Shown: positions 1 to 64,000 of the stretch, one piece after another
Layout of the letters: each line of letters begins with the position of its first letter
Position numbering within the stretch: the stretch's first letter is position 1
NCBI GenBank assembly: GCA_947644305.1
Contig: CANRYS010000002.1
Location: 124,001-188,000 of the forward strand
From: an uncultured Roseburia sp.
Lineage (GTDB): Bacteria; Bacillota; Clostridia; Lachnospirales; Lachnospiraceae
DNA length: 64,000 nucleotides
Direction: 5' to 3'
Made by a program: the position numbers and the translations under genes
The notes under the pieces: model-generated
What the model saw: only the letters and a program-made list of their open reading frames with translations
Database searches by the model: none
Told to the model about the DNA's origin: nothing

Positions 1-2
1 CC

Positions 3-2684
3 TCTTATCAGCCGGCAGCAGGAAATGTGGAGATTCAGGATGAGGATGGGGGGATCGCTGTAAACGGTACCGATTTTTCCTTTACCATCGACAAAGAGAG
101 TGGGATGCTGAAAGATTATACATATCGTGGAACCCTTCTGATGTCAGAGGGACCAGTTCCGAATTTTTACCGTGCTCCTTTGAATAACGATGGTTCCCAT
201 GATAAAAAGTGGAAGAGTGCAGCCAACAATCCTTCTCTGAAGGATTATGAGATTGAGGAAGAGGGCGACGGGCGCAGGATCATACGGACCACTCTTTCTT
301 TCCCAGAGCAGCCTGGTCTTTATACTGCCCTGGATTACACCATTGAGGCGAATGGTGCGGTGACGGTGAAAATGACCAGCGATGCCACCGGCACATCCTT
401 GGGGAATTATCTGAGGATCGGAACCAATATGCGTCTTCCGGGCGGCTACGAGAATATTACCTGGTATGGAGACGGTCCGGTAGAGTCCATGAGCGACCGA
501 AATAATTTTGCCGTCGTCGGCAGATACCAGTCAACGGTATCGGAGATGTTTTATCCTTATCTGGATACTCAGGATACCGGTACACTGCCAGGGACAAAGT
601 GGTTTACCGTCACCGATCCGAATCAAAAGGAGGCCCTTGTGGTAGCGGGAAGAGAAGATGTGGAGACGTCTGCTCTGCATTTCACGGTACAAGATCTGAC
701 CAATGCCAGACATCCTTATCAACTGACGCCGGAGGATGACACGATTCTGTCTGTGAATCTCGCCTCCCAGGGCGCCGGAAATAAGAGTTGTGGCCCGGAC
801 ACACTGGCGGAATATCTCATTCCAAATAACAAGGAATATTCCTATGAGTATACTCTTTTGCCCTATGATGTAGGAGCAGCACAGAACTTGACGGAGCTGA
901 CAAGAGGATATCGGAATGTAGAAGTGTATGAGGGAAATCCTACCGTAAAAGCTTTTGAAAAGGAAGTGAAGGAGATCGTGGTCTATTCTTCTTCCCAGTT
1001 GGAGGCGCTGTTAGATCTCCAGGCGAGATACGAGGGAGATCCATCATACGTAGGTGAGGGAACCGTTCTCACAGCAGAGGAAAAATCTTTTGTGAGTGAA
1101 GAGGTTGTCCTGCTTCTCCAGCATAAGATCAAAGAGGCCCAGGACATGGCGGATCACCCGGCGGCTATCCTGTGGAAAGATCTGAGCAAGAACAAACTGG
1201 ATTCTTCTATGACTGGGGATTCCAAGTACACATTGGGGTATGACGAAGCAGAAAATGTAAGTTATCTCCGCGGTTATTTTGACCTGGATTCCGACCAGGC
1301 GAAGGAGGTCTTCGACCGGCAGTTTAAAGAGGGCAGAGCCTTTACGGTGGAAGCCTACCTGAACATGAATGGAAGCTACGATGAAATGAATATGATCTTC
1401 GGAAAGGGAGACCATACCATGGGATTCCGTGGGACTGGTTCCAGCCTGTATTTCTTTATCCATAATGGAACGGACTGGGAGACCTGCGAAGCCACTGGAC
1501 TCTATCTGGAGGGCTGGCATCATGTGGCGGCGATGTATTCTCCAGAAGAAAATGGCACGATCATGATCGCTCTGGATGGATCGGTGATCCAAAAGACAAC
1601 AGGTGTCGGAACCCCTTCTGACTCCGGCTATCCTTTTGGCATCGGCCACGATGCCCAGACAGACCGCACCGGAGATAACAGCTACGCGGCAGTTCGTGTG
1701 TACAACCGCGTGTTGTCAGAGGAAGAACTGCAGGGGCAGCGCGATTATGATCTGGGATATCGCAGCCAGCCAGCGGTTTCTTCATCGGATGAGGCGGCTG
1801 AGCTCTGGTATGAATTTGCCTGCAAGCCTGCCCTGGTACATTTCTCAAAGTCTAAAGTAAGTTTGGAGCCGGGAGGACCATCCAAAACCATAAGTGTCAC
1901 CGTTGCCCCGAGAAACTATCACAATGCGGCTCTTTCTGTTACATCGCAGAATGAAAGTGTTGTTACAGTAAAGGTGAATGGCTCCGAGATTGAATTAAAT
2001 CCGGCAGCAGTTGGTGAAGCGGCGGTAAAAGCAGAGACCGAGGGCGGTCTTTATAGTCTGTGCCGTGTGTCAGTGAAGGAAAAACCGGTGGATAACCAGC
2101 CGGGCAGCACTCCGGGGTCAGATCAAACAGACCAGAATAATCCTCCGGTCACCATTGCGCCTCATAAAATAACGGGTCTGCGGGCGGTGAAACATAAAAC
2201 CACCTCCATCGCATTGAAATGGAATGGAGTGAGCGGAGCGGTTTACGAGGTGAAGCGTTACGACACTGGAAAGAAGAAATGGGTTACGTTGAAAAAGGGC
2301 CTGAAAACTTCTAGTTTTACGGATACAAAATGCAAAGCGGGCAGACACTATAAATACATGATCGTATCAACCAATCCAGCGAGTACTTCGGCGGTGCTGA
2401 ATACGGCGACAAAACCAGTCAAGCCCGTGCTCCGGTCATTGAAAAAATCAGGCCGCACCTTCCGCCTGAAGTGGAAGAAGTGCAGGGCAGATTCCATCGA
2501 GATCTATATGAAGACCGGAAAAGGGAAATTTAAGAAGATCGCTATAAAGAAAGGAAACAGCACTTCGTATAAATCTAAAAAGTTGAAAAAGAATACAAAG
2601 TATACTTTTAAAATGCGCGCTTTTATGAAAGGCGAGGGAGGAAAGAAAATATATAGTTCTTTTTCAAAAGTGAAAAAGGGATGA
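3..2684 (+). CDS. GH2 beta-galactosidase-type enzyme, C-terminal part (5' end outside window)
   Basis: The frame is open from the window edge, so the catalytic TIM barrel lies upstream and only the C-terminal ~894 residues are seen. The first ~290 residues match the beta-galactosidase small-chain domain of GH2: EGPVPNFYRAP is followed by WYGDGPVESMSDR, the usual W-Y-G-x-G-P-x-E-x-x-x-D-R signature. A LamG/concanavalin-like domain follows at about residues 390-590 (GWHHVAAMYSPEENGT). Next come an Ig-like (Big_2-type) domain at about 610-690, a Pro/Gln linker, and two fibronectin-III-like domains to the end. The C-terminus is very lysine-rich and has no LPxTG motif, so wall binding would be non-covalent. 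The enzyme is probably secreted and acts on beta-galactosides in plant or host glycans. A GTG at 27 is only an internal codon. Confidence 0.85.
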   Translation, partial: SYQPAAGNVEIQDEDGGIAVNGTDFSFTIDKESGMLKDYTYRGTLLMSEGPVPNFYRAPLNNDGSHDKKWKSAANNPSLKDYEIEEEGDGRRIIRTTLSFPEQPGLYTALDYTIEANGAVTVKMTSDATGTSLGNYLRIGTNMRLPGGYENITWYGDGPVESMSDRNNFAVVGRYQSTVSEMFYPYLDTQDTGTLPGTKWFTVTDPNQKEALVVAGREDVETSALHFTVQDLTNARHPYQLTPEDDTILSVNLASQGAGNKSCGPDTLAEYLIPNNKEYSYEYTLLPYDVGAAQNLTELTRGYRNVEVYEGNPTVKAFEKEVKEIVVYSSSQLEALLDLQARYEGDPSYVGEGTVLTAEEKSFVSEEVVLLLQHKIKEAQDMADHPAAILWKDLSKNKLDSSMTGDSKYTLGYDEAENVSYLRGYFDLDSDQAKEVFDRQFKEGRAFTVEAYLNMNGSYDEMNMIFGKGDHTMGFRGTGSSLYFFIHNGTDWETCEATGLYLEGWHHVAAMYSPEENGTIMIALDGSVIQKTTGVGTPSDSGYPFGIGHDAQTDRTGDNSYAAVRVYNRVLSEEELQGQRDYDLGYRSQPAVSSSDEAAELWYEFACKPALVHFSKSKVSLEPGGPSKTISVTVAPRNYHNAALSVTSQNESVVTVKVNGSEIELNPAAVGEAAVKAETEGGLYSLCRVSVKEKPVDNQPGSTPGSDQTDQNNPPVTIAPHKITGLRAVKHKTTSIALKWNGVSGAVYEVKRYDTGKKKWVTLKKGLKTSSFTDTKCKAGRHYKYMIVSTNPASTSAVLNTATKPVKPVLRSLKKSGRTFRLKWKKCRADSIEIYMKTGKGKFKKIAIKKGNSTSYKSKKLKKNTKYTFKMRAFMKGEGGKKIYSSFSKVKKG

Positions 2685-2720
2685 GTATCCCCAGGGTGAT
2701 AGTAGTATTGTTTTTAGGAA

Positions 2721-2746
2721 GGCGGAGCAGCAGGCTCCGCCTTTTT
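2721..2746 (+). terminator. Rho-independent terminator of the GH2 gene
   Basis: A perfect 8-bp GC-rich stem (GGCGGAGC/GCTCCGCC) with a 5-nt loop is followed directly by five T residues, 37 bp after the GH2 stop codon. Confidence 0.9.
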
Positions 2747-2801
2747 CGCTAAATATAAATGATATGCTTGAATGTGCTAGAGAAGGGCTTAGAAAGTTTT
2801 G

Positions 2802-2830
2802 TTGAAATCTTTGTAAAAGTCGGGTATACT
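2802..2830 (+). promoter_or_regulatory. Sigma-A-type promoter of the antitoxin gene
   Basis: TTGAAA (2802-2807) and TATACT (2825-2830) are separated by exactly 17 bp, about 50 bp upstream of the antitoxin start. Confidence 0.6.
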
Positions 2831-2881
2831 TAAATTAAGATAATGTAGGGAAATATGAAAGAATGGTAGGAGGTATGCACT

Positions 2882-3133
2882 ATGTTAGTAGCAGTAAAAG
2901 GTTACTATGATGGAACTCAAATTGTTGTAGATGAAAACGATAGACAAACTCTTAACATGGGGGATGAAGTAATTATTACTATTCTAGATAGGTTAAATAC
3001 AACAAGAAAGGAAACGAGATCAGATAAAAGACGTAGAATTGTCGATTTGGATAAATATGTTGTATCGACTGGAAGAAGCGTTGAGGAAGTTGACAACTAT
3101 ATAAGGGAACTGAGAGATAATGACAGGATTTAA
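2882..3133 (+). CDS. Antitoxin-like protein paired with a PIN-toxin remnant
   Basis: This 83-residue protein begins MLVAVKGYYDGTQIVVDEND. It has a short beta-rich N-terminal half ending in MGDEVIITIL, then a charged helical C-terminal half, the usual layout of antitoxins with an N-terminal DNA-binding part and a C-terminal toxin-binding tail. The start has a good Shine-Dalgarno (GGAGG, 2869-2873). The family is not recognised with certainty. The antitoxin call rests mainly on the PIN-domain reading frame that overlaps its 3' end by 14 bp, the standard VapBC-type arrangement. With the toxin broken, the gene is now an orphan and could still act as a repressor of its own promoter. Confidence 0.65.
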   Translation: MLVAVKGYYDGTQIVVDENDRQTLNMGDEVIITILDRLNTTRKETRSDKRRRIVDLDKYVVSTGRSVEEVDNYIRELRDNDRI

Positions 3134-3290
3134 GAAAGTATTTATTGACACAGCGCCTATTATATATTATATGGATGCTTTACAACTGGCAACAGCTTGT
3201 ATAATGGGGTGTGATTTGTTTCTGACAAATGATAAGCAGTTAAGGCAATTCAAGGAAATAAAGTGTGTAACAGTTGGTGAACTGGAATAA
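3120..3290 (+). pseudogene. PIN-domain (VapC-like) toxin with in-frame internal deletion
   Basis: The frame opens at ATG 3120, overlapping the antitoxin, and codes for 56 residues. The N-terminus KKVFIDTAPIIYYM is the first beta strand of a PIN domain with its catalytic Asp. It is joined directly to DALQLATACIMGCDLFLTND, which is the C-terminal half with the later acidic residues. A normal PIN toxin is about 130-140 residues, so some 75-80 central residues, including the middle catalytic Glu, are missing while the frame is kept. The product cannot form the four-acid active site. It may still be translated and fold poorly, or bind the antitoxin. Confidence 0.75.
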
Positions 3291-3417
3291 ACAACATTTG
3301 AAGAACCGAGATTATTTGAGGTTCTCGAGCAAAGAGTATAAATATTTGTTTTTTTTATGGTGGCTGGGATATCCGACCACCGGTTTTTGTTAAAAATAAA
3401 ACAAAAGGTGTGAAAAT

Positions 3418-3926
3418 ATGATAAGAACACATTCAGACAAAATGCAACTTACTTCCATGTTGGCATATATACAATTTTATCTGAATTATAATGGTAAACA
3501 AGGTTTGTTAGATGAAAACAAAGTATTAGAAGATGTTATGTGCGAAGTATTGAATCGTTTATATGGTTGGAATTTAAAGAACCTAGACATAAATTAGTAG
3601 AGTTTTTACAGGTGGAACTAGGTTGGAGTTCTGATCATACACAACCAAGAATAATGACTTATGAGAAAGTGCAAAAATATCTGGAAGAACAGCACAAAGA
3701 AAATTCCTATATTACTATTTTAGGATTAGAGAAAAAGTTACCCATTGAAAATGCATGGATGCGGTTAAATATTATGACGGAGGAAGATATACAAAAAAAG
3801 CAAACAGAAACTCAGTGGGAATTTTTGAGGCAATATGATGAATATTCAAGTAGAAGAGATAACAGTACTTATTATGCAGAAACATTGTTGGTCGAACCAG
3901 GAATTCAATTGGATATACATTTATAG
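3418..3926 (+). pseudogene. Broken defence-type gene: SMEK-like N-terminus plus pre-NACHT segment
   Basis: A first frame (3418-3597, Shine-Dalgarno AAAGGTG) gives 59 residues ending NRLYGWNLKNLDIN, which resembles the start of SMEK domains found at the N-terminus of STAND/ABC-3C-type defence proteins. A second frame (from about 3540 to 3926) continues KLVEFLQVELGWSSDHTQ and ITILGLEKKLPIENAWMRL, a pattern like the segment just before the NACHT P-loop of STAND NTPases. The two frames meet near 3597, so a deletion with frame change seems to have removed the end of the SMEK-like part. The gene then stops before any Walker A motif. The domain names come from memory of family consensus and are tentative; that the gene is broken is clearer. 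Confidence 0.45.
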
Positions 3927-3959
3927 ATGCATACGGGAGAGAGGGGAGGAGGATTCGTT

Positions 3960-4817
3960 ATGGAAAAATGGGACTTATACACGAAATACAGGGAAAAAAC
4001 TGGAAAGGAACACATCAGGGGAGAAAAGATCCCAGAAGGTTTCTATCATCTGGTGGTACATGTCTGGATACGCAACTGCAAAGGAGAGTATCTTATCTCC
4101 CAGCGCGCAGCAGACCGCCCGACATATCCGCTGATGTGGGAGTGCGTCGGGGGTTCTGTTATAAAGGGAGAAACCAGCCTGGAGGGCGCGGTCCGGGAAG
4201 TAAAAGAGGAAGTTGGACTGGATCTGGAGGAGCAGGCGGGCAGACTTCTTTTTACTAAAATACGTGGCATAGACCTGAAATATGAGTGTAAGGACGATAT
4301 TATGGATGTCTGGCTCTTTGAGTATGACGGGGAATTACATCTGGAATGTGCCACCACGGAGGAGGTGGCAGACTGCCGGTGGATGACGGTCTCTGAGATC
4401 AGGAAGTTATACGATGAGAAAAAACTGGTTCAGACGCTGGATTATTTTTTCTGTGCCATGGAAGAGGAAGAGCTGGATTACAGCCATATTATCGGAAGAA
4501 GGGTAAAGGGGACAGTGGACAGGCCATTGGGAACCGCCCACCCCCGGCATCCAGACATAGTTTATCCCATTAATTATGGTTATGTAGATGGAATATTTGC
4601 CGGTGATGGAGAAGAACAGGATGTGTATATATTGGGAACGGATGAGCCGCTGAAGAACTTTGAGGGCAGGGTTATAGCTGTCTGGCACCGCTTTGATGAC
4701 GTGGAGGACAAATGGATCGTGTCTTTGGATGGAGAGGATAGCGATATTACGGATGAAAAGATATTAGGGGATATTTCGTTTCAGGAGCAGTTTTTTTATG
4801 GTAAGTTGTGGAGGTGA
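3960..4817 (+). CDS. Nudix hydrolase fused to an inorganic-pyrophosphatase-like domain
   Basis: The N-terminal ~170 residues form a Nudix domain with a complete Nudix box (G-x5-E-x7-REVKEEVGL) at about residues 61-83. WMTVSEIRKL is typical of the IDI/YfcD-type branch, which hydrolyses nucleotide diphosphates linked to another group. The C-terminal ~110 residues begin IIGRRVKGTVDRPLGTAHPR and continue YPINYGYVDGIFAGDGEEQD. This resembles the small pyrophosphatase-like proteins of Clostridia, with the P-x-x-Y-x-x-x-Y-G-Y and acidic DGEEQD elements. The start at 3960 is preferred over 3927 because GGGGAGGAGG lies 8 bp before it. The fusion could release and then split pyrophosphate, but the substrate is unknown. 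Confidence 0.75.
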   Translation: MEKWDLYTKYREKTGKEHIRGEKIPEGFYHLVVHVWIRNCKGEYLISQRAADRPTYPLMWECVGGSVIKGETSLEGAVREVKEEVGLDLEEQAGRLLFTKIRGIDLKYECKDDIMDVWLFEYDGELHLECATTEEVADCRWMTVSEIRKLYDEKKLVQTLDYFFCAMEEEELDYSHIIGRRVKGTVDRPLGTAHPRHPDIVYPINYGYVDGIFAGDGEEQDVYILGTDEPLKNFEGRVIAVWHRFDDVEDKWIVSLDGEDSDITDEKILGDISFQEQFFYGKLWR

Positions 4818-4855
4818 TAATGCGATGAAAAAAGGATACTGCTATGAATCTGAAA

Positions 4856-4895
4856 AGGCTGGTAAAAGCGGTATAAACACCCGCTTTACCAGCCT
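4856..4895 (-). terminator. Inverted repeat, terminator of the minus-strand secreted-protein gene
   Basis: AGGCTGGTAAA and TTTACCAGCCT, with an inner GCGG/CCGC, form a ~15-bp stem around a 9-nt loop. On the minus strand the stem is followed by TTTTC, so it can end the gene at 5007-5951. On the plus strand it lies 38 bp after the Nudix gene and has no T run. The 190-bp gap 4818-5006 holds nothing else convincing. Confidence 0.6.
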
Positions 4896-5006
4896 CTCAA
4901 TGCAATCTCAAAGGAAAATGTGTGAGATCGATCAACCCCATAACAATGGAGCAACAGATCCAAAGTTGCACATGCTACACTGAATCATTAATTTTGCATG
5001 AAGATA

Positions 5007-5951
5007 TCAATTCGGACTCGGTAAAAATCCCAGCTTTTCCATAGTAAAATTATTTCCAATGGTATCCATAAGTAAAATATCCCATCCGATATAAGCTATT
5101 TTAAAAGACTTATTTGCCAGATCGGAGATCTGCGCTGCCCCAATATTACCCTTTACTACCGTCCATGCAAATTGGGTATTGTCGTTGGTGGCCGGTACGG
5201 AAGCAGTTGCTGTACAACCGCCATAAATAACGCTGGATGTAAAGACGAGATCATATGTAAGACTGGCATACGTCAAATTATTTTCACTTATTTTCATTTG
5301 AAACATTCCGGTGGCAGACGTACTTCCGCTTACATCCTGAACACAGCTAAATTTAAAGGTCTGTTCTGCCGAATAATAATTAATGACATAATTATAATTA
5401 TTTAATTCCACGTTTATTCCCCTGGAACCATCGTTAGCAGTATACCCCTGTGTCAAAATATAATTTTTCAATGTATTCCAATTATCTTTGATGTTTGATT
5501 CGGATGAAGGCGCTGGTGTAGGCACGGCTGGTGTAACGGATGGATTCGTGGCAGGTGTTGGAGACGGTATGGAATCGAATGTGTTGTTCCCATTCCGATT
5601 CGTGTTTCGGCTCTTCTTAACTGTCACCTTACATGTTAATTTAACCTTTCCGATTTTAGCCGTAATTCTGGCTGTTCCAGCTTTTCTTGCTACCAGCCAG
5701 CAATCCTGCTCTGATTTACTGTCAAAGTACACTACTTTTTTATTGCTAGTACTCCATTTTACAGACTTCGGCTTTGTGTTATTTTTGATTTTCAGGTACT
5801 TATCTTCTCCAACCTTCATCGTAATCTTGGTCTTGCTGAATTTCATCTTCTTTTTCTTTTTTGCCGCCAGATCTTTACATGGCAGCATGGACAAAATCAA
5901 TGAAATCAGCAACAACACAGCAACAGTTTTTCTTTTGTTTAAAATACGCAT
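5007..5951 (-). CDS. Secreted protein: signal peptide, Ig-like (Big_2-type) domain, unknown C-terminal domain
   Basis: The 314-residue product has a classic signal peptide (KRK, then VAVLLLISLILSML, then a lysine-rich cut region). Residues ~36-112 form a lysine-rich Ig-like domain (KMKFSKTKITMKVGEDKYL, then VKWSTSNKKVV), closely like the N-terminal domains of the GH115 enzymes in this window. A Pro/Thr/Ser linker (PSPTPATNPSVTPAVPTPAP) follows. The last ~165 residues are Tyr/Asn/Thr-rich, look beta-rich, and match no family I recognise. The start has a GAGGAGA Shine-Dalgarno. It probably works at the cell surface, perhaps as a binding protein; no catalytic motif is visible. Confidence 0.7.
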   Translation of the reverse strand: MRILNKRKTVAVLLLISLILSMLPCKDLAAKKKKKMKFSKTKITMKVGEDKYLKIKNNTKPKSVKWSTSNKKVVYFDSKSEQDCWLVARKAGTARITAKIGKVKLTCKVTVKKSRNTNRNGNNTFDSIPSPTPATNPSVTPAVPTPAPSSESNIKDNWNTLKNYILTQGYTANDGSRGINVELNNYNYVINYYSAEQTFKFSCVQDVSGSTSATGMFQMKISENNLTYASLTYDLVFTSSVIYGGCTATASVPATNDNTQFAWTVVKGNIGAAQISDLANKSFKIAYIGWDILLMDTIGNNFTMEKLGFLPSPN

Positions 5952-6016
5952 AATATTGTATCTCCTCTCATTTTTGTTTTTGCTTGTTGCAGCGTCTTAC
6001 AATTTTATCATCATGA

Positions 6017-6472
6017 TTATTCTTTGTCAAGGGAATCTACAAATGCGATCGTAGAATCACCCAGCTTGGCTTTGTTGATAACTGCTTCAGAAAGGCGCTT
6101 GAAGTTGGCGCCGGAACTGGAAGCTCCTGAGAGGGCGTCAATCTCAGGCACATCTTTTTGGTCGTACAGGAATGCTGCATAATAACGGGTGTATTCATTG
6201 GGGTAGGTGCCCGTAACCGTTTTCATATTATTCATGTATGCATTGTCCCAGCTCTTGATGAATCCGCTGGGATTTTCTGCGTTATATTCTGCGGTGACGA
6301 TCACACCATTTTTTACGGTGATCGTTACAAATTCTCTCCATCCGTGGGAATACTCTGCCATCTGAGCTGTATAGGACCCATCTTGCATGCTGGATGAATC
6401 CTGTTTTTCACCGCAGCCTGCCAGCAGTAAAACAGCAGCGACAAGCATTCCGGTCATGATCTTATATTTCAT
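6017..6472 (-). CDS. Lipoprotein with FMN-binding domain
   Basis: This 151-residue protein starts with a lipobox signal peptide (VAAVLLLAGC, lipidated Cys about residue 20). The rest is one FMN-binding domain: DGSYTAQMAEYSHGW, then FVTITVKNGVIVTAEYN, and the motif DALSGASSSG near residue 116. The last resembles the S-G-A-[ST]-x-[ST] site where ApbE-type flavin transferases attach FMN through phosphoester to Ser/Thr in RnfG, NqrC and related proteins. The protein should sit on the outer face of the membrane carrying a flavin. It starts 23 bp after the chemoreceptor stop codon on the same strand with its own strong AAGGAGGG site, so the two are likely co-transcribed. Confidence 0.8.
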   Translation of the reverse strand: MKYKIMTGMLVAAVLLLAGCGEKQDSSSMQDGSYTAQMAEYSHGWREFVTITVKNGVIVTAEYNAENPSGFIKSWDNAYMNNMKTVTGTYPNEYTRYYAAFLYDQKDVPEIDALSGASSSGANFKRLSEAVINKAKLGDSTIAFVDSLDKE

Positions 6473-6495
6473 CTGAATGCCCTCCTTTTAATAAT

Positions 6496-8469
6496 TTAGT
6501 GAAATTTAAACTTTTCCAGCAGTTTTTTCAGATTCGATGCCTCATGTTTGAGTTCCTCACTGGCATCCGCTGTGTTTTCAGCACAGTGGAGATTTCGCTC
6601 CGTGATCTGGGACATATCTTCTATTTTGCCGGTAATATTATAAAGAGAGGCCTCCTGCACATCCATGGTCTCGGATAGACGTCTTGTGATTTGTGTGACG
6701 TCCTCAGAGCTTTTGCTGATTTTTTCCAGGGCCTCGGATGTTCTGGCGGTCAGGTCCACGCCCTCGGCGATTAGGCTGCTGGAAGTCTCGATCATTGTCA
6801 CCGTGTTTTTGGCAGCTTCCTCGCTCTGTTCTGCCAGGACCCGGATCTCTTCGGCCACCACGGCAAAACCTTTACCGTGTTCACCAGCCCTGCTTGCTTC
6901 TACCGCTGCGTTGAGAGCCAGAATGTTGGTTTGTTTTGCAATTCCCTCTATCAGCTTGCTGATCTTATTAATATCTTCTGCATTCTTGCTGATCGCTTCC
7001 ATCGCTGATTTGAGTTCATCCATTTTCTCATCGCCGTTTTCGATCTCTTCCGCGATTTCCTCTGCCCGCTGGCGAGTTTCTCTGGTATTTTCAGTTACTT
7101 CTTTCAAATTGGCTTTGACGGTCTCCACCTCGCCGTTCAAACCATCCATAAGCATGGTCTGACTGGTCACAGTCTGATGCAGTTCTTCTGACTGGGTTCC
7201 CATGTTCTGGGAGGTTTCCATTAGCCGATAGGCGGTGTGATTAATCTGTTTCATGATCTGGTTCAGAGAGACGATGATATGGGTCAGGGTTTCCTTCACT
7301 ACTACAAAATCGCCCTGAAAATCCCCATCAGCGGACATATTCAAGTTTCCATTGGATATGTTGTCCAGCACCCTTTTGATCTCGTTCAGGTAGCCGTTAA
7401 TGTTCTCAATCGTGGTTTTTAAAGACCTGGAGAGATACTCTGTCTCATCGCCGGAATTCTTTATTTCTACCGGGGAGCTTAAGTCGCCCTTTGAAAGCCC
7501 GTTCATTCGGGTGATCGCTCTTTTTAACTGACCAGAGATCACAGTCATGACGAACCAGATGATGATCAATGCGGCACCCAGCGCAGAAAAGGTTCCGATC
7601 ATGGTATTCCGCACGGCTCGATTTGTAGATTCCATGTAATCTGATTTGGGAACCTGGACAGCGAAAGACCAGCGTGTTCCGCGTACTGGGCAAAAAGCTA
7701 CATAGGCTTCCTGTCCGTTGAAGAGTCCTTCACCAGAACCGGTTTCCCTGGTGATCATACGGTCAAAGATCCGATGTGCAGAGTCCGTCTTATCCAGTTC
7801 ATATACATTTAATTGCTGGCGGACGATTTCTTCTTCGGGATGACCTACGATATCCCCCTTTTCATTGATAATCAGCCCCATACCGGTCTTTCCGATATGA
7901 ATAGCATCCAGGACATCACTCAGCACGTCGTACTTGTAGATTCCCAACAGGTAGGATGTGGTGCTGCCATCTGTTTTGATGGGCATTCCCATAGGGATAC
8001 CGACATAGTCCACGGTAGCCACAGGATCGGAGATGGTCAGATTATCTGTCTCTTTCAATTGGTTGTACCAATCCGTCCCCGAAAAGCTGTCGTCAATTTT
8101 GCCATCCCGAGCCAGAGCTTTTCCCTCCATATCATAGACGCCGATTCCATAAAACTCATAGGTATTACGTGCATTTTTCAGAACGGTTGTGATGTCTTCC
8201 TGTTTCACATTTTTTTCGGTGAGCCTGTTATCCGATGCCAGGTTCATCATTCGGTCGGCCATCAGATGAATGTCCGCTGCCACTGCTTTTGCAGATTGTC
8301 CTGCTGTGGGCTGCAGAACATCCAGCAAGATGGATTCTGTTAAATTTCCCATGGAGTACCGAAGGATTCCGGTACATACCAGCATAACGCCTACTACTAC
8401 GATGGACGTCATTGTCATTACTTTAACCCGAATGCTTCTTTTGAATTTCTTTGTTTCTTCCATATTCAT
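6496..8469 (-). CDS. Methyl-accepting chemotaxis protein (dCACHE-type sensor)
   Basis: The 657-residue receptor has an N-terminal membrane helix ([20 protein letters not shown]), an extracellular double-Cache-like sensor at about 40-280 ([20 protein letters not shown]), a second membrane helix at about 285-310, a HAMP segment, and a cytoplasmic signalling coil. The highly conserved hairpin tip is present: [20 protein letters not shown] and [18 protein letters not shown]. Cache sensors usually bind small organic ligands such as amino acids or carboxylates; the ligand here is unknown. It lies downstream of aroE and just upstream of the FMN-binding lipoprotein. The start at 8469 has GGAAGGAG 5 bp upstream; the in-frame ATG at 8463 is an alternative. 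Confidence 0.9.
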
Positions 8470-8493
8470 TTCTCCTTCCCCTGCTGCTTAGCT

Positions 8494-8534
8494 TGACGGT
8501 GCCAAATCGAACCCGTTTCGATTTGGCACCGTCA
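8494..8534. repeat. 18-bp perfect palindrome between aroE and the chemoreceptor
   Basis: TGACGGTGCCAAATCGA and its exact complement, extended by one A/T pair, form an 18-bp stem around the loop CCCGT. No T run follows on either strand, so it is not a standard terminator. Copies of single arms appear near 20338 and 56315, which suggests a dispersed intergenic repeat. Confidence 0.75.
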
Positions 8535-8548
8535 GGCTATACACTGTA

Positions 8549-9313
8549 TTACAAAAACTCTTTTTTTATTTCTTCATAGATTTCCTGGATCCTGTCATCA
8601 TCAATTTCAGTATTTAGGAATATTTCCACTGCATATTTTGCCTGGGCCACCAGCATCTCCAGACCAGTGACACCGATCATGCCTAGTTCTCTTGCCTGGG
8701 CAGCCAGTTTCGTAGTAAGGGGGTTGTAGACCACATCCATCACCGCTTGGCAGTCCGGGAATTGAGCCAGGTCTACTGGACTAGCATCTACCTTTGGGTA
8801 CATGCCGATGGGGCTGGTATTTATGATCACCTGGGCGTCGGTGTGGTTGGCGAATAATTCATCATAAGTGATGGATTCGCCGTCCTTAACGACATCTACC
8901 ACGATCATTTCCTTTGCCTGGTGCCTGCGGACCACTGCTTTGATCGCCTGAGCGGCGCCGCCATTGCCGAGGACCACTACTTTTTTATCTTTTAACTCTA
9001 CGCCGTGTCGGTTTACCATATAATCAAAACCGGAAAAATCCGTATTGTATCCCCGAAGCTTTCCGTCGGTATTTACGATGGTATTTACCGCGCCGATGGC
9101 CTTCGCATTGTCATCCATGGAATCCAAATAGGGAATGACATCCCTCTTGTATGGGATGGTGACATTGATTGCCCGAAAGGGTTTTTCTTCCATAAAAGAG
9201 GCAAATTCCTCTTTGGTCAGTGGGTGCAGGTCATAAGTGTAGTCTGCGAGACTTTCGTGAATAGGTTTGGACAGACTGTGTCCCAGCGGCTGTCCGATTA
9301 ATCCATAATCCAT
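8549..9313 (-). CDS. aroE: Shikimate 5-dehydrogenase
   Basis: This enzyme reduces 3-dehydroshikimate to shikimate with NADPH in aromatic amino acid synthesis. The 254-residue length is near normal for the family. Visible motifs are GQPLGHSLSKPIH (substrate serines), NVTIPYKRDV with the catalytic Lys, GAVNTIVNTDG, GYNTDFSGF with the catalytic Asp, and the nucleotide loop GNGGAAQAIKA. INTSPIGMYP and GLEMLVAQAKYAVEIF close the domain. It is the first minus-strand gene of a run that continues with the chemoreceptor, separated by an 18-bp palindrome. The 160 bp upstream, shared with spoIIIAA on the other strand, hold no clear sigma-A site. Confidence 0.93.
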   Translation of the reverse strand: MDYGLIGQPLGHSLSKPIHESLADYTYDLHPLTKEEFASFMEEKPFRAINVTIPYKRDVIPYLDSMDDNAKAIGAVNTIVNTDGKLRGYNTDFSGFDYMVNRHGVELKDKKVVVLGNGGAAQAIKAVVRRHQAKEMIVVDVVKDGESITYDELFANHTDAQVIINTSPIGMYPKVDASPVDLAQFPDCQAVMDVVYNPLTTKLAAQARELGMIGVTGLEMLVAQAKYAVEIFLNTEIDDDRIQEIYEEIKKEFL

Positions 9314-9480
9314 TGTATGTACATCCTTTCTGAATCAATTTTTGTCTTCGTCATTCTGCCGATGAGGCATGCTGGCGAAATCTCTTTCAATACAATATCA
9401 TATTTTTTTTGTCCTTTCAAGCATATAAATAATTCCCGCACATAAAATAAAAGAAACAGGCTGTCAAGGGAGGTATGGCG

Positions 9481-10389
9481 ATGGTATATTCAGAGATCAC
9501 ACAGATTCTGCCCCAGCGTTTCCGGGGGTATTTTGAGCGGGTGGGAATCTGTCTGGACAGGCTGCAGGAGATCCGCCTCCGGATCGGTCAGCCAGTGGAA
9601 CTACGGGAGGACAAAAAGCGGATTTTGTGCAGGGAAAAGGTGGACAGGTCAGACATCAAAGAGATGCTGGAATACATAAGTGGATACTCCCTTTATGCTT
9701 TTGAGGAGGAGATATCCCAGGGGTTTATTACGGTCCCCGGAGGACACCGGGTGGGCGTGGCCGGACAGGTGGTTATGGAACAGGGGAGAGTGAAAAATAT
9801 CCGAAATATTTCCTTTATAAATGTGCGCCTTTCCCACCAGATCCGGGGATGTGCAGATCCGGTTCTAAAGTATATTAAAAAGGGAGACAGGATTTACCAT
9901 ACGCTTATTATCTCTCCGCCAGGTTGTGGCAAGACAACCCTCCTGCGGGACATCGTGCGGTTGGTGTCCGGGCAGAGCCATGAGCCAGAGGGAAAAAATG
10001 TGACGGTGGTGGACGAGCGAAGCGAGATCGGAGGGTGTTTTCGGGGAATGCCACAGAACGACCTGGGGTGCCGCACCGATGTATTGGACGGCTGTCCCAA
10101 GTCCGTCGGGATGATGATGGCAGTGCGGTCTCTGGCGCCGGATGTCATCGTGGTGGACGAGATCGGTGGAAAAAAAGATGTACAGGCACTTCGGTATGTC
10201 ATGAACTGCGGCTGTGCCCTGATCGCCACGGTCCATGGCAGGGACTTTCGGGATATATGGGAAAAGCCGGAACTGGGAGACATGCTGCGGGAGGGTTTGT
10301 TTGAGCGCTGTATCGTTCTGGGAAATACGAAGGGGCCGGGAACGGTTCTGAATGTATGTGATGGACAGGGGGGGAGTCTGTATGCTTAA
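9481..10389 (+). CDS. spoIIIAA: Stage III sporulation protein AA (secretion-type ATPase)
   Basis: SpoIIIAA is the cytoplasmic ATPase of the SpoIIIA-SpoIIQ channel that links mother cell and forespore. The Walker A motif SPPGCGKTT lies near residue 143, with Walker B APDVIVVDEIG and an RQ/SEIGGCFRG region typical of the AAA/secretion ATPase fold. ATG 9481 is preferred over 9475 because the GGGAGG site (9468-9473) is only 1 bp from the earlier ATG and 7 bp from the later one. It is the first gene of a compact eight-gene operon that in Bacillus is transcribed by sigma-E in the mother cell. Confidence 0.95.
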   Translation: MVYSEITQILPQRFRGYFERVGICLDRLQEIRLRIGQPVELREDKKRILCREKVDRSDIKEMLEYISGYSLYAFEEEISQGFITVPGGHRVGVAGQVVMEQGRVKNIRNISFINVRLSHQIRGCADPVLKYIKKGDRIYHTLIISPPGCGKTTLLRDIVRLVSGQSHEPEGKNVTVVDERSEIGGCFRGMPQNDLGCRTDVLDGCPKSVGMMMAVRSLAPDVIVVDEIGGKKDVQALRYVMNCGCALIATVHGRDFRDIWEKPELGDMLREGLFERCIVLGNTKGPGTVLNVCDGQGGSLYA

Positions 10390-10900
10390 ACTGGCGGGAA
10401 TGGTCATCGTTATTCTAGGTTCGGCGGCGCTGGGGATGTACCAGGCATGTATGTATATGAACCGACTGAATAATCTGCATGAGGTAAAAAAAGCATTTCT
10501 TTACATACAGGGAGAGATCCGCTATATGAGTACACCTTTGCCGGAGCTTCTGGAAGAGGTGGCAGGCAGGGTAAAGGGACCTTTCCGACGATTTTTCTCC
10601 GAGGTAGCTGCGGAGCTGTCAAGAAAAAATGCCGGGATGGTCCGGGAGATATGGAAAGAGTGCTATCGTAAGGAAATAACCAGGGACGTTTTAGAAAAAG
10701 ACGCCGAGGAAGAGTTTCTGGAAATGGGAGGACAGATGGGAGGCACTGACTGCCGGACACAGGAGAAAGCGATCGATTATTTTCTTGAGAAATGGGAATT
10801 TATCATTGAGAAGAGACAGAAGGAAAAGACAAATAAACTCAGGCTCTATTATGTATGCGGGGTTGCAGGTGGTGTACTGATGGTTATTATACTTGTGTAA
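10382..10900 (+). CDS. spoIIIAB: Stage III sporulation protein AB
   Basis: The 172-residue product overlaps the end of spoIIIAA by 8 bp and starts MLKLAGMVIVILGSAALGM, an N-terminal membrane helix. A second hydrophobic helix (LYYVCGVAGGVLMVIILV) ends the protein. Between them is a helical domain (FLYIQGEIRYMSTPLPELL) like GspF-type secretion platform proteins. Length and layout match the B. subtilis protein. It is thought to couple the ATPase to the channel. The start has a G-rich Shine-Dalgarno within the end of spoIIIAA. Confidence 0.93.
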   Translation: MLKLAGMVIVILGSAALGMYQACMYMNRLNNLHEVKKAFLYIQGEIRYMSTPLPELLEEVAGRVKGPFRRFFSEVAAELSRKNAGMVREIWKECYRKEITRDVLEKDAEEEFLEMGGQMGGTDCRTQEKAIDYFLEKWEFIIEKRQKEKTNKLRLYYVCGVAGGVLMVIILV

Positions 10901-10930
10901 GGAAAAAAGATTTTCCGGAAAGGATTTGCT

Positions 10931-11125
10931 GTGGAGATAAGTATCATATTTAAAATAGCGCTGGTAGGGATTCTCGTGACAATGCTGAACCAGATCTTGA
11001 AACAGACGGGAAGGGAAGAACAGGCATTTCTCACAAGCCTTGCTGGACTGGTGTTGGTATTGTTCTGGGTGATCCCCTATATCGCAGAACTGTTTGAGAC
11101 GATAGAACGATTATTTGCATTATGA
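10931..11125 (+). CDS. spoIIIAC: Stage III sporulation protein AC
   Basis: A 64-residue protein with two membrane helices (ISIIFKIALVGILVTMLNQIL and FLTSLAGLVLVLFWVIPYI), as in the family (~65-68 residues). It starts at GTG 10931 with AAAGGA upstream. It is a small membrane subunit of the SpoIIIA channel, placed between AB and AD as usual. Confidence 0.92.
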   Translation: MEISIIFKIALVGILVTMLNQILKQTGREEQAFLTSLAGLVLVLFWVIPYIAELFETIERLFAL

Positions 11126-11137
11126 TGGGGGCAGACT

Positions 11138-11518
11138 ATGGTTAAAATTGCACTTATTGGCATAGCCGGAATGATACTGGCTGTGGTCGTTGGCGGCATG
11201 AGAAGGGATATCGGGATCTGGATCACCATTGTTTCCGGGATCATCATATTCTTCTTTGGGATCAGCCGGTTTGAGTATGTGGTGGACATGTTTCATAACC
11301 TGGCGGATTATATCGGCATTCATGAAACCTACATAAAAATAATACTGAAAATGATTGGCATCGCCTACCTGTCCGAATTTACGGCGGCGATCTGCCGGGA
11401 TGCCGGACAGAATGCCATCGCCGGGCAGGTCGATTTTTTTGGAAAGATGAGTATGATTGTGGTAAGCCTTCCGGTGTTGCAATCACTGTTGGAGACCATT
11501 GGGGAGGTGCTGCCTTGA
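11138..11518 (+). CDS. spoIIIAD: Stage III sporulation protein AD
   Basis: This 126-residue protein has three to four hydrophobic segments and the family pattern ISRFEYVVDMF, IGIHETYIKIILKMIGIAYL, and EFTAAICRDAGQNAIAGQVDFFGK. It is a membrane subunit of the SpoIIIA channel. Its stop codon overlaps the ATG of spoIIIAE, so the two are translationally coupled. Confidence 0.94.
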   Translation: MVKIALIGIAGMILAVVVGGMRRDIGIWITIVSGIIIFFFGISRFEYVVDMFHNLADYIGIHETYIKIILKMIGIAYLSEFTAAICRDAGQNAIAGQVDFFGKMSMIVVSLPVLQSLLETIGEVLP

Positions 11519-12696
11519 TGAAATGGAAAGTATTAGGACTTTTCCTGTGTCTGCTTGTGGCAGCAGAGATGGGGATGCTTTGCTCTGGCAGCCGGGAGGC
11601 GAAGGCAGCCCCTGGTGATCCAGCATTATCTTCCGAAGATATCAGGAACAGGATCTATGACAGCATTCCTCTGCAAGAGGTGGAAGAGGTTCTGCAGGAT
11701 ATGAAAGAGGATGAGGTGGATTTTTCCATCCGGAAATATGTAGATCAGGTGCTGGCAGGGGAGGGAGAGCTTTCTCTGGCAGGGATGGAAAGCTATGTGA
11801 GAAATTATATCCTTCATCAGTTCGAGGCAAACCGTAAAACATTTTTGCGGCTGATCCTATTTGGGATATTGTCTGGCGTCTTCCTGAATTTTTCCACCAC
11901 CATGTATGAAAAGCAGATGGGAGAGACTGGATTTCAGATCATATATTTCCTTGTTGTCACCATTATGGTCACCGGCTTTTTTTCCGTCACCCAGGTGGCG
12001 GGGGATGTGCTGACTGATATCATTCAATTTATGAATGCGCTGATTCCTTCATTTTCTGTGGCGCTCACCTGGAGTTCCGGCAGCGCCACCTCCATGGCAT
12101 TTTACCAGACCGCGCTTCTTGCTATCGGTGTGGCAGAAAATGTACTGATCCGGGTATTTGTCCCCATCGTGCAGGTGTATTTTCTGGTGAGTATCATGAA
12201 CCCGTTGGCAGACTGGCGCTTTACCAAGTTTGCTTCTTTATTAAGAGGGCTTGTGAGGATCGGGACGAAGACGCTTCTGGCGATACTGATTGGACATCAG
12301 GGGATCCAGGGACTGATCATGCCGGCGCTGGATGGGGTAAAAAGAAGTACCGTGTTTCGGACGGCCAGCAGCCTGCCGGGAGTGGGGAACCTGTTTGGCG
12401 GTGTGACGGATACGGTGATCGGGACTGGGGTACTGATCAAAAGTGCCATCGGTGTGGGGGGATTGATCGCGGTGTGTGTGATCTGTATCGCGCCGATCTT
12501 AAAACTTGGGGTGTTTACTGTGGTTTACCGTGGTCTTGCCGCCTTCGCGCAGCCGGTGACGGACCGCAGGATCGTCTCAGTATTTCAGAGCACCGCCGAC
12601 AGCGGCAGACTATTGCTTCATATCGTCTTTATGACAGCGGTGATGTTTCTCGTCACCCTGACGATCATCATTGCAGCCACCAACCGCATTCAGTGA
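11518..12696 (+). CDS. spoIIIAE: Stage III sporulation protein AE
   Basis: The 392-residue product has a signal peptide, an extracytoplasmic helical segment (residues ~40-110) and about seven membrane helices. Family motifs such as QFMNALIPSFSVALTWSSG and SAIGVGGLIAVCVICIAPIL are present. It is the polytopic core of the SpoIIIA channel. ATG 11518 overlaps the spoIIIAD stop and has GGGGAGG 9 bp upstream; TTG 11515 is a less likely start. Confidence 0.94.
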   Translation: MKWKVLGLFLCLLVAAEMGMLCSGSREAKAAPGDPALSSEDIRNRIYDSIPLQEVEEVLQDMKEDEVDFSIRKYVDQVLAGEGELSLAGMESYVRNYILHQFEANRKTFLRLILFGILSGVFLNFSTTMYEKQMGETGFQIIYFLVVTIMVTGFFSVTQVAGDVLTDIIQFMNALIPSFSVALTWSSGSATSMAFYQTALLAIGVAENVLIRVFVPIVQVYFLVSIMNPLADWRFTKFASLLRGLVRIGTKTLLAILIGHQGIQGLIMPALDGVKRSTVFRTASSLPGVGNLFGGVTDTVIGTGVLIKSAIGVGGLIAVCVICIAPILKLGVFTVVYRGLAAFAQPVTDRRIVSVFQSTADSGRLLLHIVFMTAVMFLVTLTIIIAATNRIQ

Positions 12697-12708
12697 AAGG
12701 AGAAAGGC

Positions 12709-13035
12709 ATGGATACCATATTAGTGACAGTGAAACACGTGGCAATTTTCGTTTTGGTGTTTTCCATTATTTCCAATCTATTTTCTGGCTCCAGTTATCA
12801 TCGGTATTTTCGCTTTGTGGAGGGATTGATGATCCTTATTCTTGTCATGACGCCGCTCTTTGCCTGGTTTACCAGTGAAAATTTTCTAGATGATTGTCTG
12901 GACAGCCACATCTTTGAACTGGAAAATGGATTTCAGGAAGATGAGCTTCGCATGATCGGGGAGGAGAGAGATGAGTTGTTAAAGGAAGAGGCCCAGGCGG
13001 GCGCAGGGGAGGAGGAATACTGTGAGACCAGATGA
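12709..13035 (+). CDS. spoIIIAF: Stage III sporulation protein AF, short form
   Basis: Two N-terminal membrane helices (VKHVAIFVLVFSIISNLF and FVEGLMILILVMTPLFAWF) with the Y-H-R-Y-F-R-F-V-E-G motif identify SpoIIIAF. The product is only 108 residues, whereas the B. subtilis protein is about 200 and ends in a ring-building domain outside the membrane. Here the part after the second helix is a short acidic tail. The next gene, spoIIIAG, overlaps the last 14 bp in another frame, so the short form is the real gene end and not a local sequencing slip. Either the ring domain is dispensable in this lineage or a shortened form is normal for it. Confidence 0.88.
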   Translation: MDTILVTVKHVAIFVLVFSIISNLFSGSSYHRYFRFVEGLMILILVMTPLFAWFTSENFLDDCLDSHIFELENGFQEDELRMIGEERDELLKEEAQAGAGEEEYCETR

Positions 13036-13567
13036 GTGGAAGGACCGGCTGAGGGAACTGGTGCAGAAGGCAGGAATATTCAAGATCATCATTGTGATCG
13101 TGTCGGGAATCCTGCTGATCTTCCTTTCTTGGGGAGGAATGTCAGAAAAAGAGGCGCCGCAGGAGGAAAAGGAAACTGCGGCTGGGATGGAGACGGAACA
13201 GGGAAATGACCTGCTGAGTTACCAGGCGCGGATGGAGGAACAGGTGGAGGATATCCTGGGAAGGGCGGAAGGCATCGATGATGTAGATGTTATGATTACA
13301 CTCCGCGCTTCCAGAGAAAAGGTGACACTGAAAGACAATAAAAGGGATGCGGAAAAAAGTGAGGAGGAGTCGGTTCTGACAGAGGATGAAAATAAAAAAA
13401 CTTCTCCTTATGTCATCCAGGAGGTGGAGCCGGAGATCGAGGGAATTCTAGTAGTCTGCGCAGGAGGAGACAATCCTTCTATACAGAGAGAAATTATAGC
13501 TGGTATTTCTGCATTATTTCCCGTGGAGAGTCATAAAATTAAAGTAATGAAAAGTAAGGAAAAGTAA
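13022..13567 (+). CDS. spoIIIAG: Stage III sporulation protein AG
   Basis: The 181-residue protein has one membrane helix (IFKIIIVIVSGILLIFLSW) and an extracytoplasmic ring-building domain: MEEQVEDILGRAEGIDDVDVMITL, interrupted by an acidic/lysine insert, then EIEGILVVCAGGDNPSIQREI and ALFPVESHKIKVM. SpoIIIAG forms the large ring of the mother-cell side of the channel. The start is GTG, overlapping the end of spoIIIAF. Confidence 0.93.
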   Translation: MRPDEWKDRLRELVQKAGIFKIIIVIVSGILLIFLSWGGMSEKEAPQEEKETAAGMETEQGNDLLSYQARMEEQVEDILGRAEGIDDVDVMITLRASREKVTLKDNKRDAEKSEEESVLTEDENKKTSPYVIQEVEPEIEGILVVCAGGDNPSIQREIIAGISALFPVESHKIKVMKSKEK

Positions 13568-13579
13568 GGAGGCAAAGTA

Positions 13580-14254
13580 GTGAAGAAACTATTGAGAAAA
13601 AATCAGATTATTATAACGGCGCTGGTTGTCATGGTTGCTCTTGCTGGATATTTAAGTCTTACGGATGAGGAAGATCTTGCTGTGGGCGTACTGAACCAGT
13701 CAGAGCAGGCGGCAGGCGGCGAAGGAAAGGATGCGGCAGAGAACGTGGCGATGGAAAACGGAACCGGCTCGGCAGTTCAGGATGATACCGTGGCAGATAT
13801 CTCCGACGAAGATGTGGCGGCGGAGGAGAAAAAATCGGATAATGAAGTTTCTTCAAAAGAAAATGCCGGAGAAGCAGTGCTGGTAAGTAATACTGTCACC
13901 AATGATTATTTTGAGGCGGCAAAGCTATCCAGAGAACAGACACGGGCCAAGAACAAAGAGACACTCTTAGAATTGGTAAACAGCAATACTGCCTCAGAAG
14001 CACAAAAAGAAAAGGCGATGAACGAGATCGTGGCGATGACGGCGATAAATGAAAAGGAGACTGCTACAGAGAATCTCCTGGCAGCAAAAGGATTTCAGGA
14101 TGTGGTGGTGACCATCGTGGATGACAGCGTGGATGTGATCGTAAATGCGGAAAGCCTGAAAGAACAGCAGATTGCCCAGATCGAGGACGTGGTAAAACGC
14201 AAGCTGGAATGCGCATCGGACAAAATTGTTATTTCTCCTGTTGGCAAAAAGTGA
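13580..14254 (+). CDS. spoIIIAH: Stage III sporulation protein AH
   Basis: SpoIIIAH spans the mother-cell membrane and binds SpoIIQ from the forespore. The 224-residue product has an N-terminal helix (IIITALVVMVALAGYLSL), a long acidic low-complexity linker (residues ~30-105), and a C-terminal YscJ-like domain (YFEAAKLSREQTRAKNKETLLELVNSN, then VVVTIVDDSVDVIV, ending KIVISPVGKK). It starts at GTG 13580 with AAGGAGG upstream. Its last 35 bp, including the stop codon, lie inside a 41-bp repeat that recurs at 19839, so an element has integrated at its 3' end without changing the protein. Confidence 0.95.
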   Translation: MKKLLRKNQIIITALVVMVALAGYLSLTDEEDLAVGVLNQSEQAAGGEGKDAAENVAMENGTGSAVQDDTVADISDEDVAAEEKKSDNEVSSKENAGEAVLVSNTVTNDYFEAAKLSREQTRAKNKETLLELVNSNTASEAQKEKAMNEIVAMTAINEKETATENLLAAKGFQDVVVTIVDDSVDVIVNAESLKEQQIAQIEDVVKRKLECASDKIVISPVGKK

Positions 14255-14260
14255 GGAGTG
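14220..14260 (+). repeat. Left attachment-site repeat (attL-like), 3' end of spoIIIAH
   Basis: The 41 bases 14220-14260 are identical to 19839-19879. They cover the final codons of spoIIIAH, its TGA stop and a few bases beyond. Flanking bases differ on both sides, so the repeat has sharp ends, as expected for a site-specific recombination core. Confidence 0.85.
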
Positions 14261-14270
14261 CTAGGGGAAA

Positions 14271-14312
14271 AGACCTGCAGGTCGCGTAAATCGTGGGCCT
14301 GTAGGTCTTTTT
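14271..14312 (+). terminator. Rho-independent terminator just inside the element
   Basis: AGACCTGCAGG and CCTGTAGGTCT form an 11-bp stem with one G-U pair, followed by five T residues. It lies 16 bp after the spoIIIAH stop and now ends the spoIIIA transcript, but it belongs to the inserted element. Confidence 0.8.
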
Positions 14313-14406
14313 GCGTTAGTGTGCCTAGAGGTGGACTATAGTCAAGAGAATGGATGAAGGACCGAATCAATAGGAGTCTTTAGTATGACCGAGAAAGGAG
14401 GAATGA

Positions 14407-14598
14407 CTGGAACAGGTATACAACGTGATTGACAGCAGGTATATCAGCAGAAAGCCACTGATTGCAACGACAAATCTCACGTCAGAGCAGCTAAAGAACT
14501 CAGAGGACGTTCCCCACGCACGCATTTATGGCAGGCTGCTTGAGATGTGTACGCCTGTCCGCTTTACGGGAGATGATTTCCGTAAGGTAGCGGCGTAG
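14407..14598 (+). pseudogene. DnaC/IstB-like ATPase, C-terminal remnant
   Basis: The open stretch reads EQVYNVIDSRYISRKPLIAT, then TNLTSEQLKNSEDVPHARIY and GRLLEMCTPVRF, ending at TAG 14596. This is the C-terminal quarter of a DnaC-like helicase-loading ATPase as found in conjugative elements, with the I-A-T-T-N-L sensor segment. There is no start codon and no Walker A or B; a stop lies directly upstream at 14404. Confidence 0.75.
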
Positions 14599-14682
14599 CA
14601 AAAAAGGAACGCCTTAAAGAATTGATGATGGAGAATAAGACGGTGCAGGCTGAGGGACGGATTTATGATTATGGACAGGGAA

Positions 14683-14820
14683 ATGAAAATTTTTATCTGC
14701 GATGCCCCTATATCCAGCGAGACATTCTAAAGTCTGACGGAGGAACAGATGAAAAAATATGAAGAAATGTTCCGTGACCCGGAGCGTTTTTACCGGGCAG
14801 GGGGTGGAATTAAGGTGTAG
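14683..14820 (+). pseudogene. Small element-encoded protein with an in-frame stop
   Basis: From ATG 14683 the frame reads MKIFICDAPISSETF, then TAA at 14728-14730, then SLTEEQMKKYEEMFRDPERF and a short tail to TAG 14818. Read through, it would be a 45-residue protein of the kind found beside conjugation genes. The function is unknown. The stop makes it a likely pseudogene. Confidence 0.45.
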
Positions 14821-14879
14821 AAAGCCAAGCTGCCCAAGGATATGGAGAGGTAGGAAATGTGGTTGATTAATTTTATTTA

Positions 14880-14908
14880 TTGACAGTAGATTATGAAGTC
14901 GATAGAAT
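14880..14908 (+). promoter_or_regulatory. Consensus sigma-A promoter of the HipA-like module
   Basis: A perfect TTGACA (14880-14885) and TAGAAT (14903-14908) are spaced by exactly 17 bp, 24 bp before the start of the 94-residue gene. Confidence 0.75.
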
Positions 14909-14931
14909 AAAAGCAAGAGGAGGGCGATCGG

Positions 14932-15216
14932 ATGAATGTATTAGCAGGAGAATATGATAAAAATAGCGGGCTTCCCATGGATAAATCTTATCTGGAATGT
15001 GGTCTGCCGGGATTTTTACAGGAATCGTTAGAACAGATGAAAGAGGCATGGAGAAGGCGGGATGCTGGAGAAAACTATCTGCGATGGGACTGCGATTACT
15101 GTAGTTTCCAGAGCGATATCAATGTTGCCGAGGTCAATGGATTGATTACCAGCGAGCAGGCATGGTATCTTCGGGAGGAATATCTGCGGATAGAAAGACC
15201 AGGAGCGGACATCTGA
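14932..15216 (+). CDS. Small partner protein of the HipA-like kinase
   Basis: The 94-residue acidic protein reads MNVLAGEYDKNSGLPMDKSY, LECGLPGFLQESLEQMKEAW, then NYLRWDCDYCSFQSDINVAE, ending in a helical segment with ITSEQAWYLREEYL. It has a strong AGGAGGG site 7 bp upstream. From memory, similar small proteins stand directly before HipA-like genes in gut Clostridia, often after DUF3791 and DUF3990 genes that are absent here. It has no helix-turn-helix, so it would not be a HipB-type repressor. A role as antitoxin or substrate of the kinase is inference. Confidence 0.6.
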   Translation: MNVLAGEYDKNSGLPMDKSYLECGLPGFLQESLEQMKEAWRRRDAGENYLRWDCDYCSFQSDINVAEVNGLITSEQAWYLREEYLRIERPGADI

Positions 15217-15260
15217 AAGAAATGACATAAAGAGTTGGAAAAGAGAAATGGGGGACGGTT

Positions 15261-16169
15261 ATGATTGATTTTACGGGACTGCCAAAGAAAAATAAGTCCT
15301 ATGCAGGTGCAAATGGCAGCAAGATTTCAGTTGTCTATGAGGGAGAGCAGTATATGCTGAAGTTCCCTCCACATCCGTCAAAGAATGAGAAAATGAGTTA
15401 CAGTAACAGTTGCATTTCAGAATATCTTGGATGCAGGATATTTGAGAGTGTGGGGATTCCCGTGCAGGATACAATGCTAGGCACTTACATGACAGAGAAA
15501 AGCGGAGAGAAAGTAGTCGTGGCTTGCAAGGATTTTACTTCGGTCGGGATAGTCCTACAGGATTTTGCTTCTCTGAAAAACCAGATTATTGACTCAGAAC
15601 GGAATGGATATGGCACGGAATTGGGTGATATTGTTTCGGTGTTTGCGGAGCAGACGGCAGTGGAGCCGGAGGAAGTAAGCAGGCGTTTTTGGGATATGTT
15701 TATCGTGGATGCGCTGATTGGAAACTGGGATCGCCATAATGGAAACTGGGGATTTTTGTACGATGTACAGAAGGATTCCCTGACGCTTGCCCCTGTTTTT
15801 GACTGCGGGAGCAGTCTTTTTCCACAGGCGGATGAGAGGATGATGGAGAATATTTTGACGGACGAGCGGGAAATTCACCATCGGATTTTTAATATTCCGC
15901 AGTCTGCTATCCAGAAAAATGGCAGGAAAATCAATTATTATGAGTTCATTTCTTCGTTGGAGAATGAGGATTGTAATAGGGCATTAGGACGGATTCTGCC
16001 AAGGGTAGATATGAAAAGAATTGCTGAAATCATTAATGAAACTCCAGTCATTAGCGATTTGCAGAAGGAGTTTTATAAGAAGATGCTGACGGCAAGAAAG
16101 GAACGTATTTTAGATTATTCTATAAAGCAGCTGCATAAACGGGAGAAAAGCAGGAGTATGGAGCGGTAA
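15261..16169 (+). CDS. HipA-like (CtkA-type) serine/threonine kinase
   Basis: The 302-residue protein matches HipA-type kinases: an N-terminal lobe with KISVVYEGEQYMLKFP (ATP-binding Lys), the catalytic loop FIVDALIGNWDRHNGNWGF near residue 150, and the metal-binding loop APVFDCGSSLF near residue 177. The Asp, His, Asn and second Asp needed for phosphotransfer are all present, so it looks active. It lacks the HipA N1 domain and so fits the shorter CtkA-like type. It is in one transcription unit with the 94-residue gene (44-bp gap). HipA kinases phosphorylate translation factors or tRNA synthetases and cause growth arrest; the target here is unknown. Confidence 0.82.
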   Translation: MIDFTGLPKKNKSYAGANGSKISVVYEGEQYMLKFPPHPSKNEKMSYSNSCISEYLGCRIFESVGIPVQDTMLGTYMTEKSGEKVVVACKDFTSVGIVLQDFASLKNQIIDSERNGYGTELGDIVSVFAEQTAVEPEEVSRRFWDMFIVDALIGNWDRHNGNWGFLYDVQKDSLTLAPVFDCGSSLFPQADERMMENILTDEREIHHRIFNIPQSAIQKNGRKINYYEFISSLENEDCNRALGRILPRVDMKRIAEIINETPVISDLQKEFYKKMLTARKERILDYSIKQLHKREKSRSMER

Positions 16170-16513
16170 AAATTAATAGAATAGTGTCTCTTATGGGTGG
16201 GTTTCGGAGTGGAACCTGCCAAATTTTTGTGGGAATTTATACGCCAGCCAGGGATGTAAATCTGAAACCGATGTTTCACTGGAGTTATGCATTATACCAG
16301 CAAGCACTGGATATGGGTGTCCAAGGCACCCATACTCGCTTGTTAGGGGAAAATCCCCTAATCCCTATTAACAAAATAGTAATAATATGTTGTAATATAA
16401 TTATAAAGATAACGATGAAATTTTAATGCAGATAATATAAGCATTAAAAGTAATTATTTGAAACATAAGAGCAGAAAAGGAGAACTCGTTTTTTTAGAAA
16501 GAAGGTAATATTT
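16170..16513. other. Gene-poor stretch inside the element with two short palindromes
   Basis: This 344-bp gap holds a frame from GTG 16184 (CQIFVGIYTPARDVNLKPMF) that I do not recognise and that runs into AT-rich sequence, so it is probably a remnant. ATGGGTG/CACCCAT (16314-16334) and TTAGGGGA/TCCCCTAA (near 16345-16363) are short perfect palindromes without T runs. Confidence 0.4.
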
Positions 16514-17139
16514 ATGTTGGATATTGTGACGATTTTAAAAACGGCACAAGTAGCAATTGAATCTAGATATTCACTTTTAGTAAGTTCAAATTATTTTGAA
16601 AAGATTATGAAAGAAATAGATTTTACAAAATTTATTGATGTCTTTGTAAATTATATTGAAAGTTTACGTTATGCGAATTTGGAGCAATATGCAAATGATA
16701 AATTGTTGATGGCAAAAACTATTATTGTTACAAGATGAACAGGATAAGAAACTGAAGGTAACAAGAGTTATGACTCATTTGGAAGATGCCTATGTGATTT
16801 TAAAGAGACAAAAGGAAAATACATTAACAAAAAAGAACAAAGAAAAAGTACAGTATACTATAGATAAAGTATGTTGTGGACTAGCAGTTCTTCATAAATT
16901 AATGGGTAATTCACCGGCTACAGTTAAAAAATATATAATAGATTCAACATCACTGAGAAATCCAGATAAAGATTTTAAGGTTGTCTGGAAGGAGAAATTC
17001 AGTAAATTATATTTTATCCAGTGAGGATTTACAGTTTTTATTAACTAAAGAACAATATAATGAATATATATCATTTTATCGCGAAAAAATACCATATATT
17101 CCTAGTATTAGAGATATAGAACAAATATTTAAGTTATAG
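16514..17139 (+). pseudogene. AT-rich gene broken by two frameshifts, unknown function
   Basis: Three consecutive frames join into one protein of about 205 residues. The first starts at ATG 16514 (MLDIVTILKTAQVAIESRYS) after GAAGGTAAT and ends near 16735. The second runs from about 16725 to 17010 (LLLLQDEQDKKLKVTRVMTH, then KVCCGLAVLHKLMGNSPATV). The third runs to TAG 17137 (YILSSEDLQFLLTKEQYNEY, then IPYIPSIRDIEQIFKL). A terminator follows 13 bp later, which supports a single original gene. The protein would be all-helical and lysine-rich. I do not recognise the family. Its AT content is clearly higher than the mob genes next to it. Confidence 0.55.
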
Positions 17140-17152
17140 ATTTTATTTACAT

Positions 17153-17185
17153 AGCCACTACTCTAACCCTGTAGTGGCTTATTTT
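17153..17185 (+). terminator. Rho-independent terminator
   Basis: AGCCACTAC and GTAGTGGCT form a perfect 9-bp stem with a 9-nt loop, followed by TATTTTATT. It ends the frameshifted AT-rich gene. Confidence 0.75.
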
Positions 17186-17205
17186 ATTGCAAGGAGGTGT
17201 GAGCC

Positions 17206-17532
17206 ATGCGAAAGCGAAACAACCGTGTCAGCGTTCGCTTTACTGACGAGGAATTAGCCTATTTCAAGTCACTGGTGGAGCGTACCGGGCTATCGACGGA
17301 AGAATATCTCCGCCAAGTAGTGAAAGGCATTGTTCCCAGGGATTCCCCGCCCGCTGACTACTACAAGATGATGCGGCAGCTCTATCATGTGGGAAATGCC
17401 CTGAACCAGATTGTACAGAAAGTCCATGTCTTAAACATCATGGATGTACAGCGGTATGACAGGGCGATGGCAGAGTTTGAGCAGACTGTCCGCAACATCA
17501 CGGAGGCTGTTATTCTGCCGCAGATGAAGTGA
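17206..17532 (+). CDS. mobC: MobC-like relaxosome accessory protein
   Basis: The 108-residue protein begins with an RHH-type DNA-binding segment (NRVSVRFTDEELAYFKSLVE), followed by GLSTEEYLRQVVKG and a C-terminal helical part (MMRQLYHVGNALNQIVQKVH) typical of MobC/relaxosome proteins. It would bind at oriT and help the relaxase. AGGAGG stands 7 bp before the ATG. The frame is intact, but the relaxase gene downstream is destroyed, so it has no partner here. Confidence 0.8.
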   Translation: MRKRNNRVSVRFTDEELAYFKSLVERTGLSTEEYLRQVVKGIVPRDSPPADYYKMMRQLYHVGNALNQIVQKVHVLNIMDVQRYDRAMAEFEQTVRNITEAVILPQMK

Positions 17533-17575
17533 ATTGTGAACAAGTCCGCAGGAGTTTTTTGGACAGGAGGTGCAT

Positions 17576-18041
17576 ATGGCAGTAACCAAGATATGGGATG
17601 TCAGGGGATGGCTGGGCAAGGACGCATTTCATCTTGCGGGAGGACTTGGCCAAACTGGAACAGGTCACGAAGGAAATTCGACTGCTCGGAAGGTATCACA
17701 TTGATACGGAATCCGGGCTTTTTTTATTTCGGGAAAAGAGAAAACAGGAGATTGAGCAGTTGTCTGAGAAGCGGAGCAGCCTGAAAAGGACGCTCCCCAC
17801 CAAGGTGGGAAAGGAGAGGATTGAGGAACTTCGGGGAGAGATTACAAGGCTTACGGGGGAAATCAGAAAGATGCGAAAGGAGGTGGTCTTGTGTGACGGG
17901 ATTGCAGAGCGTTCCGGCATAATCAGGGAAAAACTACAAGCCGTCCAGAGGGAACGGCAGGAAGGAAAGGAGGGAAAAGCCCATGAACACAAGCGGAGAA
18001 GCGGGAGAGCAGATGGTGCGGATGAGCCTAAACGGGGTTGA
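17576..18041 (+). pseudogene. Relaxase remnant: N-terminus joined to C-terminus with frameshift
   Basis: The start MAVTKIWDVRGWLGK (17576-17620) is the typical first strand of MobA/MobL-type relaxases of CTn elements. After this the reading frame changes, and the frame that continues to TAG/TGA 18041 gives ILREDLAKLEQVTKEIRLLG, then a lysine/glutamate-rich coiled coil, the C-terminal tail of the same family. About 400 central residues, with the catalytic Tyr and HUH motif, are missing. The GAGG site and spacing after mobC are kept. Confidence 0.75.
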
Positions 18042-18285
18042 GGTGGAGGCAAAGATTACCGGGGCAGGGGCAAAACACTTGGCGGTTCTTTTGTGCGCTA
18101 TCTAAAAGGAGCAGGACAAGACAAAGGGAGCGGCAAGGCTGTCTTCCATGCTCCGCTCCGGCAAAGAGTTAAAAGTTTTTACCGTCAAGCAGAGTGACTT
18201 AAAAATCTTTGCAAAGGAAGCCAGGCGTCTGTGCACGTCAACTATTGAAACCGCCGTGTACCGAACGGTACTCACGGTGGTGTGA
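17983..18285 (+). pseudogene. PcfB (DUF3801) family protein with stop and truncation
   Basis: From ATG 17983 the frame reads MNTSGEAGEQMVRMSLNGVE, then GAGAKHLAVLLCAI, then a TAG/TAA-type stop, then KEQDKTKGAARLSSMLRSGK and ELKVFTVKQSDLKIFAKEAR before ending at TGA 18283. This is the conserved start of PcfB, a conjugation accessory protein. Besides the in-frame stop after residue 40, the C-terminal half is replaced by unrelated sequence. It overlaps the relaxase tail, as in intact elements. Confidence 0.7.
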
Positions 18286-18476
18286 GAGGACGGGAGTTAG
18301 TCGCTCCCTCCTACTCAATTAAGAAAATTGTTTTCGTAAGTATAGTGAAATATCCCTTGCAGAAAAGTTCTGGATTTGCTATGATAAGTACAGGGAAATC
18401 AAAAGCGAGGCGGCTTGTTCTTCTATAATTTAGGAGGGCAGAAAACAGCCCTCCTAAAAAGAAAGGAGGGTTGCCG

Positions 18477-18569
18477 ATGAATGTTACATACTCTGATCTC
18501 ATTCAGTTTTGCATTTTTATCGTTGCCCTTGTTGGTCTGTGTCATCAGATATTCAAGGGAAAAAAGTAG
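18477..18569 (+). CDS. Putative holin-like (type I) toxin, 30 residues
   Basis: The frame MNVTYSDLIQFCIFIVALVG followed by LCHQIFKGKK is a single membrane helix with a lysine-rich C-terminus, very like the short putative holin-like toxins widespread in Clostridia. GAAAGGAGGG lies 6 bp upstream. Downstream (18567-18660) is a set of short hairpins (AGCCG/CGGCT, ACCTC/GAGGT) like the region where the antisense antitoxin of TxpA/RatA-type pairs overlaps. The antisense RNA itself cannot be proved from sequence. The peptide would insert in the membrane when expressed. Confidence 0.62.
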   Translation: MNVTYSDLIQFCIFIVALVGLCHQIFKGKK

Positions 18570-18743
18570 CCGCCATTCCCCCAAATAATGACGGCTGACC
18601 TCATAGGAGGTTATCTAAACCATTAGGGTAAGCCGTTTCGGGTTTCCCTTTCTTCTTTTTACTATATCATTTTTTATATCATTCGTCAATTCCATTAAAG
18701 ACTTTTGTATAAACACCAAAATTTTTTTGTTTTTAAAATTTGA

Positions 18744-18773
18744 TTGCAGCTAATGGCTGCAGTATGGTATAAT
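18744..18773 (+). promoter_or_regulatory. Likely sigma-A promoter of dapB
   Basis: TTGCAG (18744-18749) and TATAAT (18768-18773) are 18 bp apart, 72 bp before the dapB start. A small palindrome (GCAGC taat GGCTGC) lies in the spacer and could be an operator. Confidence 0.5.
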
Positions 18774-18845
18774 TTCAATGGTGTAGAGAGTGACAAATCG
18801 GCATTTGTGCAAATGAAGCAATGCGGAAAGGAAGTTAATTGATAT

Positions 18846-19598
18846 ATGATAAAAATAGCAGTAGTTGGGTGTACTGGTAAATTGGGTAGTGCCATTATGA
18901 AAAATGCTTTAAAAAGCAAGGATGTTGATGTTTGTTATGCCATTGCTCGAAAGGGCAACCAGCATGTTGGGAAAACTATATCTGAGCTTATTGGAGGCAA
19001 GAGCGACTTGCCAATTATAGATGACATTGAAGCAGCAAGTGGTTGCGATATCTATATTGATTGTACAAATGCAGAAACTTTTATGAGCAGCAGTTATTTT
19101 AAATATGAAAAAATGAAAAAGCCGCTTATCATAGCAACAACTGCATTTTCAATAGAAGATATAGAAAAGATTAATCTACTTGCAACCAATATTCCTATTT
19201 TCATGACAGGGAATTTCAGTGTGGCATTACATAATTTTATTGAAACAGTAAAATTTTATGCAAGAAAAATAAGTTTAGATACAGATATTCAAATAGTGGA
19301 ATATCATCATAATCAAAAGAAAGATGCGCCTAGCGGAACCGCATTGCTGATAAAAAATGCTCTTTTAGATGCAACTAATACAATAAATGTAGATAAAATA
19401 AGCATTTGTAGTATTCGTGGAGGAAATATCTTTGGAGAACATGAGGTGATTTTTGCGAATTGCAAAGACGAGGTGGTCACATTTAAACATCAAGCATCGT
19501 CAAGAGAACCTTTTACTGATGGGGCAATTGAAGTATCAAAGTGGACGATTAATCAGACAAATGGTTTATATGACATGGATGATTTCTGTAACGCATAG
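18846..19598 (+). CDS. dapB: 4-hydroxy-tetrahydrodipicolinate reductase (extra, element-borne copy)
   Basis: DapB reduces 4-hydroxy-tetrahydrodipicolinate with NAD(P)H in lysine/diaminopimelate synthesis. The 250-residue product has the nucleotide loop VVGCTGKLGSAIM, the catalytic segment EYHHNQKKDAPSGTALLIK (His-His, Lys, and the SGTA substrate site), and SICSIRGGNIFGEHEVIF. Length is typical. The gene is alone, with no dapA, and is clearly AT-richer than the chromosome around it, so it is probably cargo acquired with the element. In a spore former it could also affect the dipicolinate branch point, but that is inference. A strong terminator follows. Confidence 0.9.
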   Translation: MIKIAVVGCTGKLGSAIMKNALKSKDVDVCYAIARKGNQHVGKTISELIGGKSDLPIIDDIEAASGCDIYIDCTNAETFMSSSYFKYEKMKKPLIIATTAFSIEDIEKINLLATNIPIFMTGNFSVALHNFIETVKFYARKISLDTDIQIVEYHHNQKKDAPSGTALLIKNALLDATNTINVDKISICSIRGGNIFGEHEVIFANCKDEVVTFKHQASSREPFTDGAIEVSKWTINQTNGLYDMDDFCNA

Positions 19599-19640
19599 TG
19601 ATAAATGGTACAAAATTTGTTGTTATGTTTAGATTGAATA

Positions 19641-19689
19641 AAAAGGCTGGTAAATCCGGTTATTCACACCGCTTTTACCAGTCTTTTTA
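19641..19689. terminator. Terminator after dapB, works on both strands
   Basis: AAAAAGGCTGGTAAA pairs with TTTACCAGTCTTTTT around an inner CCGGT/ACCG. The stem is followed by T residues on both strands. The core GGCTGGTAAA is the same as in the hairpin at 4856-4895. The next 150 bp (19690-19838) hold a second small palindrome, AATTCCACC/GGTGGAATT near 19791-19819, and no gene. Confidence 0.75.
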
Positions 19690-19838
19690 GGTTCAATGCT
19701 GTTGCCGATAAGAGGCATTCCTCTGTCAGAAGGAGAGATAACCATAACATAAATATATGAAAGAGTAAATATCAACTGTGTAAGAGTTAATTCCACCACA
19801 TAAGCGGACGGTGGAATTTAAATAAAAAATTTTGAAAT

Positions 19839-19879
19839 ACAAAATTGTTATTTCTCCTGTTGGCAAAAAGTGAGGAGTG
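19839..19879 (+). repeat. Right attachment-site repeat (attR-like)
   Basis: This is an exact 41-bp copy of 14220-14260, the end of spoIIIAH, but with no spoIIIAH upstream. It marks the right boundary of the inserted element, 40 bp before the asp23-like gene. Confidence 0.85.
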
Positions 19880-19918
19880 TGATAAAATGAACGTAAAACG
19901 ATAAATGAGGTGACAAAT

Positions 19919-20287
19919 ATGGCAAAAGATGTATTTGGTACAGAAAGCAGCATTGGAGAAGTTCAGATCGCCAGCGAAGTGATTACTGCCATCGCCGGTA
20001 TTTCTGCTTCTGAAGTGGAAGGAATCGAGTCCATGGTAGGAAGCGGTGTCGGAGATATCGTGGGGAAACTTGGCGGAAAGAGCAATTCCAAGGGTGTTAA
20101 GGTAAATATCACCGATGATAAAGCAGAATTGGATGTCGCAGTCAATGTGAGATTTGGATATAGTATACCGAAGGTATCGGCAAAGGTACAGGAAAAAGTT
20201 TCCCAGGCAGTTAGCAGTATGACCGGCCTGGAAGTTACGAAAGTCAATGTAAGAGTGGCAGGAATTGCGGCAGCAGATCCAGATTGA
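19919..20287 (+). CDS. Asp23/Gls24 family envelope protein
   Basis: The 122-residue product has the Asp23 pattern: GEVQIASEVITAIAGISASE, then VKVNITDDKAELDVAVNVRF, then PKVSAKVQEKVSQAVSSMTG and KVNVRVAGI. Asp23 proteins bind at the inner face of the membrane and are linked to envelope stress. Genes of this family often stand between spoIIIAH and nusB in Clostridia, which shows the original neighbourhood before the element inserted. The start at ATG 19919 is preferred over GTG 19910 because GAGG lies 10 bp before it. Confidence 0.88.
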   Translation: MAKDVFGTESSIGEVQIASEVITAIAGISASEVEGIESMVGSGVGDIVGKLGGKSNSKGVKVNITDDKAELDVAVNVRFGYSIPKVSAKVQEKVSQAVSSMTGLEVTKVNVRVAGIAAADPD

Positions 20288-20295
20288 GACGTAAG

Positions 20296-20320
20296 GGGCG
20301 GTGCATATCATCGCCCTTTA
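20296..20320 (+). terminator. Likely terminator after the Asp23-family gene
   Basis: GGGCGGTG and CATCGCCC form an 8-bp stem with one G-U pair, loop CATAT, followed by TTTAT, 8 bp after the stop codon. Confidence 0.6.
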
Positions 20321-20331
20321 TGCCAGTTTAA

Positions 20332-20354
20332 CCTGACGATTTGGCATCGTCAGG
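20332..20354. repeat. 9-bp palindrome related to the repeat at 8494
   Basis: CCTGACGAT and ATCGTCAGG pair perfectly around TTGGC. The stretch GATTTGGCATCGTCAGG differs at one base from the right arm of the palindrome at 8494-8534. No T run follows. Confidence 0.55.
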
Positions 20355-20387
20355 CAGGTGAAAAATAAAGCAGAAATGAGAGAAAAT

Positions 20388-20783
20388 ATGACCAGAAGAG
20401 AAGTCAGGGAGCAGCTTTTTGTGCTGCTGTTCCAGAAAGAGTTTTATGCAGAAAATGAGTTTGAAGAGCAGATGGACACCTATTTTGAGAACCATGATTT
20501 TGGAGAAAAGCAGGAGGCTATAAAGGAGCGGCTGGGAAATATCTGTGAAAAGCTGACTGAGATCGATGAGCAGATATCCACCCATTCGAGAGGTTGGAAG
20601 CTGGATCGGATCGGCAAGGAAGAGCTTGCGATTCTCCGGCTGGCGGTCTACGAGGTGATCTTTGACGAAGAGATCCCAGTAGGAGTGGCGATCAATGAGG
20701 CGGTGGAGCTTGGGAAAAAGTATGGCGCCGAGGGCGGTGCCGCATTTATCAACGGGATGTTAGGAAATATTGCAGATGAATAG
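20388..20783 (+). CDS. nusB: Transcription antitermination factor NusB
   Basis: NusB binds boxA RNA with NusE and supports rRNA transcription antitermination. The protein is all helical, with TRREVREQLFVLLFQKEF at the N-terminus, ELAILRLAVYEVIFDEEIPV in the middle, and GVAINEAVELGKKYGAEGGA near the end, all family signatures. MTRREVREQ at 20388 gives the usual 131 residues; an upstream GTG (20358) or ATG (20376) would add an unconserved extension. The end overlaps the xseA start. Confidence 0.92.
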   Translation: MTRREVREQLFVLLFQKEFYAENEFEEQMDTYFENHDFGEKQEAIKERLGNICEKLTEIDEQISTHSRGWKLDRIGKEELAILRLAVYEVIFDEEIPVGVAINEAVELGKKYGAEGGAAFINGMLGNIADE

Positions 20784-21996
20784 AGGACAAGTTTATTCGG
20801 TATCAGCGATCAATCAGTATATTAAAAATATGTTTTCAAAGGAATATGCCCTGTCGGTCGTCTTTGTAAAAGGGGAGATCTCAAATTGCAAATACCACAG
20901 TTCCGGGCATATTTATTTTACGTTGAAGGATTCTGCTTCCGCTCTGGGCTGCGTCATGTTTGCCGGAGACCGCAGAGGGCTGGAGTTTCGGCTGTCTGAC
21001 GGGCAGGCGGTGATCATTGGCGGGACGATCAGTGTCTATGAGAGAGATGGAAGATACCAGTTGTATGCAAAGAAAATCACTCTGGCGGGAGAGGGAGCTC
21101 TCTATGAAAGATACGAACAGTTGAAAAAGAAATTAGAACAGAAGGGATATTTTGACGAAGCCCATAAAAAACCGATTCCTTCTTATGTAAAAAGAGTAGG
21201 AATTGTCACAGCGGATACCGGGGCAGCGATCCAGGATATCCGAAATATCTCAGCCAGAAGGAATCCCTATGTCCAGTTGGTGCTGTATCCGGCGAAGGTG
21301 CAGGGAGAGGGTGCCAGTGATACCATCGTAAACGGAATCCAGACATTAGATGAAGCCGGGGTGGATGTGATCATCGTCGGGCGGGGCGGCGGCTCCATCG
21401 AGGATCTGTGGGCATTCAACGAGGAAAATACCGCCCAGGCGATCTTTGAATGCTCTACGCCTATCATATCCGCGGTGGGACATGAGACGGACACCACCAT
21501 TGCCGATTATGTGGCAGACCTGCGTGCCCCGACGCCCTCAGCAGCAGCGGAGCTGGCGGTATACGATGTCAGATTGGTGCTGGAAACTCTATCTGGGTGT
21601 AAGGACCGACTGATCCGCACTATGTTTGACCGCATCGACGATGCGAGACAGGCACTTTCTTTCCGGGAACGACAATTGAAGGTGATGAATCCATCCCAGC
21701 AGGTGCTGCAGAGACGCCAGTATGTGGCGGATATGGAGGACAAGCTCACAGGGCTGATGAACCGGATGCTGGAGGACAAAAGGTACCGGCTCCAGCTTCT
21801 GGCGGGGAAATTGGACGGTATGTCCCCGCTGAAACGTCTAGAAAGTGGATTTGCCTATTTTTCCGATTTGGAGGGCAACCGGATCGAGAGCGTAAAGAAA
21901 TTAGTGCCAGGGGACGAGGTGGATATTACTCTGGCGGATGGCCATGTTCGGGCAGAAGTAAAGGATGTGTTTGAAACAGTGGAATGGCGGGAATAA
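20776..21996 (+). CDS. xseA: Exodeoxyribonuclease VII large subunit
   Basis: The large subunit of exonuclease VII degrades single-stranded DNA. The 406-residue product has an N-terminal OB fold (VFVKGEISNCKYHSSGHIYF), the catalytic domain with VGIVTADTGAAIQDI, VIIVGRGGGSIEDLWAFNEE, and the signature VGHETDTTIADYVADLRAPT, then a coiled coil and the usual C-terminal swivel (LESGFAYFSDLEG). ATG 20776 overlaps nusB by 8 bp; TTG 20770 is less likely. Confidence 0.95.
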   Translation: MNRGQVYSVSAINQYIKNMFSKEYALSVVFVKGEISNCKYHSSGHIYFTLKDSASALGCVMFAGDRRGLEFRLSDGQAVIIGGTISVYERDGRYQLYAKKITLAGEGALYERYEQLKKKLEQKGYFDEAHKKPIPSYVKRVGIVTADTGAAIQDIRNISARRNPYVQLVLYPAKVQGEGASDTIVNGIQTLDEAGVDVIIVGRGGGSIEDLWAFNEENTAQAIFECSTPIISAVGHETDTTIADYVADLRAPTPSAAAELAVYDVRLVLETLSGCKDRLIRTMFDRIDDARQALSFRERQLKVMNPSQQVLQRRQYVADMEDKLTGLMNRMLEDKRYRLQLLAGKLDGMSPLKRLESGFAYFSDLEGNRIESVKKLVPGDEVDITLADGHVRAEVKDVFETVEWRE

Positions 21997-22031
21997 ATGT
22001 ATATAACAGGTGAAGAAAGGCAGGTTTCAGG

Positions 22032-22232
22032 ATGGAACTGGAAGAGATCATAGAGAGACTGGAGCAGACCGTGGAACAGATGGAGAGCGAGCCATTGTCC
22101 TTGGAGGAGGCGTATAAGACTTTTTCCCAAGGGATGAAGTTGGTGGTGCAGGGAAATAAAGCCATCGACAAGGTGGAAAAGAAGATTGAAATTCTGATGA
22201 AGAAGGATATAGATGGTGAAGAAGATGAATGA
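22032..22232 (+). CDS. xseB: Exodeoxyribonuclease VII small subunit
   Basis: The 66-residue helical hairpin protein LEEIIERLEQTVEQMESEPL followed by SLEEAYKTFSQGMKLV is the typical small subunit, several copies of which coat the XseA coiled coil. It starts 35 bp after xseA and overlaps ispA by 20 bp. Confidence 0.92.
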   Translation: MELEEIIERLEQTVEQMESEPLSLEEAYKTFSQGMKLVVQGNKAIDKVEKKIEILMKKDIDGEEDE

Positions 22233-23115
22233 TTTTGAGCAGAGCATGGCTACGAGGGTACAGAGGGCAGAAGAGATTTTGGACCGCTATCTGCCGGCAG
22301 AAGAAGGCTATCAGAAAACCATTTTTGAAGCGGTGAATTACAGTGTGAGAGCAGGGGGAAAAAGGCTGCGTCCTATCCTGATGCGGGAAGTTTATAAGAT
22401 GTGTGGCGGAACGGATTCCAGCGTGATCGAGCCATTTATGGCGGCTTTGGAAATGATCCATACCTATTCGTTGGTACATGATGATCTTCCGGCGATGGAT
22501 GATGATGATTATCGTCGGGGCAGGCTGACCACCCACAAAAAATTCGGAGAGGATATGGGGATTCTTGCCGGGGACGCTCTTTTAAATTATGCCTATGAGA
22601 CTGCTTTTATGGCATTTGACAGCGGAGAAGCAGACCGGGTGGCAAAAGCGCTCCGGGTTCTAGGCCAAAAAGCGGGTATGTATGGCATGGTGGGCGGACA
22701 GGTTGTAGATGTGGAAGAAAATGGGAAATTTGTGGACGAAGCCACACTTCTTTTTGTGTATGAGACAAAAACCTCTGCCCTGTTAGAAGCGGCATTTATG
22801 ATCGGCGGGATTCTAGCAGGAGCTTCTCAGGAACAGATCCAAAGTTTGGAGCTGTCAGCGAAGAAGCTTGGCATTGCCTTCCAGATTCAGGATGATATTC
22901 TCGATGTGGTGGGAGATGAACAGAAGATAGGAAAGCCGGTTCATTCCGATGAGCGCAACGAAAAATCAACTTTTGCAGGGATTCATGGCATAGAAAAATC
23001 TTCGGAGAAGGTAAGAGAATACACCGAAGAGGCACTGGAGATACTGGCGTCCTTTTCGGGGGATAAAGTTTTTCTCGAGGAATGCATGGGCTGGCTGACA
23101 AGACGGGATAAATAA
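22213..23115 (+). CDS. ispA: Farnesyl/geranyl diphosphate synthase (prenyltransferase)
   Basis: This enzyme condenses isopentenyl diphosphate with allylic diphosphates to farnesyl diphosphate. The 300-residue protein has GGKRLRPIL, the first Asp-rich motif DDLPAMDDDDYRRG and the second motif FQIQDDILDV, in the IspA-type spacing. It forms one operon with xseAB and dxs, which supplies its substrates. The start at 22213 (with AAGGA 6 bp upstream) overlaps xseB; ATG 22225 is an alternative. Confidence 0.93.
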   Translation: MVKKMNDFEQSMATRVQRAEEILDRYLPAEEGYQKTIFEAVNYSVRAGGKRLRPILMREVYKMCGGTDSSVIEPFMAALEMIHTYSLVHDDLPAMDDDDYRRGRLTTHKKFGEDMGILAGDALLNYAYETAFMAFDSGEADRVAKALRVLGQKAGMYGMVGGQVVDVEENGKFVDEATLLFVYETKTSALLEAAFMIGGILAGASQEQIQSLELSAKKLGIAFQIQDDILDVVGDEQKIGKPVHSDERNEKSTFAGIHGIEKSSEKVREYTEEALEILASFSGDKVFLEECMGWLTRRDK

Positions 23116-23116
23116 T

Positions 23117-25069
23117 ATGGAAAAGGTGAAAACTGTGGGTACTTTGCTGAAAACGATCGAAAAAGAAAATGATATTAAAAAGATAGCGCCGGAGGATTAC
23201 CGCAGGCTTGCCAAGGAGATCCGTGTCCGTCTGGTGAAGAGTATCAGTCGAACTGGGGGACATCTGGCATCGAACCTGGGAGCGGTGGAACTGACGATGG
23301 CGCTTCATCTGTTTCTCGAATTTCCGAAAGACAAACTGATCTGGGATGTGGGACACCAGGCCTATGTGCACAAGCTTCTTACCGGAAGGAATAAAATGTT
23401 TGGTACCCTCCGAAAGCTGGATGGAATCAGCGGTTTTCCCAAGGTAAGCGAAAATCCGGCGGATACCTTTAATACCGGACACAGTTCCACCTCGCTCTCC
23501 CTCGCGCTTGGTATGGCGAAGGCGAGAGACATACAAGGCGGAGATGAAAAGGTGGTGGCGGTGATCGGAGACGGCGCCCTGTCCGGCGGCATGGCGTTAG
23601 AAGCGCTGAACAATGCGGAGCCTCTCAAATCCAACCTGATCATCGTACTCAATGACAATAAAATGTCTATTTCCAAAAATGTGGGCGGTATGTCGAATTA
23701 TCTCGGTAAAATGCGTACCAATCAGAAATATAATAATCTAAAAATAAATATTGAAGAGCGCCTGGACCGGATTCCCAATGTGGGGATTTCTATGGCGGAG
23801 ACCATCAAGAACGCCAAGAATTCTTTGAAACATCTTCTGGTGCCAGGGATGCTGTTTGAAGAAATGGGGATCATTTATGTGGGGCCCATTGACGGGCATA
23901 ATATAAAGGATATGCTGGAAGCATTCCGGGCGGCGGCACGGATCAAGAACCGGCCGGTGTTGGTGCATGTGGTGACCAAGAAAGGAAAAGGCTACCTTCC
24001 TGCGGAGAACAATCCATCTGCCTTCCACGGAGTGGGACGTTTTCTGCCGAAGACCGGAGAGATCGAGGAAACTGGCGGGAGAACCTACACGGATGTATTT
24101 GGAGACTGGATGGTGAAAAAGGGGGAAGAATGTCCAGAACTCGTGTCTGTTTGCGCCGCCATGCCCGACGGAACCGGAGTGAAAGAATTTGCAGAGAAGT
24201 ATCCAGAGCGATTTTTCGATGTGGGAATCGCAGAGGAGCATGCGGTGACTTTTGCCGCGGGACTGATGGCAGGCGGAATGCGGCCGGTGGTGTCCATTTA
24301 TTCTACATTTTTACAGAGAGCTTATGATCAACTCATTCATGATATCTGCCTAAATGAGCTTCCGGTGATTTTTGCAGTGGACCGCAGCGGAATTGTGGGG
24401 CGGGACGGCGATACCCATCAGGGTATTTTCGATATTTCTTATCTCACCTCGATTCCCAATATGACAGTGCTCTCACCGATGAGTGGCAGAGAGCTGGAAC
24501 AGTGTCTGGATTTTGCCTATGACCAGGATGGACCGGTGGCAGTGCGGTATCCGCGAGGGGACATCTATGAAGAAGGTGGAGATGAGATTATCTGTGAGAA
24601 GCCCTGGGAACTGGGACGTGCCCGGATTCTGATGGAGCGGGGAAGGCTGCTGGAAGAAAATGAAGAGGCAGATCCAGGGCAGATCAAAGGGGATGCGGTG
24701 CTTTTTGCTGTGGGAAATATGACGAAGACGGCGCTGGATGTGGGTCGGCTGTTACAAGAAAAAAATATTTATTGTACCGTGGTAAATATGAGGTTTGTAA
24801 AACCCTTTGACAAAGAATTACTGCTGGCTCTGGCGTGCTCCCATAGAATGGTAGTGACCCTGGAGGATAATGTGAAGAATGGAGGGTTTGGCCAGCAGGT
24901 AGAGGCACTTTTTATGGACAAAGGATGTGTGCCAGAGAGCTTTCTGAATTGTTCTATTGACGATTGCTTTGTGGAGCACGGAGCGCCGGAAGAACTGTAT
25001 GAAAGACTGGAAATGGATGCGGGGAGTGTCGCAGAGAAGATTGAAAAAATGCTTAGGGAAAATGCGTAA
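23117..25069 (+). CDS. dxs: 1-deoxy-D-xylulose-5-phosphate synthase
   Basis: Dxs joins pyruvate and glyceraldehyde 3-phosphate, the first step of the MEP isoprenoid pathway, using thiamine diphosphate. The 650-residue length is slightly longer than usual. Motifs are SRTGGHLASNLGAVELT, the TPP/Mg site GDGALSGGMALEALNNA, the catalytic-Glu region VGIAEEHAVTFAAGLM, and DRSGIVGRDGDTHQG. It starts 1 bp after the ispA stop. A short acidic insert (EENEEADPGQIKGD) in the linker before the C-terminal domain accounts for the extra length. Confidence 0.96.
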   Translation: MEKVKTVGTLLKTIEKENDIKKIAPEDYRRLAKEIRVRLVKSISRTGGHLASNLGAVELTMALHLFLEFPKDKLIWDVGHQAYVHKLLTGRNKMFGTLRKLDGISGFPKVSENPADTFNTGHSSTSLSLALGMAKARDIQGGDEKVVAVIGDGALSGGMALEALNNAEPLKSNLIIVLNDNKMSISKNVGGMSNYLGKMRTNQKYNNLKINIEERLDRIPNVGISMAETIKNAKNSLKHLLVPGMLFEEMGIIYVGPIDGHNIKDMLEAFRAAARIKNRPVLVHVVTKKGKGYLPAENNPSAFHGVGRFLPKTGEIEETGGRTYTDVFGDWMVKKGEECPELVSVCAAMPDGTGVKEFAEKYPERFFDVGIAEEHAVTFAAGLMAGGMRPVVSIYSTFLQRAYDQLIHDICLNELPVIFAVDRSGIVGRDGDTHQGIFDISYLTSIPNMTVLSPMSGRELEQCLDFAYDQDGPVAVRYPRGDIYEEGGDEIICEKPWELGRARILMERGRLLEENEEADPGQIKGDAVLFAVGNMTKTALDVGRLLQEKNIYCTVVNMRFVKPFDKELLLALACSHRMVVTLEDNVKNGGFGQQVEALFMDKGCVPESFLNCSIDDCFVEHGAPEELYERLEMDAGSVAEKIEKMLRENA

Positions 25070-25093
25070 CAATCGCATGAATGGAGAATAAGG

Positions 25094-25927
25094 ATGAAAG
25101 AGAGACTCGATGTACTACTGGTGAACCGTGGCATGGTAGAATCCAGAGAGAAAGCAAAGGCAGTGATTATGACAGGAAATGTCTTTGTGAATGACCAGAG
25201 GGAGGACAAGGCAGGGCAAAAGTTTCCAGAAGAGGTATGTATCGAGATCCGGGGGAAAAAGCTAAAGTTTGTCAGTCGGGGCGGCTACAAGCTGGACAAG
25301 GCAGTAGCGGTTTTTCCGATTGATTTGAAGGACCGGATCTGTATGGATGTGGGGGCTTCCACAGGAGGATTTACAGACTGCATGCTTCAGAACGGGGCGG
25401 CATTTGTCTATGCGGTGGACGTGGGGACCAATCAGTTGGCCTGGAAACTGCGTCAGGATGAGCGGGTCAAATCTATGGAGAAGACGAATATCCGTTATGT
25501 GACTCCAGAGGACATCGGTGAGCTGGTAGATTTTGTGTCTATTGACGTGGCATTTATTTCCCTTACCAAAGTGCTGGAGCCAGTAAAAGCATTGATGAAG
25601 GATGGGGGATCGATGGTGTGCCTGATCAAGCCACAGTTTGAGGCGGGCAGAGAAAAAGTGGGTAAAAAGGGAGTTGTCAGAGATCCCGCTGTGCACCGGG
25701 AAGTGATTGAGAGTATTATTTCATACGCCGGGAGCCTGGGATTTGCGATCTGCGGTCTGGATTTTTCTCCGATCCGCGGACCCGAAGGAAATATCGAATA
25801 TCTTCTATATATAAGGAAGGAAAATCAGGAGTTTGGGAAAATATCCCAAGAACAAGAAGAGGAAATTCGACAGATCGTGGAGGATGCCCAGGAACATGCG
25901 GTAAAACATGCTGGGGATTTAGTGTAA
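25094..25927 (+). CDS. tlyA: TlyA family rRNA 2'-O-methyltransferase
   Basis: The 277-residue product has an N-terminal S4 RNA-binding domain (RLDVLLVNRGMVESREKAKA) followed by an FtsJ-like Rossmann methyltransferase with the SAM loop DVGASTGGFTDCML and the catalytic Lys/Asp segment SIDVAFISLTKVL. TlyA methylates ribose in 16S and 23S rRNA. It sits between dxs and nadK as in many Clostridia. Confidence 0.92.
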   Translation: MKERLDVLLVNRGMVESREKAKAVIMTGNVFVNDQREDKAGQKFPEEVCIEIRGKKLKFVSRGGYKLDKAVAVFPIDLKDRICMDVGASTGGFTDCMLQNGAAFVYAVDVGTNQLAWKLRQDERVKSMEKTNIRYVTPEDIGELVDFVSIDVAFISLTKVLEPVKALMKDGGSMVCLIKPQFEAGREKVGKKGVVRDPAVHREVIESIISYAGSLGFAICGLDFSPIRGPEGNIEYLLYIRKENQEFGKISQEQEEEIRQIVEDAQEHAVKHAGDLV

Positions 25928-25940
25928 TGGAGGTACAACA

Positions 25941-26762
25941 GTGAAAAATTTCTGCCTGATCGTAAATGAAGAAAAGGACACCGGACGGTCCGTGGCAAAT
26001 GTGATAAAAACATATTTGGAAAAATCCGAATACTGTGTTACAATATTGAGTCATAAGGATGAATTATGTCTGGGCCAGGAGGTGGATATGGCGCTGGTGC
26101 TGGGAGGAGACGGCACGGTGATCCAGGCGGCAAAAAAAATAGCCGGACAGAAAATACCCATCCTGGGGGTGAACCTGGGAACTCTCGGCTTTTTGACTGA
26201 GGTGGAGAGACCGCGAATGTATCAAGCGCTGGATATGGTGATGTCCGAACGCTATAGTATCGAGAAGAGAATTATATTATCCGGGATGATCGAGTCAGGA
26301 GAGGAAGAGAGTCTGGCGGTCAATGAGATCATAGTCGGCAAAAAGGATATCGGAAGGATGATCACCACCAGTGTATGGGTCAACGACGAACTGATGGATA
26401 CCTATGTGGCAGACGGGGTTATCGTCGCCACTCCCACCGGCTCCACTGCCTATAATCTGTCAGCGGGTGGTCCGGTACTCTCGCCGGATATGGAAGCGCT
26501 GGTGATCACACCAATCTGTCCCCATTCCCTGAACAAACGGAGCCTTGTCGTGTCCTCGGAAGATACGATACGGATCCAGGTGGAGAGGACGCGGGAATCC
26601 TATATGGATGAAGCTTCTGTTCGGTGTGACGGGGAAATCCTGTGGAATGCTTCTTCCGGGGATGTGGTCTATATCCGCAAGGCAGAGCAGATGGTGGATA
26701 TGGTCTGCCTTGGCGATGTTGGCTTTTATGAAAAAATGAGAAGCAAGCTTAATCGGAAATAG
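25941..26762 (+). CDS. nadK: NAD kinase
   Basis: NadK phosphorylates NAD to NADP. The signature LGGDGTVIQAAKK (GGDGT) is near residue 54, followed by GVNLGTLGFLTEVE, VNEIIVGKKDIGRM and the conserved TPTGSTAYNLSAGGPVLSP. The start is GTG 25941, after GGAGG, 13 bp after tlyA. Length (273) fits bacterial NadK. Confidence 0.94.
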   Translation: MKNFCLIVNEEKDTGRSVANVIKTYLEKSEYCVTILSHKDELCLGQEVDMALVLGGDGTVIQAAKKIAGQKIPILGVNLGTLGFLTEVERPRMYQALDMVMSERYSIEKRIILSGMIESGEEESLAVNEIIVGKKDIGRMITTSVWVNDELMDTYVADGVIVATPTGSTAYNLSAGGPVLSPDMEALVITPICPHSLNKRSLVVSSEDTIRIQVERTRESYMDEASVRCDGEILWNASSGDVVYIRKAEQMVDMVCLGDVGFYEKMRSKLNRK

Positions 26763-26770
26763 GTGTTAAG

Positions 26771-27247
26771 ATGAAGAAACAAAGACAGGAAAAGATCATG
26801 GAGATCATTCGTGAACATGAGGTGGAGACCCAGGAAGACCTGGCGCGTTATCTAAATGAAGCGGGATATTCGGTAACTCAGGCGACGGTGTCCAGGGATA
26901 TCCGGGAGATGTCTCTAATCAAAGTGCCGGGGATTCGGGTGAAACAGCGCTATACCGTGTCTACTGAGGGCGGTGGCGGCGGCAGCAGTGGTTTTGGCAG
27001 ACAGTATACCGGTGTGCTGCAGGATGGCGTAGTATCCATGGAACAGGCGGGAAACCTGCTGGTGATAAAAACCGTCAGTGGGATGGCGATGGCAGTGGCA
27101 GCAGCCATCGACGCTGTGAAGCTGGAGGGTATCGTTGGTTCCATCGCCGGAGATGATACGATCCTTTGTGCGGTGAAGACAGAAGAACAGGTGGCCTCTG
27201 TTATGGAGAGCATGCAAGCGCTGATCCATTCCATGACAGAGGGATAA
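26771..27247 (+). CDS. argR: Arginine repressor ArgR
   Basis: ArgR is a winged-helix regulator that binds ARG boxes as a hexamer with arginine. The N-terminal part has QEDLARYLNEAGYSVTQATV and SRDIREM, the DNA-recognition helix. The C-terminal oligomer/ligand domain has VIKTVSGMAMAVAAAIDAVK and the Asp-rich IAGDDTILC. It starts 8 bp after nadK. In many Clostridia recN follows argR; here it does not. Confidence 0.94.
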   Translation: MKKQRQEKIMEIIREHEVETQEDLARYLNEAGYSVTQATVSRDIREMSLIKVPGIRVKQRYTVSTEGGGGGSSGFGRQYTGVLQDGVVSMEQAGNLLVIKTVSGMAMAVAAAIDAVKLEGIVGSIAGDDTILCAVKTEEQVASVMESMQALIHSMTEG

Positions 27248-27320
27248 ATGTTTGTTTAAAATATAAAAAATAAATCAAGCAGAGGTGAGCAGAATTCACC
27301 ATGCAGAAAAGAGGGAAAAA

Positions 27321-28049
27321 ATGTCAGGACATTCTAAATTTGCAAATATCAAGCATAAAAAAGAAAAAAATGATGCAAAAAAGGGAAAGATATTTACTGT
27401 GATCGGTCGTGAGATCGCTGTGGCGGTAAAGGAAGGTGGCCCAGATCCAAATAACAACAGTAAACTTCGCGATGTGATCGCAAAGGCAAAGGCAAATAAC
27501 ATGCCAAATGATACCATCGATCGGGGAATCAAAAAAGCGGCTGGCAATGTGGACGCAGTGAATTATGTAAATATTACATATGAAGGATACGGTCCCAATG
27601 GTACAGCGATCATCGTAGAGGCATTGACAGATAATAAGAATCGTACTGCTTCCAATGTACGAAATGCTTTTACAAAAGGAAACGGTAATGTGGGAACAAC
27701 AGGCTGTGTTTCCTATATGTTTGAAACAAAGGGACAGATCATCATTGATAAAGAAGAATATGAAACCGACGCTGATGAATTTATGATGCTGGCGCTGGAT
27801 GCAGGAGCAGAGGATTTCAATGAAGAAGAAGACAGCTACGAGATTCTGACAGCGCCGGATGATTTCAGCCAGGTGCGTGAGGCACTGGAAAAAGAAGGAG
27901 TGCCGATGGCACAGGCAGAGGTCACGATGCTTCCCCAGACTTATGTGGAGCTGACGGATGAAGAAGATAAAAAAATGTTTAACCGTATTATGGATCTTCT
28001 GGACGAAGACGATGACGTCCAGGCAGTATACCACAACGTAGACGAATAA
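27321..28049 (+). CDS. yebC: YebC/TACO1 family protein
   Basis: The 242-residue product begins with the invariant [20 protein letters not shown] and contains [20 protein letters not shown] and [19 protein letters not shown]. It belongs to the YebC/TACO1 family, long listed as transcription regulators and now also linked to easing translation of proline-rich stretches. ATG 27321 follows GAGGG by 6 bp; an upstream in-frame start at 27285 adds an unconserved extension. Confidence 0.94.
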
Positions 28050-28071
28050 ACTGTGAGTGCGGCGGGCAAGT

Positions 28072-28200
28072 TATAATTAAAACGCCGGCATGCACCGAAG
28101 GTGTTCCATGAGAGCCACAACACTGTGCAAGCTTGCTTGCAAACAGTGTTGTGGCTCTCATGGAAAAGATTGCGAAGCAAATGCTGGTGTTTTCATTATA
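28072..28200. repeat. Cloverleaf-like structured element between yebC and recU
   Basis: The outer arms TATAAT-t-AAAACGCCGGCAT (28072-28091) and ATGCTGGTGTTTT-c-ATTATA (28181-28200) pair over 19 of 20 positions, with two G-U pairs. Inside are three hairpins: CACC-GAA-GGTG (28093-28103), a 23-bp perfect stem (28104-28126 with 28143-28165) capped by GCAAGC/GCTTGC, and TTGC-GAA-GCAA (28170-28180). The two small hairpins share the GAA loop. The plus strand continues with an A run, so it is not a terminator. Whether it acts as RNA or DNA is unknown. Confidence 0.8.
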
Positions 28201-28233
28201 AAAAAGAACGACATAAGAGCAGTAAACGATATG

Positions 28234-28292
28234 AGTACCCTATGCAAGAGCGCTGCCGCCGCTTGCGGTGAGCAGCGCTCTTGCATAGGGTA
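28234..28292. repeat. 22-bp perfect hairpin upstream of recU
   Basis: The arms 28234-28255 and 28271-28292 (GTACCCTATGCAAGAGCGCT plus GC and its complement) are perfectly complementary. The centre CGCCGC-tt-GCGGTG adds a further 6 bp with one G-U pair. The layout is like the long hairpin of the element at 28072. A 12-bp direct repeat (GGTATAGTGGCG at 28301 and 28320) follows before recU. Confidence 0.75.
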
Positions 28293-28355
28293 CGAATAGA
28301 CGGTATAGTGGCGTTGCCCGGTATAGTGGCGATGCTGCCACGGAAGAAGGTAATT

Positions 28356-28889
28356 ATGGCGACATGGAATTCCAGAGGTTTGCGAGGATCATTTTTAGAA
28401 GAACTCATCAACCTCACAAACGAAAAATACAGAAATCAGAATCTGGCGCTGATCCAAAAAGTGCCAACCCCGATCAAACCAATTCATATTGATGAGAGTA
28501 CAAGGCATATTACGCTGGCATATTTTGAACAAAAAAGTACAGTGGATTATATCGGCGTCGTGCAGGGAATACCCGTCTGTTTTGATGCCAAAGAGTGTGC
28601 GGAGGATCGCTTTCCCCTTGCCAATATCCATGAGCACCAGATGAAATTTATGGAGGAATTTGAGGCACAGGAGGGCATCGCTTTTATACTTATTTATTTT
28701 AAAAGCCGAGATTGTTTTACCTATCTTCCTTTTACCTATTTAAAAACCTTCTGGGAACGAATGGAAACGGGAGGGAAAAAAAGCTTTGCATTTGATGAGC
28801 TAAACCCTTCTTTTGAAATATCTACATACTCCGGAACCTTTGTTCATTATCTTGAAAAAATTCAGATGGATCTGGAGGAGAGACAGTAG
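28356..28889 (+). CDS. recU: Holliday junction resolvase RecU
   Basis: RecU cuts four-way DNA junctions in recombination and chromosome segregation. The 177-residue protein begins MATWNSRGLRGSFLEELINL and has the PD-(D/E)xK nuclease core STVDYIGVVQGIPVCFDAKE (D, E/K pattern), then FPLANIHEHQMKFMEEFE and GIAFILIYF. GAAGAAGG lies before ATG 28356, and MATWN matches the conserved N-terminus. recU is usually next to a class A PBP gene; here it stands alone between large palindromic structures. Confidence 0.92.
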   Translation: MATWNSRGLRGSFLEELINLTNEKYRNQNLALIQKVPTPIKPIHIDESTRHITLAYFEQKSTVDYIGVVQGIPVCFDAKECAEDRFPLANIHEHQMKFMEEFEAQEGIAFILIYFKSRDCFTYLPFTYLKTFWERMETGGKKSFAFDELNPSFEISTYSGTFVHYLEKIQMDLEERQ

Positions 28890-28924
28890 CTGTCACGAAG
28901 CATGACGGGTCGCTGTCAAGCCTG

Positions 28925-29093
28925 TCTATGAAAGCCGGTTGCTGCGTGCTGGCGCACTCCCGCAACCGCCGCCGGAATTCGTACTAACGGGCTGTCGCCC
29001 TGCGTACTCATTCCGTCTTGCCCGTCCAATGCCCATGTGTTTGTGCGTGTGAACACGCTCATCCACATGGTCGCTGTCCGGGGCTTTCATAGA
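28925..29093. repeat. Second multi-hairpin closed element, downstream of recU
   Basis: A perfect 12-bp outer stem (TCTATGAAAGCC, 28925-28936; complement 29082-29093) closes three hairpins. H1: GGTTGC/GCAACC (28937-28967) with inner GTGC/GCAC. H2: CGGAAT/ATTCCG (28973-29015) with inner GTAC/GTAC and GGGC/GCCC. H3: CCATGTG/CACATGG (29033-29070) with inner GCGTG/CACGC. Inner loops in H2 and H3 are nearly symmetrical. An A run follows, as in the element at 28072. It could be a structured RNA gene or a DNA element; no open frame of note lies in it. Confidence 0.75.
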
Positions 29094-29153
29094 AAAAACT
29101 TCCAGAATTAAAAAAACCTTCGTGGGTACAATAGTATCAGATAACCGAGTGGC

Positions 29154-29210
29154 TTAAACATGAAATGTTTCGGTAACGGAATGTTTCATAAAAAAAGACA
29201 TTCCGTTATC
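29154..29210. repeat. Two hairpins upstream of the ssp gene
   Basis: AAACAT-GAA-ATGTTT (about 29156-29170) is followed by GGTAACGGAATGT (29172-29184) pairing with ACATTCCGTTATC (29198-29210), with one G-U pair. They lie in the leader of the spore-protein gene and could stabilise its mRNA. The first again has a GAA loop. Confidence 0.5.
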
Positions 29211-29249
29211 TCTCAAGATAAATACTAAAATATACGGAGGTGAATGATC

Positions 29250-29447
29250 ATGAGTAAATCTAGCAACAGAATGGAAGTACCACAGGCTAAAGACGCTATG
29301 GACAGATTCAAAATGGAGGTTGCATCCGAGCTTGGAGTAAACTTGAAAGAGGGTTACAACGGTGACCTCACATCTAGAGAGGCTGGAAGCATCGGTGGCG
29401 AGATGGTTCGTCAGATGATCAAAAAGCAGGAAGAGTCTATGCGTTAG
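29250..29447 (+). CDS. Alpha/beta-type small acid-soluble spore protein
   Basis: The 65-residue protein matches alpha/beta SASPs, which coat and protect spore DNA: AKDAMDRFKMEVASELGVNL, then GYNGDLTSREAGSIGGEMVR and QMIKKQEE. The GPR protease site region (KMEVASELGV) is present. ATG 29250 follows GGAGGTG. Expression is expected in the forespore under sigma-G, though I did not confirm a sigma-G box. A strong terminator follows. Confidence 0.95.
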   Translation: MSKSSNRMEVPQAKDAMDRFKMEVASELGVNLKEGYNGDLTSREAGSIGGEMVRQMIKKQEESMR

Positions 29448-29490
29448 TAAGGAACGATTACTAATAAATAAATCTGCGTAAACAACAAAA

Positions 29491-29533
29491 GGGCATTTCT
29501 GATAGAGTAATAAATATCAGGAATGTCCTTTTT
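29491..29533 (+). terminator. Rho-independent terminator of the ssp gene
   Basis: GGGCATTtCTGATA (29491-29504) pairs with TATCAGgAATGTCC (29515-29528) with one mismatch, followed by TTTTT. Confidence 0.85.
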
Positions 29534-29600
29534 GCTTAAAAGAAAGGGTAAGTGGTTTTTGAAACAATATAAATACTAACTGTTGCATAATATTTACCTG

Positions 29601-30317
29601 CTATTTTATCAACATAGTATAAATTTCGGGATGAAAAGAAGTTATTACAATTTGAATTGTGGTTGCTATATTCAAAATCCAATGCCCTGTCATAATATAA
29701 GAAATAGAACATCCTCTATAGTATTGGAAGCATATCCATATCGTTAAAGGAAAAAAAGATAAAAAACGATAGGTTATAAATTTCATATCAAATATTGTAG
29801 GAATAAAACTATGCTGTAAGGTATAGAAAAATGCGGGGATGAAAATAGCTGCCCATTTTGTAGCGAAGCTATTGACTCCATATCCTAAATATACTCCGTC
29901 CTCTGCGATCGTCGTTGTCAGTGGGAGTATAAAAATATTTAGTATAGCAAGATAAGGGGGAATAGGCGCTATCATCATCGGTGCAAGGTAGGGAAACTCA
30001 CCATAACAAAGCATTCCTGCTAGATACATGCCTCCTATACCTAACAACAGCATGATGACAATAAATAGAAATCCTTTGAAGATGTTTCTTTGTTTTTTTT
30101 CGTAATGTATCATTTCACGAAATGTTGTGTTGTCACATTTACAAATAATCCATAAAACAACGATGGTAACAAGGTTAATCACGGATGCAAGTATTGTCCA
30201 CCAATGCGTAAGTTCTGTTAAATTCCGTTTGGTAATTATGCTGCAAAAAGAAAATGCAACTACAAACAGCAGGCATCGCAACGGTAAATAAAACCATGTT
30301 TTTTTATTATATTTCAT
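29601..30317 (-). CDS. CPBP family intramembrane protease-like protein
   Basis: This 238-residue protein has about seven membrane helices and the three CPBP (Abi) motifs in order: AEDGVYLGYG (motif 1, E-D in place of the usual E-E), FFYTLQHSFIP (motif 2 with His), and GHWILNIA (motif 3). The family includes Rce1-like proteases and bacteriocin self-immunity proteins. The start MKYNKKTW at 30317 has AAGGAGG 8 bp upstream and overlaps the TetR gene by 11 bp, so it is translated from the same message. A role in bacteriocin immunity or membrane stress is possible but not shown. Confidence 0.75.
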   Translation of the reverse strand: MKYNKKTWFYLPLRCLLFVVAFSFCSIITKRNLTELTHWWTILASVINLVTIVVLWIICKCDNTTFREMIHYEKKQRNIFKGFLFIVIMLLLGIGGMYLAGMLCYGEFPYLAPMMIAPIPPYLAILNIFILPLTTTIAEDGVYLGYGVNSFATKWAAIFIPAFFYTLQHSFIPTIFDMKFITYRFLSFFPLTIWICFQYYRGCSISYIMTGHWILNIATTIQIVITSFHPEIYTMLIK

Positions 30318-30924
30318 TCGTAGTATCCTCCTTATAACCCGACCCATGTAAAAGCATTGTAACTGTGTCAGAAATAAATAAATCCCGTTCGGTTTTGGAA
30401 TATAAATCATATCCTAAAATTTCTTTTGCAATATCTTTTGCAAGAAAGGCTACCTGCATAGCAGAGACAAGAATAAATACAAGTAACTTTTTTGTTTCTT
30501 CATTTTGATGACTTCTAATAGCAAAAGCAAATCCTTTTTGAGTACAAACAGAATTGCTGTTTGCTAAATAATTTTTCATATCACTTAAAATTGATAGATT
30601 GGCAATCGCTTGATTTTTAAAAAGAAAATCAAAGGTTTGACTTGCCCAAGATATTAAACGAGTCTTGTCAGATAATCCATCCGCTTTATTGAAATCTGTT
30701 ATATCTGGAGTAAATCCTAGCAACATTTTATTTATGATTCTTTGTATACATTCTGTTATAAGATTTTCTTTACCTCCAAAAAAATAATTGATGGAACCTA
30801 ATCCAATACCGGCCCTTTCTGCAATTAAACGAGAGGTGATTTTTTGTATGTCTCCGTTGTACTCTTTCAGTAATTTAGTGGTAATTTCAATGATATGATT
30901 TTTACTTTTTTCGTTATCACTCAT
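30307..30924 (-). CDS. TetR/AcrR family transcriptional regulator
   Basis: The 205-residue product has an N-terminal TetR helix-turn-helix (ITSRLIAERAGIGLGSINYF, then FGGKENLI), followed by a helical ligand-binding domain. The start MSDNEKSKN at 30924 is preferred because TAGGAGG precedes it. It is the first gene of a two-gene operon with the CPBP protein. A near-perfect palindrome overlaps its own promoter, so it most likely represses the operon. Confidence 0.88.
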   Translation of the reverse strand: MSDNEKSKNHIIEITTKLLKEYNGDIQKITSRLIAERAGIGLGSINYFFGGKENLITECIQRIINKMLLGFTPDITDFNKADGLSDKTRLISWASQTFDFLFKNQAIANLSILSDMKNYLANSNSVCTQKGFAFAIRSHQNEETKKLLVFILVSAMQVAFLAKDIAKEILGYDLYSKTERDLFISDTVTMLLHGSGYKEDTTNEI

Positions 30925-30937
30925 AACAATCCTCCTA

Positions 30938-30984
30938 TGAACGGTGTTCACACATATTATAGTGAACGCCGTTCAGAAAGTCAA
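30938..30984 (-). promoter_or_regulatory. TetR promoter with overlapping operator palindrome
   Basis: On the minus strand TTGACT (30984-30979) and TATAAT (30961-30956) are exactly 17 bp apart. The palindrome TGAACGGTGTTCAC (30938-30951) with GTGAACGCCGTTCA (30962-30975), one mismatch, covers the -10 and spacer. Each half contains its own GAAC/GTTC symmetry, as in many TetR operators. Confidence 0.8.
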
Positions 30985-31192
30985 TAGAATTTTGATCTTT
31001 CACCAAATGTTATAGGATGGGACGAAGGAAGGATATTCTATTAAGAAAAAGTATAAAAACGCAAGTTTTTTTCTGGTATTTGCAATGTTATATGCGAAAA
31101 TAGATGTTAAAATGATAACAACAAATATTTGAGAAGGTATTTTGTAACTAAAGTTCCTAATAGTTATATCGTTATGCAGGAGGTGCAGTGAT

Positions 31193-34100
31193 ATGAAAAA
31201 GCGAAAAAAGGGGTTAGCCATCTTGTGTATTGCAGCGATGGCAGGCAGCTTATTTATGCAGAGTGCAGCGGGTATGGCTGCCACAAAAAAAGTTAAGCTT
31301 AATAAGACAAAGATATCCTTGAAAACGGGAGAAACGTATAAAATTAAGCTTAAAAATGGCAATAAAAAAGCCAAAGTAACGTGGGAAACGAACAATAAGA
31401 AGGTTGTAAAAATAACGCAAAAGTCGACAAAGGGGAAAACAGCCTACGCAAAGGTAAAAGGGCTAAAAACCGGCAAGGCAAAGATAAGGGCTGTATACAG
31501 AGTGGGAAAGAAGGTAAAAAAATTAAATTGTACTGTGACTGTCAAAAAGAAGGTGAATAAGGCTGTTCCTACAAAGAGACCAGCGCCGGTTACCCCGCCG
31601 GGCAACAATACGCCGGTCACTCCACCGGAAAATAATGATCCAGTCATTTCACCGGACAACCAAACTCCGAAACCAACACCGGGGAACCAGCCAGAGAATC
31701 CACAGAAAGAGCCTATTACACTCTATAATGGGAAAATGGTAGCACCTATTATTATGGATTCCAGTTATGAGGGATCGGAAGAAAATCAATATGCGGAGAG
31801 AAGTTATAGGCAGATTACGCGTGCGGTAACAGATTTGAGACAGGACATTGCGATGGTCACAGGGGCGATCGATGATTCAGAGATCCAGGCAATGTTTGAT
31901 GATAATACGGAGGATGAGAAGGAGCGCCTTGAAATGGCTGACGCCACAAAGGTACCTGCCTTTGTGACCGATAGGACAAATCTGACTGCGGACTGCGCGA
32001 TCCTAGTCGGTACGATTGATGACAGTCCGTTGATAAAGAAGCTTATGGACTCAGGTAAGCTGGAGGAAGCCAAAAGTCTAAAAGGTGTATGGGAAGGATA
32101 TGTGATCAAGCAGGTAAAGAATCCGGTAGATGGTGTGGGAAATGCTCTTGTTATCGCAGGAAGTGATGCCAGGGGTACCATTTATGGCATCTATACGGTG
32201 TCGGAAGCCATCGGAGTATCGCCATTTTATTGGTACAGTGATGTGCCAGTTCAGGTCAAAGATGAAATACAATTTGATGCAGTGGTTCCCATTGTAAACG
32301 ATGGACCGGATGTGAAATACCGGGGAATTTTTATCAATGACGAGGAGAAGTCAAATGACTGGGCAGAGAAAAAATTCACCGGTGACGGAAAGAATGGACC
32401 GGGAGTAAATTATTACAGAAAAGTATTTGAACTTATGCTGCGCATGAAGGCAAATACCCTGTGGCCGGCGATGCACAATTGTTCCATTGCATTTAATAAA
32501 GTTGTTGATGAGGATGGGAATCCGGTAAATGCAAAAGAGGCTGCTGAATACGGCATTATTATGAGTGCATCGCACTGCGAGATCTTACTGCGAAATAATG
32601 TGGGTGAGTGGGGAGACTGGTTTAATAAAAATAAAGGAAGATTTTCAGATGTAAAATACGCAAATGATTCGGGTAAGGCATATGATTTCACGCTGAACAG
32701 AGAACTTCTTTTAGAATACTGGCGGGAGCGCCTCACTGCAAACAAAGATTTTGAAAGTATTCTTACGGTGGGAATACGGGGGCCCCATGATGAAGCATTT
32801 AACTGTGAAGACCTCAGCATGTATGAAGGAAATAGTGTTCCAGAACAGAAAGTTGAATTCATGAAAGACGTCATCTCCTGCCAGCGGCAGTTGATCGCTG
32901 AGGTATATGGGGAGGAAAATGTACAAAAAGTTCCCCAGGCGCTCATTCCATATAAGGAGATAAATGATGTATATAATGCAGGATTAAACGAATATATGTT
33001 GTGGGATGGAGAAGAAGATTATAATGGCGACGGTGTCATTGACTGGAAAGATGACAATACCGATATTATGCTTATGTGGGCTGAGGACAATGAAAATTAT
33101 CTCAGACAGGATCTGACGGATGAAGAAGCAGCGAGAAAAGGCGGAGCAGGCATTTACTATCATATTTCTTATTGGGGGCCTCCGTCGAGCTACCTGTGGC
33201 TGAATTCAACATCACTCTATGTAATGAGCGAACAGATGCATCGGGGATATGATATCGGCGCCGATGATTACTGGATCCTTAATGTAGGAGATATAAAGCC
33301 CAGTGAGCCAAGTATGGAATTCTTTTTGAAAATGGCGTGGGACAGCGAGCATTGGAATGATACAACAGTGAAAGAGTATCTTCAGGGACAGGCCATAAGA
33401 GATTATGGAATGAACGAGGCGGACGCCAAAACGATGGCAGATGCCATATCCGAATATTATCAGATCAATGGTACGAGAAAAGCTGAATTTTATGCAAAGG
33501 CAGACTTTGGCACTGCCCCAGAAGCTTTCAGCGCGACGGCAAATGGCGATGAGGCGATGTTGTGGATCGAGGGCAGTAAAAAAGTGGTAGAGGTATTAGA
33601 TACTTTGTACAATAATCTATCGGAAGAATATAAGGATGCATTTTACGAACAATTTTATTACAATGTGCTTTCGGTAAATGATATTATCGAAAACTTCGGA
33701 TATTATGAGAAGAATCTAATAGCAGCAGCACAGGGACGGATCGGCAGCGCCAATGTATATGCACAGTTGTCAAAGGATGCGGCGAAACGTGTAAGAGAGA
33801 GAAAAAATGAGTTTAACAGCAGGCACAATGATAAGTGGACTGGTTTTATGGATTATGACCATCCAGGACGAGGGTATCAGCTTGTTGGTGATGGCGGAGA
33901 AAAATATGGTGAAGTATTAAATGTGTCAAAAGGCGTGGGAGCATCCTGTGAAAATTCAAAGGAAGCAGGAAAAGGAACGCTTCGGTTCAATTCCCTAATC
34001 AAAGATGAAGCGCATTACTTTGATGTGTTTGACAAAAATGTGACACCGGAAAAATGGGTGGCGGAGGCCAGTGATGACTGGATCATGCTGTCTATGACAA

Positions 34101-36301
34101 GCGGCGAGACAAGAACAGAACAGCGTGTGACAGTAACCGTTGACTGGGCAAAGGTGACAGACAAACAGTCAGGAACGATATCGGTATTCAATGCCGGAGC
34201 GGATGGCGGGAAGACAGGCACTGCAATAGCTGTTTTCACTGTGGAAGCGAACAAGAGCGCCGTAGCATACGGAGATAACAAAGGGTATATTGAGGCCAAT
34301 GGATATGTTGCGATGGAAGCTGAGCATTATTCAGAGAGCATAAAAGGCGGCGATGAAAGTTTTTGGAGTATTATTAAGTCAAACGGTCAGATGAGCGATA
34401 CTATGAAGGCGCTTCCTGACACGGCAAAAAATACGACAGACTGGGATCAAACAGCAAAGTTAAAATATCGCGTGTATTTCGAAAAAGAGGGTACTTATTC
34501 CTTTACATTGAAACGTCTTCCCGTTCTCAATGAAGGAAGTGAGAATGGTATAAACCGTAGCATGAATGTTGCTGTAGGTGTAGGAACGGGCACACCAACC
34601 GTCCTAAAGGGCAATCGTTCCGGAAGCTGGACGGCTACACTGAATATGTGTGAAACGTTAACCTGTAATATACAAGTGAAACAGGGCTGGAACGATATTT
34701 TCCTATACCGCAGTGACGCATCCTTTGTATTTGATAAAATGGTGATCGAGACGGTAAAAGGTGCGGTGGCACAGTCCGTACTCGGACCAAATGAGAGTCC
34801 GAATAATATAGCAGAAGCTCCCGAAAGGAAAATAGGAAAACTTCCGGCTGAGCTTGAAAGCTACAGTCCGGCACCGGCAATTATCATGGACAATTTTATA
34901 AACCTGGGTATGAATCCAGGGGAGAGTAAAACGGTAGCGTGTTCCGCTTATGCAACAAATGGTGAGAGTGTCACGGTGACAGCAAGCTCATCCAACAAAG
35001 ATCAGATCCAAGTCAGCGTGGAAGAGAACCAGCTTATAGTAAAATCGGGCAACCAGGCAGGTAATGCGGTAATTTCTGTAATTGCGACAGCCAATGGCTG
35101 TACACAGGTAAAGAAAGAATTTACTGTTAGCGTGCGTGACATATCGATCGGTGGCCTGTATGCTGAAAAAGGTGGAGAAGTGGTTATAAAGGCTGCGGAT
35201 GCACTTCTTCAATCTGCTTATTCCTGGACAGAGGTCACAGCGCCGAATGTATGGGAAATGACATCAGACAAAAAAGGTGTAAAGGTGTCTCCGGATGTAA
35301 ATAAAACTTGGACAAATACAAATGATCTGAGCGAAGCACCTAAGATAAACTTCCGAATTAAAATTTCTACCAAGGGCACATATTATTTGTTTACGAATAT
35401 GAGCAATCCAAACAATGATGCCGACTCATATCATGTCATAGTAGATGGAGGATTCAGATATACTCATAACGATGGGGATCTGTCTGGAACGATGCTTTGG
35501 AGAAGTGCAGGTAAAGGAGTTGAGCTGAGTGCCGGAGAACACACGATAACAATAGCGGCCCGTGAGGATGGCCTTGTTGTAAATCAGTTGTGTCTCACAA
35601 CGAATAAGAACAAAGTGTTAGCAGATGGAGTGCTGGAAGTTCCAAGTGCACAAGAATCCGGTACAGGAAGTACTCCGACACCGTCTGTGCAACCAACGGT
35701 GAAACCGACCACGGCGCCATCTGTGAAACCAACTGTTAAACCGACTACGACGCCGTCTGTGAAGCCGACCACAGCGCCGACCGAAAAACCAGGTACCTAC
35801 ATTGAAAACGGTGGAAAGCTTGTGATCAATGCAGTGGATGCGTTGGAAAATACAGAATATGCTTCCTTTGAAGGCGCATCGGATGGTGTGCATAGCTGGG
35901 AGGCAAGTGGAAAAGGCATTCAGGTTACACCGGATACAGGTAAAAACTGGACGAAGGCCACATGGGAGGATCTAAACGGTGTCGCACCTGTATTAAAATA
36001 TAAGATTCAGATCTCAAATCCAGGAGATTATTATCTGTTTGTAAATATGACGAATCCAAATGATGCGGCCGATTCGTATTTTGTGGCGGTGGATGGGGTA
36101 TATCAATATATTGGCGCCACAGGGCAGCAGATATTACCCGAAACCTGGTATAGTGAGAAGAAGGTTATTCATCTTACAGAAGGTGAACATGAATTGATTA
36201 TATTTGCCCGTGAAGACGGTTTGCTCATTAATCAGTTTCTGTTAAGTAATGACAAAGATATTATACTGGAAGGCTTACAACCTGTAAGTAGCCGAAATTA
36301 G
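31193..36301 (+). CDS. Secreted GH115 xylan alpha-1,2-glucuronidase, multimodular
   Basis: GH115 enzymes remove (4-O-methyl)glucuronic acid from xylan, including internal positions. The 1702-residue protein has a signal peptide (LAILCIAAMAGSLFMQSAAG), an N-terminal lysine-rich Ig-like domain (~30-120), a Pro/Asn linker, and a GH115 core at ~174-900. Signatures in the core are GVWEGYVIKQV, GSDARGTIYGIYTVSEAIGV, KYRGIFINDEE, NTLWPAMHN and YHISYWGPPSSYLWL. A BACON-like segment (~950) and the GH115 C-terminal domain (~1033-1190, EANGYVAMEAEHYSES) follow. After an Ig-like domain come two copies of a ~160-residue module (~1324 and ~1536) separated by a PTVKPTTAPSVKPT linker. No sortase signal is seen. 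Confidence 0.92.
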   Translation: MKKRKKGLAILCIAAMAGSLFMQSAAGMAATKKVKLNKTKISLKTGETYKIKLKNGNKKAKVTWETNNKKVVKITQKSTKGKTAYAKVKGLKTGKAKIRAVYRVGKKVKKLNCTVTVKKKVNKAVPTKRPAPVTPPGNNTPVTPPENNDPVISPDNQTPKPTPGNQPENPQKEPITLYNGKMVAPIIMDSSYEGSEENQYAERSYRQITRAVTDLRQDIAMVTGAIDDSEIQAMFDDNTEDEKERLEMADATKVPAFVTDRTNLTADCAILVGTIDDSPLIKKLMDSGKLEEAKSLKGVWEGYVIKQVKNPVDGVGNALVIAGSDARGTIYGIYTVSEAIGVSPFYWYSDVPVQVKDEIQFDAVVPIVNDGPDVKYRGIFINDEEKSNDWAEKKFTGDGKNGPGVNYYRKVFELMLRMKANTLWPAMHNCSIAFNKVVDEDGNPVNAKEAAEYGIIMSASHCEILLRNNVGEWGDWFNKNKGRFSDVKYANDSGKAYDFTLNRELLLEYWRERLTANKDFESILTVGIRGPHDEAFNCEDLSMYEGNSVPEQKVEFMKDVISCQRQLIAEVYGEENVQKVPQALIPYKEINDVYNAGLNEYMLWDGEEDYNGDGVIDWKDDNTDIMLMWAEDNENYLRQDLTDEEAARKGGAGIYYHISYWGPPSSYLWLNSTSLYVMSEQMHRGYDIGADDYWILNVGDIKPSEPSMEFFLKMAWDSEHWNDTTVKEYLQGQAIRDYGMNEADAKTMADAISEYYQINGTRKAEFYAKADFGTAPEAFSATANGDEAMLWIEGSKKVVEVLDTLYNNLSEEYKDAFYEQFYYNVLSVNDIIENFGYYEKNLIAAAQGRIGSANVYAQLSKDAAKRVRERKNEFNSRHNDKWTGFMDYDHPGRGYQLVGDGGEKYGEVLNVSKGVGASCENSKEAGKGTLRFNSLIKDEAHYFDVFDKNVTPEKWVAEASDDWIMLSMTSGETRTEQRVTVTVDWAKVTDKQSGTISVFNAGADGGKTGTAIAVFTVEANKSAVAYGDNKGYIEANGYVAMEAEHYSESIKGGDESFWSIIKSNGQMSDTMKALPDTAKNTTDWDQTAKLKYRVYFEKEGTYSFTLKRLPVLNEGSENGINRSMNVAVGVGTGTPTVLKGNRSGSWTATLNMCETLTCNIQVKQGWNDIFLYRSDASFVFDKMVIETVKGAVAQSVLGPNESPNNIAEAPERKIGKLPAELESYSPAPAIIMDNFINLGMNPGESKTVACSAYATNGESVTVTASSSNKDQIQVSVEENQLIVKSGNQAGNAVISVIATANGCTQVKKEFTVSVRDISIGGLYAEKGGEVVIKAADALLQSAYSWTEVTAPNVWEMTSDKKGVKVSPDVNKTWTNTNDLSEAPKINFRIKISTKGTYYLFTNMSNPNNDADSYHVIVDGGFRYTHNDGDLSGTMLWRSAGKGVELSAGEHTITIAAREDGLVVNQLCLTTNKNKVLADGVLEVPSAQESGTGSTPTPSVQPTVKPTTAPSVKPTVKPTTTPSVKPTTAPTEKPGTYIENGGKLVINAVDALENTEYASFEGASDGVHSWEASGKGIQVTPDTGKNWTKATWEDLNGVAPVLKYKIQISNPGDYYLFVNMTNPNDAADSYFVAVDGVYQYIGATGQQILPETWYSEKKVIHLTEGEHELIIFAREDGLLINQFLLSNDKDIILEGLQPVSSRN

Positions 36302-36316
36302 ATAAATATTGAAAGA

Positions 36317-36350
36317 AGTGCTGTTCACGATTTCGTGAATAGCACTATTT
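36317..36350. terminator. Bidirectional terminator between GH115 and AraC genes
   Basis: AGTGCTgTTCACGA and TCGTGAAtAGCACT form a 14-bp stem with one G-U pair. T-rich sequence follows on both strands, so it serves the convergent GH115 (plus) and AraC (minus) genes. Confidence 0.75.
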
Positions 36351-37187
36351 CTGTTTCCTAAAAGCCCCCGGTGTTTCACCGGTGTACTGTTTGAATGTAC
36401 GGATAAAGTTTGAGTAGTCCACAAAACCGGATTTATAGCATGTATCTGTCACAGAATACCCTTGCGATAATAGGGACTGTGCCAAGGTGATTTTTTTCTC
36501 CAGGATATATTGTTTCAAAGGAATACCGGTGTACTGTTTAAACATGCGGCTGATGTAATTTTGATTGAAATTAAGGGCCTTTCCGATATCACTGAGGGAG
36601 ATGTTTTCAGTGATATGCTGTTCCACATATTGAATGGTATTGGAGACGAGGGGCGGCATGATATTGACCGAGATCTCCTTATAAACGATGTAATTATTGC
36701 ATATGGTATATAAAATCTGCGCCAGAAATGCTCTTTGAAGAACGTCACTTCCAAATTGATCGGAGTGGATGGCGTCATTTAGATTCTCAAGAAGAGAGAT
36801 CAGTTCGTTAAGGGTATCTTCTGGCAGGAGAATCACATTATTGACGCCGCATTGCCTGGTGTCAAAAAAGCGGTTAAAATTTGTTACATGGGTGGAGAGA
36901 CTGCGCAGTAATGCAGGGGATATATTCAGGGTGATGCGTTCATACAGGGAATCATCAAGGCTCACCGCCAGATGGTATTCTGTCGGGTTAATAATTGCGA
37001 TGTTCCCTCGTTTCAAATGAACGCTTGAATGTTCTATATGAAGATTTACATTACCACATAGAAAAATATAGATCTCATATCCGTTATGCTTATGGTAGGT
37101 ATTGTGATAATGCGTTTCGCTTCGGAAAGCCAGAAGGATATCGTCTTGTATTTCGTCAAAATAATGAGGGTGGTCAAAAGTATCCAT
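36345..37187 (-). CDS. AraC family transcriptional regulator
   Basis: The 280-residue product has a cupin-like sensor (THYHNTYHKHNGYEIYIFL, with GNIAIINPTEYH) and a C-terminal double helix-turn-helix (ISLSDIGKALNFNQNYISRM, then VTDTCYKSGFVDYSNFIRTF and TGETPGAFRK). It is transcribed away from the cytosolic GH115 gene; the 76-bp gap between them must hold both promoters. It probably activates that gene, and possibly the secreted GH115 upstream, in response to a xylan-derived sugar. The ligand is inference. Confidence 0.88.
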   Translation of the reverse strand: MDTFDHPHYFDEIQDDILLAFRSETHYHNTYHKHNGYEIYIFLCGNVNLHIEHSSVHLKRGNIAIINPTEYHLAVSLDDSLYERITLNISPALLRSLSTHVTNFNRFFDTRQCGVNNVILLPEDTLNELISLLENLNDAIHSDQFGSDVLQRAFLAQILYTICNNYIVYKEISVNIMPPLVSNTIQYVEQHITENISLSDIGKALNFNQNYISRMFKQYTGIPLKQYILEKKITLAQSLLSQGYSVTDTCYKSGFVDYSNFIRTFKQYTGETPGAFRKQK

Positions 37188-37263
37188 ACTATCACCTTTT
37201 CATTTATAATTTAATTATATTTTATCATATGAAACAACTAAAATCAATTTGGAGGTACACAGT

Positions 37264-40200
37264 ATGTGCAAAAAACAAAGTATTAATATAGGTTATTTTA
37301 AGGAGGAATACGCCGCTGTTACCTATGCGGTAATGGCTTTAAAAAAAGATATCTGCAGCGTGACAGACTGCCAGGTGAATCTAGTACTTCTTGGGGATGA
37401 TGATTCGTTGCAAAAAGATGCTGGGAATTGTGATATACTGATTGCGACGAAGGACATATATGCTTGGCTGGATGATGAAGAGACGCTGGAAAAATGGGAG
37501 GGGTATGTGGTAAAGAAACAAAATGGAACCGTGTATATATGCGGTACCGACAGGCGGGGGACGATATTTGGCATTTATGAACTGTCAAAGTATATCGGTG
37601 TTTCTCCGTGGTACTATTTTGCGGATGTGCCAGTAAGAAAAAAGGAATTTATAATTCCAGATGACTTTTATATTACGGATTATCCCTCCGTGCCATATCG
37701 GGGTATTTTCCTGAATGATGAAGAGGAGCTGGAGGAGTGGGCGGCACTACATACAAAGGATGGGACCATCGGACCGGAGCTTTACAGAAAAATCTATGAG
37801 CTGATCCTGCGGTTAAAGGGGAACTATATCTGGCCGGCGATGCATGTGAACTATTTTCAGGAAAATCCAGAAAATGCGAGACTTGCCAATGAGATGGGAA
37901 TCATTGTGGGGACCTCCCACTGTGATATGCTGATGAGAAGCAATCAGAATGAATGGAATCCTTGGCTCAGAGAGAAGGGGTATGTCAGTGATTACAATGC
38001 CGTTCATTTAAACAAATTGCCAGCAGATGGCGCTGCCGGAGAAAATAAGGAAGTCATTTACTATGATTATTCAATTCCTGGGAAAAACAGAGATGTAATA
38101 CAGCAATACTGGCGTGAGAGCATACAGATGAACAGGGAGTATGAGGTTTGCTATACCATCGGTATGAGGGGGGTCCACGACTACGGTTTTTCTACAAAGG
38201 CGATCGATGATGACGAAACAGCCACCGATCAGGAAAAAGAGCAAGCCAGGGTGCGGCTGCTGGAAAAGATCATGGTGGACCAGAGGGATATGCTGCGAGA
38301 AGAGCTGGGACTGAATTCACCGAAGGAGGCGCTTCAGTCATTTATTCCATATAAAGAAGTTCTTGATCTGTACGATAAGGGACTCCAGGTGCCGGAGGAC
38401 GTGACACTTATATGGGTAAATGATAATTTTGGCCATGTGAGGAGATACCCGAACGCTGCGGAGAGAGAACGAAGCGGAGGGCATGGCTTATATTATCATG
38501 TATCATACTGGGCGGCGCCGGATATGAGCTACCTGTTTTTTAACTCGATTCCCCTGGCCCATATGACAAATGAACTACATAAGGCATATCATGAGGGGAT
38601 CCAAAAGATGTGGGTCCTCAATGTGGGAGCGCTCAAACCGCTGGAGATGGAAATGGAGACGTTTTTGGATTACGCCTGGGATGCGGGGAGAGCTGCCCAG
38701 GTCACAAAGGATATTCACGCATATACAGCGGCATGGTTTGATCGATATTTTTCCGGTGGATATGGGGAAGAGCTTGCCGGTTTGTATGAAGAGTTTGCGC
38801 AGCTTACGAATGCGAGGAAGATTGAGCACATGGATTCCATGCTGTTTGCCCAGTCCGGTTATGGCGATGAGGCAGGGGAGAGAGTTTGCAGACTGGAGTC
38901 TATCTTTGAGCGCGCCAATGCCATATATGACCGGCTGCCGGACCGCGAGAGGGAGGCCTTTTTCCAGCTGTTCTTATTCAAGGTACATGCGTCTTATTAT
39001 GTAAATCATGGGTTTTATTATGCAGACAGGAGTATTCTCTCATATGAGAGGGGCAATGACCGGGCGGCAGACTGTTATACGGAGTATTCACATACAATGA
39101 TGCAGTATCTGCGAAATATGCTTAGATATTATAACCGCTATATGTGCGGTGGAAAATGGGACAGAATCTTGACACCAGATTCTTTTCCACCTCCGGGGAT
39201 ATGTTTTTATCCGGTCTGCAGGCCATCGATCAGGAGGAAAAAGGGAGGACTTAAGATCACATTGTGGGATGGGACAGAGTCCCTGGATGGCGGCTGTATC
39301 ACATTTTCCCAGGGCGGAGTTCATAAGAAGTGGATCGAGCTCGGAAACCAGGGTTGTGAAGATATATCCTATGAGATAAGCGGGATGCCAGACTGGCTGA
39401 GGTTGTCGGAGACCTCTGGCGTCATAACGACGGAAAAGAGAATCTATGCGACGGTAGTGGATAGGGAGACGTATGCTGGATCATATGCTGTTTTAAACAT
39501 ATTGGACATCAATAACAACCAAACTTTGAGAGTAGAAGTTCGTGTGGAGGAAGGGCTGCCAGTGGTGAATGGTTGTGAGAGGGCAGATCACGGCGTATTG
39601 GAATCCGACGGTGCGGTGTGCCTGTATGCAGATAATTACGATGCCATAGGAAACGGATCCGGTGGTGCCAAATGGCGCCAGATCCAGGGAATCGGGCGGG
39701 GGTATGGCAATGTTATGATGGCTTGTGACCGGAAAGATGTGGTATCAGACTTTGAGGATATCAGTGGAATTATGAAAAATCCATATCTTGAATATTCCTT
39801 CATATTAAAAAATGAGGGCGAATTTGAGCTTGTTATAACCAGATTTCTAACTCTTAACTCCCGGGGCAGGATCCGGTTTGCCATAGGTGTTGATGGAAAA
39901 GAACCTGTTATGGTAGAATCCCAGGTTACCGATGAATGGAGGGGAAGCTGGAAGGAGAGTGTGCTGAATAATGGGGAAGATATCAGCCTATTACTGCCGT
40001 GGTTGAGCCAGGGAGAGCATACACTGCAGTTATATAGGATAGACAAGTATGTTTCGATCCATAAACTTGTGATCTATACGGAGAAGAGAAGGAGGACATA
40101 TTTTGGGTTTTCTGATGTACACAATCCCTTCGATGAACCAAAGGTTTCCTGGGAGGCGTTGGATGCACTTCAAGAAGAGATGTATATGGCAGAGGATAAC

Positions 40201-40902
40201 CAAATTCTTCCTGACGTGGTATATGCCGACAGAGAATTTTGGAAATACAACCGGATCTATATGAAAAATGACAGGGTTCGAAAGAACGCGCTGGGCAGCA
40301 GAACATACGAGGCGTATTATTCAGAGGACCAGATAACAGATATCACCAGACTGTTCGGAACAGGTATGTTTCACGAAAAGGATGGGAGACTTGCCCTGGA
40401 AGCGGAGTATGCCCTTGAAAATTCAGGGGATGCCTATCTTACGCCGGATAAGACCGGCAGGATATACTGGACCCATGTGCGCGCGGAAACCGATGGGGGA
40501 ACCGGGTTGGCAATGCAGGTGTTTGAAACAGACACTTCCTGGGATGATGCAGCGGAAGCACCGGGAATGCATTATCGCATTCACATATCCGACGAAGGGA
40601 ATTATCATATCTGGCTGCTTATGCTGTATGAGAATCATATGTCAGATACATGTTATTTTGCAGTGGACGGTAAGGTGCAGCCGCTCAGTGCACAATTCCG
40701 AGATGGACAATTGTACAATTATTCTACCGCACATATATATTTCTGGTGTCTTACAGGGGATGTCACATTCGAGGAGGGCCAGCATATTTTCTCTATCTTT
40801 GCGGGAGATCCTCGTATGCAGATCGACAGGATTTATATCAGTAAAGGTGAGGAGAAACCGCCAGTGGACGCCGAGTGGAAAGGTTCGGAAAGGAAAGCCT
40901 AA
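37264..40902 (+). CDS. Cytosolic GH115 alpha-glucuronidase
   Basis: The 1212-residue protein begins directly with the GH115 fold (MCKKQSINIGYFKEEYAAVT) and has no signal peptide, so it should act inside the cell on imported glucuronoxylo-oligosaccharides. Core signatures are WEGYVVKKQNG, GTDRRGTIFGIYELSKYIGV, YRGIFLNDEEELEEW, NYIWPAMHVN and YHVSYWAAPDMSYLF. A BACON-like segment (ISGMPDWLRLSETSG) and the GH115 C-terminal domain follow. The last ~165 residues (LALEAEYALENSGDA to QIDRIYISKGEE) resemble the repeated C-terminal module of the secreted enzyme at 31193. ATG 37264 follows GGAGG; an upstream TTG start adds five residues and is less likely. Confidence 0.9.
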   Translation: MCKKQSINIGYFKEEYAAVTYAVMALKKDICSVTDCQVNLVLLGDDDSLQKDAGNCDILIATKDIYAWLDDEETLEKWEGYVVKKQNGTVYICGTDRRGTIFGIYELSKYIGVSPWYYFADVPVRKKEFIIPDDFYITDYPSVPYRGIFLNDEEELEEWAALHTKDGTIGPELYRKIYELILRLKGNYIWPAMHVNYFQENPENARLANEMGIIVGTSHCDMLMRSNQNEWNPWLREKGYVSDYNAVHLNKLPADGAAGENKEVIYYDYSIPGKNRDVIQQYWRESIQMNREYEVCYTIGMRGVHDYGFSTKAIDDDETATDQEKEQARVRLLEKIMVDQRDMLREELGLNSPKEALQSFIPYKEVLDLYDKGLQVPEDVTLIWVNDNFGHVRRYPNAAERERSGGHGLYYHVSYWAAPDMSYLFFNSIPLAHMTNELHKAYHEGIQKMWVLNVGALKPLEMEMETFLDYAWDAGRAAQVTKDIHAYTAAWFDRYFSGGYGEELAGLYEEFAQLTNARKIEHMDSMLFAQSGYGDEAGERVCRLESIFERANAIYDRLPDREREAFFQLFLFKVHASYYVNHGFYYADRSILSYERGNDRAADCYTEYSHTMMQYLRNMLRYYNRYMCGGKWDRILTPDSFPPPGICFYPVCRPSIRRKKGGLKITLWDGTESLDGGCITFSQGGVHKKWIELGNQGCEDISYEISGMPDWLRLSETSGVITTEKRIYATVVDRETYAGSYAVLNILDINNNQTLRVEVRVEEGLPVVNGCERADHGVLESDGAVCLYADNYDAIGNGSGGAKWRQIQGIGRGYGNVMMACDRKDVVSDFEDISGIMKNPYLEYSFILKNEGEFELVITRFLTLNSRGRIRFAIGVDGKEPVMVESQVTDEWRGSWKESVLNNGEDISLLLPWLSQGEHTLQLYRIDKYVSIHKLVIYTEKRRRTYFGFSDVHNPFDEPKVSWEALDALQEEMYMAEDNQILPDVVYADREFWKYNRIYMKNDRVRKNALGSRTYEAYYSEDQITDITRLFGTGMFHEKDGRLALEAEYALENSGDAYLTPDKTGRIYWTHVRAETDGGTGLAMQVFETDTSWDDAAEAPGMHYRIHISDEGNYHIWLLMLYENHMSDTCYFAVDGKVQPLSAQFRDGQLYNYSTAHIYFWCLTGDVTFEEGQHIFSIFAGDPRMQIDRIYISKGEEKPPVDAEWKGSERKA

Positions 40903-40986
40903 TATGTTACTATTTTCAAAGAATGACAACAATCAATATAATAAAGTACACGGATTTTAAAATGAGTGCTGGAGATTAATTTTATA

Positions 40987-41015
40987 TTGAAAAATAAGGA
41001 ATATTATGGTAATAT
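40987..41015 (+). promoter_or_regulatory. Likely sigma-A promoter of the RCC1/protease gene
   Basis: TTGAAA (40987-40992) and TAATAT (41010-41015) are 17 bp apart in a very AT-rich 165-bp gap. Other TATAAT-like words overlap it, so the exact site is uncertain. Confidence 0.45.
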
Positions 41016-41067
41016 TATAATATAATTGTAAATTTTTAAAATGTTTTGCAGAATAGGAGGTTGTGGC

Positions 41068-43587
41068 ATGAATAATTTGAACAAGAAATCAAAAAGAGCA
41101 TTGAAATTAGTGTATTTAGTTTCGCTAGTATTAATACTTATCATTATGAATCAGAAACAAATTAAAGCTGCATCGAAATTTGTTCAGGTTTCGGCAGGGG
41201 CGCATTTTACAGCAGCATTAAGTCAGGATGGTACTGTATGGACATGGGGACAGAATCATTATGGCCAGTTGGGGGATGGAACAACGGATGACCGTTCAAC
41301 CCCATTTCAAGTATGTGGTTTAAGTGATGTTGTTGCCATTTCAGCTGGCTCATCTCATATGTTAGCATTAAAAAGTGACGGTACAGTATATGCATGGGGA
41401 AGTAACCAAAGTGGAGAACTTGGTGATGGAACAACGACGGATCATTACTTGCCTAAAAAAGTATCAAATACTGGAGGATTGGGAAAAGTCAAACAGATTT
41501 CTGCTGGGGATATGAATAATTTAGCATTAACAGAGGATGGCATGGTGTATTTCTGGGGGACGTTGAATAAAAATGGAAAAGTTGAAGAATCACTATCTCC
41601 AGTTAAAGTTGAAGGATTAAGCAATATTAGAGAAATTTCAGTGGGTGATAATTTTTTTATGGCACTTAAGGAAGATTCATCATTATGGACATGGGGAGAG
41701 AATTATTATGGTCAGTTGGGAGACGGGACGTATACTGACAAGTATACCCCTGTACGGGTTAAAGGATTATCTGGTGTGGTGAAGATTGCTGCGGGTAGAA
41801 GGAATTGTTTGGCATTAAAACTTGGCGGGAGTGTTTGGTATTGGGGCAGTGGTATATTTGGTGACGGTAAAACAACAAAAAGTAATGTTCCTGTACAAGT
41901 AATTTCGCAGGGAATTACTGGAATTGCAGTAGGTTACGATCATTGCTTTGCAAAATATAGTAATCAAGCTTTTTTTGCATGGGGTGAAAATGGGTATGGG
42001 CAGCTAGGAGATGGAACTACAAATGATAGAATTATGCCGGTTAAGGTTACCGATATATATTTTAAACAAATGGATGCGGGGTTATATCACAGTGTAGCAA
42101 TGAGTGATGATAAAATTCATACATGGGGATATAATAGATTTGGTCAATTGGGAAATGGAGAAGCATGGAATCAACGAGAAAGTCCGGTGACTATATCAAT
42201 ACCGGAACCGAATACTAGTTTTGATACTTCATACAAAATTTTAAAAGATGAATTGACAAAAGGTATTTTGGTACAAGCCAAAGAATACAGGTATTATAAA
42301 TTCACCCCGGCAAAAACGAATAACTATGTAATTGAATCGATCAGTAATATGGATACATATGGGTATGTATACGATTCCGCAGGAAATGTAATTGCATCGA
42401 ATGACGATGGAAATAGTAAAGGTGAAAGCGATAATAACAGAGATTTTTATATAAAACATAAATTGGTCGCAGGACAAACTTATTATATAGGTATCAGAGC
42501 ATACTCATCTACAGCAGTTGGTAATTATAATGTAAAGATCAGCTATTGGGATGATTATGGTAATACAGTTAACCAAGCATTTAATATTGGGAATAAAGAA
42601 AAAATAGATGGTGAAATCAATTTTGAGGGAGATGTTGATTTCTTTGCATTTATTCCTTCAGAAACCGGCACATATACCATTGAATCCGACAGTACATTAC
42701 ACTTGTATGGATATTTATACAATAATAAAGGTAATGAAATAGCTAAGAATGATGAAGGAAATGGTAAAGGATTAAGCACAAATGACCAAGATTTTTATAT
42801 TAAGTATAATTTGATAGCAGGGAATAAGTATTATATTAAAGTTAAAGCATATTCTCAAAACCTAACGGGTAAGTATATTTTAAGAGTTAGAAGGTATTAT
42901 CATGCTACAGTCAATAATTTTTATGATCAAGCTTTCAGCGTTAGGTATGGATCGATAGGAGATTGTGTAGAGAAATTAGATTATGTGAATAAATCTGCAA
43001 AAAGAGTGTTTAATTCTATAGTGAATTTAGATATAATTAATAATAAACCTGTACAAATAACTTCTGTCGCTGATAATTGTAAATTAAAAAGAGGCGTTGG
43101 AATTACAAAAGATACAATTAATCAAATATGTCCAGGTGGTGATGGCCATAATCCATTGTGTACAGGTAGGTATACTTCATACGAGAAATTTTATGATCAA
43201 AATCCAGGAAGTAATACTAAAACATCAATATTATGGATGGGAAATACACTGTATGAGAATGGAAAACAGGCAAATAGAAGTTTTTCCTGGTATAATGGAA
43301 TTTGTATGCAAAAACTTATTTCTTCTCAAGATTATTATGAGAGGGTAGCAGCAACTTTAGTACATGAGCTTGCTCATCAGTACGGGGCACCAGATCATTA
43401 TCATGAGTTAATAAATGGTGAATGTAGAGGTGGTTCCTTGTGCCACGAATGTAACCCTTCGACTGGACGACCTGAATATTGCATTATGAATACAACTTCA
43501 ATGGATATTTCAACACGTAATCCGGAAGAGTTGTTCTGCTCTGGCTGTTTACAGGATATAAGGAATCATTTGAAGAACCATCATTAA
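41068..43587 (+). CDS. Secreted RCC1-repeat protein with PPC domains and a metzincin-like protease domain
   Basis: The 839-residue protein has a signal peptide or anchor (LVYLVSLVLILIIMNQKQ), then about seven RCC1 blades (~30-370; for example TVWTWGQNHYGQLGDGTTDD), which form a beta-propeller. Two bacterial pre-peptidase C-terminal (PPC) domains follow at ~385-490 and ~500-600 (YYKFTPAKTNNYVIE, VDFFAFIPSETGTYTIE). The C-terminal ~230 residues contain HELAHQYGAPDHYH, a zinc site of H-E-x-x-H-x-x-G-x-x-D type, and CIMNTTSMD as a likely Met-turn, with six nearby Cys. ATG 41068 follows AGGAGG. The gene is much AT-richer than its GH115 neighbours, suggesting separate acquisition. The substrate is unknown. 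Confidence 0.8.
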   Translation: MNNLNKKSKRALKLVYLVSLVLILIIMNQKQIKAASKFVQVSAGAHFTAALSQDGTVWTWGQNHYGQLGDGTTDDRSTPFQVCGLSDVVAISAGSSHMLALKSDGTVYAWGSNQSGELGDGTTTDHYLPKKVSNTGGLGKVKQISAGDMNNLALTEDGMVYFWGTLNKNGKVEESLSPVKVEGLSNIREISVGDNFFMALKEDSSLWTWGENYYGQLGDGTYTDKYTPVRVKGLSGVVKIAAGRRNCLALKLGGSVWYWGSGIFGDGKTTKSNVPVQVISQGITGIAVGYDHCFAKYSNQAFFAWGENGYGQLGDGTTNDRIMPVKVTDIYFKQMDAGLYHSVAMSDDKIHTWGYNRFGQLGNGEAWNQRESPVTISIPEPNTSFDTSYKILKDELTKGILVQAKEYRYYKFTPAKTNNYVIESISNMDTYGYVYDSAGNVIASNDDGNSKGESDNNRDFYIKHKLVAGQTYYIGIRAYSSTAVGNYNVKISYWDDYGNTVNQAFNIGNKEKIDGEINFEGDVDFFAFIPSETGTYTIESDSTLHLYGYLYNNKGNEIAKNDEGNGKGLSTNDQDFYIKYNLIAGNKYYIKVKAYSQNLTGKYILRVRRYYHATVNNFYDQAFSVRYGSIGDCVEKLDYVNKSAKRVFNSIVNLDIINNKPVQITSVADNCKLKRGVGITKDTINQICPGGDGHNPLCTGRYTSYEKFYDQNPGSNTKTSILWMGNTLYENGKQANRSFSWYNGICMQKLISSQDYYERVAATLVHELAHQYGAPDHYHELINGECRGGSLCHECNPSTGRPEYCIMNTTSMDISTRNPEELFCSGCLQDIRNHLKNHH

Positions 43588-43631
43588 ACTATGTATCGTG
43601 TTTTCTAAAAAACAAAATTGGAGGAATGGAT

Positions 43632-44384
43632 ATGAAGAGAAGAATATTTATGCTGATTATGATAATGTTATTTTGTATTTCTGGATGTAATCAAAAGAAA
43701 TCTGAGACTGTAGGTACCCAATCAAATAATGAAGCAGTTGAGCCAAAAAATCTTTCACCGTCTGAAAATGCGTACAATCATTCAGCAGAATCGATAGATG
43801 GCTTTTTCGAATGGTGGAATGGACCTGAATCCAAAACAGTAAATAATGGTGCATTTAAGAGGCTGGTAGAATTATACAATGACATTGGTTATATATTATG
43901 TCCATCAGTTGAAGGTGAGAGGGTAAAAAACGTTTTTGTGGACTCTGGTGTCGATTATATAAATTTTGTTTTTTCTGAAATTGGCATACGAGTTTGTATA
44001 GAACCGCTTAATGCAGAAGAAAATAAAGATTTCGATTCAACAAATATTAAGAAGTTTATGGTAGAAAAATTTGATATGAAACTTAACCAGAAACAAGGAA
44101 TCAAGAATGAATTGTCACAAAATGAAGAAATTCAATTAGAACAAACACAAACAGGATATGAGTTTGATACGTGTTTATATACGGAAAAAAAAGTAAAAAT
44201 AGGTGGACAAGAAACAGAATGTATTTTAAAGACAAAAGAAAATCAAAAAGATAACACAGAACACATATTGACATTTATAAAGGATGGAATGCTCGTTAGA
44301 ATAATATATTATGATACGAAAGAAAAGAAGTTTGATGTTGAATTACTTAAAGCGGTATCCTTTAGTAAAAAAGAGCTTAAGTAG
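43632..44384 (+). CDS. Lipoprotein of unknown function
   Basis: The 250-residue product has a lipobox signal peptide (RRIFMLIMIMLFCISGC). The rest is a charged extracellular domain (FFEWWNGPESKTVNNGAFKR, then VEGERVKNVFVDSGVDYINF, then TECILKTKENQKDNTEHILT) that I do not recognise. It starts 44 bp after the RCC1/protease gene with the same AT-rich composition and its own GGAGG site 7 bp before ATG 43632, so the two probably form an operon and may work together at the surface. The ATG at 43626 is too close to the Shine-Dalgarno. Confidence 0.65.
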   Translation: MKRRIFMLIMIMLFCISGCNQKKSETVGTQSNNEAVEPKNLSPSENAYNHSAESIDGFFEWWNGPESKTVNNGAFKRLVELYNDIGYILCPSVEGERVKNVFVDSGVDYINFVFSEIGIRVCIEPLNAEENKDFDSTNIKKFMVEKFDMKLNQKQGIKNELSQNEEIQLEQTQTGYEFDTCLYTEKKVKIGGQETECILKTKENQKDNTEHILTFIKDGMLVRIIYYDTKEKKFDVELLKAVSFSKKELK

Positions 44385-44568
44385 TGTTTTATGCTACATA
44401 TGATTAAAGAAAAGTCGTCATGCGGTAGATCTATATTAATTACAGATATTATTCCAAAAGGTATTGAATTTATTTGCACAGTGTTCTGGGAAAGTGATGG
44501 AAGTAATATTCATTATATTCAAAGATCAAAATCTGTGCAAATAAATATACCTTTGTGTGGAAAGGTAG

Positions 44569-45441
44569 TTACTGTTCATTTTTTAACTGGGCAAGAAATT
44601 GTTCCGGGGAGCTGTTCTCTAATTTCTTAAATGCCCGATAAAAGGTGGAATAGTTAGAATAACCCACTTCTAGGTGGACCTTTGAGGGAGGGGTTCCCTC
44701 TTTGATCAGAAGTTTTGCCGTACTGATGCGTTTTAGCGTGATATATTCATGAACTGTCAGTTGCAACTGTTCTTTGAACAGCTTTGACAGCGTGAACTTA
44801 TTCAAGAAAAAGCGATTTGCCAGGAAATCCAGTGAAAGAGGTTCCTGATAATGATGATTGATATAAGTAAACACATCATCAATCGCAGGTGTGATATGCG
44901 TCATATCATGGGATTCTGTATCCATCTGGATATTTTTATTTAACAGTGTGATGATCTGAATGATCCGTGACCGGTTCAGCATTTCCTTTCCATAATAATC
45001 TGTTTTCTTACTCCGGAACAAGAGATACATCGCCTGATAGATCTGTTCAAAATCTTCTTTTGGTATATGAAATAAATAGCGTTTGTCCTGTGCCGCCTGC
45101 TGGATGGGAGGGAGAAGAGACTGTCCGTTGAAGTCGAAAGAGGACAAACATGGCTCAGTGATATACATATAAATACGCCGGTATTCAAATTTTGTATTGT
45201 CAGAGGCAGGAAGTAATTGGTGAATCGTATAGGGTGGGATCAGCATAATATCACCATATTTTACTTTATAGATCTGGTCTTCAATGGCAATCTTAACAAA
45301 ACCATTAAGAAAGATATAAACTTCATAATAGTTGTGAGTATGGGCAGGAATCCTTGGAAAATGATCCTGCGTTGTCTGTGTCGCCTCACAATAATAATCG
45401 ATCGCTGTCGGGTGTTCCGTTTCTCTGAAAATATATCTCAT
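44569..45441 (-). CDS. AraC family transcriptional regulator
   Basis: The 290-residue protein has an N-terminal cupin-like domain (FPRIPAHTHNYYEVYIFLNG, then YGDIMLIPPYTIHQL) and a C-terminal AraC DNA-binding domain (LSLDFLANRFFLNKFTLSKL, then PPSKVHLEVGYSNYSTFYRA and ENSSPEQFLAQ). It is transcribed away from the large secreted GH115 gene across a 208-bp AT-rich gap that contains a TATAAT (45573-45578) with no good -35 box, as expected for an activator-dependent promoter. It likely controls that gene. The 184 bp downstream (44385-44568) hold only an unconvincing frame. Confidence 0.88.
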   Translation of the reverse strand: MRYIFRETEHPTAIDYYCEATQTTQDHFPRIPAHTHNYYEVYIFLNGFVKIAIEDQIYKVKYGDIMLIPPYTIHQLLPASDNTKFEYRRIYMYITEPCLSSFDFNGQSLLPPIQQAAQDKRYLFHIPKEDFEQIYQAMYLLFRSKKTDYYGKEMLNRSRIIQIITLLNKNIQMDTESHDMTHITPAIDDVFTYINHHYQEPLSLDFLANRFFLNKFTLSKLFKEQLQLTVHEYITLKRISTAKLLIKEGTPPSKVHLEVGYSNYSTFYRAFKKLENSSPEQFLAQLKNEQ

Positions 45442-45649
45442 ACGAATTCCCCATTTCTAAATCCTTTGATTATATTGTTTATAACATATAGTTACCAAAA
45501 AAGCAAATAAAATATATGATATACGTAATCATTTCTTTTGAATTTGCAATGTTCTTTCTTAATCCATCCAAGTATAATAAATCTATCAAACAAATATGGA
45601 TAAAGGCGTATTTTGCCTGAAACAACAATGGAGAAAGGAGTGGGTATTT

Positions 45650-48600
45650 ATGCAGCAAAAATGGTGTAGTGGATTGACCCGATTTGTGGCTGTGGCATTG
45701 GTGGCAGCACTGTTTGTCACACCTTTTGGCGCCACAGATTTTGTGTCGGCAGCCGGAAAGAAAACAATAAAAACAATTCAGCTTACCAAACCAGCGCTTC
45801 AAACGCTGGCGTTGCAAAAGGGTGAGAAGTACAAGCTTAACTGGAAAGTGACACCGAAAAGTCTAAAGAAAAAGGTAAGTATTACCTCTGGGAAAAAATC
45901 GGTGGTCCGTGTCAGAAAAAGTGGGGTATTGAAGGCGAAAAAAGCTGGCAAGGCCACCATCACGATCCAGAGTAAGACGAAACCAAAAAAGACGGTAAAA
46001 TTAAAGGTGACCGTACATAAGAAACTTATGAAGGCAAAGAAAGTATCGTTGAATCAAAAGTCAGCCGTATTGGCGCCAGGAGGCAGATTGGCACTGAAAG
46101 CGACGATCTCACCGAAGAAAGCAACGGTGAAAAAAGTGACTTACAGCTCTTCGGAAAAGTTAGTAGCCACGGTCAGTCAAAAAGGAATCGTTACGGCAAA
46201 GAAAGAGGGAACGGCAAAGATTACAGCCTATGCCCAGGATGGCAGAGGAGCAAAAGCAGTATGTAATATAAAAGTACAAAAGAGATCTGCAGATGTAGAA
46301 CCAACCAGCGATCCGGGAACAGGAACACCTTCGGCGATACCTACCGGAGCACCCTCCATGGGAACAGAGACGCCGCCCGTGGGAACAGAAGATCCTTCGG
46401 TGACGCCAAGTGCAAAGCCTTCCTCGAGTCCGATTCAGGATCAGCCCTACATGGATAAATTTTTGTTGTCAAAGGAAAATCAGGCGGTGTCGGTGTATAT
46501 CGATGAAAGTGGCAGCGATTACGATGCCATGAGCCTTGTGGCAGAATCCTTTGCCGGGGATATGGCGCTGGTATCAGAGGAGGGAGCCTCTCCCAATATT
46601 CTGACGAAGCGGTCAGATCTAAAGGGGTCGGCTATTATAGTCGGGTCCATCGGCAATAACGATGTCATTGACTCGTTGATCGAGAAAAACAGGGTGGAAG
46701 TTTCAGATATAAAGGGAAAATGGGAAACCTATAAAATTCAAGTAATAGAGAACCCGACGAATGAAGTAGGAAAAGCCATCGTTGTCGTGGGGAGTGACAA
46801 GAGAGGTGCGATCTATGGTCTGTATCATATCTCCGAAATGATGGGTGTATCCCCATGGGTGTACTGGGGTGATGCCCTTCCCGAGACGAAAAAGGAGATT
46901 GTGCTGGAGGACAAAGATCTTACCACTACTTCAAAAGAACCATCGGTAAAATACCGTGGTATATTCCTGAACGATGAAGCGCCATCCCTGACTGGATGGG
47001 TAAAAGATAAGTTCGGTGATTATAATGAAGAGTTTTATAAGCATGTATATGAGCTGATCCTGCGCTGCAAAGGGAATTATCTCTGGCCGGCGATGTGGTC
47101 TAATTCATTTAGTGATGATGGCAAGGAAACTCCTATTGCCAACGCTGAACTGGCAGACCGGTATGGGATCGTAATGGGAACATCCCATCATGAGCCGCTG
47201 TGTCGTGCCGGTGTGGAATGGCAGAGAATATACAAGGATTATGGCTCCAGCAATGTGTGGGATTTCAACAAAAATGGAGAGGCGATCACAAAATTCTGGC
47301 AGGACGGAGTGAAGAGAAACAAAGCCTTTGAAAATGTATACACACTGGGTATGAGAGGGGAGGCAGATTCATCCCTCGGTGGAACCGTTGCGGAAAATAT
47401 ACAGCTTTTAAAGGACGTTATCACGACGCAGAAGAACATTTTGAAAGAGAATGCGCTGTCCGATGCGCCACAGGTGCTCACGGTATACAAAGAGGTTGAA
47501 GATTTCTGGCATGGAAATGAGGAGACAGAAGGATTAAAAAAATGGAATGCGCTGGATGATGTAACGATCATGCTGTGCGATGATAACTTTGGTAATATGC
47601 GCACCCTTCCGGTGACGGAAGAAGAAATCAATCGTAAGGGTGGCTGGGGTATGTATTACCATTTCGATTATCACGGTGGTCCTACCTCTTATGAGTGGGT
47701 GAATTCTGTCGAGCTCAACAAAGTGTGGGAGCAGATGACGATGGCGTATGAACATGGCATCGATGATATCTGGATCGTCAATGTCGGTGACCTCAAACCG
47801 ATGGAGATGAATATATCTTATTTCCTTGATATGGCATATGACTATGACACATGGGGAGCCGGCGGTCTGAATAAGACAGAGACCTATAGAAGACAGTGGG
47901 TAAAACAGCAGTTTGGCTCAGCGCTGAACGATGAGCAGATAGAAGATGTAGATTCTATCCTGAAAGACTATACATGGCTGAATGGCTCCTGCAAACCGGA
48001 GACATTAAACTCTGGAACCTATCATGTGACGAATTATAACGAGGCCATGGAGATGCTCGGAAGAATTGAAAGCATGATCCAGAAAGCAGATCAATATAAG
48101 GAAGTGATACCTGAGAAGCTGCAGGCAGCCTACTATGAGCTGGTGTATTTCCCGGCGGTGGCATCTGCTAATGTGGCAAAAATACAGATCTATGCCGGTC
48201 TGAATACATATTATTACGATCAGGGAAGCATGCTTGCCAATCTTTATGCTTCACTATTGGAGCAGGCGGTTCAGACGGATCAGGATCTGGAATATACCTA
48301 CAACTCGGATATGCCGGGAGTGGGCGACAAGTGGAAAAATATGATGAGCTCACCCCATGTCGGCTTTGTTACATGGAATTCTACCGGCTGGAGCTATCCT
48401 CAGGCGAAATGGCTTACGCCGCCGGAGACTCCTTTGATGCTGGTAAACCTTCAGAACCAGGAAAAAGCGGTTACAAAAGGGGAAGCCAGTCTGGATGATT
48501 TCACGAATATCAATCAGGAGTCCTATACTGTGACAATTTCCAACGGCGGCGGACAGGCCTTTGCCTATCAAGCGACGCCAAGTGATGACTGGATCCGTGT

Positions 48601-51600
48601 GTCCAAAACTTCCGGTCGCGTGACGATCCAAGATATGCTGGAGGTGTCGGTCGACTGGAGTAAGGTGACGGAGAACAAGAGCGGCAGGGTGACGTTAGAA
48701 GGAGCAGATGGAACCGTTACCCTTATAGTGAATGCGAAAGTATACGAACCATCAGCCCTGGAGGATAAAACCTATGTGTATGCGAATGGATACGCGTCGA
48801 TGCTTGCCGGGCAGTTTACGGGCAGCGGAACAGGCGTAGATGGGGCTGCGTGTAAGACCATTGAGGATTATGGAAAGATGGGAGAGGCCCTTCGGGCATT
48901 TCCGAGTACTTCTTCTTATGCAGGGAAACCAGGAGATGCCCCCTATGTAGAGTATAAAGTACAGGTTCCGGCAGAAGGGGATTACAAACTGACGGCATAT
49001 ACGGCGCCGTCGAATAACATCGACCGGAATGATGTCAGCATTCGGTATGGTTTATCCGTCAATGGAAGTGACATTTCTGTCGTAAATACCATTAACAGTT
49101 CCAATTTTTCACCGGGAGCTTACAGCGGCACATGGACCACCGACGTGAAGATGAATGGCCGCCGCACAGAATGTGATGTACACCTGACGAGTGGTGTTAA
49201 TACCATTCGGATTTATGCAGTGGATCCCACCTTTGTGCTGCAAAAACTGGTGGTTTCCGAAACCTCCGTTAAGACTTCACATTTTGGCCCTGGCGAGAGC
49301 TATTATGTGGGTAAGAAGGTCAGTGGAAAAACCGCGTTGACAAAACTTCCCTATGACTGTTTTGTTATACCGGGAGTGATGGATGCCGTTGCTTTCGAGG
49401 GAAGCAAGGAACCAGACCAGACTGTACTTCATGCAGAGGAAGGAAAGGAGTATGCTTATCCAGTCATTGTGACAGGCGAGAATACGTATCAGTTCAGCCT
49501 CAGTGCAAAATCAGAACAAGGTGCACAGGTAAAACTTTTGTGGAACGACAAAGTGATCGGCACACTGGAGATTGGCAAAGAAGATACGATCTACCGGATG
49601 GAAAGCGACATAGCGCTGACACCGGGACAGGGCGTTATCACCTTAAAATTAGAAAGCGGCAGTGCCGATATTGAATACATCAAGGCGAGGATCAAAGACA
49701 GCACGGGCAGCCAGGCAGCATTTCTGTCATCCTCTTCCGAGCAGTCCGGCCATGATGCGGTATTTGCCTACGATGGTGAAAACAAAACGACGTGGATGCC
49801 GGAGAATTCCGATGCAGAAAAATGGATTGTTCTGGATTTCGACAGTGAATACTACTTTGACCGTTTTGCCCTTGTTGGTACCGGGGTAACCGGTTATCAG
49901 GTACAGGTACAGGAAGGAGACAGCTGGAATACCGTCTATACCGGCACAGAGATCACAAAGGGAACCCAGATCTTTATTCAGGGAAAGAAAGCGATCAAGA
50001 GTCAGAAGCTGCGGTTTGTATTTGAGGGGACCGATATCGAGATTGCGGAGATTGATGTGAAGCCATATTTGAACTGGGCGATGGAAGACAATGTAACAGT
50101 AAGTGGTGAGAAGAATAGCGGCGGCAGTATTTCTGTGCCAGCCAGCGTGACGGATGGTGACCGTATCACAAAGGGAATGGAAGCCAGTGTGGGGTCGAGC
50201 TCGGATGCAAGCAGACATCTTGTAACAATGGAATTCGAGCAGCCAAGAACCATCGATACCGTTCGGGTTGTATCACTCCAAAGCAGTGAGGCAGCGAGTC
50301 CCGGAACGGGAACCATACCGGATCTTAGTATGACTTCGGATCGCGCCCAGTATTCTTACCGTGCTTCCTACTATGATGGTGATACATGGACAGAAATTGG
50401 TGCGACGGTTCGTCCAAACAGCGGAGATCCTAAGGTATTTAGTGAATTTACTTTGAGCAAACCAGTGCAGGCATATGCTGTCCGGCTGGAGATCTATACC
50501 TCAAACTGGATACGAATCAACGAATTTGAAGCAGTTCAGACGCAGAAATTCCAGGCAGTGGCTGCCGATACGGAAAAAGAATTTACAGAGGCAGCGACAC
50601 ACTTTGATGTGAACCTCAGCAAAGAATTGTCACTGGGAAGAATTGTTTTAGAAGGTGCCTACGACCCATCTCTTGCTTTTTCCTACTATGATAAAGATAA
50701 AACGGCTTATGAGAGAATCGATGCCAAAGACATGGATATCATCAAGACGGCAGATGGTTGTTACGCAATTCCGGCGAAAGAGATTGTTACCTCTGCACTG
50801 CGTATCACTTCGGAAAAGGAACTTGCGATTACGAATGTGGTTGTCTACGAGGCGGCAAAATGGCAGGAGGTATCTGAGGACTGCCAATGTGATCTGCAGA
50901 GTCCGGTTTTCAAAAGTGCAGATGATATTGTGATTCCTTATGGAAAGGACAGTGTAAAAATTGCTTTCGAATCAGAGGCCGCCCATGGCAACTGCCAGGC
51001 AGACGGTCATGAGAACGGTGTTGTCAGCTATCGTTACGCACTGACGGACAATTCCGATGGCATAGCGGAACTGGATGGAACCGGGATCCGGTTTAAAGGC
51101 AATGGAACCGCCACGCTCCGTATACGGGCAGAATTAAATGGATATGTCCGTTATGGCATGAAGACCTTCACTGTGACAAAAGCAACGGAAGTATCCGATA
51201 CCTACAAAAATTATGCAGCTGCTACCAATGGTGGAGAAGGTGTTGTTCCGACCGGCGGCGAAGGACCAGCGTCCCGGCTGATTGATGGAGATAAGCATTC
51301 CAATGATGGCAGATGGCGCATACAGGCTTCTACCGCCTATGCCGAAGTGTATTTTGACGGTTTGAAAGACATTGACAAAGTATATTTTTATTCGCAGCAG
51401 AGTGGTACTCCCGTGGAGGAGATTACCGACGATATGACCTCCACACTGGCCCAGAAAGATCTGACCTTCTCCTATCTGAAGGATGGTAAATGGGTTACGT
51501 TTGAAGGTGGAACAATTACTGGAAATGACAAAGTAAAGTGTGGTATCGAGTTGACGGATTCGGTAAGAACACCAGCCATCCGTGTAGATGTAAACAGTGC

Positions 51601-52438
51601 AGTTCAGGGATGGATCCGCATTATGGAAATCGAAGCGTATGGGGAGAAAGTGGATACGACGGGCTGTCAGTGCCAGCTCGGTACACCAGAATTAACCTGC
51701 GAGGATTCCATCGAAGTGGACAAAGAGACTTCACTTGGTTCTCTGACGTTGAATGCCAAGGCTATTTATTATAGCAGAGGTTGTAAGGAGCAGGGGCATA
51801 GTACCGAAAAGCCGTCTTATACTTACACAGTTGTACAGGATGACGCGAACATTGCCTCCTTAAGTGGAAATGAACTCACTGTCAATGGTATGGGTACCGT
51901 GAAAATCCGTGTCACTGCTTCTATGAATGGAATTTCAAAAAGTGCAGACAAGGAAATATCGGCAGTGAAATCCGGTTACACAAACTTTGCGCTTGCTTCC
52001 AATGGAAGCACAGCGACGTGTTCTGATGGTTATGACACAAGTTGCCCACCGGAAAATGTAATTGATGGGAATACCTCCTTTAGCAACAGTAAAAGATGGA
52101 GGACAACCGTTTTTCCAGCGCATCTGGAAATTGATTTCGGCCAGAGCCGGGCAATAGACAGGATCAACCTGTTCAGCCAACAGGATTCCGGCAACATTAC
52201 GCCAACGCTTAGCATGACAGGAAAATATGCGATTACTGATTTTAACATATCCTATTGGGATGGCGTGGCTAATGATTGGATAGAACTAAAGAAAGTGACA
52301 TCAAATAAGGCAATCTGGTATCAGTTGGTATTGGATCGTCAGATAACGACTACCAAGATCCGCATCGACATACCTGCGAAAGTATGTGATGGCTGGGCTC
52401 GTATTGTGGAAATCGAAGCATGGGGATATGCGGACTAA
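45650..52438 (+). CDS. Very large secreted GH115 alpha-glucuronidase with discoidin and Cys-rich Ig-like modules
   Basis: The 2262-residue enzyme has a signal peptide (FVAVALVAALFVTPFGATDF), two lysine-rich Ig-like domains (~40-215), a Pro/Thr/Ser linker, and a GH115 core (~265-960). Core signatures are KWETYKIQVIE, GSDKRGAIYGLYHISEMMGV, KYRGIFLNDEAP, NYLWPAMWSN, GTSHHEPLC and YHFDYHGGPTSYEWV. A BACON-like segment (PSDDWIRVSKTSGRV) and the GH115 C-terminal domain follow. The last ~900 residues hold about four F5/8-type (discoidin, CBM32-like) domains and two Ig-like domains that start with CQC (DCQCDLQSPVF, GCQCQLGTPEL). GAAAGGAG precedes ATG 45650. The discoidin domains probably bind plant glycans. 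Confidence 0.9.
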   Translation: MQQKWCSGLTRFVAVALVAALFVTPFGATDFVSAAGKKTIKTIQLTKPALQTLALQKGEKYKLNWKVTPKSLKKKVSITSGKKSVVRVRKSGVLKAKKAGKATITIQSKTKPKKTVKLKVTVHKKLMKAKKVSLNQKSAVLAPGGRLALKATISPKKATVKKVTYSSSEKLVATVSQKGIVTAKKEGTAKITAYAQDGRGAKAVCNIKVQKRSADVEPTSDPGTGTPSAIPTGAPSMGTETPPVGTEDPSVTPSAKPSSSPIQDQPYMDKFLLSKENQAVSVYIDESGSDYDAMSLVAESFAGDMALVSEEGASPNILTKRSDLKGSAIIVGSIGNNDVIDSLIEKNRVEVSDIKGKWETYKIQVIENPTNEVGKAIVVVGSDKRGAIYGLYHISEMMGVSPWVYWGDALPETKKEIVLEDKDLTTTSKEPSVKYRGIFLNDEAPSLTGWVKDKFGDYNEEFYKHVYELILRCKGNYLWPAMWSNSFSDDGKETPIANAELADRYGIVMGTSHHEPLCRAGVEWQRIYKDYGSSNVWDFNKNGEAITKFWQDGVKRNKAFENVYTLGMRGEADSSLGGTVAENIQLLKDVITTQKNILKENALSDAPQVLTVYKEVEDFWHGNEETEGLKKWNALDDVTIMLCDDNFGNMRTLPVTEEEINRKGGWGMYYHFDYHGGPTSYEWVNSVELNKVWEQMTMAYEHGIDDIWIVNVGDLKPMEMNISYFLDMAYDYDTWGAGGLNKTETYRRQWVKQQFGSALNDEQIEDVDSILKDYTWLNGSCKPETLNSGTYHVTNYNEAMEMLGRIESMIQKADQYKEVIPEKLQAAYYELVYFPAVASANVAKIQIYAGLNTYYYDQGSMLANLYASLLEQAVQTDQDLEYTYNSDMPGVGDKWKNMMSSPHVGFVTWNSTGWSYPQAKWLTPPETPLMLVNLQNQEKAVTKGEASLDDFTNINQESYTVTISNGGGQAFAYQATPSDDWIRVSKTSGRVTIQDMLEVSVDWSKVTENKSGRVTLEGADGTVTLIVNAKVYEPSALEDKTYVYANGYASMLAGQFTGSGTGVDGAACKTIEDYGKMGEALRAFPSTSSYAGKPGDAPYVEYKVQVPAEGDYKLTAYTAPSNNIDRNDVSIRYGLSVNGSDISVVNTINSSNFSPGAYSGTWTTDVKMNGRRTECDVHLTSGVNTIRIYAVDPTFVLQKLVVSETSVKTSHFGPGESYYVGKKVSGKTALTKLPYDCFVIPGVMDAVAFEGSKEPDQTVLHAEEGKEYAYPVIVTGENTYQFSLSAKSEQGAQVKLLWNDKVIGTLEIGKEDTIYRMESDIALTPGQGVITLKLESGSADIEYIKARIKDSTGSQAAFLSSSSEQSGHDAVFAYDGENKTTWMPENSDAEKWIVLDFDSEYYFDRFALVGTGVTGYQVQVQEGDSWNTVYTGTEITKGTQIFIQGKKAIKSQKLRFVFEGTDIEIAEIDVKPYLNWAMEDNVTVSGEKNSGGSISVPASVTDGDRITKGMEASVGSSSDASRHLVTMEFEQPRTIDTVRVVSLQSSEAASPGTGTIPDLSMTSDRAQYSYRASYYDGDTWTEIGATVRPNSGDPKVFSEFTLSKPVQAYAVRLEIYTSNWIRINEFEAVQTQKFQAVAADTEKEFTEAATHFDVNLSKELSLGRIVLEGAYDPSLAFSYYDKDKTAYERIDAKDMDIIKTADGCYAIPAKEIVTSALRITSEKELAITNVVVYEAAKWQEVSEDCQCDLQSPVFKSADDIVIPYGKDSVKIAFESEAAHGNCQADGHENGVVSYRYALTDNSDGIAELDGTGIRFKGNGTATLRIRAELNGYVRYGMKTFTVTKATEVSDTYKNYAAATNGGEGVVPTGGEGPASRLIDGDKHSNDGRWRIQASTAYAEVYFDGLKDIDKVYFYSQQSGTPVEEITDDMTSTLAQKDLTFSYLKDGKWVTFEGGTITGNDKVKCGIELTDSVRTPAIRVDVNSAVQGWIRIMEIEAYGEKVDTTGCQCQLGTPELTCEDSIEVDKETSLGSLTLNAKAIYYSRGCKEQGHSTEKPSYTYTVVQDDANIASLSGNELTVNGMGTVKIRVTASMNGISKSADKEISAVKSGYTNFALASNGSTATCSDGYDTSCPPENVIDGNTSFSNSKRWRTTVFPAHLEIDFGQSRAIDRINLFSQQDSGNITPTLSMTGKYAITDFNISYWDGVANDWIELKKVTSNKAIWYQLVLDRQITTTKIRIDIPAKVCDGWARIVEIEAWGYAD

Positions 52439-52462
52439 TGTAGTGGTTTTACGATGTAACCC

Positions 52463-52512
52463 GGAGGCTGTTACACTGACTGAAAAAATCAGTTGGTGTG
52501 CAGCCTCCTTTC
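52463..52512 (+). terminator. Rho-independent terminator of the large GH115 gene
   Basis: GGAGGCTG/CAGCCTCC with inner ACAC/GTGT and GACTG/CAGT form a long stem, followed by TTTCC, 25 bp after the stop codon. The next 200 bp up to the chemoreceptor hold no gene that I can support. Confidence 0.8.
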
Positions 52513-52714
52513 CATATCTAAAGAAAAAATCTTTCAGGCTTTCAGGCAGTGTTACGCTGGAAGTGGTTGTAAAATTGTGGATATTATGGTAGGATAATAA
52601 TGGAACGAAAAGGCTACTTTAGTTACAAAATGTACTAGCTCAACAGTGGGTTTAAATTCGCGCCATCGAGCTAGCATACGAAAGCAGAGAGAAACTGTTT
52701 AGATAGGAGGAAGT

Positions 52715-54754
52715 ATGGTGAAAAACTGGAAAATGGGGTTTGTCATTGCATCAATTGTTGCTGTGATTTCAGCGGTGTCGATGGGGGTGGTGTTTTATAT
52801 TTCCAACAGCAATATTACGTCGGTGCTCATCAACGATGTGGAAAACAATATGCAGACATCCTTGGAGGCAAAAACTAAGCTGATTGATGAGTATATATTG
52901 AATGCGGAGAGTCAACTGATATCTTTTTCAAAAGAACGGGATATCATAGATTTTTTGCGAAATACAGACGATAAGGCGAAGCGGCAAGAGCTGCAGGCTT
53001 ATAATTCGGAGTATTTTGCAGCGCTCAAAGGCTGGGAGGGGATGTATGTGTGTGACTGGAAGACCGAGACACTGACCCATTCCAATACGTCTGCGGTGGG
53101 AATGGTTCTGCGTGAGGGCGACTCGCTCAAGCAGCTACACGAAAATCTGATAGCGGCAAAAGACGGTGTATTTAATACGGGTATCCTGAAGTCGCCGGCA
53201 TCGGGACAGCTCATAATATCTATGTATGTCCCGATTTATGATGGGGATACTCCTCTTGGATTTGTCGGAGGCGCGATCCAGACAGACGGTCTTGCACAGC
53301 AGTTGGATGCTGTATCCACACATGGCATTGAGAACACGATCTATTCACTTATCAATGTGGGGAAGAAGCAGTATATATTTGACGATAACCCCGACTTGAT
53401 CCTGACAGAGATCCAGGAGAAATCTCTTTTAGATGTCATTTCCATGATTGATAGTGGGAAGGAAACAGGGCAGATTACATATAACGGGGAAGATGGCGTG
53501 GAGTATTTCTCGGTCTTTAAGTCGATCCCGGAGAGGGGATGGGCGCTGGTGATCAGGAATGATAAGGACGAACTGTATCAGCCAATATACGAGAGCCGAT
53601 TGGTTCTTGGCATTGTTTGCATTCTTGCTTTTCTTTTGATTACCGTTATGTCATGGGTGATGATAACCGTCAATTTGAAACCGCTCAAAAAGGTGATCAA
53701 GAAGATTGAGAAGATCGAAACACTCGACTTGAGTGAGGATGATATGATTAAAGGTTATATTGGATATAGCAGCGAGGTCGGTAAGCTGGCTACAGCGGTA
53801 GATTCACTTACCATTACATTCCGTAAGATGTTGAATACATTGAATGATTGTTCGGAGTCTCTGGTGGGAAGCTCAGAGACGATGAGGACGGCTTCGAGGG
53901 ATTTAATGGGGAGTGTGGAAGACAATTCGGCGACGACGGAAGAATTGTCTGCCAGTATCCTTAACACAAACTCATCCATAGGGGTGGTTACGGGTGAGGT
54001 TGAGAAAATCCATGATATCGTAGGGGATATTACGGACTGTGCCCGGGACGGAAGTGAAAAGAGTGATACTCTGATTCAGACGGCAAATACTATGAGTAAA
54101 ACTGCAGCGGATACGTTGGAAAACAATACGAAAAAGGTTGAGGAAACGAAGAGAAATATTGAGGATGCGATGCGCAATCTTCAGTCTCTTGTGAAGATCA
54201 ACGAGATGGCGACGCAGATTTTGAATATCACGAGTCAGACCAATCTTCTCTCACTGAATGCTTCCATTGAGGCAGCAAGGGCAGGAGAGGCAGGAAAAGG
54301 ATTTGCCGTCGTCGCAAAAGAGATTGGAAGCCTGGCGGAAAATTCATCGGAGACAGTCAACCAGATTCAGGCACTCTGTGTAGATGCAAACAAAAGCATA
54401 GAAAGCATTCAGATGTGTTTTGAAGATATCATCGCGTTTATGGAAACCGATGTATCCGGTAAATTTCAGGAATTTGCAACGATGGCCAATCAGTATGAAG
54501 CTGTGGTAAACGATATCCAGGAAGTCATTCATAGCATTCATAATAAGACTTCTGTATTTTCAGAGAGTGCCACGAATATACGGGATCAGATCAATAATGT
54601 CAAACTGGCATCGAATGACAACGAACAAGGGGTGGACGATATTATCGTCAAAAATGACCTAACTACTCAGACTGCCGATTCTATTTTTAAAATCGCAGAT
54701 TTGAACCAGTCAAATGTGGAAGCGATCAAGGACATTCTGAATATGTTTAAGTAG
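52715..54754 (+). CDS. Methyl-accepting chemotaxis protein
   Basis: The 679-residue receptor has an N-terminal membrane helix ([20 protein letters not shown]), a double-Cache-like extracellular sensor (~40-285; [20 protein letters not shown]), a second helix ([20 protein letters not shown]), HAMP, and a signalling domain with [20 protein letters not shown] and [27 protein letters not shown] precedes the start; GTG 52718 is an alternative. It follows the GH115 cluster and could sense xylan-derived sugars, which is inference from position only. Confidence 0.9.
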
Positions 54755-54765
54755 AGAATAGGAAA

Positions 54766-54813
54766 AGGCTGTGGCGCCAACGGATGAAAAACCATTGGTG
54801 CCACAGCCTCTTT
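54766..54813. terminator. Bidirectional terminator between the chemoreceptor and argH
   Basis: AGGCTGTGGCGCCAA (54766-54780) pairs with TTGGTGCCACAGCCT (54795-54809) with one G-U pair, followed by CTTTTAA. It can serve both convergent genes. Confidence 0.8.
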
Positions 54814-54848
54814 TAACGTAGTGGTGCCATCGAGCTTTCGAAAAAACC

Positions 54849-56225
54849 TCAGCTCTCCATCAGATATTTCTCATTGATGGCAAGAACCTGTGCCATCGCC
54901 TGTTCACCGGGGGCGCCGATGGTATTTCGTTTCTCCACACAGGTTTTCATGGAAATTGCCTCATAGATATCCTCCTCAAAGACGGGGGATATTTTTTTGT
55001 ATTCTTCCAGGGGAAGTTCGTCCAGGGAAATATTTTTGTCGATGCAGGTAAGTACCAGTTGGCCGATGATACCGTGGGCGTCGCGGAAAGCAACACCGTG
55101 GTTGACCAGATAGTCGGCGGCGTCTGTGGCGTTGGTGAAACCGTTCTTTGCGCTGGCCTCCATATTTTCCTTATTAAATTTTATGGTGTCGATCATGCCG
55201 GTAAATAAGGAGATACAGCCCTTTACTGTGTCGATGGCATCAAAGACAAGTTCTTTGTCTTCCTGCATATCTTTGTTATAGGCCAGAGGAATCCCTTTCA
55301 TCGTTGTGAGGATAGAGATCAGGGCGCCGTAGACACGTCCAGTTTTTCCGCGGACGAGCTCAGCGATGTCTGGATTTTTCTTCTGGGGCATAATGCTGCT
55401 GCCTGTGGAATACGAATCATCGATATCCACAAACTGGTATTCGTTGGAATTCCACAGAATAATCTCTTCGCAAAAACGACTCAGGTGCATCATAATAGTA
55501 GAAAGTGCACTCAGAAGCTCGATCAGATAGTCCCTGTCAGATACGGAGTCCATGCTGTTTAGCGTGGGACCGTCAAAATTCAGAAGTTTTGCCGTGTAGT
55601 CCCGGTCCAGAGGATAGGTGGTGCCTGCCAGGGCGCCGGAGCCAAGAGGACAATAATTCATCCGGTCGTAGATGTCCCGGAGACGACTGCGGTCACGGCG
55701 GAACATCTCAAAATAAGCGCCAAAATGATGTGCCAGTGTCACCGGCTGGGCTTTTTGAAGATGCGTGAATCCCGGCATAAAGGTAGCCGTATTCTCTTTC
55801 ATAATATTGTGGACCACCGTCAGCAATTCCTTGAGCAGATCATTTAGCTCCACGATCTCATCCCGGGTGTACAGTTTCATATCCAGAGCCACCTGGTCGT
55901 TCCGGCTCCGTCCGGTGTGAAGCTTCTTGCCCGGCTCCCCGATGCGGTCGATGAGATTGGCCTCCACAAAGCTGTGGATATCTTCGTGTTCCGCTGTGAT
56001 TTCCAGCCCGCCGGATTCGATGTCTTCCAGTATCCCTTTTAATCCCTCGATGATTTTCTCTTTTTCACCGGTTGTCAGTATATGTTGTTTTTCCAGCATC
56101 GTCACATGGGCGATGCTTCCCAGGATATCCTGTTTGTAAAATTTCTGGTCAAAGGAGATCGAAGCATTAAAATTGTGTACCAGTTGATTCGTTTCCTTTG
56201 TAAAACGTCCGCCCCAGAGTTTCAT
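54849..56225 (-). CDS. argH: Argininosuccinate lyase
   Basis: ArgH splits argininosuccinate to arginine and fumarate. The 458-residue protein has KLWGGRFTKETNQLVHNFNA at the start, HTGRSRNDQVALD, the catalytic GFTHLQKAQPVTLAHHF, and the family signature GSSIMPQKKNPDIAEL. It stands alone, without argG. It may be under the ArgR encoded at 26771, but no operator was identified. A half-copy of the palindromic repeat (56315) lies upstream. Confidence 0.96.
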   Translation of the reverse strand: MKLWGGRFTKETNQLVHNFNASISFDQKFYKQDILGSIAHVTMLEKQHILTTGEKEKIIEGLKGILEDIESGGLEITAEHEDIHSFVEANLIDRIGEPGKKLHTGRSRNDQVALDMKLYTRDEIVELNDLLKELLTVVHNIMKENTATFMPGFTHLQKAQPVTLAHHFGAYFEMFRRDRSRLRDIYDRMNYCPLGSGALAGTTYPLDRDYTAKLLNFDGPTLNSMDSVSDRDYLIELLSALSTIMMHLSRFCEEIILWNSNEYQFVDIDDSYSTGSSIMPQKKNPDIAELVRGKTGRVYGALISILTTMKGIPLAYNKDMQEDKELVFDAIDTVKGCISLFTGMIDTIKFNKENMEASAKNGFTNATDAADYLVNHGVAFRDAHGIIGQLVLTCIDKNISLDELPLEEYKKISPVFEEDIYEAISMKTCVEKRNTIGAPGEQAMAQVLAINEKYLMES

Positions 56226-56314
56226 GATGTTTCCTCCGTTCTTTAGATAGTATTTACATCCTTTAATACTAACATTTTAGAGAGGGAAAATCAACTGCCA
56301 TTCTGATTAGCCGA

Positions 56315-56334
56315 ACGATGCCAAGTCGAACCCG
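56315..56334. repeat. Half-site of the palindromic repeat seen at 8494
   Basis: ACGATGCCAAGTCGAACCCG matches 18 of 20 bases of the left arm plus loop of the palindrome at 8494-8534. The right arm is absent. Confidence 0.5.
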
Positions 56335-56366
56335 CCGTGAATAGCAGTACAAATTCAATTCGTGAC

Positions 56367-56394
56367 TTGTAAATCTATTCTGTGATGGTATAAT
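56367..56394 (+). promoter_or_regulatory. Likely sigma-A promoter of the CPBP gene
   Basis: TTGTAA (56367-56372) and a perfect TATAAT (56389-56394) are 16 bp apart, 55 bp before the start. Confidence 0.5.
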
Positions 56395-56448
56395 GTAAGA
56401 AGTGGCCAGAGCGTTTCCGGCCTCACTATGATTTTAATGGGGGAGAAA

Positions 56449-57300
56449 ATGAAAAAACTTAAATCAACGGGTTTTGCTGTGCTCTATCTGGTAATACCGA
56501 TCCTGCTTCAGCTTATTGTAGGGATTGAGCTACAGATACAAATTATGCTTATGCAGTGGAGAGGAAAAGAGATCTCTATCCATGCCCTGGAACAAATGTT
56601 GTCGAACTATGGATTTAATCTGATTCTAGTAGCAATGATAAACCTCATTCTGATCGCGGGGATGGGTTCCTGGTATTATTTTATCCGAAGGCGACGAGAT
56701 GTATCTACGGTGGATTACCGGAAAATACTCTCTCCGAAGACGGTGGGCTGCCTGGCAGCACTGGCGTTCTTTGCCCAGTTTGTATGCAGCATTGTGATGG
56801 CTGTCATTGCCTTTGCATTCCCGGAAGTTTTTAAAGATTATGAAAAATTAATGGAGGGTGTGGACATCCATGTCCTGCCGGCGTGGGCCACATTGTTTAT
56901 CGTAGCGGTATGGGCGCCGTTAGCAGAGGAGATCGTTTTTCGTGCCATGATATTCCGAACGCTTCGCAAGGGTTTTGCCTTTTGGCCTGCTGCTGTATTA
57001 TCCGGCATTGCCTTCGGAGTGTATCATATGAATCTGATTCAGGGAGTGTATGCGTCCCTGCTGGGGATTCTGCTGGCATATATTTATGAAAAGACAAACT
57101 CACTTCTCGGCGTGTATTTATTTCATTTGAGTTTTAACCTGATGAACTATGGAATTTCTTTCATTCAGCAGCAGGCAGGGCTTCCTGAGCTTTTACAGGG
57201 GCTTATCACACTGGTTCTGATGGCGGCAGCGGGTCCTGGCCTGGCTGTATGTATCTATTTGTTTTCCAGGATATACCGAAAACAGGAGAATGAAAATTGA
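56449..57300 (+). CDS. CPBP family intramembrane metalloprotease
   Basis: The 283-residue protein has about eight membrane helices and complete CPBP motifs: AEEIVFRAMIF (motif 1, E-E-x-x-x-R), FGVYHMNLIQG (motif 2, F-x-x-x-H) and FHLSFNLMNY (motif 3, H-x-x-x-N). All metal-binding residues are present, unlike the variant in the copy at 29601, so this one looks active. ATG 56449 follows GGGGGAG; an upstream in-frame ATG at 56428 has no Shine-Dalgarno. Its substrate is unknown. Confidence 0.85.
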   Translation: MKKLKSTGFAVLYLVIPILLQLIVGIELQIQIMLMQWRGKEISIHALEQMLSNYGFNLILVAMINLILIAGMGSWYYFIRRRRDVSTVDYRKILSPKTVGCLAALAFFAQFVCSIVMAVIAFAFPEVFKDYEKLMEGVDIHVLPAWATLFIVAVWAPLAEEIVFRAMIFRTLRKGFAFWPAAVLSGIAFGVYHMNLIQGVYASLLGILLAYIYEKTNSLLGVYLFHLSFNLMNYGISFIQQQAGLPELLQGLITLVLMAAAGPGLAVCIYLFSRIYRKQENEN

Positions 57301-57312
57301 TTTTACACAATC

Positions 57313-57341
57313 TTGCAAAAACGTTAGAGTTCTTGTATAAT
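57313..57341 (+). promoter_or_regulatory. Sigma-A promoter of the transglycosylase gene
   Basis: TTGCAA (57313-57318) and a perfect TATAAT (57336-57341) are exactly 17 bp apart, 52 bp before the start. Confidence 0.65.
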
Positions 57342-57393
57342 ATACGGTGGAAGCATGACGATGTCGTTGTGCTAAACCAATGGAGGTGAAGAT

Positions 57394-58278
57394 GTGGCAC
57401 TTACAGTAAATGATATAGCGGCAGTGGATGGGCAGAATCCAAGCTATGCCAATCGGGCAGGAAGCAGAAAAACGACCATCACTCCCTTTTCTGAAGTTTT
57501 AAAACAGCAGGAAAAAAATTTGAACGTTTCAGAGGCGTCGAAAGAAAATATTTCTACCGAAAAGACTTCTTCTCAGAAGGCAGAAAATACTTCCGCGGGA
57601 CATGTGGCGGAGACGAAAGGAACCACTGGAACGAGGCACTCGGATGGCACGCTGACAACAACGCTTTCGGATATTTTCCGCCGTGCTTCTGAAAAATATG
57701 GTGTCTCCTATGAGTTTTTGACAGCGGTGGCAAAGGCAGAGTCGAATTTCAATCCCAACTGTGTCTCTTCTGCTGGAGCAAAGGGGATCATGCAGATCAT
57801 GCCGGCGGAGGCAAAAGGTCTTGGGATACAGGATATTTTTGATGCGGAGCAGAACATCATGGGATCGGCGAAGCTGCTAGCGGCACATCTAAAGAAATTT
57901 AATGGGGATACGACCCTGGCGGCGGCAGCCTATAATGCCGGCAGTGGTAGAGTAAAACAGTATGGTGGTGTCCCTCCCTTTAAAGAGACACAAAATTATG
58001 TAAAGAAGATCGCTGCCTATATGAAAGAAGGCGTGACTGTTCCAGATAAAACCGTTACCGTCAGCCCCAACAAGCTGAGTGGAGATGTGACAAAGAGCCA
58101 GAAAAAGGCAGGCAGTACATCAGATCAGACAGGAACCGATGCATTAAATGCGGTGGCGGCCACGGAAGAAGAACTGAACCAGAGTATGGTCGTGGTGGGA
58201 TCTGGAGACAGTGCTGTCAAGATGACCTATGGGGCGTACCAGAGATATCTCGAACTGGGAAGCCTGGGAGTGGGCTGA
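57394..58278 (+). CDS. Lytic transglycosylase (SLT domain)
   Basis: The 294-residue product has an N-terminal Ser/Thr/Lys-rich disordered part (~1-90), then a goose-type/SLT lysozyme domain at ~95-210. Catalytic Glu lies in AVAKAESNFNPNCVSSAGAK, followed by GIMQIMPAEAKGLGI and AAAAYNAGSGRVKQYGG. A C-terminal tail has no known motif. No signal peptide is visible, so export may be through a flagellar or other route, as for some SLT proteins with this type of N-terminus. It cleaves peptidoglycan glycan strands. The start is GTG after GGAGGTG. Confidence 0.88.
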   Translation: MALTVNDIAAVDGQNPSYANRAGSRKTTITPFSEVLKQQEKNLNVSEASKENISTEKTSSQKAENTSAGHVAETKGTTGTRHSDGTLTTTLSDIFRRASEKYGVSYEFLTAVAKAESNFNPNCVSSAGAKGIMQIMPAEAKGLGIQDIFDAEQNIMGSAKLLAAHLKKFNGDTTLAAAAYNAGSGRVKQYGGVPPFKETQNYVKKIAAYMKEGVTVPDKTVTVSPNKLSGDVTKSQKKAGSTSDQTGTDALNAVAATEEELNQSMVVVGSGDSAVKMTYGAYQRYLELGSLGVG

Positions 58279-58342
58279 AAAAGCAGGTTCTGATATTGAT
58301 AAAATATAGAATAATATGAGTGAATATAAAGGAGATTAGAAC

Positions 58343-59887
58343 ATGAGTAAGAAACCTACAGTATTGATGATCTTGGATGGATATGGACTGAATGACAAGA
58401 CCGAAGGAAATGCCGTTGCCGAAGGAAAGACGCCGGTCATGGATCGACTGATGGCAGAGTGTCCTTTTGTCAAGGGAAATGCCAGTGGTATGGCGGTTGG
58501 TCTGCCAGAGGGACAGATGGGAAATTCCGAGGTTGGACACCTGAATATGGGCGCAGGGCGTATCGTGTATCAGGAATTGACAAGAATCACCAAGGAGATT
58601 GAGGACGGGGTTTTCTTTGAGAACAAGGCGCTCCTTCAAGCGATAGATAATTGTAAGAAACATAACTCAGACCTTCACCTTTTCGGACTTCTGTCTGATG
58701 GCGGTGTGCACAGTCACAATACACATATGTATGCTCTGTTGGAGCTGGCGAAGAAGAATGGTATTGAAAATGTATATCTTCATGCTTTTTTGGACGGAAG
58801 AGATACACCGCCGGCATCGGGAAAAGATTTTGTGAAGGCGGCGATGGACAAGATGGAAGAGATCGGTGTGGGACAGGTAGCCACTGTGATGGGACGTTAT
58901 TATGTAATGGACCGTGATAATCGGTGGGATCGTGTTCAGAAGGCATACGAGGCGCTGGTTCTTGGAAAAGGTGAGACCGCCGAATGCGGGCTGTGTGCTG
59001 TACAGCAGTCTTATGATAAAGAGGAGACCGATGAATTCGTTCTTCCTACCGTGATTGTAAAAGATGGTGCGCCGGTAGCCACGGTAAAAGAAAATGATTC
59101 TGTTATTTTCTATAATTTCCGTCCTGACCGCGCAAGAGAGATTACAAGAGCGTTCTGTGATGATAAATTTGAGGGATTTGAGCGCGCCAATGGATATTTC
59201 CCATTGACATTTGTAGTATTTACTGAGTATGATGTGACGATTCCGAATAAAATTGTAGCGTTTCATAAGGTGGAGATTAACAATACCTTCGGCGAGTTTC
59301 TGGCGAAAAACGGATTGAAGCAGCTTCGTACTGCTGAGACGGAGAAGTATGCGCATGTTACGTTTTTCTTTAACGGAGGTGTCGAGGAGCCAAACGAGGG
59401 AGAGGACAGACTGTTAGTCAATTCCCCGAAAGTGGCTACCTATGACCTGCAGCCAGAGATGAGTGCTTATAAAGTGTGTGAGGGCCTGGTGGATGCCATC
59501 AAGTCAGACAAGTATGATGTGATCATCGTCAATTTTGCCAATCCGGATATGGTTGGCCATACCGGTGTGGAAGCAGCGGCGATCCAGGCGATCGAGGCAG
59601 TGGATGAATGTGTCGGTAAGGTTGTGGACGCCATTAAGGAAGTGGATGGACAGATGTTTATCTGTGCGGATCATGGAAATGCAGAGCAGCTCATAGATTA
59701 TGAGACGAAGCAGCCATTTACCGCGCATACCATTAATCCGGTTCCGTTTATTCTGGTGAATTATGATGATGCGTACACATTGAGAGAAGGCGGCTGCCTG
59801 GCAGATATCGCTCCTACACTGATCGAGATGATGGGAATGACCCAGCCGGAGGAGATGACTGGAAAGTCTCTGTTGATAAAAAAATAA
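58343..59887 (+). CDS. gpmI: 2,3-bisphosphoglycerate-independent phosphoglycerate mutase
   Basis: GpmI interconverts 3- and 2-phosphoglycerate with two metal ions. The 514-residue protein has VLMILDGYGLND (first metal Asp), GQMGNSEVGHLNMGAGR with the catalytic Ser, HAFLDGRDTPP, FYNFRPDRAREIT, and ICADHGNAEQL near the end. AAAGGAGAT lies before the start. The enzyme type is usual in spore-forming Firmicutes, where Mn dependence links glycolysis to spore physiology. Confidence 0.96.
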   Translation: MSKKPTVLMILDGYGLNDKTEGNAVAEGKTPVMDRLMAECPFVKGNASGMAVGLPEGQMGNSEVGHLNMGAGRIVYQELTRITKEIEDGVFFENKALLQAIDNCKKHNSDLHLFGLLSDGGVHSHNTHMYALLELAKKNGIENVYLHAFLDGRDTPPASGKDFVKAAMDKMEEIGVGQVATVMGRYYVMDRDNRWDRVQKAYEALVLGKGETAECGLCAVQQSYDKEETDEFVLPTVIVKDGAPVATVKENDSVIFYNFRPDRAREITRAFCDDKFEGFERANGYFPLTFVVFTEYDVTIPNKIVAFHKVEINNTFGEFLAKNGLKQLRTAETEKYAHVTFFFNGGVEEPNEGEDRLLVNSPKVATYDLQPEMSAYKVCEGLVDAIKSDKYDVIIVNFANPDMVGHTGVEAAAIQAIEAVDECVGKVVDAIKEVDGQMFICADHGNAEQLIDYETKQPFTAHTINPVPFILVNYDDAYTLREGGCLADIAPTLIEMMGMTQPEEMTGKSLLIKK

Positions 59888-59891
59888 GGAA

Positions 59892-59940
59892 GCAAAGTTT
59901 GTGCGCGCACGCCCAAACTTGGTAAGAACTTTTAGTTCTT
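59892..59940. repeat. Two adjacent short hairpins after gpmI
   Basis: AAGTTTG/CAAACTT (59894-59919) with inner GCG/CGC, and TAAGAAC/GTTCTTA (59922-59940) with loop TTTTA, stand between gpmI and the next gene. They lack T runs and may act as weak terminators or leader structures. Confidence 0.4.
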
Positions 59941-59961
59941 AGGCACAGAAGGAGGAGAAAA

Positions 59962-60399
59962 ATGGAGAAAACAGGAAGAGTAAACTGGATAACAGGTATT
60001 GTAGGCGCATTGGTGGGCGTGGCCATCGGAGTTGCAGCATGGGTTGGTATTTACCAACTGGGCTATATCGCGGGGATCGCAGGATTTATCATGATGATCT
60101 GCTCCATCAAGGGATTTGAACTGCTGGGAGGTGGGATCAATATTCCGGCCATGATCCTTTGTGTTGTAATTGATCTTGTGGCGGTATATTTTGCCCACAG
60201 ATTAGCGGTCACGGTAAATATTATGCAGGAATTGGACTATGGTTTTGGACAGTCCTACAGATACATCCCATTTCTTATGGAGTACAGTGAATTTTCCACT
60301 GCGTACTACAAAGATCTTGCTATGGGTTATGGACTGACCGCCATCGCCATTGTTCCATCGGTTATTAACATGTTTAAAGGGAAAAAAAGAAATGAGTAA
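59962..60399 (+). CDS. Small membrane protein of unknown function
   Basis: The 145-residue protein has four hydrophobic segments (ITGIVGALVGVAIGVAAWVG, IAGIAGFIMMICSIKGF, IPAMILCVVIDLVAVYFAH, and one near LTAIAIVPSVINMF). The Gly-rich first helices and GFELLGGGINIPAMIL resemble small membrane proteins common in Clostridia, but I recognise no family with certainty. GGAGGAG lies before the start. Its end overlaps mnmA by 8 bp, so the two are co-transcribed. Confidence 0.7.
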   Translation: MEKTGRVNWITGIVGALVGVAIGVAAWVGIYQLGYIAGIAGFIMMICSIKGFELLGGGINIPAMILCVVIDLVAVYFAHRLAVTVNIMQELDYGFGQSYRYIPFLMEYSEFSTAYYKDLAMGYGLTAIAIVPSVINMFKGKKRNE

Positions 60400-61468
60400 A
60401 AAAGTAGTCGTGGGTATGTCCGGCGGTGTGGATTCATCGGTGGCGGCATATCTTTTGAAAGAACAGGGCTATGAAGTGATCGGGGTAACCATGCAGATCT
60501 GGCAGGAGGAGACTTCTTCGGTTCAGGAAGAGAATGGCGGATGTTGCGGGTTATCGGCAGTAGAGGATGCCAGACGTGTAGCAGAACGTCTTGGCATCCG
60601 TTATTATGTCATGAATTTTCGGGAAGAATTTCAGAATAATGTGATTGATTATTTTGTAAACGAATATCGGAATGGCAGGACGCCGAATCCCTGTATCGCC
60701 TGCAACCGTTATGTCAAATGGGAATCTCTTCTGCGCAGGAGTTTAGAGATCGGGGCTGACTACATCGCCACCGGGCATTATGCCAGAGTTACCAGGCTGC
60801 CAAATGGCAGATATGCTCTCAAAAGATCGGTGACAGCGGCGAAGGATCAGACCTATGCTCTCTACAGTCTGACCCAGGACCAACTGAAACATACGCTGAT
60901 GCCGGTGGGGGAGTACGAAAAAGAAGAGGTGAGGAAGATCGCAGAGGATACCGGGCTTCCAGTGGCGCACAAGCCAGACAGTCAGGAGATCTGTTTTGTG
61001 CCCGATCATGACTATGCCTCCTTTATTGAGAGGGAGACTGGGAAAGAGATACAGACCGGAAATTTTGTGGATGTGCAGGGAAATGTCATAGGTCCCCACA
61101 AAGGGATCACCCACTATACCATAGGCCAGAGGAAAGGACTTGGCATCGCCCTGGGGCGGCCGGTCTTTGTGACAGAAATTCGCCCGGAGACGGGAGAGGT
61201 AGTGTTGGGTGAAAATGAGGAGCTTTTTTCCACAACTCTCCGTGCCAATGCCCTGAATTTTATGTCCGTGCCGGAACTGGACGGCGAGGTACGGGCGTCG
61301 GCAAAAATCCGGTATAACCATCGGGGGGACGACTGTGTTCTTCGCATGGTGGACAGAGAGACGGTGGAGGTTGTATTTGACCGTCCCCAGCGGGCAGCCA
61401 CTCCAGGACAGGCAGTTGTATTTTATGAAGGCGACTGTGTGCTTGGTGGTGGCACCATTATAAAGTAA
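60392..61468 (+). CDS. mnmA: tRNA-specific 2-thiouridylase MnmA
   Basis: MnmA adds the 2-thio group to the wobble uridine of tRNA-Lys, -Glu and -Gln. The 358-residue protein has the PP-loop GMSGGVDSSVAAYLL, the catalytic Cys in NPCIACNRYVKW, ATGHYARV, and the second Cys in DSQEICFV, with the usual C-terminal beta-barrel. A GGCC motif (ENGGCCGL) is in an early loop. ATG 60392 overlaps the membrane-protein gene; the frame extends upstream without conservation. Confidence 0.95.
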   Translation: MSKKVVVGMSGGVDSSVAAYLLKEQGYEVIGVTMQIWQEETSSVQEENGGCCGLSAVEDARRVAERLGIRYYVMNFREEFQNNVIDYFVNEYRNGRTPNPCIACNRYVKWESLLRRSLEIGADYIATGHYARVTRLPNGRYALKRSVTAAKDQTYALYSLTQDQLKHTLMPVGEYEKEEVRKIAEDTGLPVAHKPDSQEICFVPDHDYASFIERETGKEIQTGNFVDVQGNVIGPHKGITHYTIGQRKGLGIALGRPVFVTEIRPETGEVVLGENEELFSTTLRANALNFMSVPELDGEVRASAKIRYNHRGDDCVLRMVDRETVEVVFDRPQRAATPGQAVVFYEGDCVLGGGTIIK

Positions 61469-61483
61469 GGTGTTAATTTTTTC

Positions 61484-61512
61484 TTGAATAAATGTGCTTC
61501 TTATGATAGTAT
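61484..61512 (+). promoter_or_regulatory. Likely sigma-A promoter of glmM
   Basis: TTGAAT (61484-61489) and TAGTAT (61507-61512) are 17 bp apart, 79 bp before the glmM start. Confidence 0.5.
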
Positions 61513-61591
61513 ATATTAGATATCTTGTTTTCAGGGGAAGACTATGCCCTGAGGACATGTAGTATATAAGCGAAATTGAAGGGAGATCGTC

Positions 61592-62941
61592 ATGAAGTAT
61601 TTTGGTACGGATGGCTTTCGCGGAGAGGCAAATGTTACGCTGACAGCGGAACATGCTTTCAGGATTGGACGTTTTTTGGGAAATTACTTTCAGGATGGCA
61701 GACATCGTGTCCGTGTAGTGGTGGGAAAGGATACACGGCTTTCCGGTTACATGTATGAGACTGCCCTGGCGGCAGGACTTACAGCCAGCGGAGCGGATGT
61801 CTATGAGATACATGTGACAACGACACCCAGCATTTCTTATCTGATACGAAAAGAAGATTTTGATTTTGGTATTATGATCACAGCCAGCCACAATCCTTAT
61901 ACGGATAACGGGATCAAGGTGATCAACGAAAAGGGGCATAAACTGGAGGAAGAGATCGAAGAAAAGATAGAAGCATATATTGATGGGGAGATACCGGAGC
62001 TTCCTTACGCTACGGGAGAGAACCTTGGAAGGTGTTATGATTACACCGAAGGAAAAGAGATTTATAAAGAATACCTTGCCGGGCTGGTGAAGCATTCTTT
62101 TGAAGGGAAAAAGATTGCACTGGATATGTCCAATGGATCGGCCTCTCGCATCGCAGGAAAAATATTTGAAAAACTGGGCGCGGAGGTACATACGACAGGA
62201 GATACCCCGGATGGAATGAATATAAACCGACACTGCGGATCGACACATATCGAGAATTTGCAGAAACTGGTAAAAGATACCGATGCGGATGCGGGCTTTG
62301 CCTATGACGGAGATGCAGATCGATGTATCGCTGTCAATGAGAAGGGTGAGGTGGTCACAGGAGATCATATCATGTATCTGTGCGGTGTTTATCTGAAAGA
62401 GCAGGGGCTGCTCAAAGATGACATGGTAGTCACAACTGTGATGTCCAATATGGGACTTTATAAGGCCTTTGACCGTGCCGGGATACGGTATCAGCAGACC
62501 GCAGTGGGAGATAAATATGTCTGTGCCAGTATGATGGAACATGGTTATGTATTGGGAGGAGAACAATCCGGCCATGTGATTTTCAAAGAACATGCTGTCA
62601 CAGGAGATGGAATCCTTACTTCTCTGATGATTATGGAAGCCATGCTCTCAAAGGGAAAACAGCTTTCCGAGCTGACAGAAGATCTCAAGATCTATCCTCA
62701 GCTACTGGTAAATATGCGGGTGAAGGATAAAATGGTAGCCAGAGAGGATGAAGATGTCATCTTGGCAGCCAGAGAAGTAGAAGCTGCATTGGGAGACGAG
62801 GGGAGGCTTCTTCTGCGGGAGAGCGGAACCGAGCCACTTATACGGGTTATGGTAGAAGCAAAGACCGACGCGCTGTGCAAAGAAAACGTTGACAGAATTC
62901 TGGACGTTTTGAGGGCAAAAGGGCATGAAGCCGAGAAGTAA
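61592..62941 (+). CDS. glmM: Phosphoglucosamine mutase
   Basis: GlmM converts glucosamine 6-phosphate to the 1-phosphate for peptidoglycan synthesis. The 449-residue protein begins MKYFGTDGFRGEANVTLTAE and has the phosphoserine loop ITASHNPYTDNGIK, the metal site FAYDGDADRCIAV, the sugar loop GGEQSGHVIF, and the phosphate site LLRESGTEPLIRVMVEA. GAAGGGAG lies before the start. Confidence 0.95.
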   Translation: MKYFGTDGFRGEANVTLTAEHAFRIGRFLGNYFQDGRHRVRVVVGKDTRLSGYMYETALAAGLTASGADVYEIHVTTTPSISYLIRKEDFDFGIMITASHNPYTDNGIKVINEKGHKLEEEIEEKIEAYIDGEIPELPYATGENLGRCYDYTEGKEIYKEYLAGLVKHSFEGKKIALDMSNGSASRIAGKIFEKLGAEVHTTGDTPDGMNINRHCGSTHIENLQKLVKDTDADAGFAYDGDADRCIAVNEKGEVVTGDHIMYLCGVYLKEQGLLKDDMVVTTVMSNMGLYKAFDRAGIRYQQTAVGDKYVCASMMEHGYVLGGEQSGHVIFKEHAVTGDGILTSLMIMEAMLSKGKQLSELTEDLKIYPQLLVNMRVKDKMVAREDEDVILAAREVEAALGDEGRLLLRESGTEPLIRVMVEAKTDALCKENVDRILDVLRAKGHEAEK

Positions 62942-62967
62942 ATGAATGCGAAGAAAGGAAAAACGAG

Positions 62968-64000
62968 ATGAAGGGTGCTTATTACACAAAACAGTATCGT
63001 AATGTATTTGCCGAGTGTGGATATTCACAAGAAGAAATTGATAAAAAATTAAAAGCTGCGTTCCATACTGTATTTTATGGTCCGGAGGGTGAAAAGTTTT
63101 ATTTTGAAGCCGGAGATGATATGGGATACTTTGAGGATACAGGAAATTTTGATGCCAGAACAGAGGGCATGTCCTATGCTATGATGATGTGTGTCCAGAT
63201 GGATATGAAAAATGAATTTGACCGCGTCTGGAAGTGGGCGAGGACTTATATGTATATGGAAGAGGGCTACAACAAAGGATATTTTGCCTGGTCCTGCCAG
63301 ACCGATGGAACCAAGAATGACCATGGGCCTGCACCAGACGGGGAAGAGTTCTTTGCTATGGCGCTTTTCTTTGCGTCCCACCGCTGGGGAGATGGAGAGG
63401 GGATCTTCAATTATTCCCAGGAGGCAAGAAATATCCTTAGTGCTTGCATACATAACGGTGAAAAGGAGCCTGGGGATCCGATTATGGAACCGGAGAATTA
63501 TCTGATTCGTTTTATCCCCAGTCGTAAATTCAGTGATCCTTCTTATCACTGTCCCCATTTTTATGAGCTGTTTGCCCTGTGGGCAAATGAAGAGGACCGG
63601 GAATTTTGGAAAAAAGCAGCACAAGCCAGTCGTGAGTACTTGAAAAAAGCCTGCCATCCAGAGACCGGGTTAGCGGCAGAGTACGCTTATTATGACGGAA
63701 CCCCGTATCCGGAAGAACAGGATGTCTTTGGCGGCCGCCATGACTGGTACTACAGTGATTCTTACCGGGTGATCGCCAATATTGGTCTGGATTATGAATG
63801 GTTTGCACCGGAAGACTGGAACAAGGAGAACAACAATAAGGTTCAGAAATTCTTTATGGAGACCCACCGCGGGGAAGATTTTATGACCTACGAGATCGAC
63901 GGCACCGTTCTTGATCAGCCGGCCCTTCATCCCGTGGCGATCATAGCCACCAATGCCCAGGCATCTCTGGCAGCAGATGGGCCTTATGCCAAGGAGTGTG
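62968..64000 (+). CDS. GH8 reducing-end xylose-releasing exo-oligoxylanase (Rex), 5' part
   Basis: The frame from ATG 62968 (AAAGGA upstream, 26 bp after glmM) is open to the window edge, giving 344 residues of a protein usually near 380-430. It begins MKGAYYTKQYRNVFAECGYS and has the catalytic-acid segment FDARTEGMSYAMMM, KGYFAWSCQTDG, GEEFFAMALFFASHRWGDG, and YYSDSYRVIANIGLDYEWF with the likely base Asp. This pattern is Rex (EC 3.2.1.156), which releases xylose from the reducing end of xylo-oligosaccharides. There is no signal peptide, so it acts inside the cell, consistent with the cytosolic GH115. The C-terminus is cut by the window. Confidence 0.9.
   Translation, partial: MKGAYYTKQYRNVFAECGYSQEEIDKKLKAAFHTVFYGPEGEKFYFEAGDDMGYFEDTGNFDARTEGMSYAMMMCVQMDMKNEFDRVWKWARTYMYMEEGYNKGYFAWSCQTDGTKNDHGPAPDGEEFFAMALFFASHRWGDGEGIFNYSQEARNILSACIHNGEKEPGDPIMEPENYLIRFIPSRKFSDPSYHCPHFYELFALWANEEDREFWKKAAQASREYLKKACHPETGLAAEYAYYDGTPYPEEQDVFGGRHDWYYSDSYRVIANIGLDYEWFAPEDWNKENNNKVQKFFMETHRGEDFMTYEIDGTVLDQPALHPVAIIATNAQASLAADGPYAKEC

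Follow-up and report, generated by a model that had tools for sequence, protein, structure and literature searches.

The 131-base cloverleaf between yebC and recU in an uncultured Roseburia genome is, judging from its sequence and its relatives, probably a mobile-derived structural repeat that is used in cis in mRNA. It would belong to a set of dispersed Lachnospiraceae cloverleaf repeats that spread as DNA and whose kept copies act in cis as RNA, a reading to which we assign a probability of about 45%. The evidence comes from the fold of the element, its conservation at the yebC–recU site, matching elements at unrelated sites and a named relative, Clostridiales-1 RNA (RF01699), that has a copy nearby.

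A cloverleaf just past the yebC stop codon

The window analyzed is a 64,000-nucleotide stretch of contig CANRYS010000002.1. The yebC stop codon ends 21 bases 5′ of the cloverleaf, and the features of the gap and its surroundings are as follows.

27321–28049, forward strand: yebC, the upstream gene (Pfam PF01709, PF20772)
28071–28201, forward strand: whole cloverleaf element, its sense strand being that of yebC and recU
28071–28076, forward strand: TTATAA at the left edge, with a direct repeat at the right edge (28196–28201)
28071–28091, forward strand: 5′ arm of the outer stem, 20 pairs with 28181–28201 and one T·C mismatch
28092–28104, forward strand: first mini-hairpin, CACC-GAA-GGTG, with a C-GAA-G triloop
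28105–28164, forward strand: long central hairpin, 27 pairs
28126–28141, no strand assigned: tip motif TGCAAGC-TT-GCTTGCA, which recurs in much of the set but is absent from some members
28141–28142, forward strand: bulge of two A residues beneath the tip, in the 3′ half of the hairpin
28170–28180, forward strand: second mini-hairpin, TTGC-GAA-GCAA, with a C-GAA-G triloop
28181–28201, forward strand: 3′ arm of the outer stem, partner of 28071–28091
28236–28292, forward strand: second long hairpin of the same gap, with a 21-bp stem
28356–28889, forward strand: recU, the downstream gene (Pfam PF03838)
28926–29092, reverse strand: RF01699 copy (103.5 bits), an outer stem and three hairpins, beyond recU

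Inside the outer stem, the layout from 5′ to 3′ is a GAA mini-hairpin, the long central hairpin and another GAA mini-hairpin. An earlier sequence-only reading had described paired outer arms containing two G-U pairs, and two GAA mini-hairpins flanking a perfect 23-bp stem, all of which we find: the G-U pairs are 28084/28188 and 28087/28185, and the 23-nt central arms (28104–28126 and 28143–28165) are 100% complementary. A 5-bp tip hairpin above the two-A bulge completes the 27 central pairs. The full symmetric unit spans 28071–28201, and the structure also stands at 28072–28200. TTATAA flanks all six of the gap copies shown, is palindromic and lies within the arms; because it is its own palindrome, it counts as stem as well as possible target duplication. 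In two copies (L005 and L006), TGAAAACACCAGCAT lies inward of TTATAA at both ends.

The minimum free energy of the element is −74.5 kcal/mol, compared with −32.8 ± 3.6 for 200 shuffles, none of which folded as low (z = −11.6). The opposite strand folds almost equally well (−65.8; z = −10.3), and the fold alone is thus no proof of RNA. Directly 3′ of the cloverleaf stands an A run and no T run, as the sequence-only reading had noted in setting a terminator aside. Neither a promoter-like site nor a terminator-like site of the sense strand is seen in the interval 27950–28450; one weak site lies on the minus strand. A search of 28040–28360 against Rfam at E ≤ 10 gave seven matches, all far below their cut-offs and five of them microRNA models, and the RF01699 copy was the sole match at gathering level in the window. 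The phage collection held no match to the element.

The second long hairpin of the gap (28236–28292) was compared across five species: 7 of its 21 pairs are changed on both sides, and 105 of 105 cells pair. Its flanks, ATGAGTA...TACGAAT, resemble by eye those of RF01699 hairpin 2. The window also contains, at 29247–29444, a gene for an alpha/beta-type small acid-soluble spore protein (PF00269).

Pairing is kept at the yebC–recU site while letters change

A survey of yebC matched 36 of the 39 genus genomes, and 30 loci were examined. Besides the window genome (G000), the element is present in G001, G004, G017, G020 and G024 at 91–94% DNA identity over the aligned gap. In G003, another species, the letters are replaced, but 56 of 56 pairs are kept under the window structure, with 21 changed on both sides; this homolog has seven G-U pairs and no A-C. 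Covariation across homologous gaps, which the sequence-only reading had proposed as a check, is present in the six-row gap alignment: 99.4% of cells pair, and double-changed pairs number 21, where shuffles give 4.3 and slid partners no more than 5, nearly all of this covariation coming from one divergent row.

In G023, G027, G029 and G030, recU, recognized from its MxTWNSRG start, comes after yebC with no cloverleaf in the gap. The sequence-only reading had set gaps lacking both the element and covariation against an RNA; such empty gaps exist, yet the covariation is strong. At other yebC loci, genes other than recU come next. The yebC gap of G025 (L152, about 2236–2700) holds three tandem 146-bp units downstream of yebC, each consisting of a hairpin with the shared tip and an arm bearing two mini-hairpins, and the gap of G013 holds an RF01699-like element at 46.7 bits, slightly under the cut-off. 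This pattern of presence and absence across yebC loci indicates that the element is gained and lost. Compared with the five other gap copies of its clade, that of G024 (L008, 1522–1652) has an inverted central-hairpin tip but uninverted side hairpins, which looks like an inversion between palindromic arms.

Elements of the same layout occur at unrelated sites

We built a model, R1, solely from the yebC–recU gap copies. Within the genus, R1 matched 21 of 39 genomes at E ≤ 0.1, with rows that cover only part of the model in G012, G016 and G022, and some rows comprising the central hairpin only. Genus sites outside the training set scored 76 bits (G003:C7), 73 bits (G004:C3), 67 bits (G030:C175) and 53 bits (G015:C95), and matches in other genera of the family scored 32–58 bits. 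At E ≤ 0.001, R1 matched 15 of 299 genomes of the family, one of them the window genome; a phylum-wide draw gave 2 of 299, namely the window's own and one family member. Both of these scans used stricter filters and scored 11 candidates per genome, so weak members may be missed. Many R1 rows also score on the second strand because the members are palindromic.

The tip TGCAAGC-NN-GCTTGCA is enriched in the family: 63 of 397 genomes contain it, and 2 of 397, by our own reading of the table, contain a reversed control. When folded, many tip sites lie at the tips of long hairpins and others in weak folds only (L170, L172, L175); the tip is missing in some members (L299, L300, L305 and others). What recurs at other sites is the layout, the GNA mini-loops and often the tip, with the stems rewritten. 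Such copies point to a dispersed structural repeat and not to a lone riboswitch. Of the sequence-only interpretation, a conserved structure that covaries is supported, and a lone RNA without a related family is not: a related layout is known from RF01699, a copy of which lies 725 bp downstream.

Copies within one genome differ mostly in the central stem. Four copies in G028 and a fifth in G006 have nearly the same outer stem and side hairpins and a different central stem; double changes affect 6 of 47 consensus pairs, and several cells are broken, in part at alignment gaps. Each of the five copies lies centrally within a foldback repeat of about 530–545 bp, in which 134–168 pairs join the two flanks in five of five folds. 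Three copies in G216 likewise have similar side hairpins and different central stems; here 9 of 47 pairs show double changes, and some cells are broken. In the window genome, the cloverleaf sequence occurs at one site only, so that many near-identical copies are not seen there, and the second R1-type site, on C22, has different letters.

Several further loci were seen alongside these. The L002-type loci (L002, L024, L026, L027, L029) represent a second location, where a related cloverleaf adjoins ACTACGACAGG, a palindrome that resembles an operator; in G000 and G024, this cloverleaf is about 1 kb away from tandem RF01699 rows. In the rumen Lachnospiraceae Tb.RUG.456 (L060, L064, L120), a repeated hairpin with the same tip stands, by eye, directly after T-rich terminator-like hairpins (TTTTTTGTGCGATAA...). 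Desulfocapsa/Desulfobia loci (L061, L121, L129) share a palindromic element that ends near AACTGTTCAGCAGTGC and has an internal GTGCAAGC-AG-GCTTGCGAAC match; this is probably an unrelated MITE.

The nearest named relative, RF01699, appears mobile at least in part

RF01699 resembles the window element in its outer stem closing three hairpins, in the long hairpin with the tip GCUUGC and an A bulge on the 3′ side (consensus), and in being found in the same genomes. The order differs: in RF01699, the long GCUUGC-tip hairpin comes first and is followed by two internally looped hairpins, whereas in the window element it stands between two mini-hairpins. The score sets the window element apart from RF01699: 28040–28360 gives no match to that family even at E ≤ 10 (cut-off 48 bits). 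Two borderline elements reach 34.9 bits (L194) and 31.3 bits (L034) against the same cut-off.

At E ≤ 0.001, RF01699 has 17 matches in G000, 62 in G481 and 31 in G344, and at least 27 in G024 and at least 93 in G306, the latter two being lower bounds with part of the candidates scored; 14 control genomes gave none. RF01699 copies lie near both R1-type sites of the window genome, with three adjacent rows in tandem at G000:C22. Among 16 copies from G344, G306 and G481, 12 have both ends, GATACCAG.../...CAACATC, starting near GATACCAGGGTCAAAAGG and ending near CCTTTTGACCCCAACATC; that right end is missing in L179, L198, L199 and L208. Nine of the 12 two-ended copies have an exact flanking repeat of 7–8 bp, eight found by script and one by eye.

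L197, by script: ATTATAT
L200, by script: ATTATAA
L202, by script: ATTGCTAT
L203, by script: ATGAAAT
L204, by script: AAAATATT
L211, by script: CTATAAG (a bare 77-base hairpin with the shared tip)
L212, by script: ATATAAT
L169, by script: TTGTTAA
L207, by eye: ATTTTTGT

The two-ended copies L209, L210 and L213 have no exact repeat. Of 22 copies from the genus, 8 are two-ended: L290, L294 and L296 have exact repeats, L277 matches at seven of eight letters, and L278, L289, L291 and L292 have poorer repeats or none; because the other 14 copies do not have that right end, the MITE ends hold for part of RF01699.

Inverted ends with target duplications in a multicopy repeat are the hallmark of a MITE. 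Part of RF01699 combines terminal repeats, target duplications and copy number in this way, and its sequences thus indicate a family that is mobile at least in part, and MITE-like. No inward-facing pair at insertion-sequence distance, as expected of an autonomous partner, was seen among the listed places (one terminal-repeat form in four genomes, by eye). The MITE-like alternative raised in the sequence-only reading is therefore borne out as to copies at unrelated sites, and the terminal repeats and target duplications that it named are found in the relative RF01699. The window element has terminal inverted repeats in its 20-pair outer arms, and its own mobility would follow by analogy with these relatives. 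Rfam types RF01699 as 'Gene; sRNA', and a multicopy family of which part has inverted ends and target duplications may need its type revised. In the portion of the 2010 discovery paper considered here (PMC2864571), Clostridiales-1 appears in a table only, as a likely RNA that is not cis-regulatory. Searches of one PMC article collection by family name and accession found nothing in it on RF01699 mobility.

Gene orientation and loops favor one strand, and G-U counts do not

At 27 R1 sites outside the training set, both neighboring genes run with the element in 15–17 cases and both against it in 4 (P = 0.007–0.019), the range of 15–17 depending on the ORF length asked, with ORFs called by length alone. 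At 150 aa, upstream and downstream genes each count 19 to 8 (P = 0.05), and at 100 aa 14 of 21 sites have the upstream stop codon between −25 and +44 relative to where the element starts. When 24 untrained elements were oriented by the tip, their triloops were GNA in 16 cases and the complement in 2 (P = 0.001); R1 carries the GAA loops and the tip, so this concordance is partly built into the matches.

The sequence-only reading had taken the G-U pairs as a hint of possible selection on RNA, an argument that does not generalize. Initially, G-U outnumbered A-C by 18 to 4 among 20 window-type elements and by 46 to 22 among a set of 42. Orientation in these counts came mostly from the model, which likes G-U; with the tip alone setting orientation, the counts became 28 to 15 in 26 elements (P = 0.07) and, in 24 elements excluding the window and L010, 21 to 15 (P = 0.41). 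We dropped this comparison as a strand test. In the stems of 34 RF01699 copies, there are 2,097 Watson–Crick pairs, 14 G-T and 11 A-C.

RF01699 copies gave a mixed picture. The upstream gene ran with the element in 24 copies and against it in 17 (41 copies, orthologous ones included), a bias that we dropped after it was not reproduced in 58 fresh copies (29 with, 29 against). Both neighbors ran with the element versus against it in 18 to 6 copies of the first sample and 20–21 to 7–9 of the fresh one, and in the fresh sample the downstream gene ran with it in 42 of the 56 copies that have a downstream ORF. As between RNA and folded DNA, loop strand and gene orientation favor RNA, and G-U counts do not.

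Alternative explanations

The element could be a matter of DNA alone, namely a foldback, cruciform-prone, non-autonomous transposable element for which RNA is incidental; we consider this a serious possibility, at somewhat under even odds. Arm complementarity would then arise from template switching or arm conversion in replication, or from a fold needed by a transposase or a single-stranded intermediate. The almost exclusively Watson–Crick stems of RF01699, its inverted ends and target duplications, the tandem amplification in G025 and at G000:C22 and the foldback setting of the G028 and G006 copies all agree with such an element. So does the C-GAA-G loop, which also caps d(GCGAAGC), a very stable mini-hairpin in DNA. 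The lack of a G-U preference outside trained sites is as expected of DNA and speaks against action in cis as RNA, as does the G024 tip, inverted without its side hairpins, because an RNA read on one strand should not tolerate inversion. The lack of promoter-like and sense-strand terminator-like sites around the gap and the even upstream-gene counts in the fresh RF01699 copies count on that side too. However, neither the co-orientation with genes (15–17 to 4) nor the one-strand loops (16 to 2) would be expected if duplex DNA alone mattered, and the window element shows no clear target duplication, only the palindromic TTATAA. Membership of a dispersed set of repeats is supported by the kept layout with rewritten stems, the presence or absence of the element in gaps and the copies elsewhere.

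Strong covariation, together with the Rfam type of RF01699, would also suit a stand-alone small RNA or a riboswitch specific to yebC–recU. We consider this improbable: matching elements at many unrelated sites largely refute it, and four relatives have yebC and recU without the element, the gap lacks a promoter-like site, and all Rfam families score below their cut-offs there. The position between two genes is what one would expect of an ordinary intrinsic terminator, or could harbor a chance palindrome, but these explanations, to which we give almost no weight, are refuted by the fold (z = −11.6), the missing U run in the sense strand, the covariation and the recurrence of the layout elsewhere. 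A broader and more speculative proposal, which we think rather unlikely, is a large Lachnospiraceae cloverleaf superfamily that includes RF01699, moves as DNA and is selected as a shape. Its loops and junctions would be kept and its central stem actively rewritten between copies of one genome (as in G028 and G216), yielding 'structure-only' repeats that would serve as interchangeable mRNA insulators just after stop codons, with varied stems avoiding mutual recombination.

A proposed cis-acting repeat kept by its shape

Our best reading is that the window element is a MITE-derived structured segment of the yebC–recU transcript, just past the stop codon. Copies would have spread as DNA, MITE-like as RF01699 copies plainly did, and those that were kept would act in cis as RNA. 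The cloverleaf would be transcribed with yebC and form straight after its stop codon, where it may shield the upstream message from 3′-to-5′ decay, present a double-stranded target for processing between the two genes, or both. Recognition on one strand would involve the tip and the GNA mini-loops, and the stem letters would be free to change provided that pairing holds.

There are likenesses to known repeats. Correia/NEMIS and ERIC MITEs are, according to the review PMC10969869, short inverted-repeat elements that, like the window element, fold in transcripts; the same review reports that Correia-bearing mRNA is cut by RNase III and that ERIC at gene 3′ ends alters mRNA decay. ERIC is one long stem-loop, as described in PMC2267715, whereas the window type is a four-way cloverleaf that is kept with replaced stem letters. 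REP/REPIN sequences with their RAYT transposases are, according to PMC3116915, dispersed extragenic palindromes that form hairpins in single-stranded DNA or mRNA, as the window type may, but they differ from the window element in layout and size.

In place of the guess of a one-off riboswitch, these results offer a family that can be tested. Sequence-based repeat finders easily miss a repeat whose shape, not its letters, is kept, and RF01699, an Rfam 'sRNA', may at least in part be better read as a MITE. The family would offer a natural system in which palindromes kept by selection on RNA can be set against arm correction at the DNA level.
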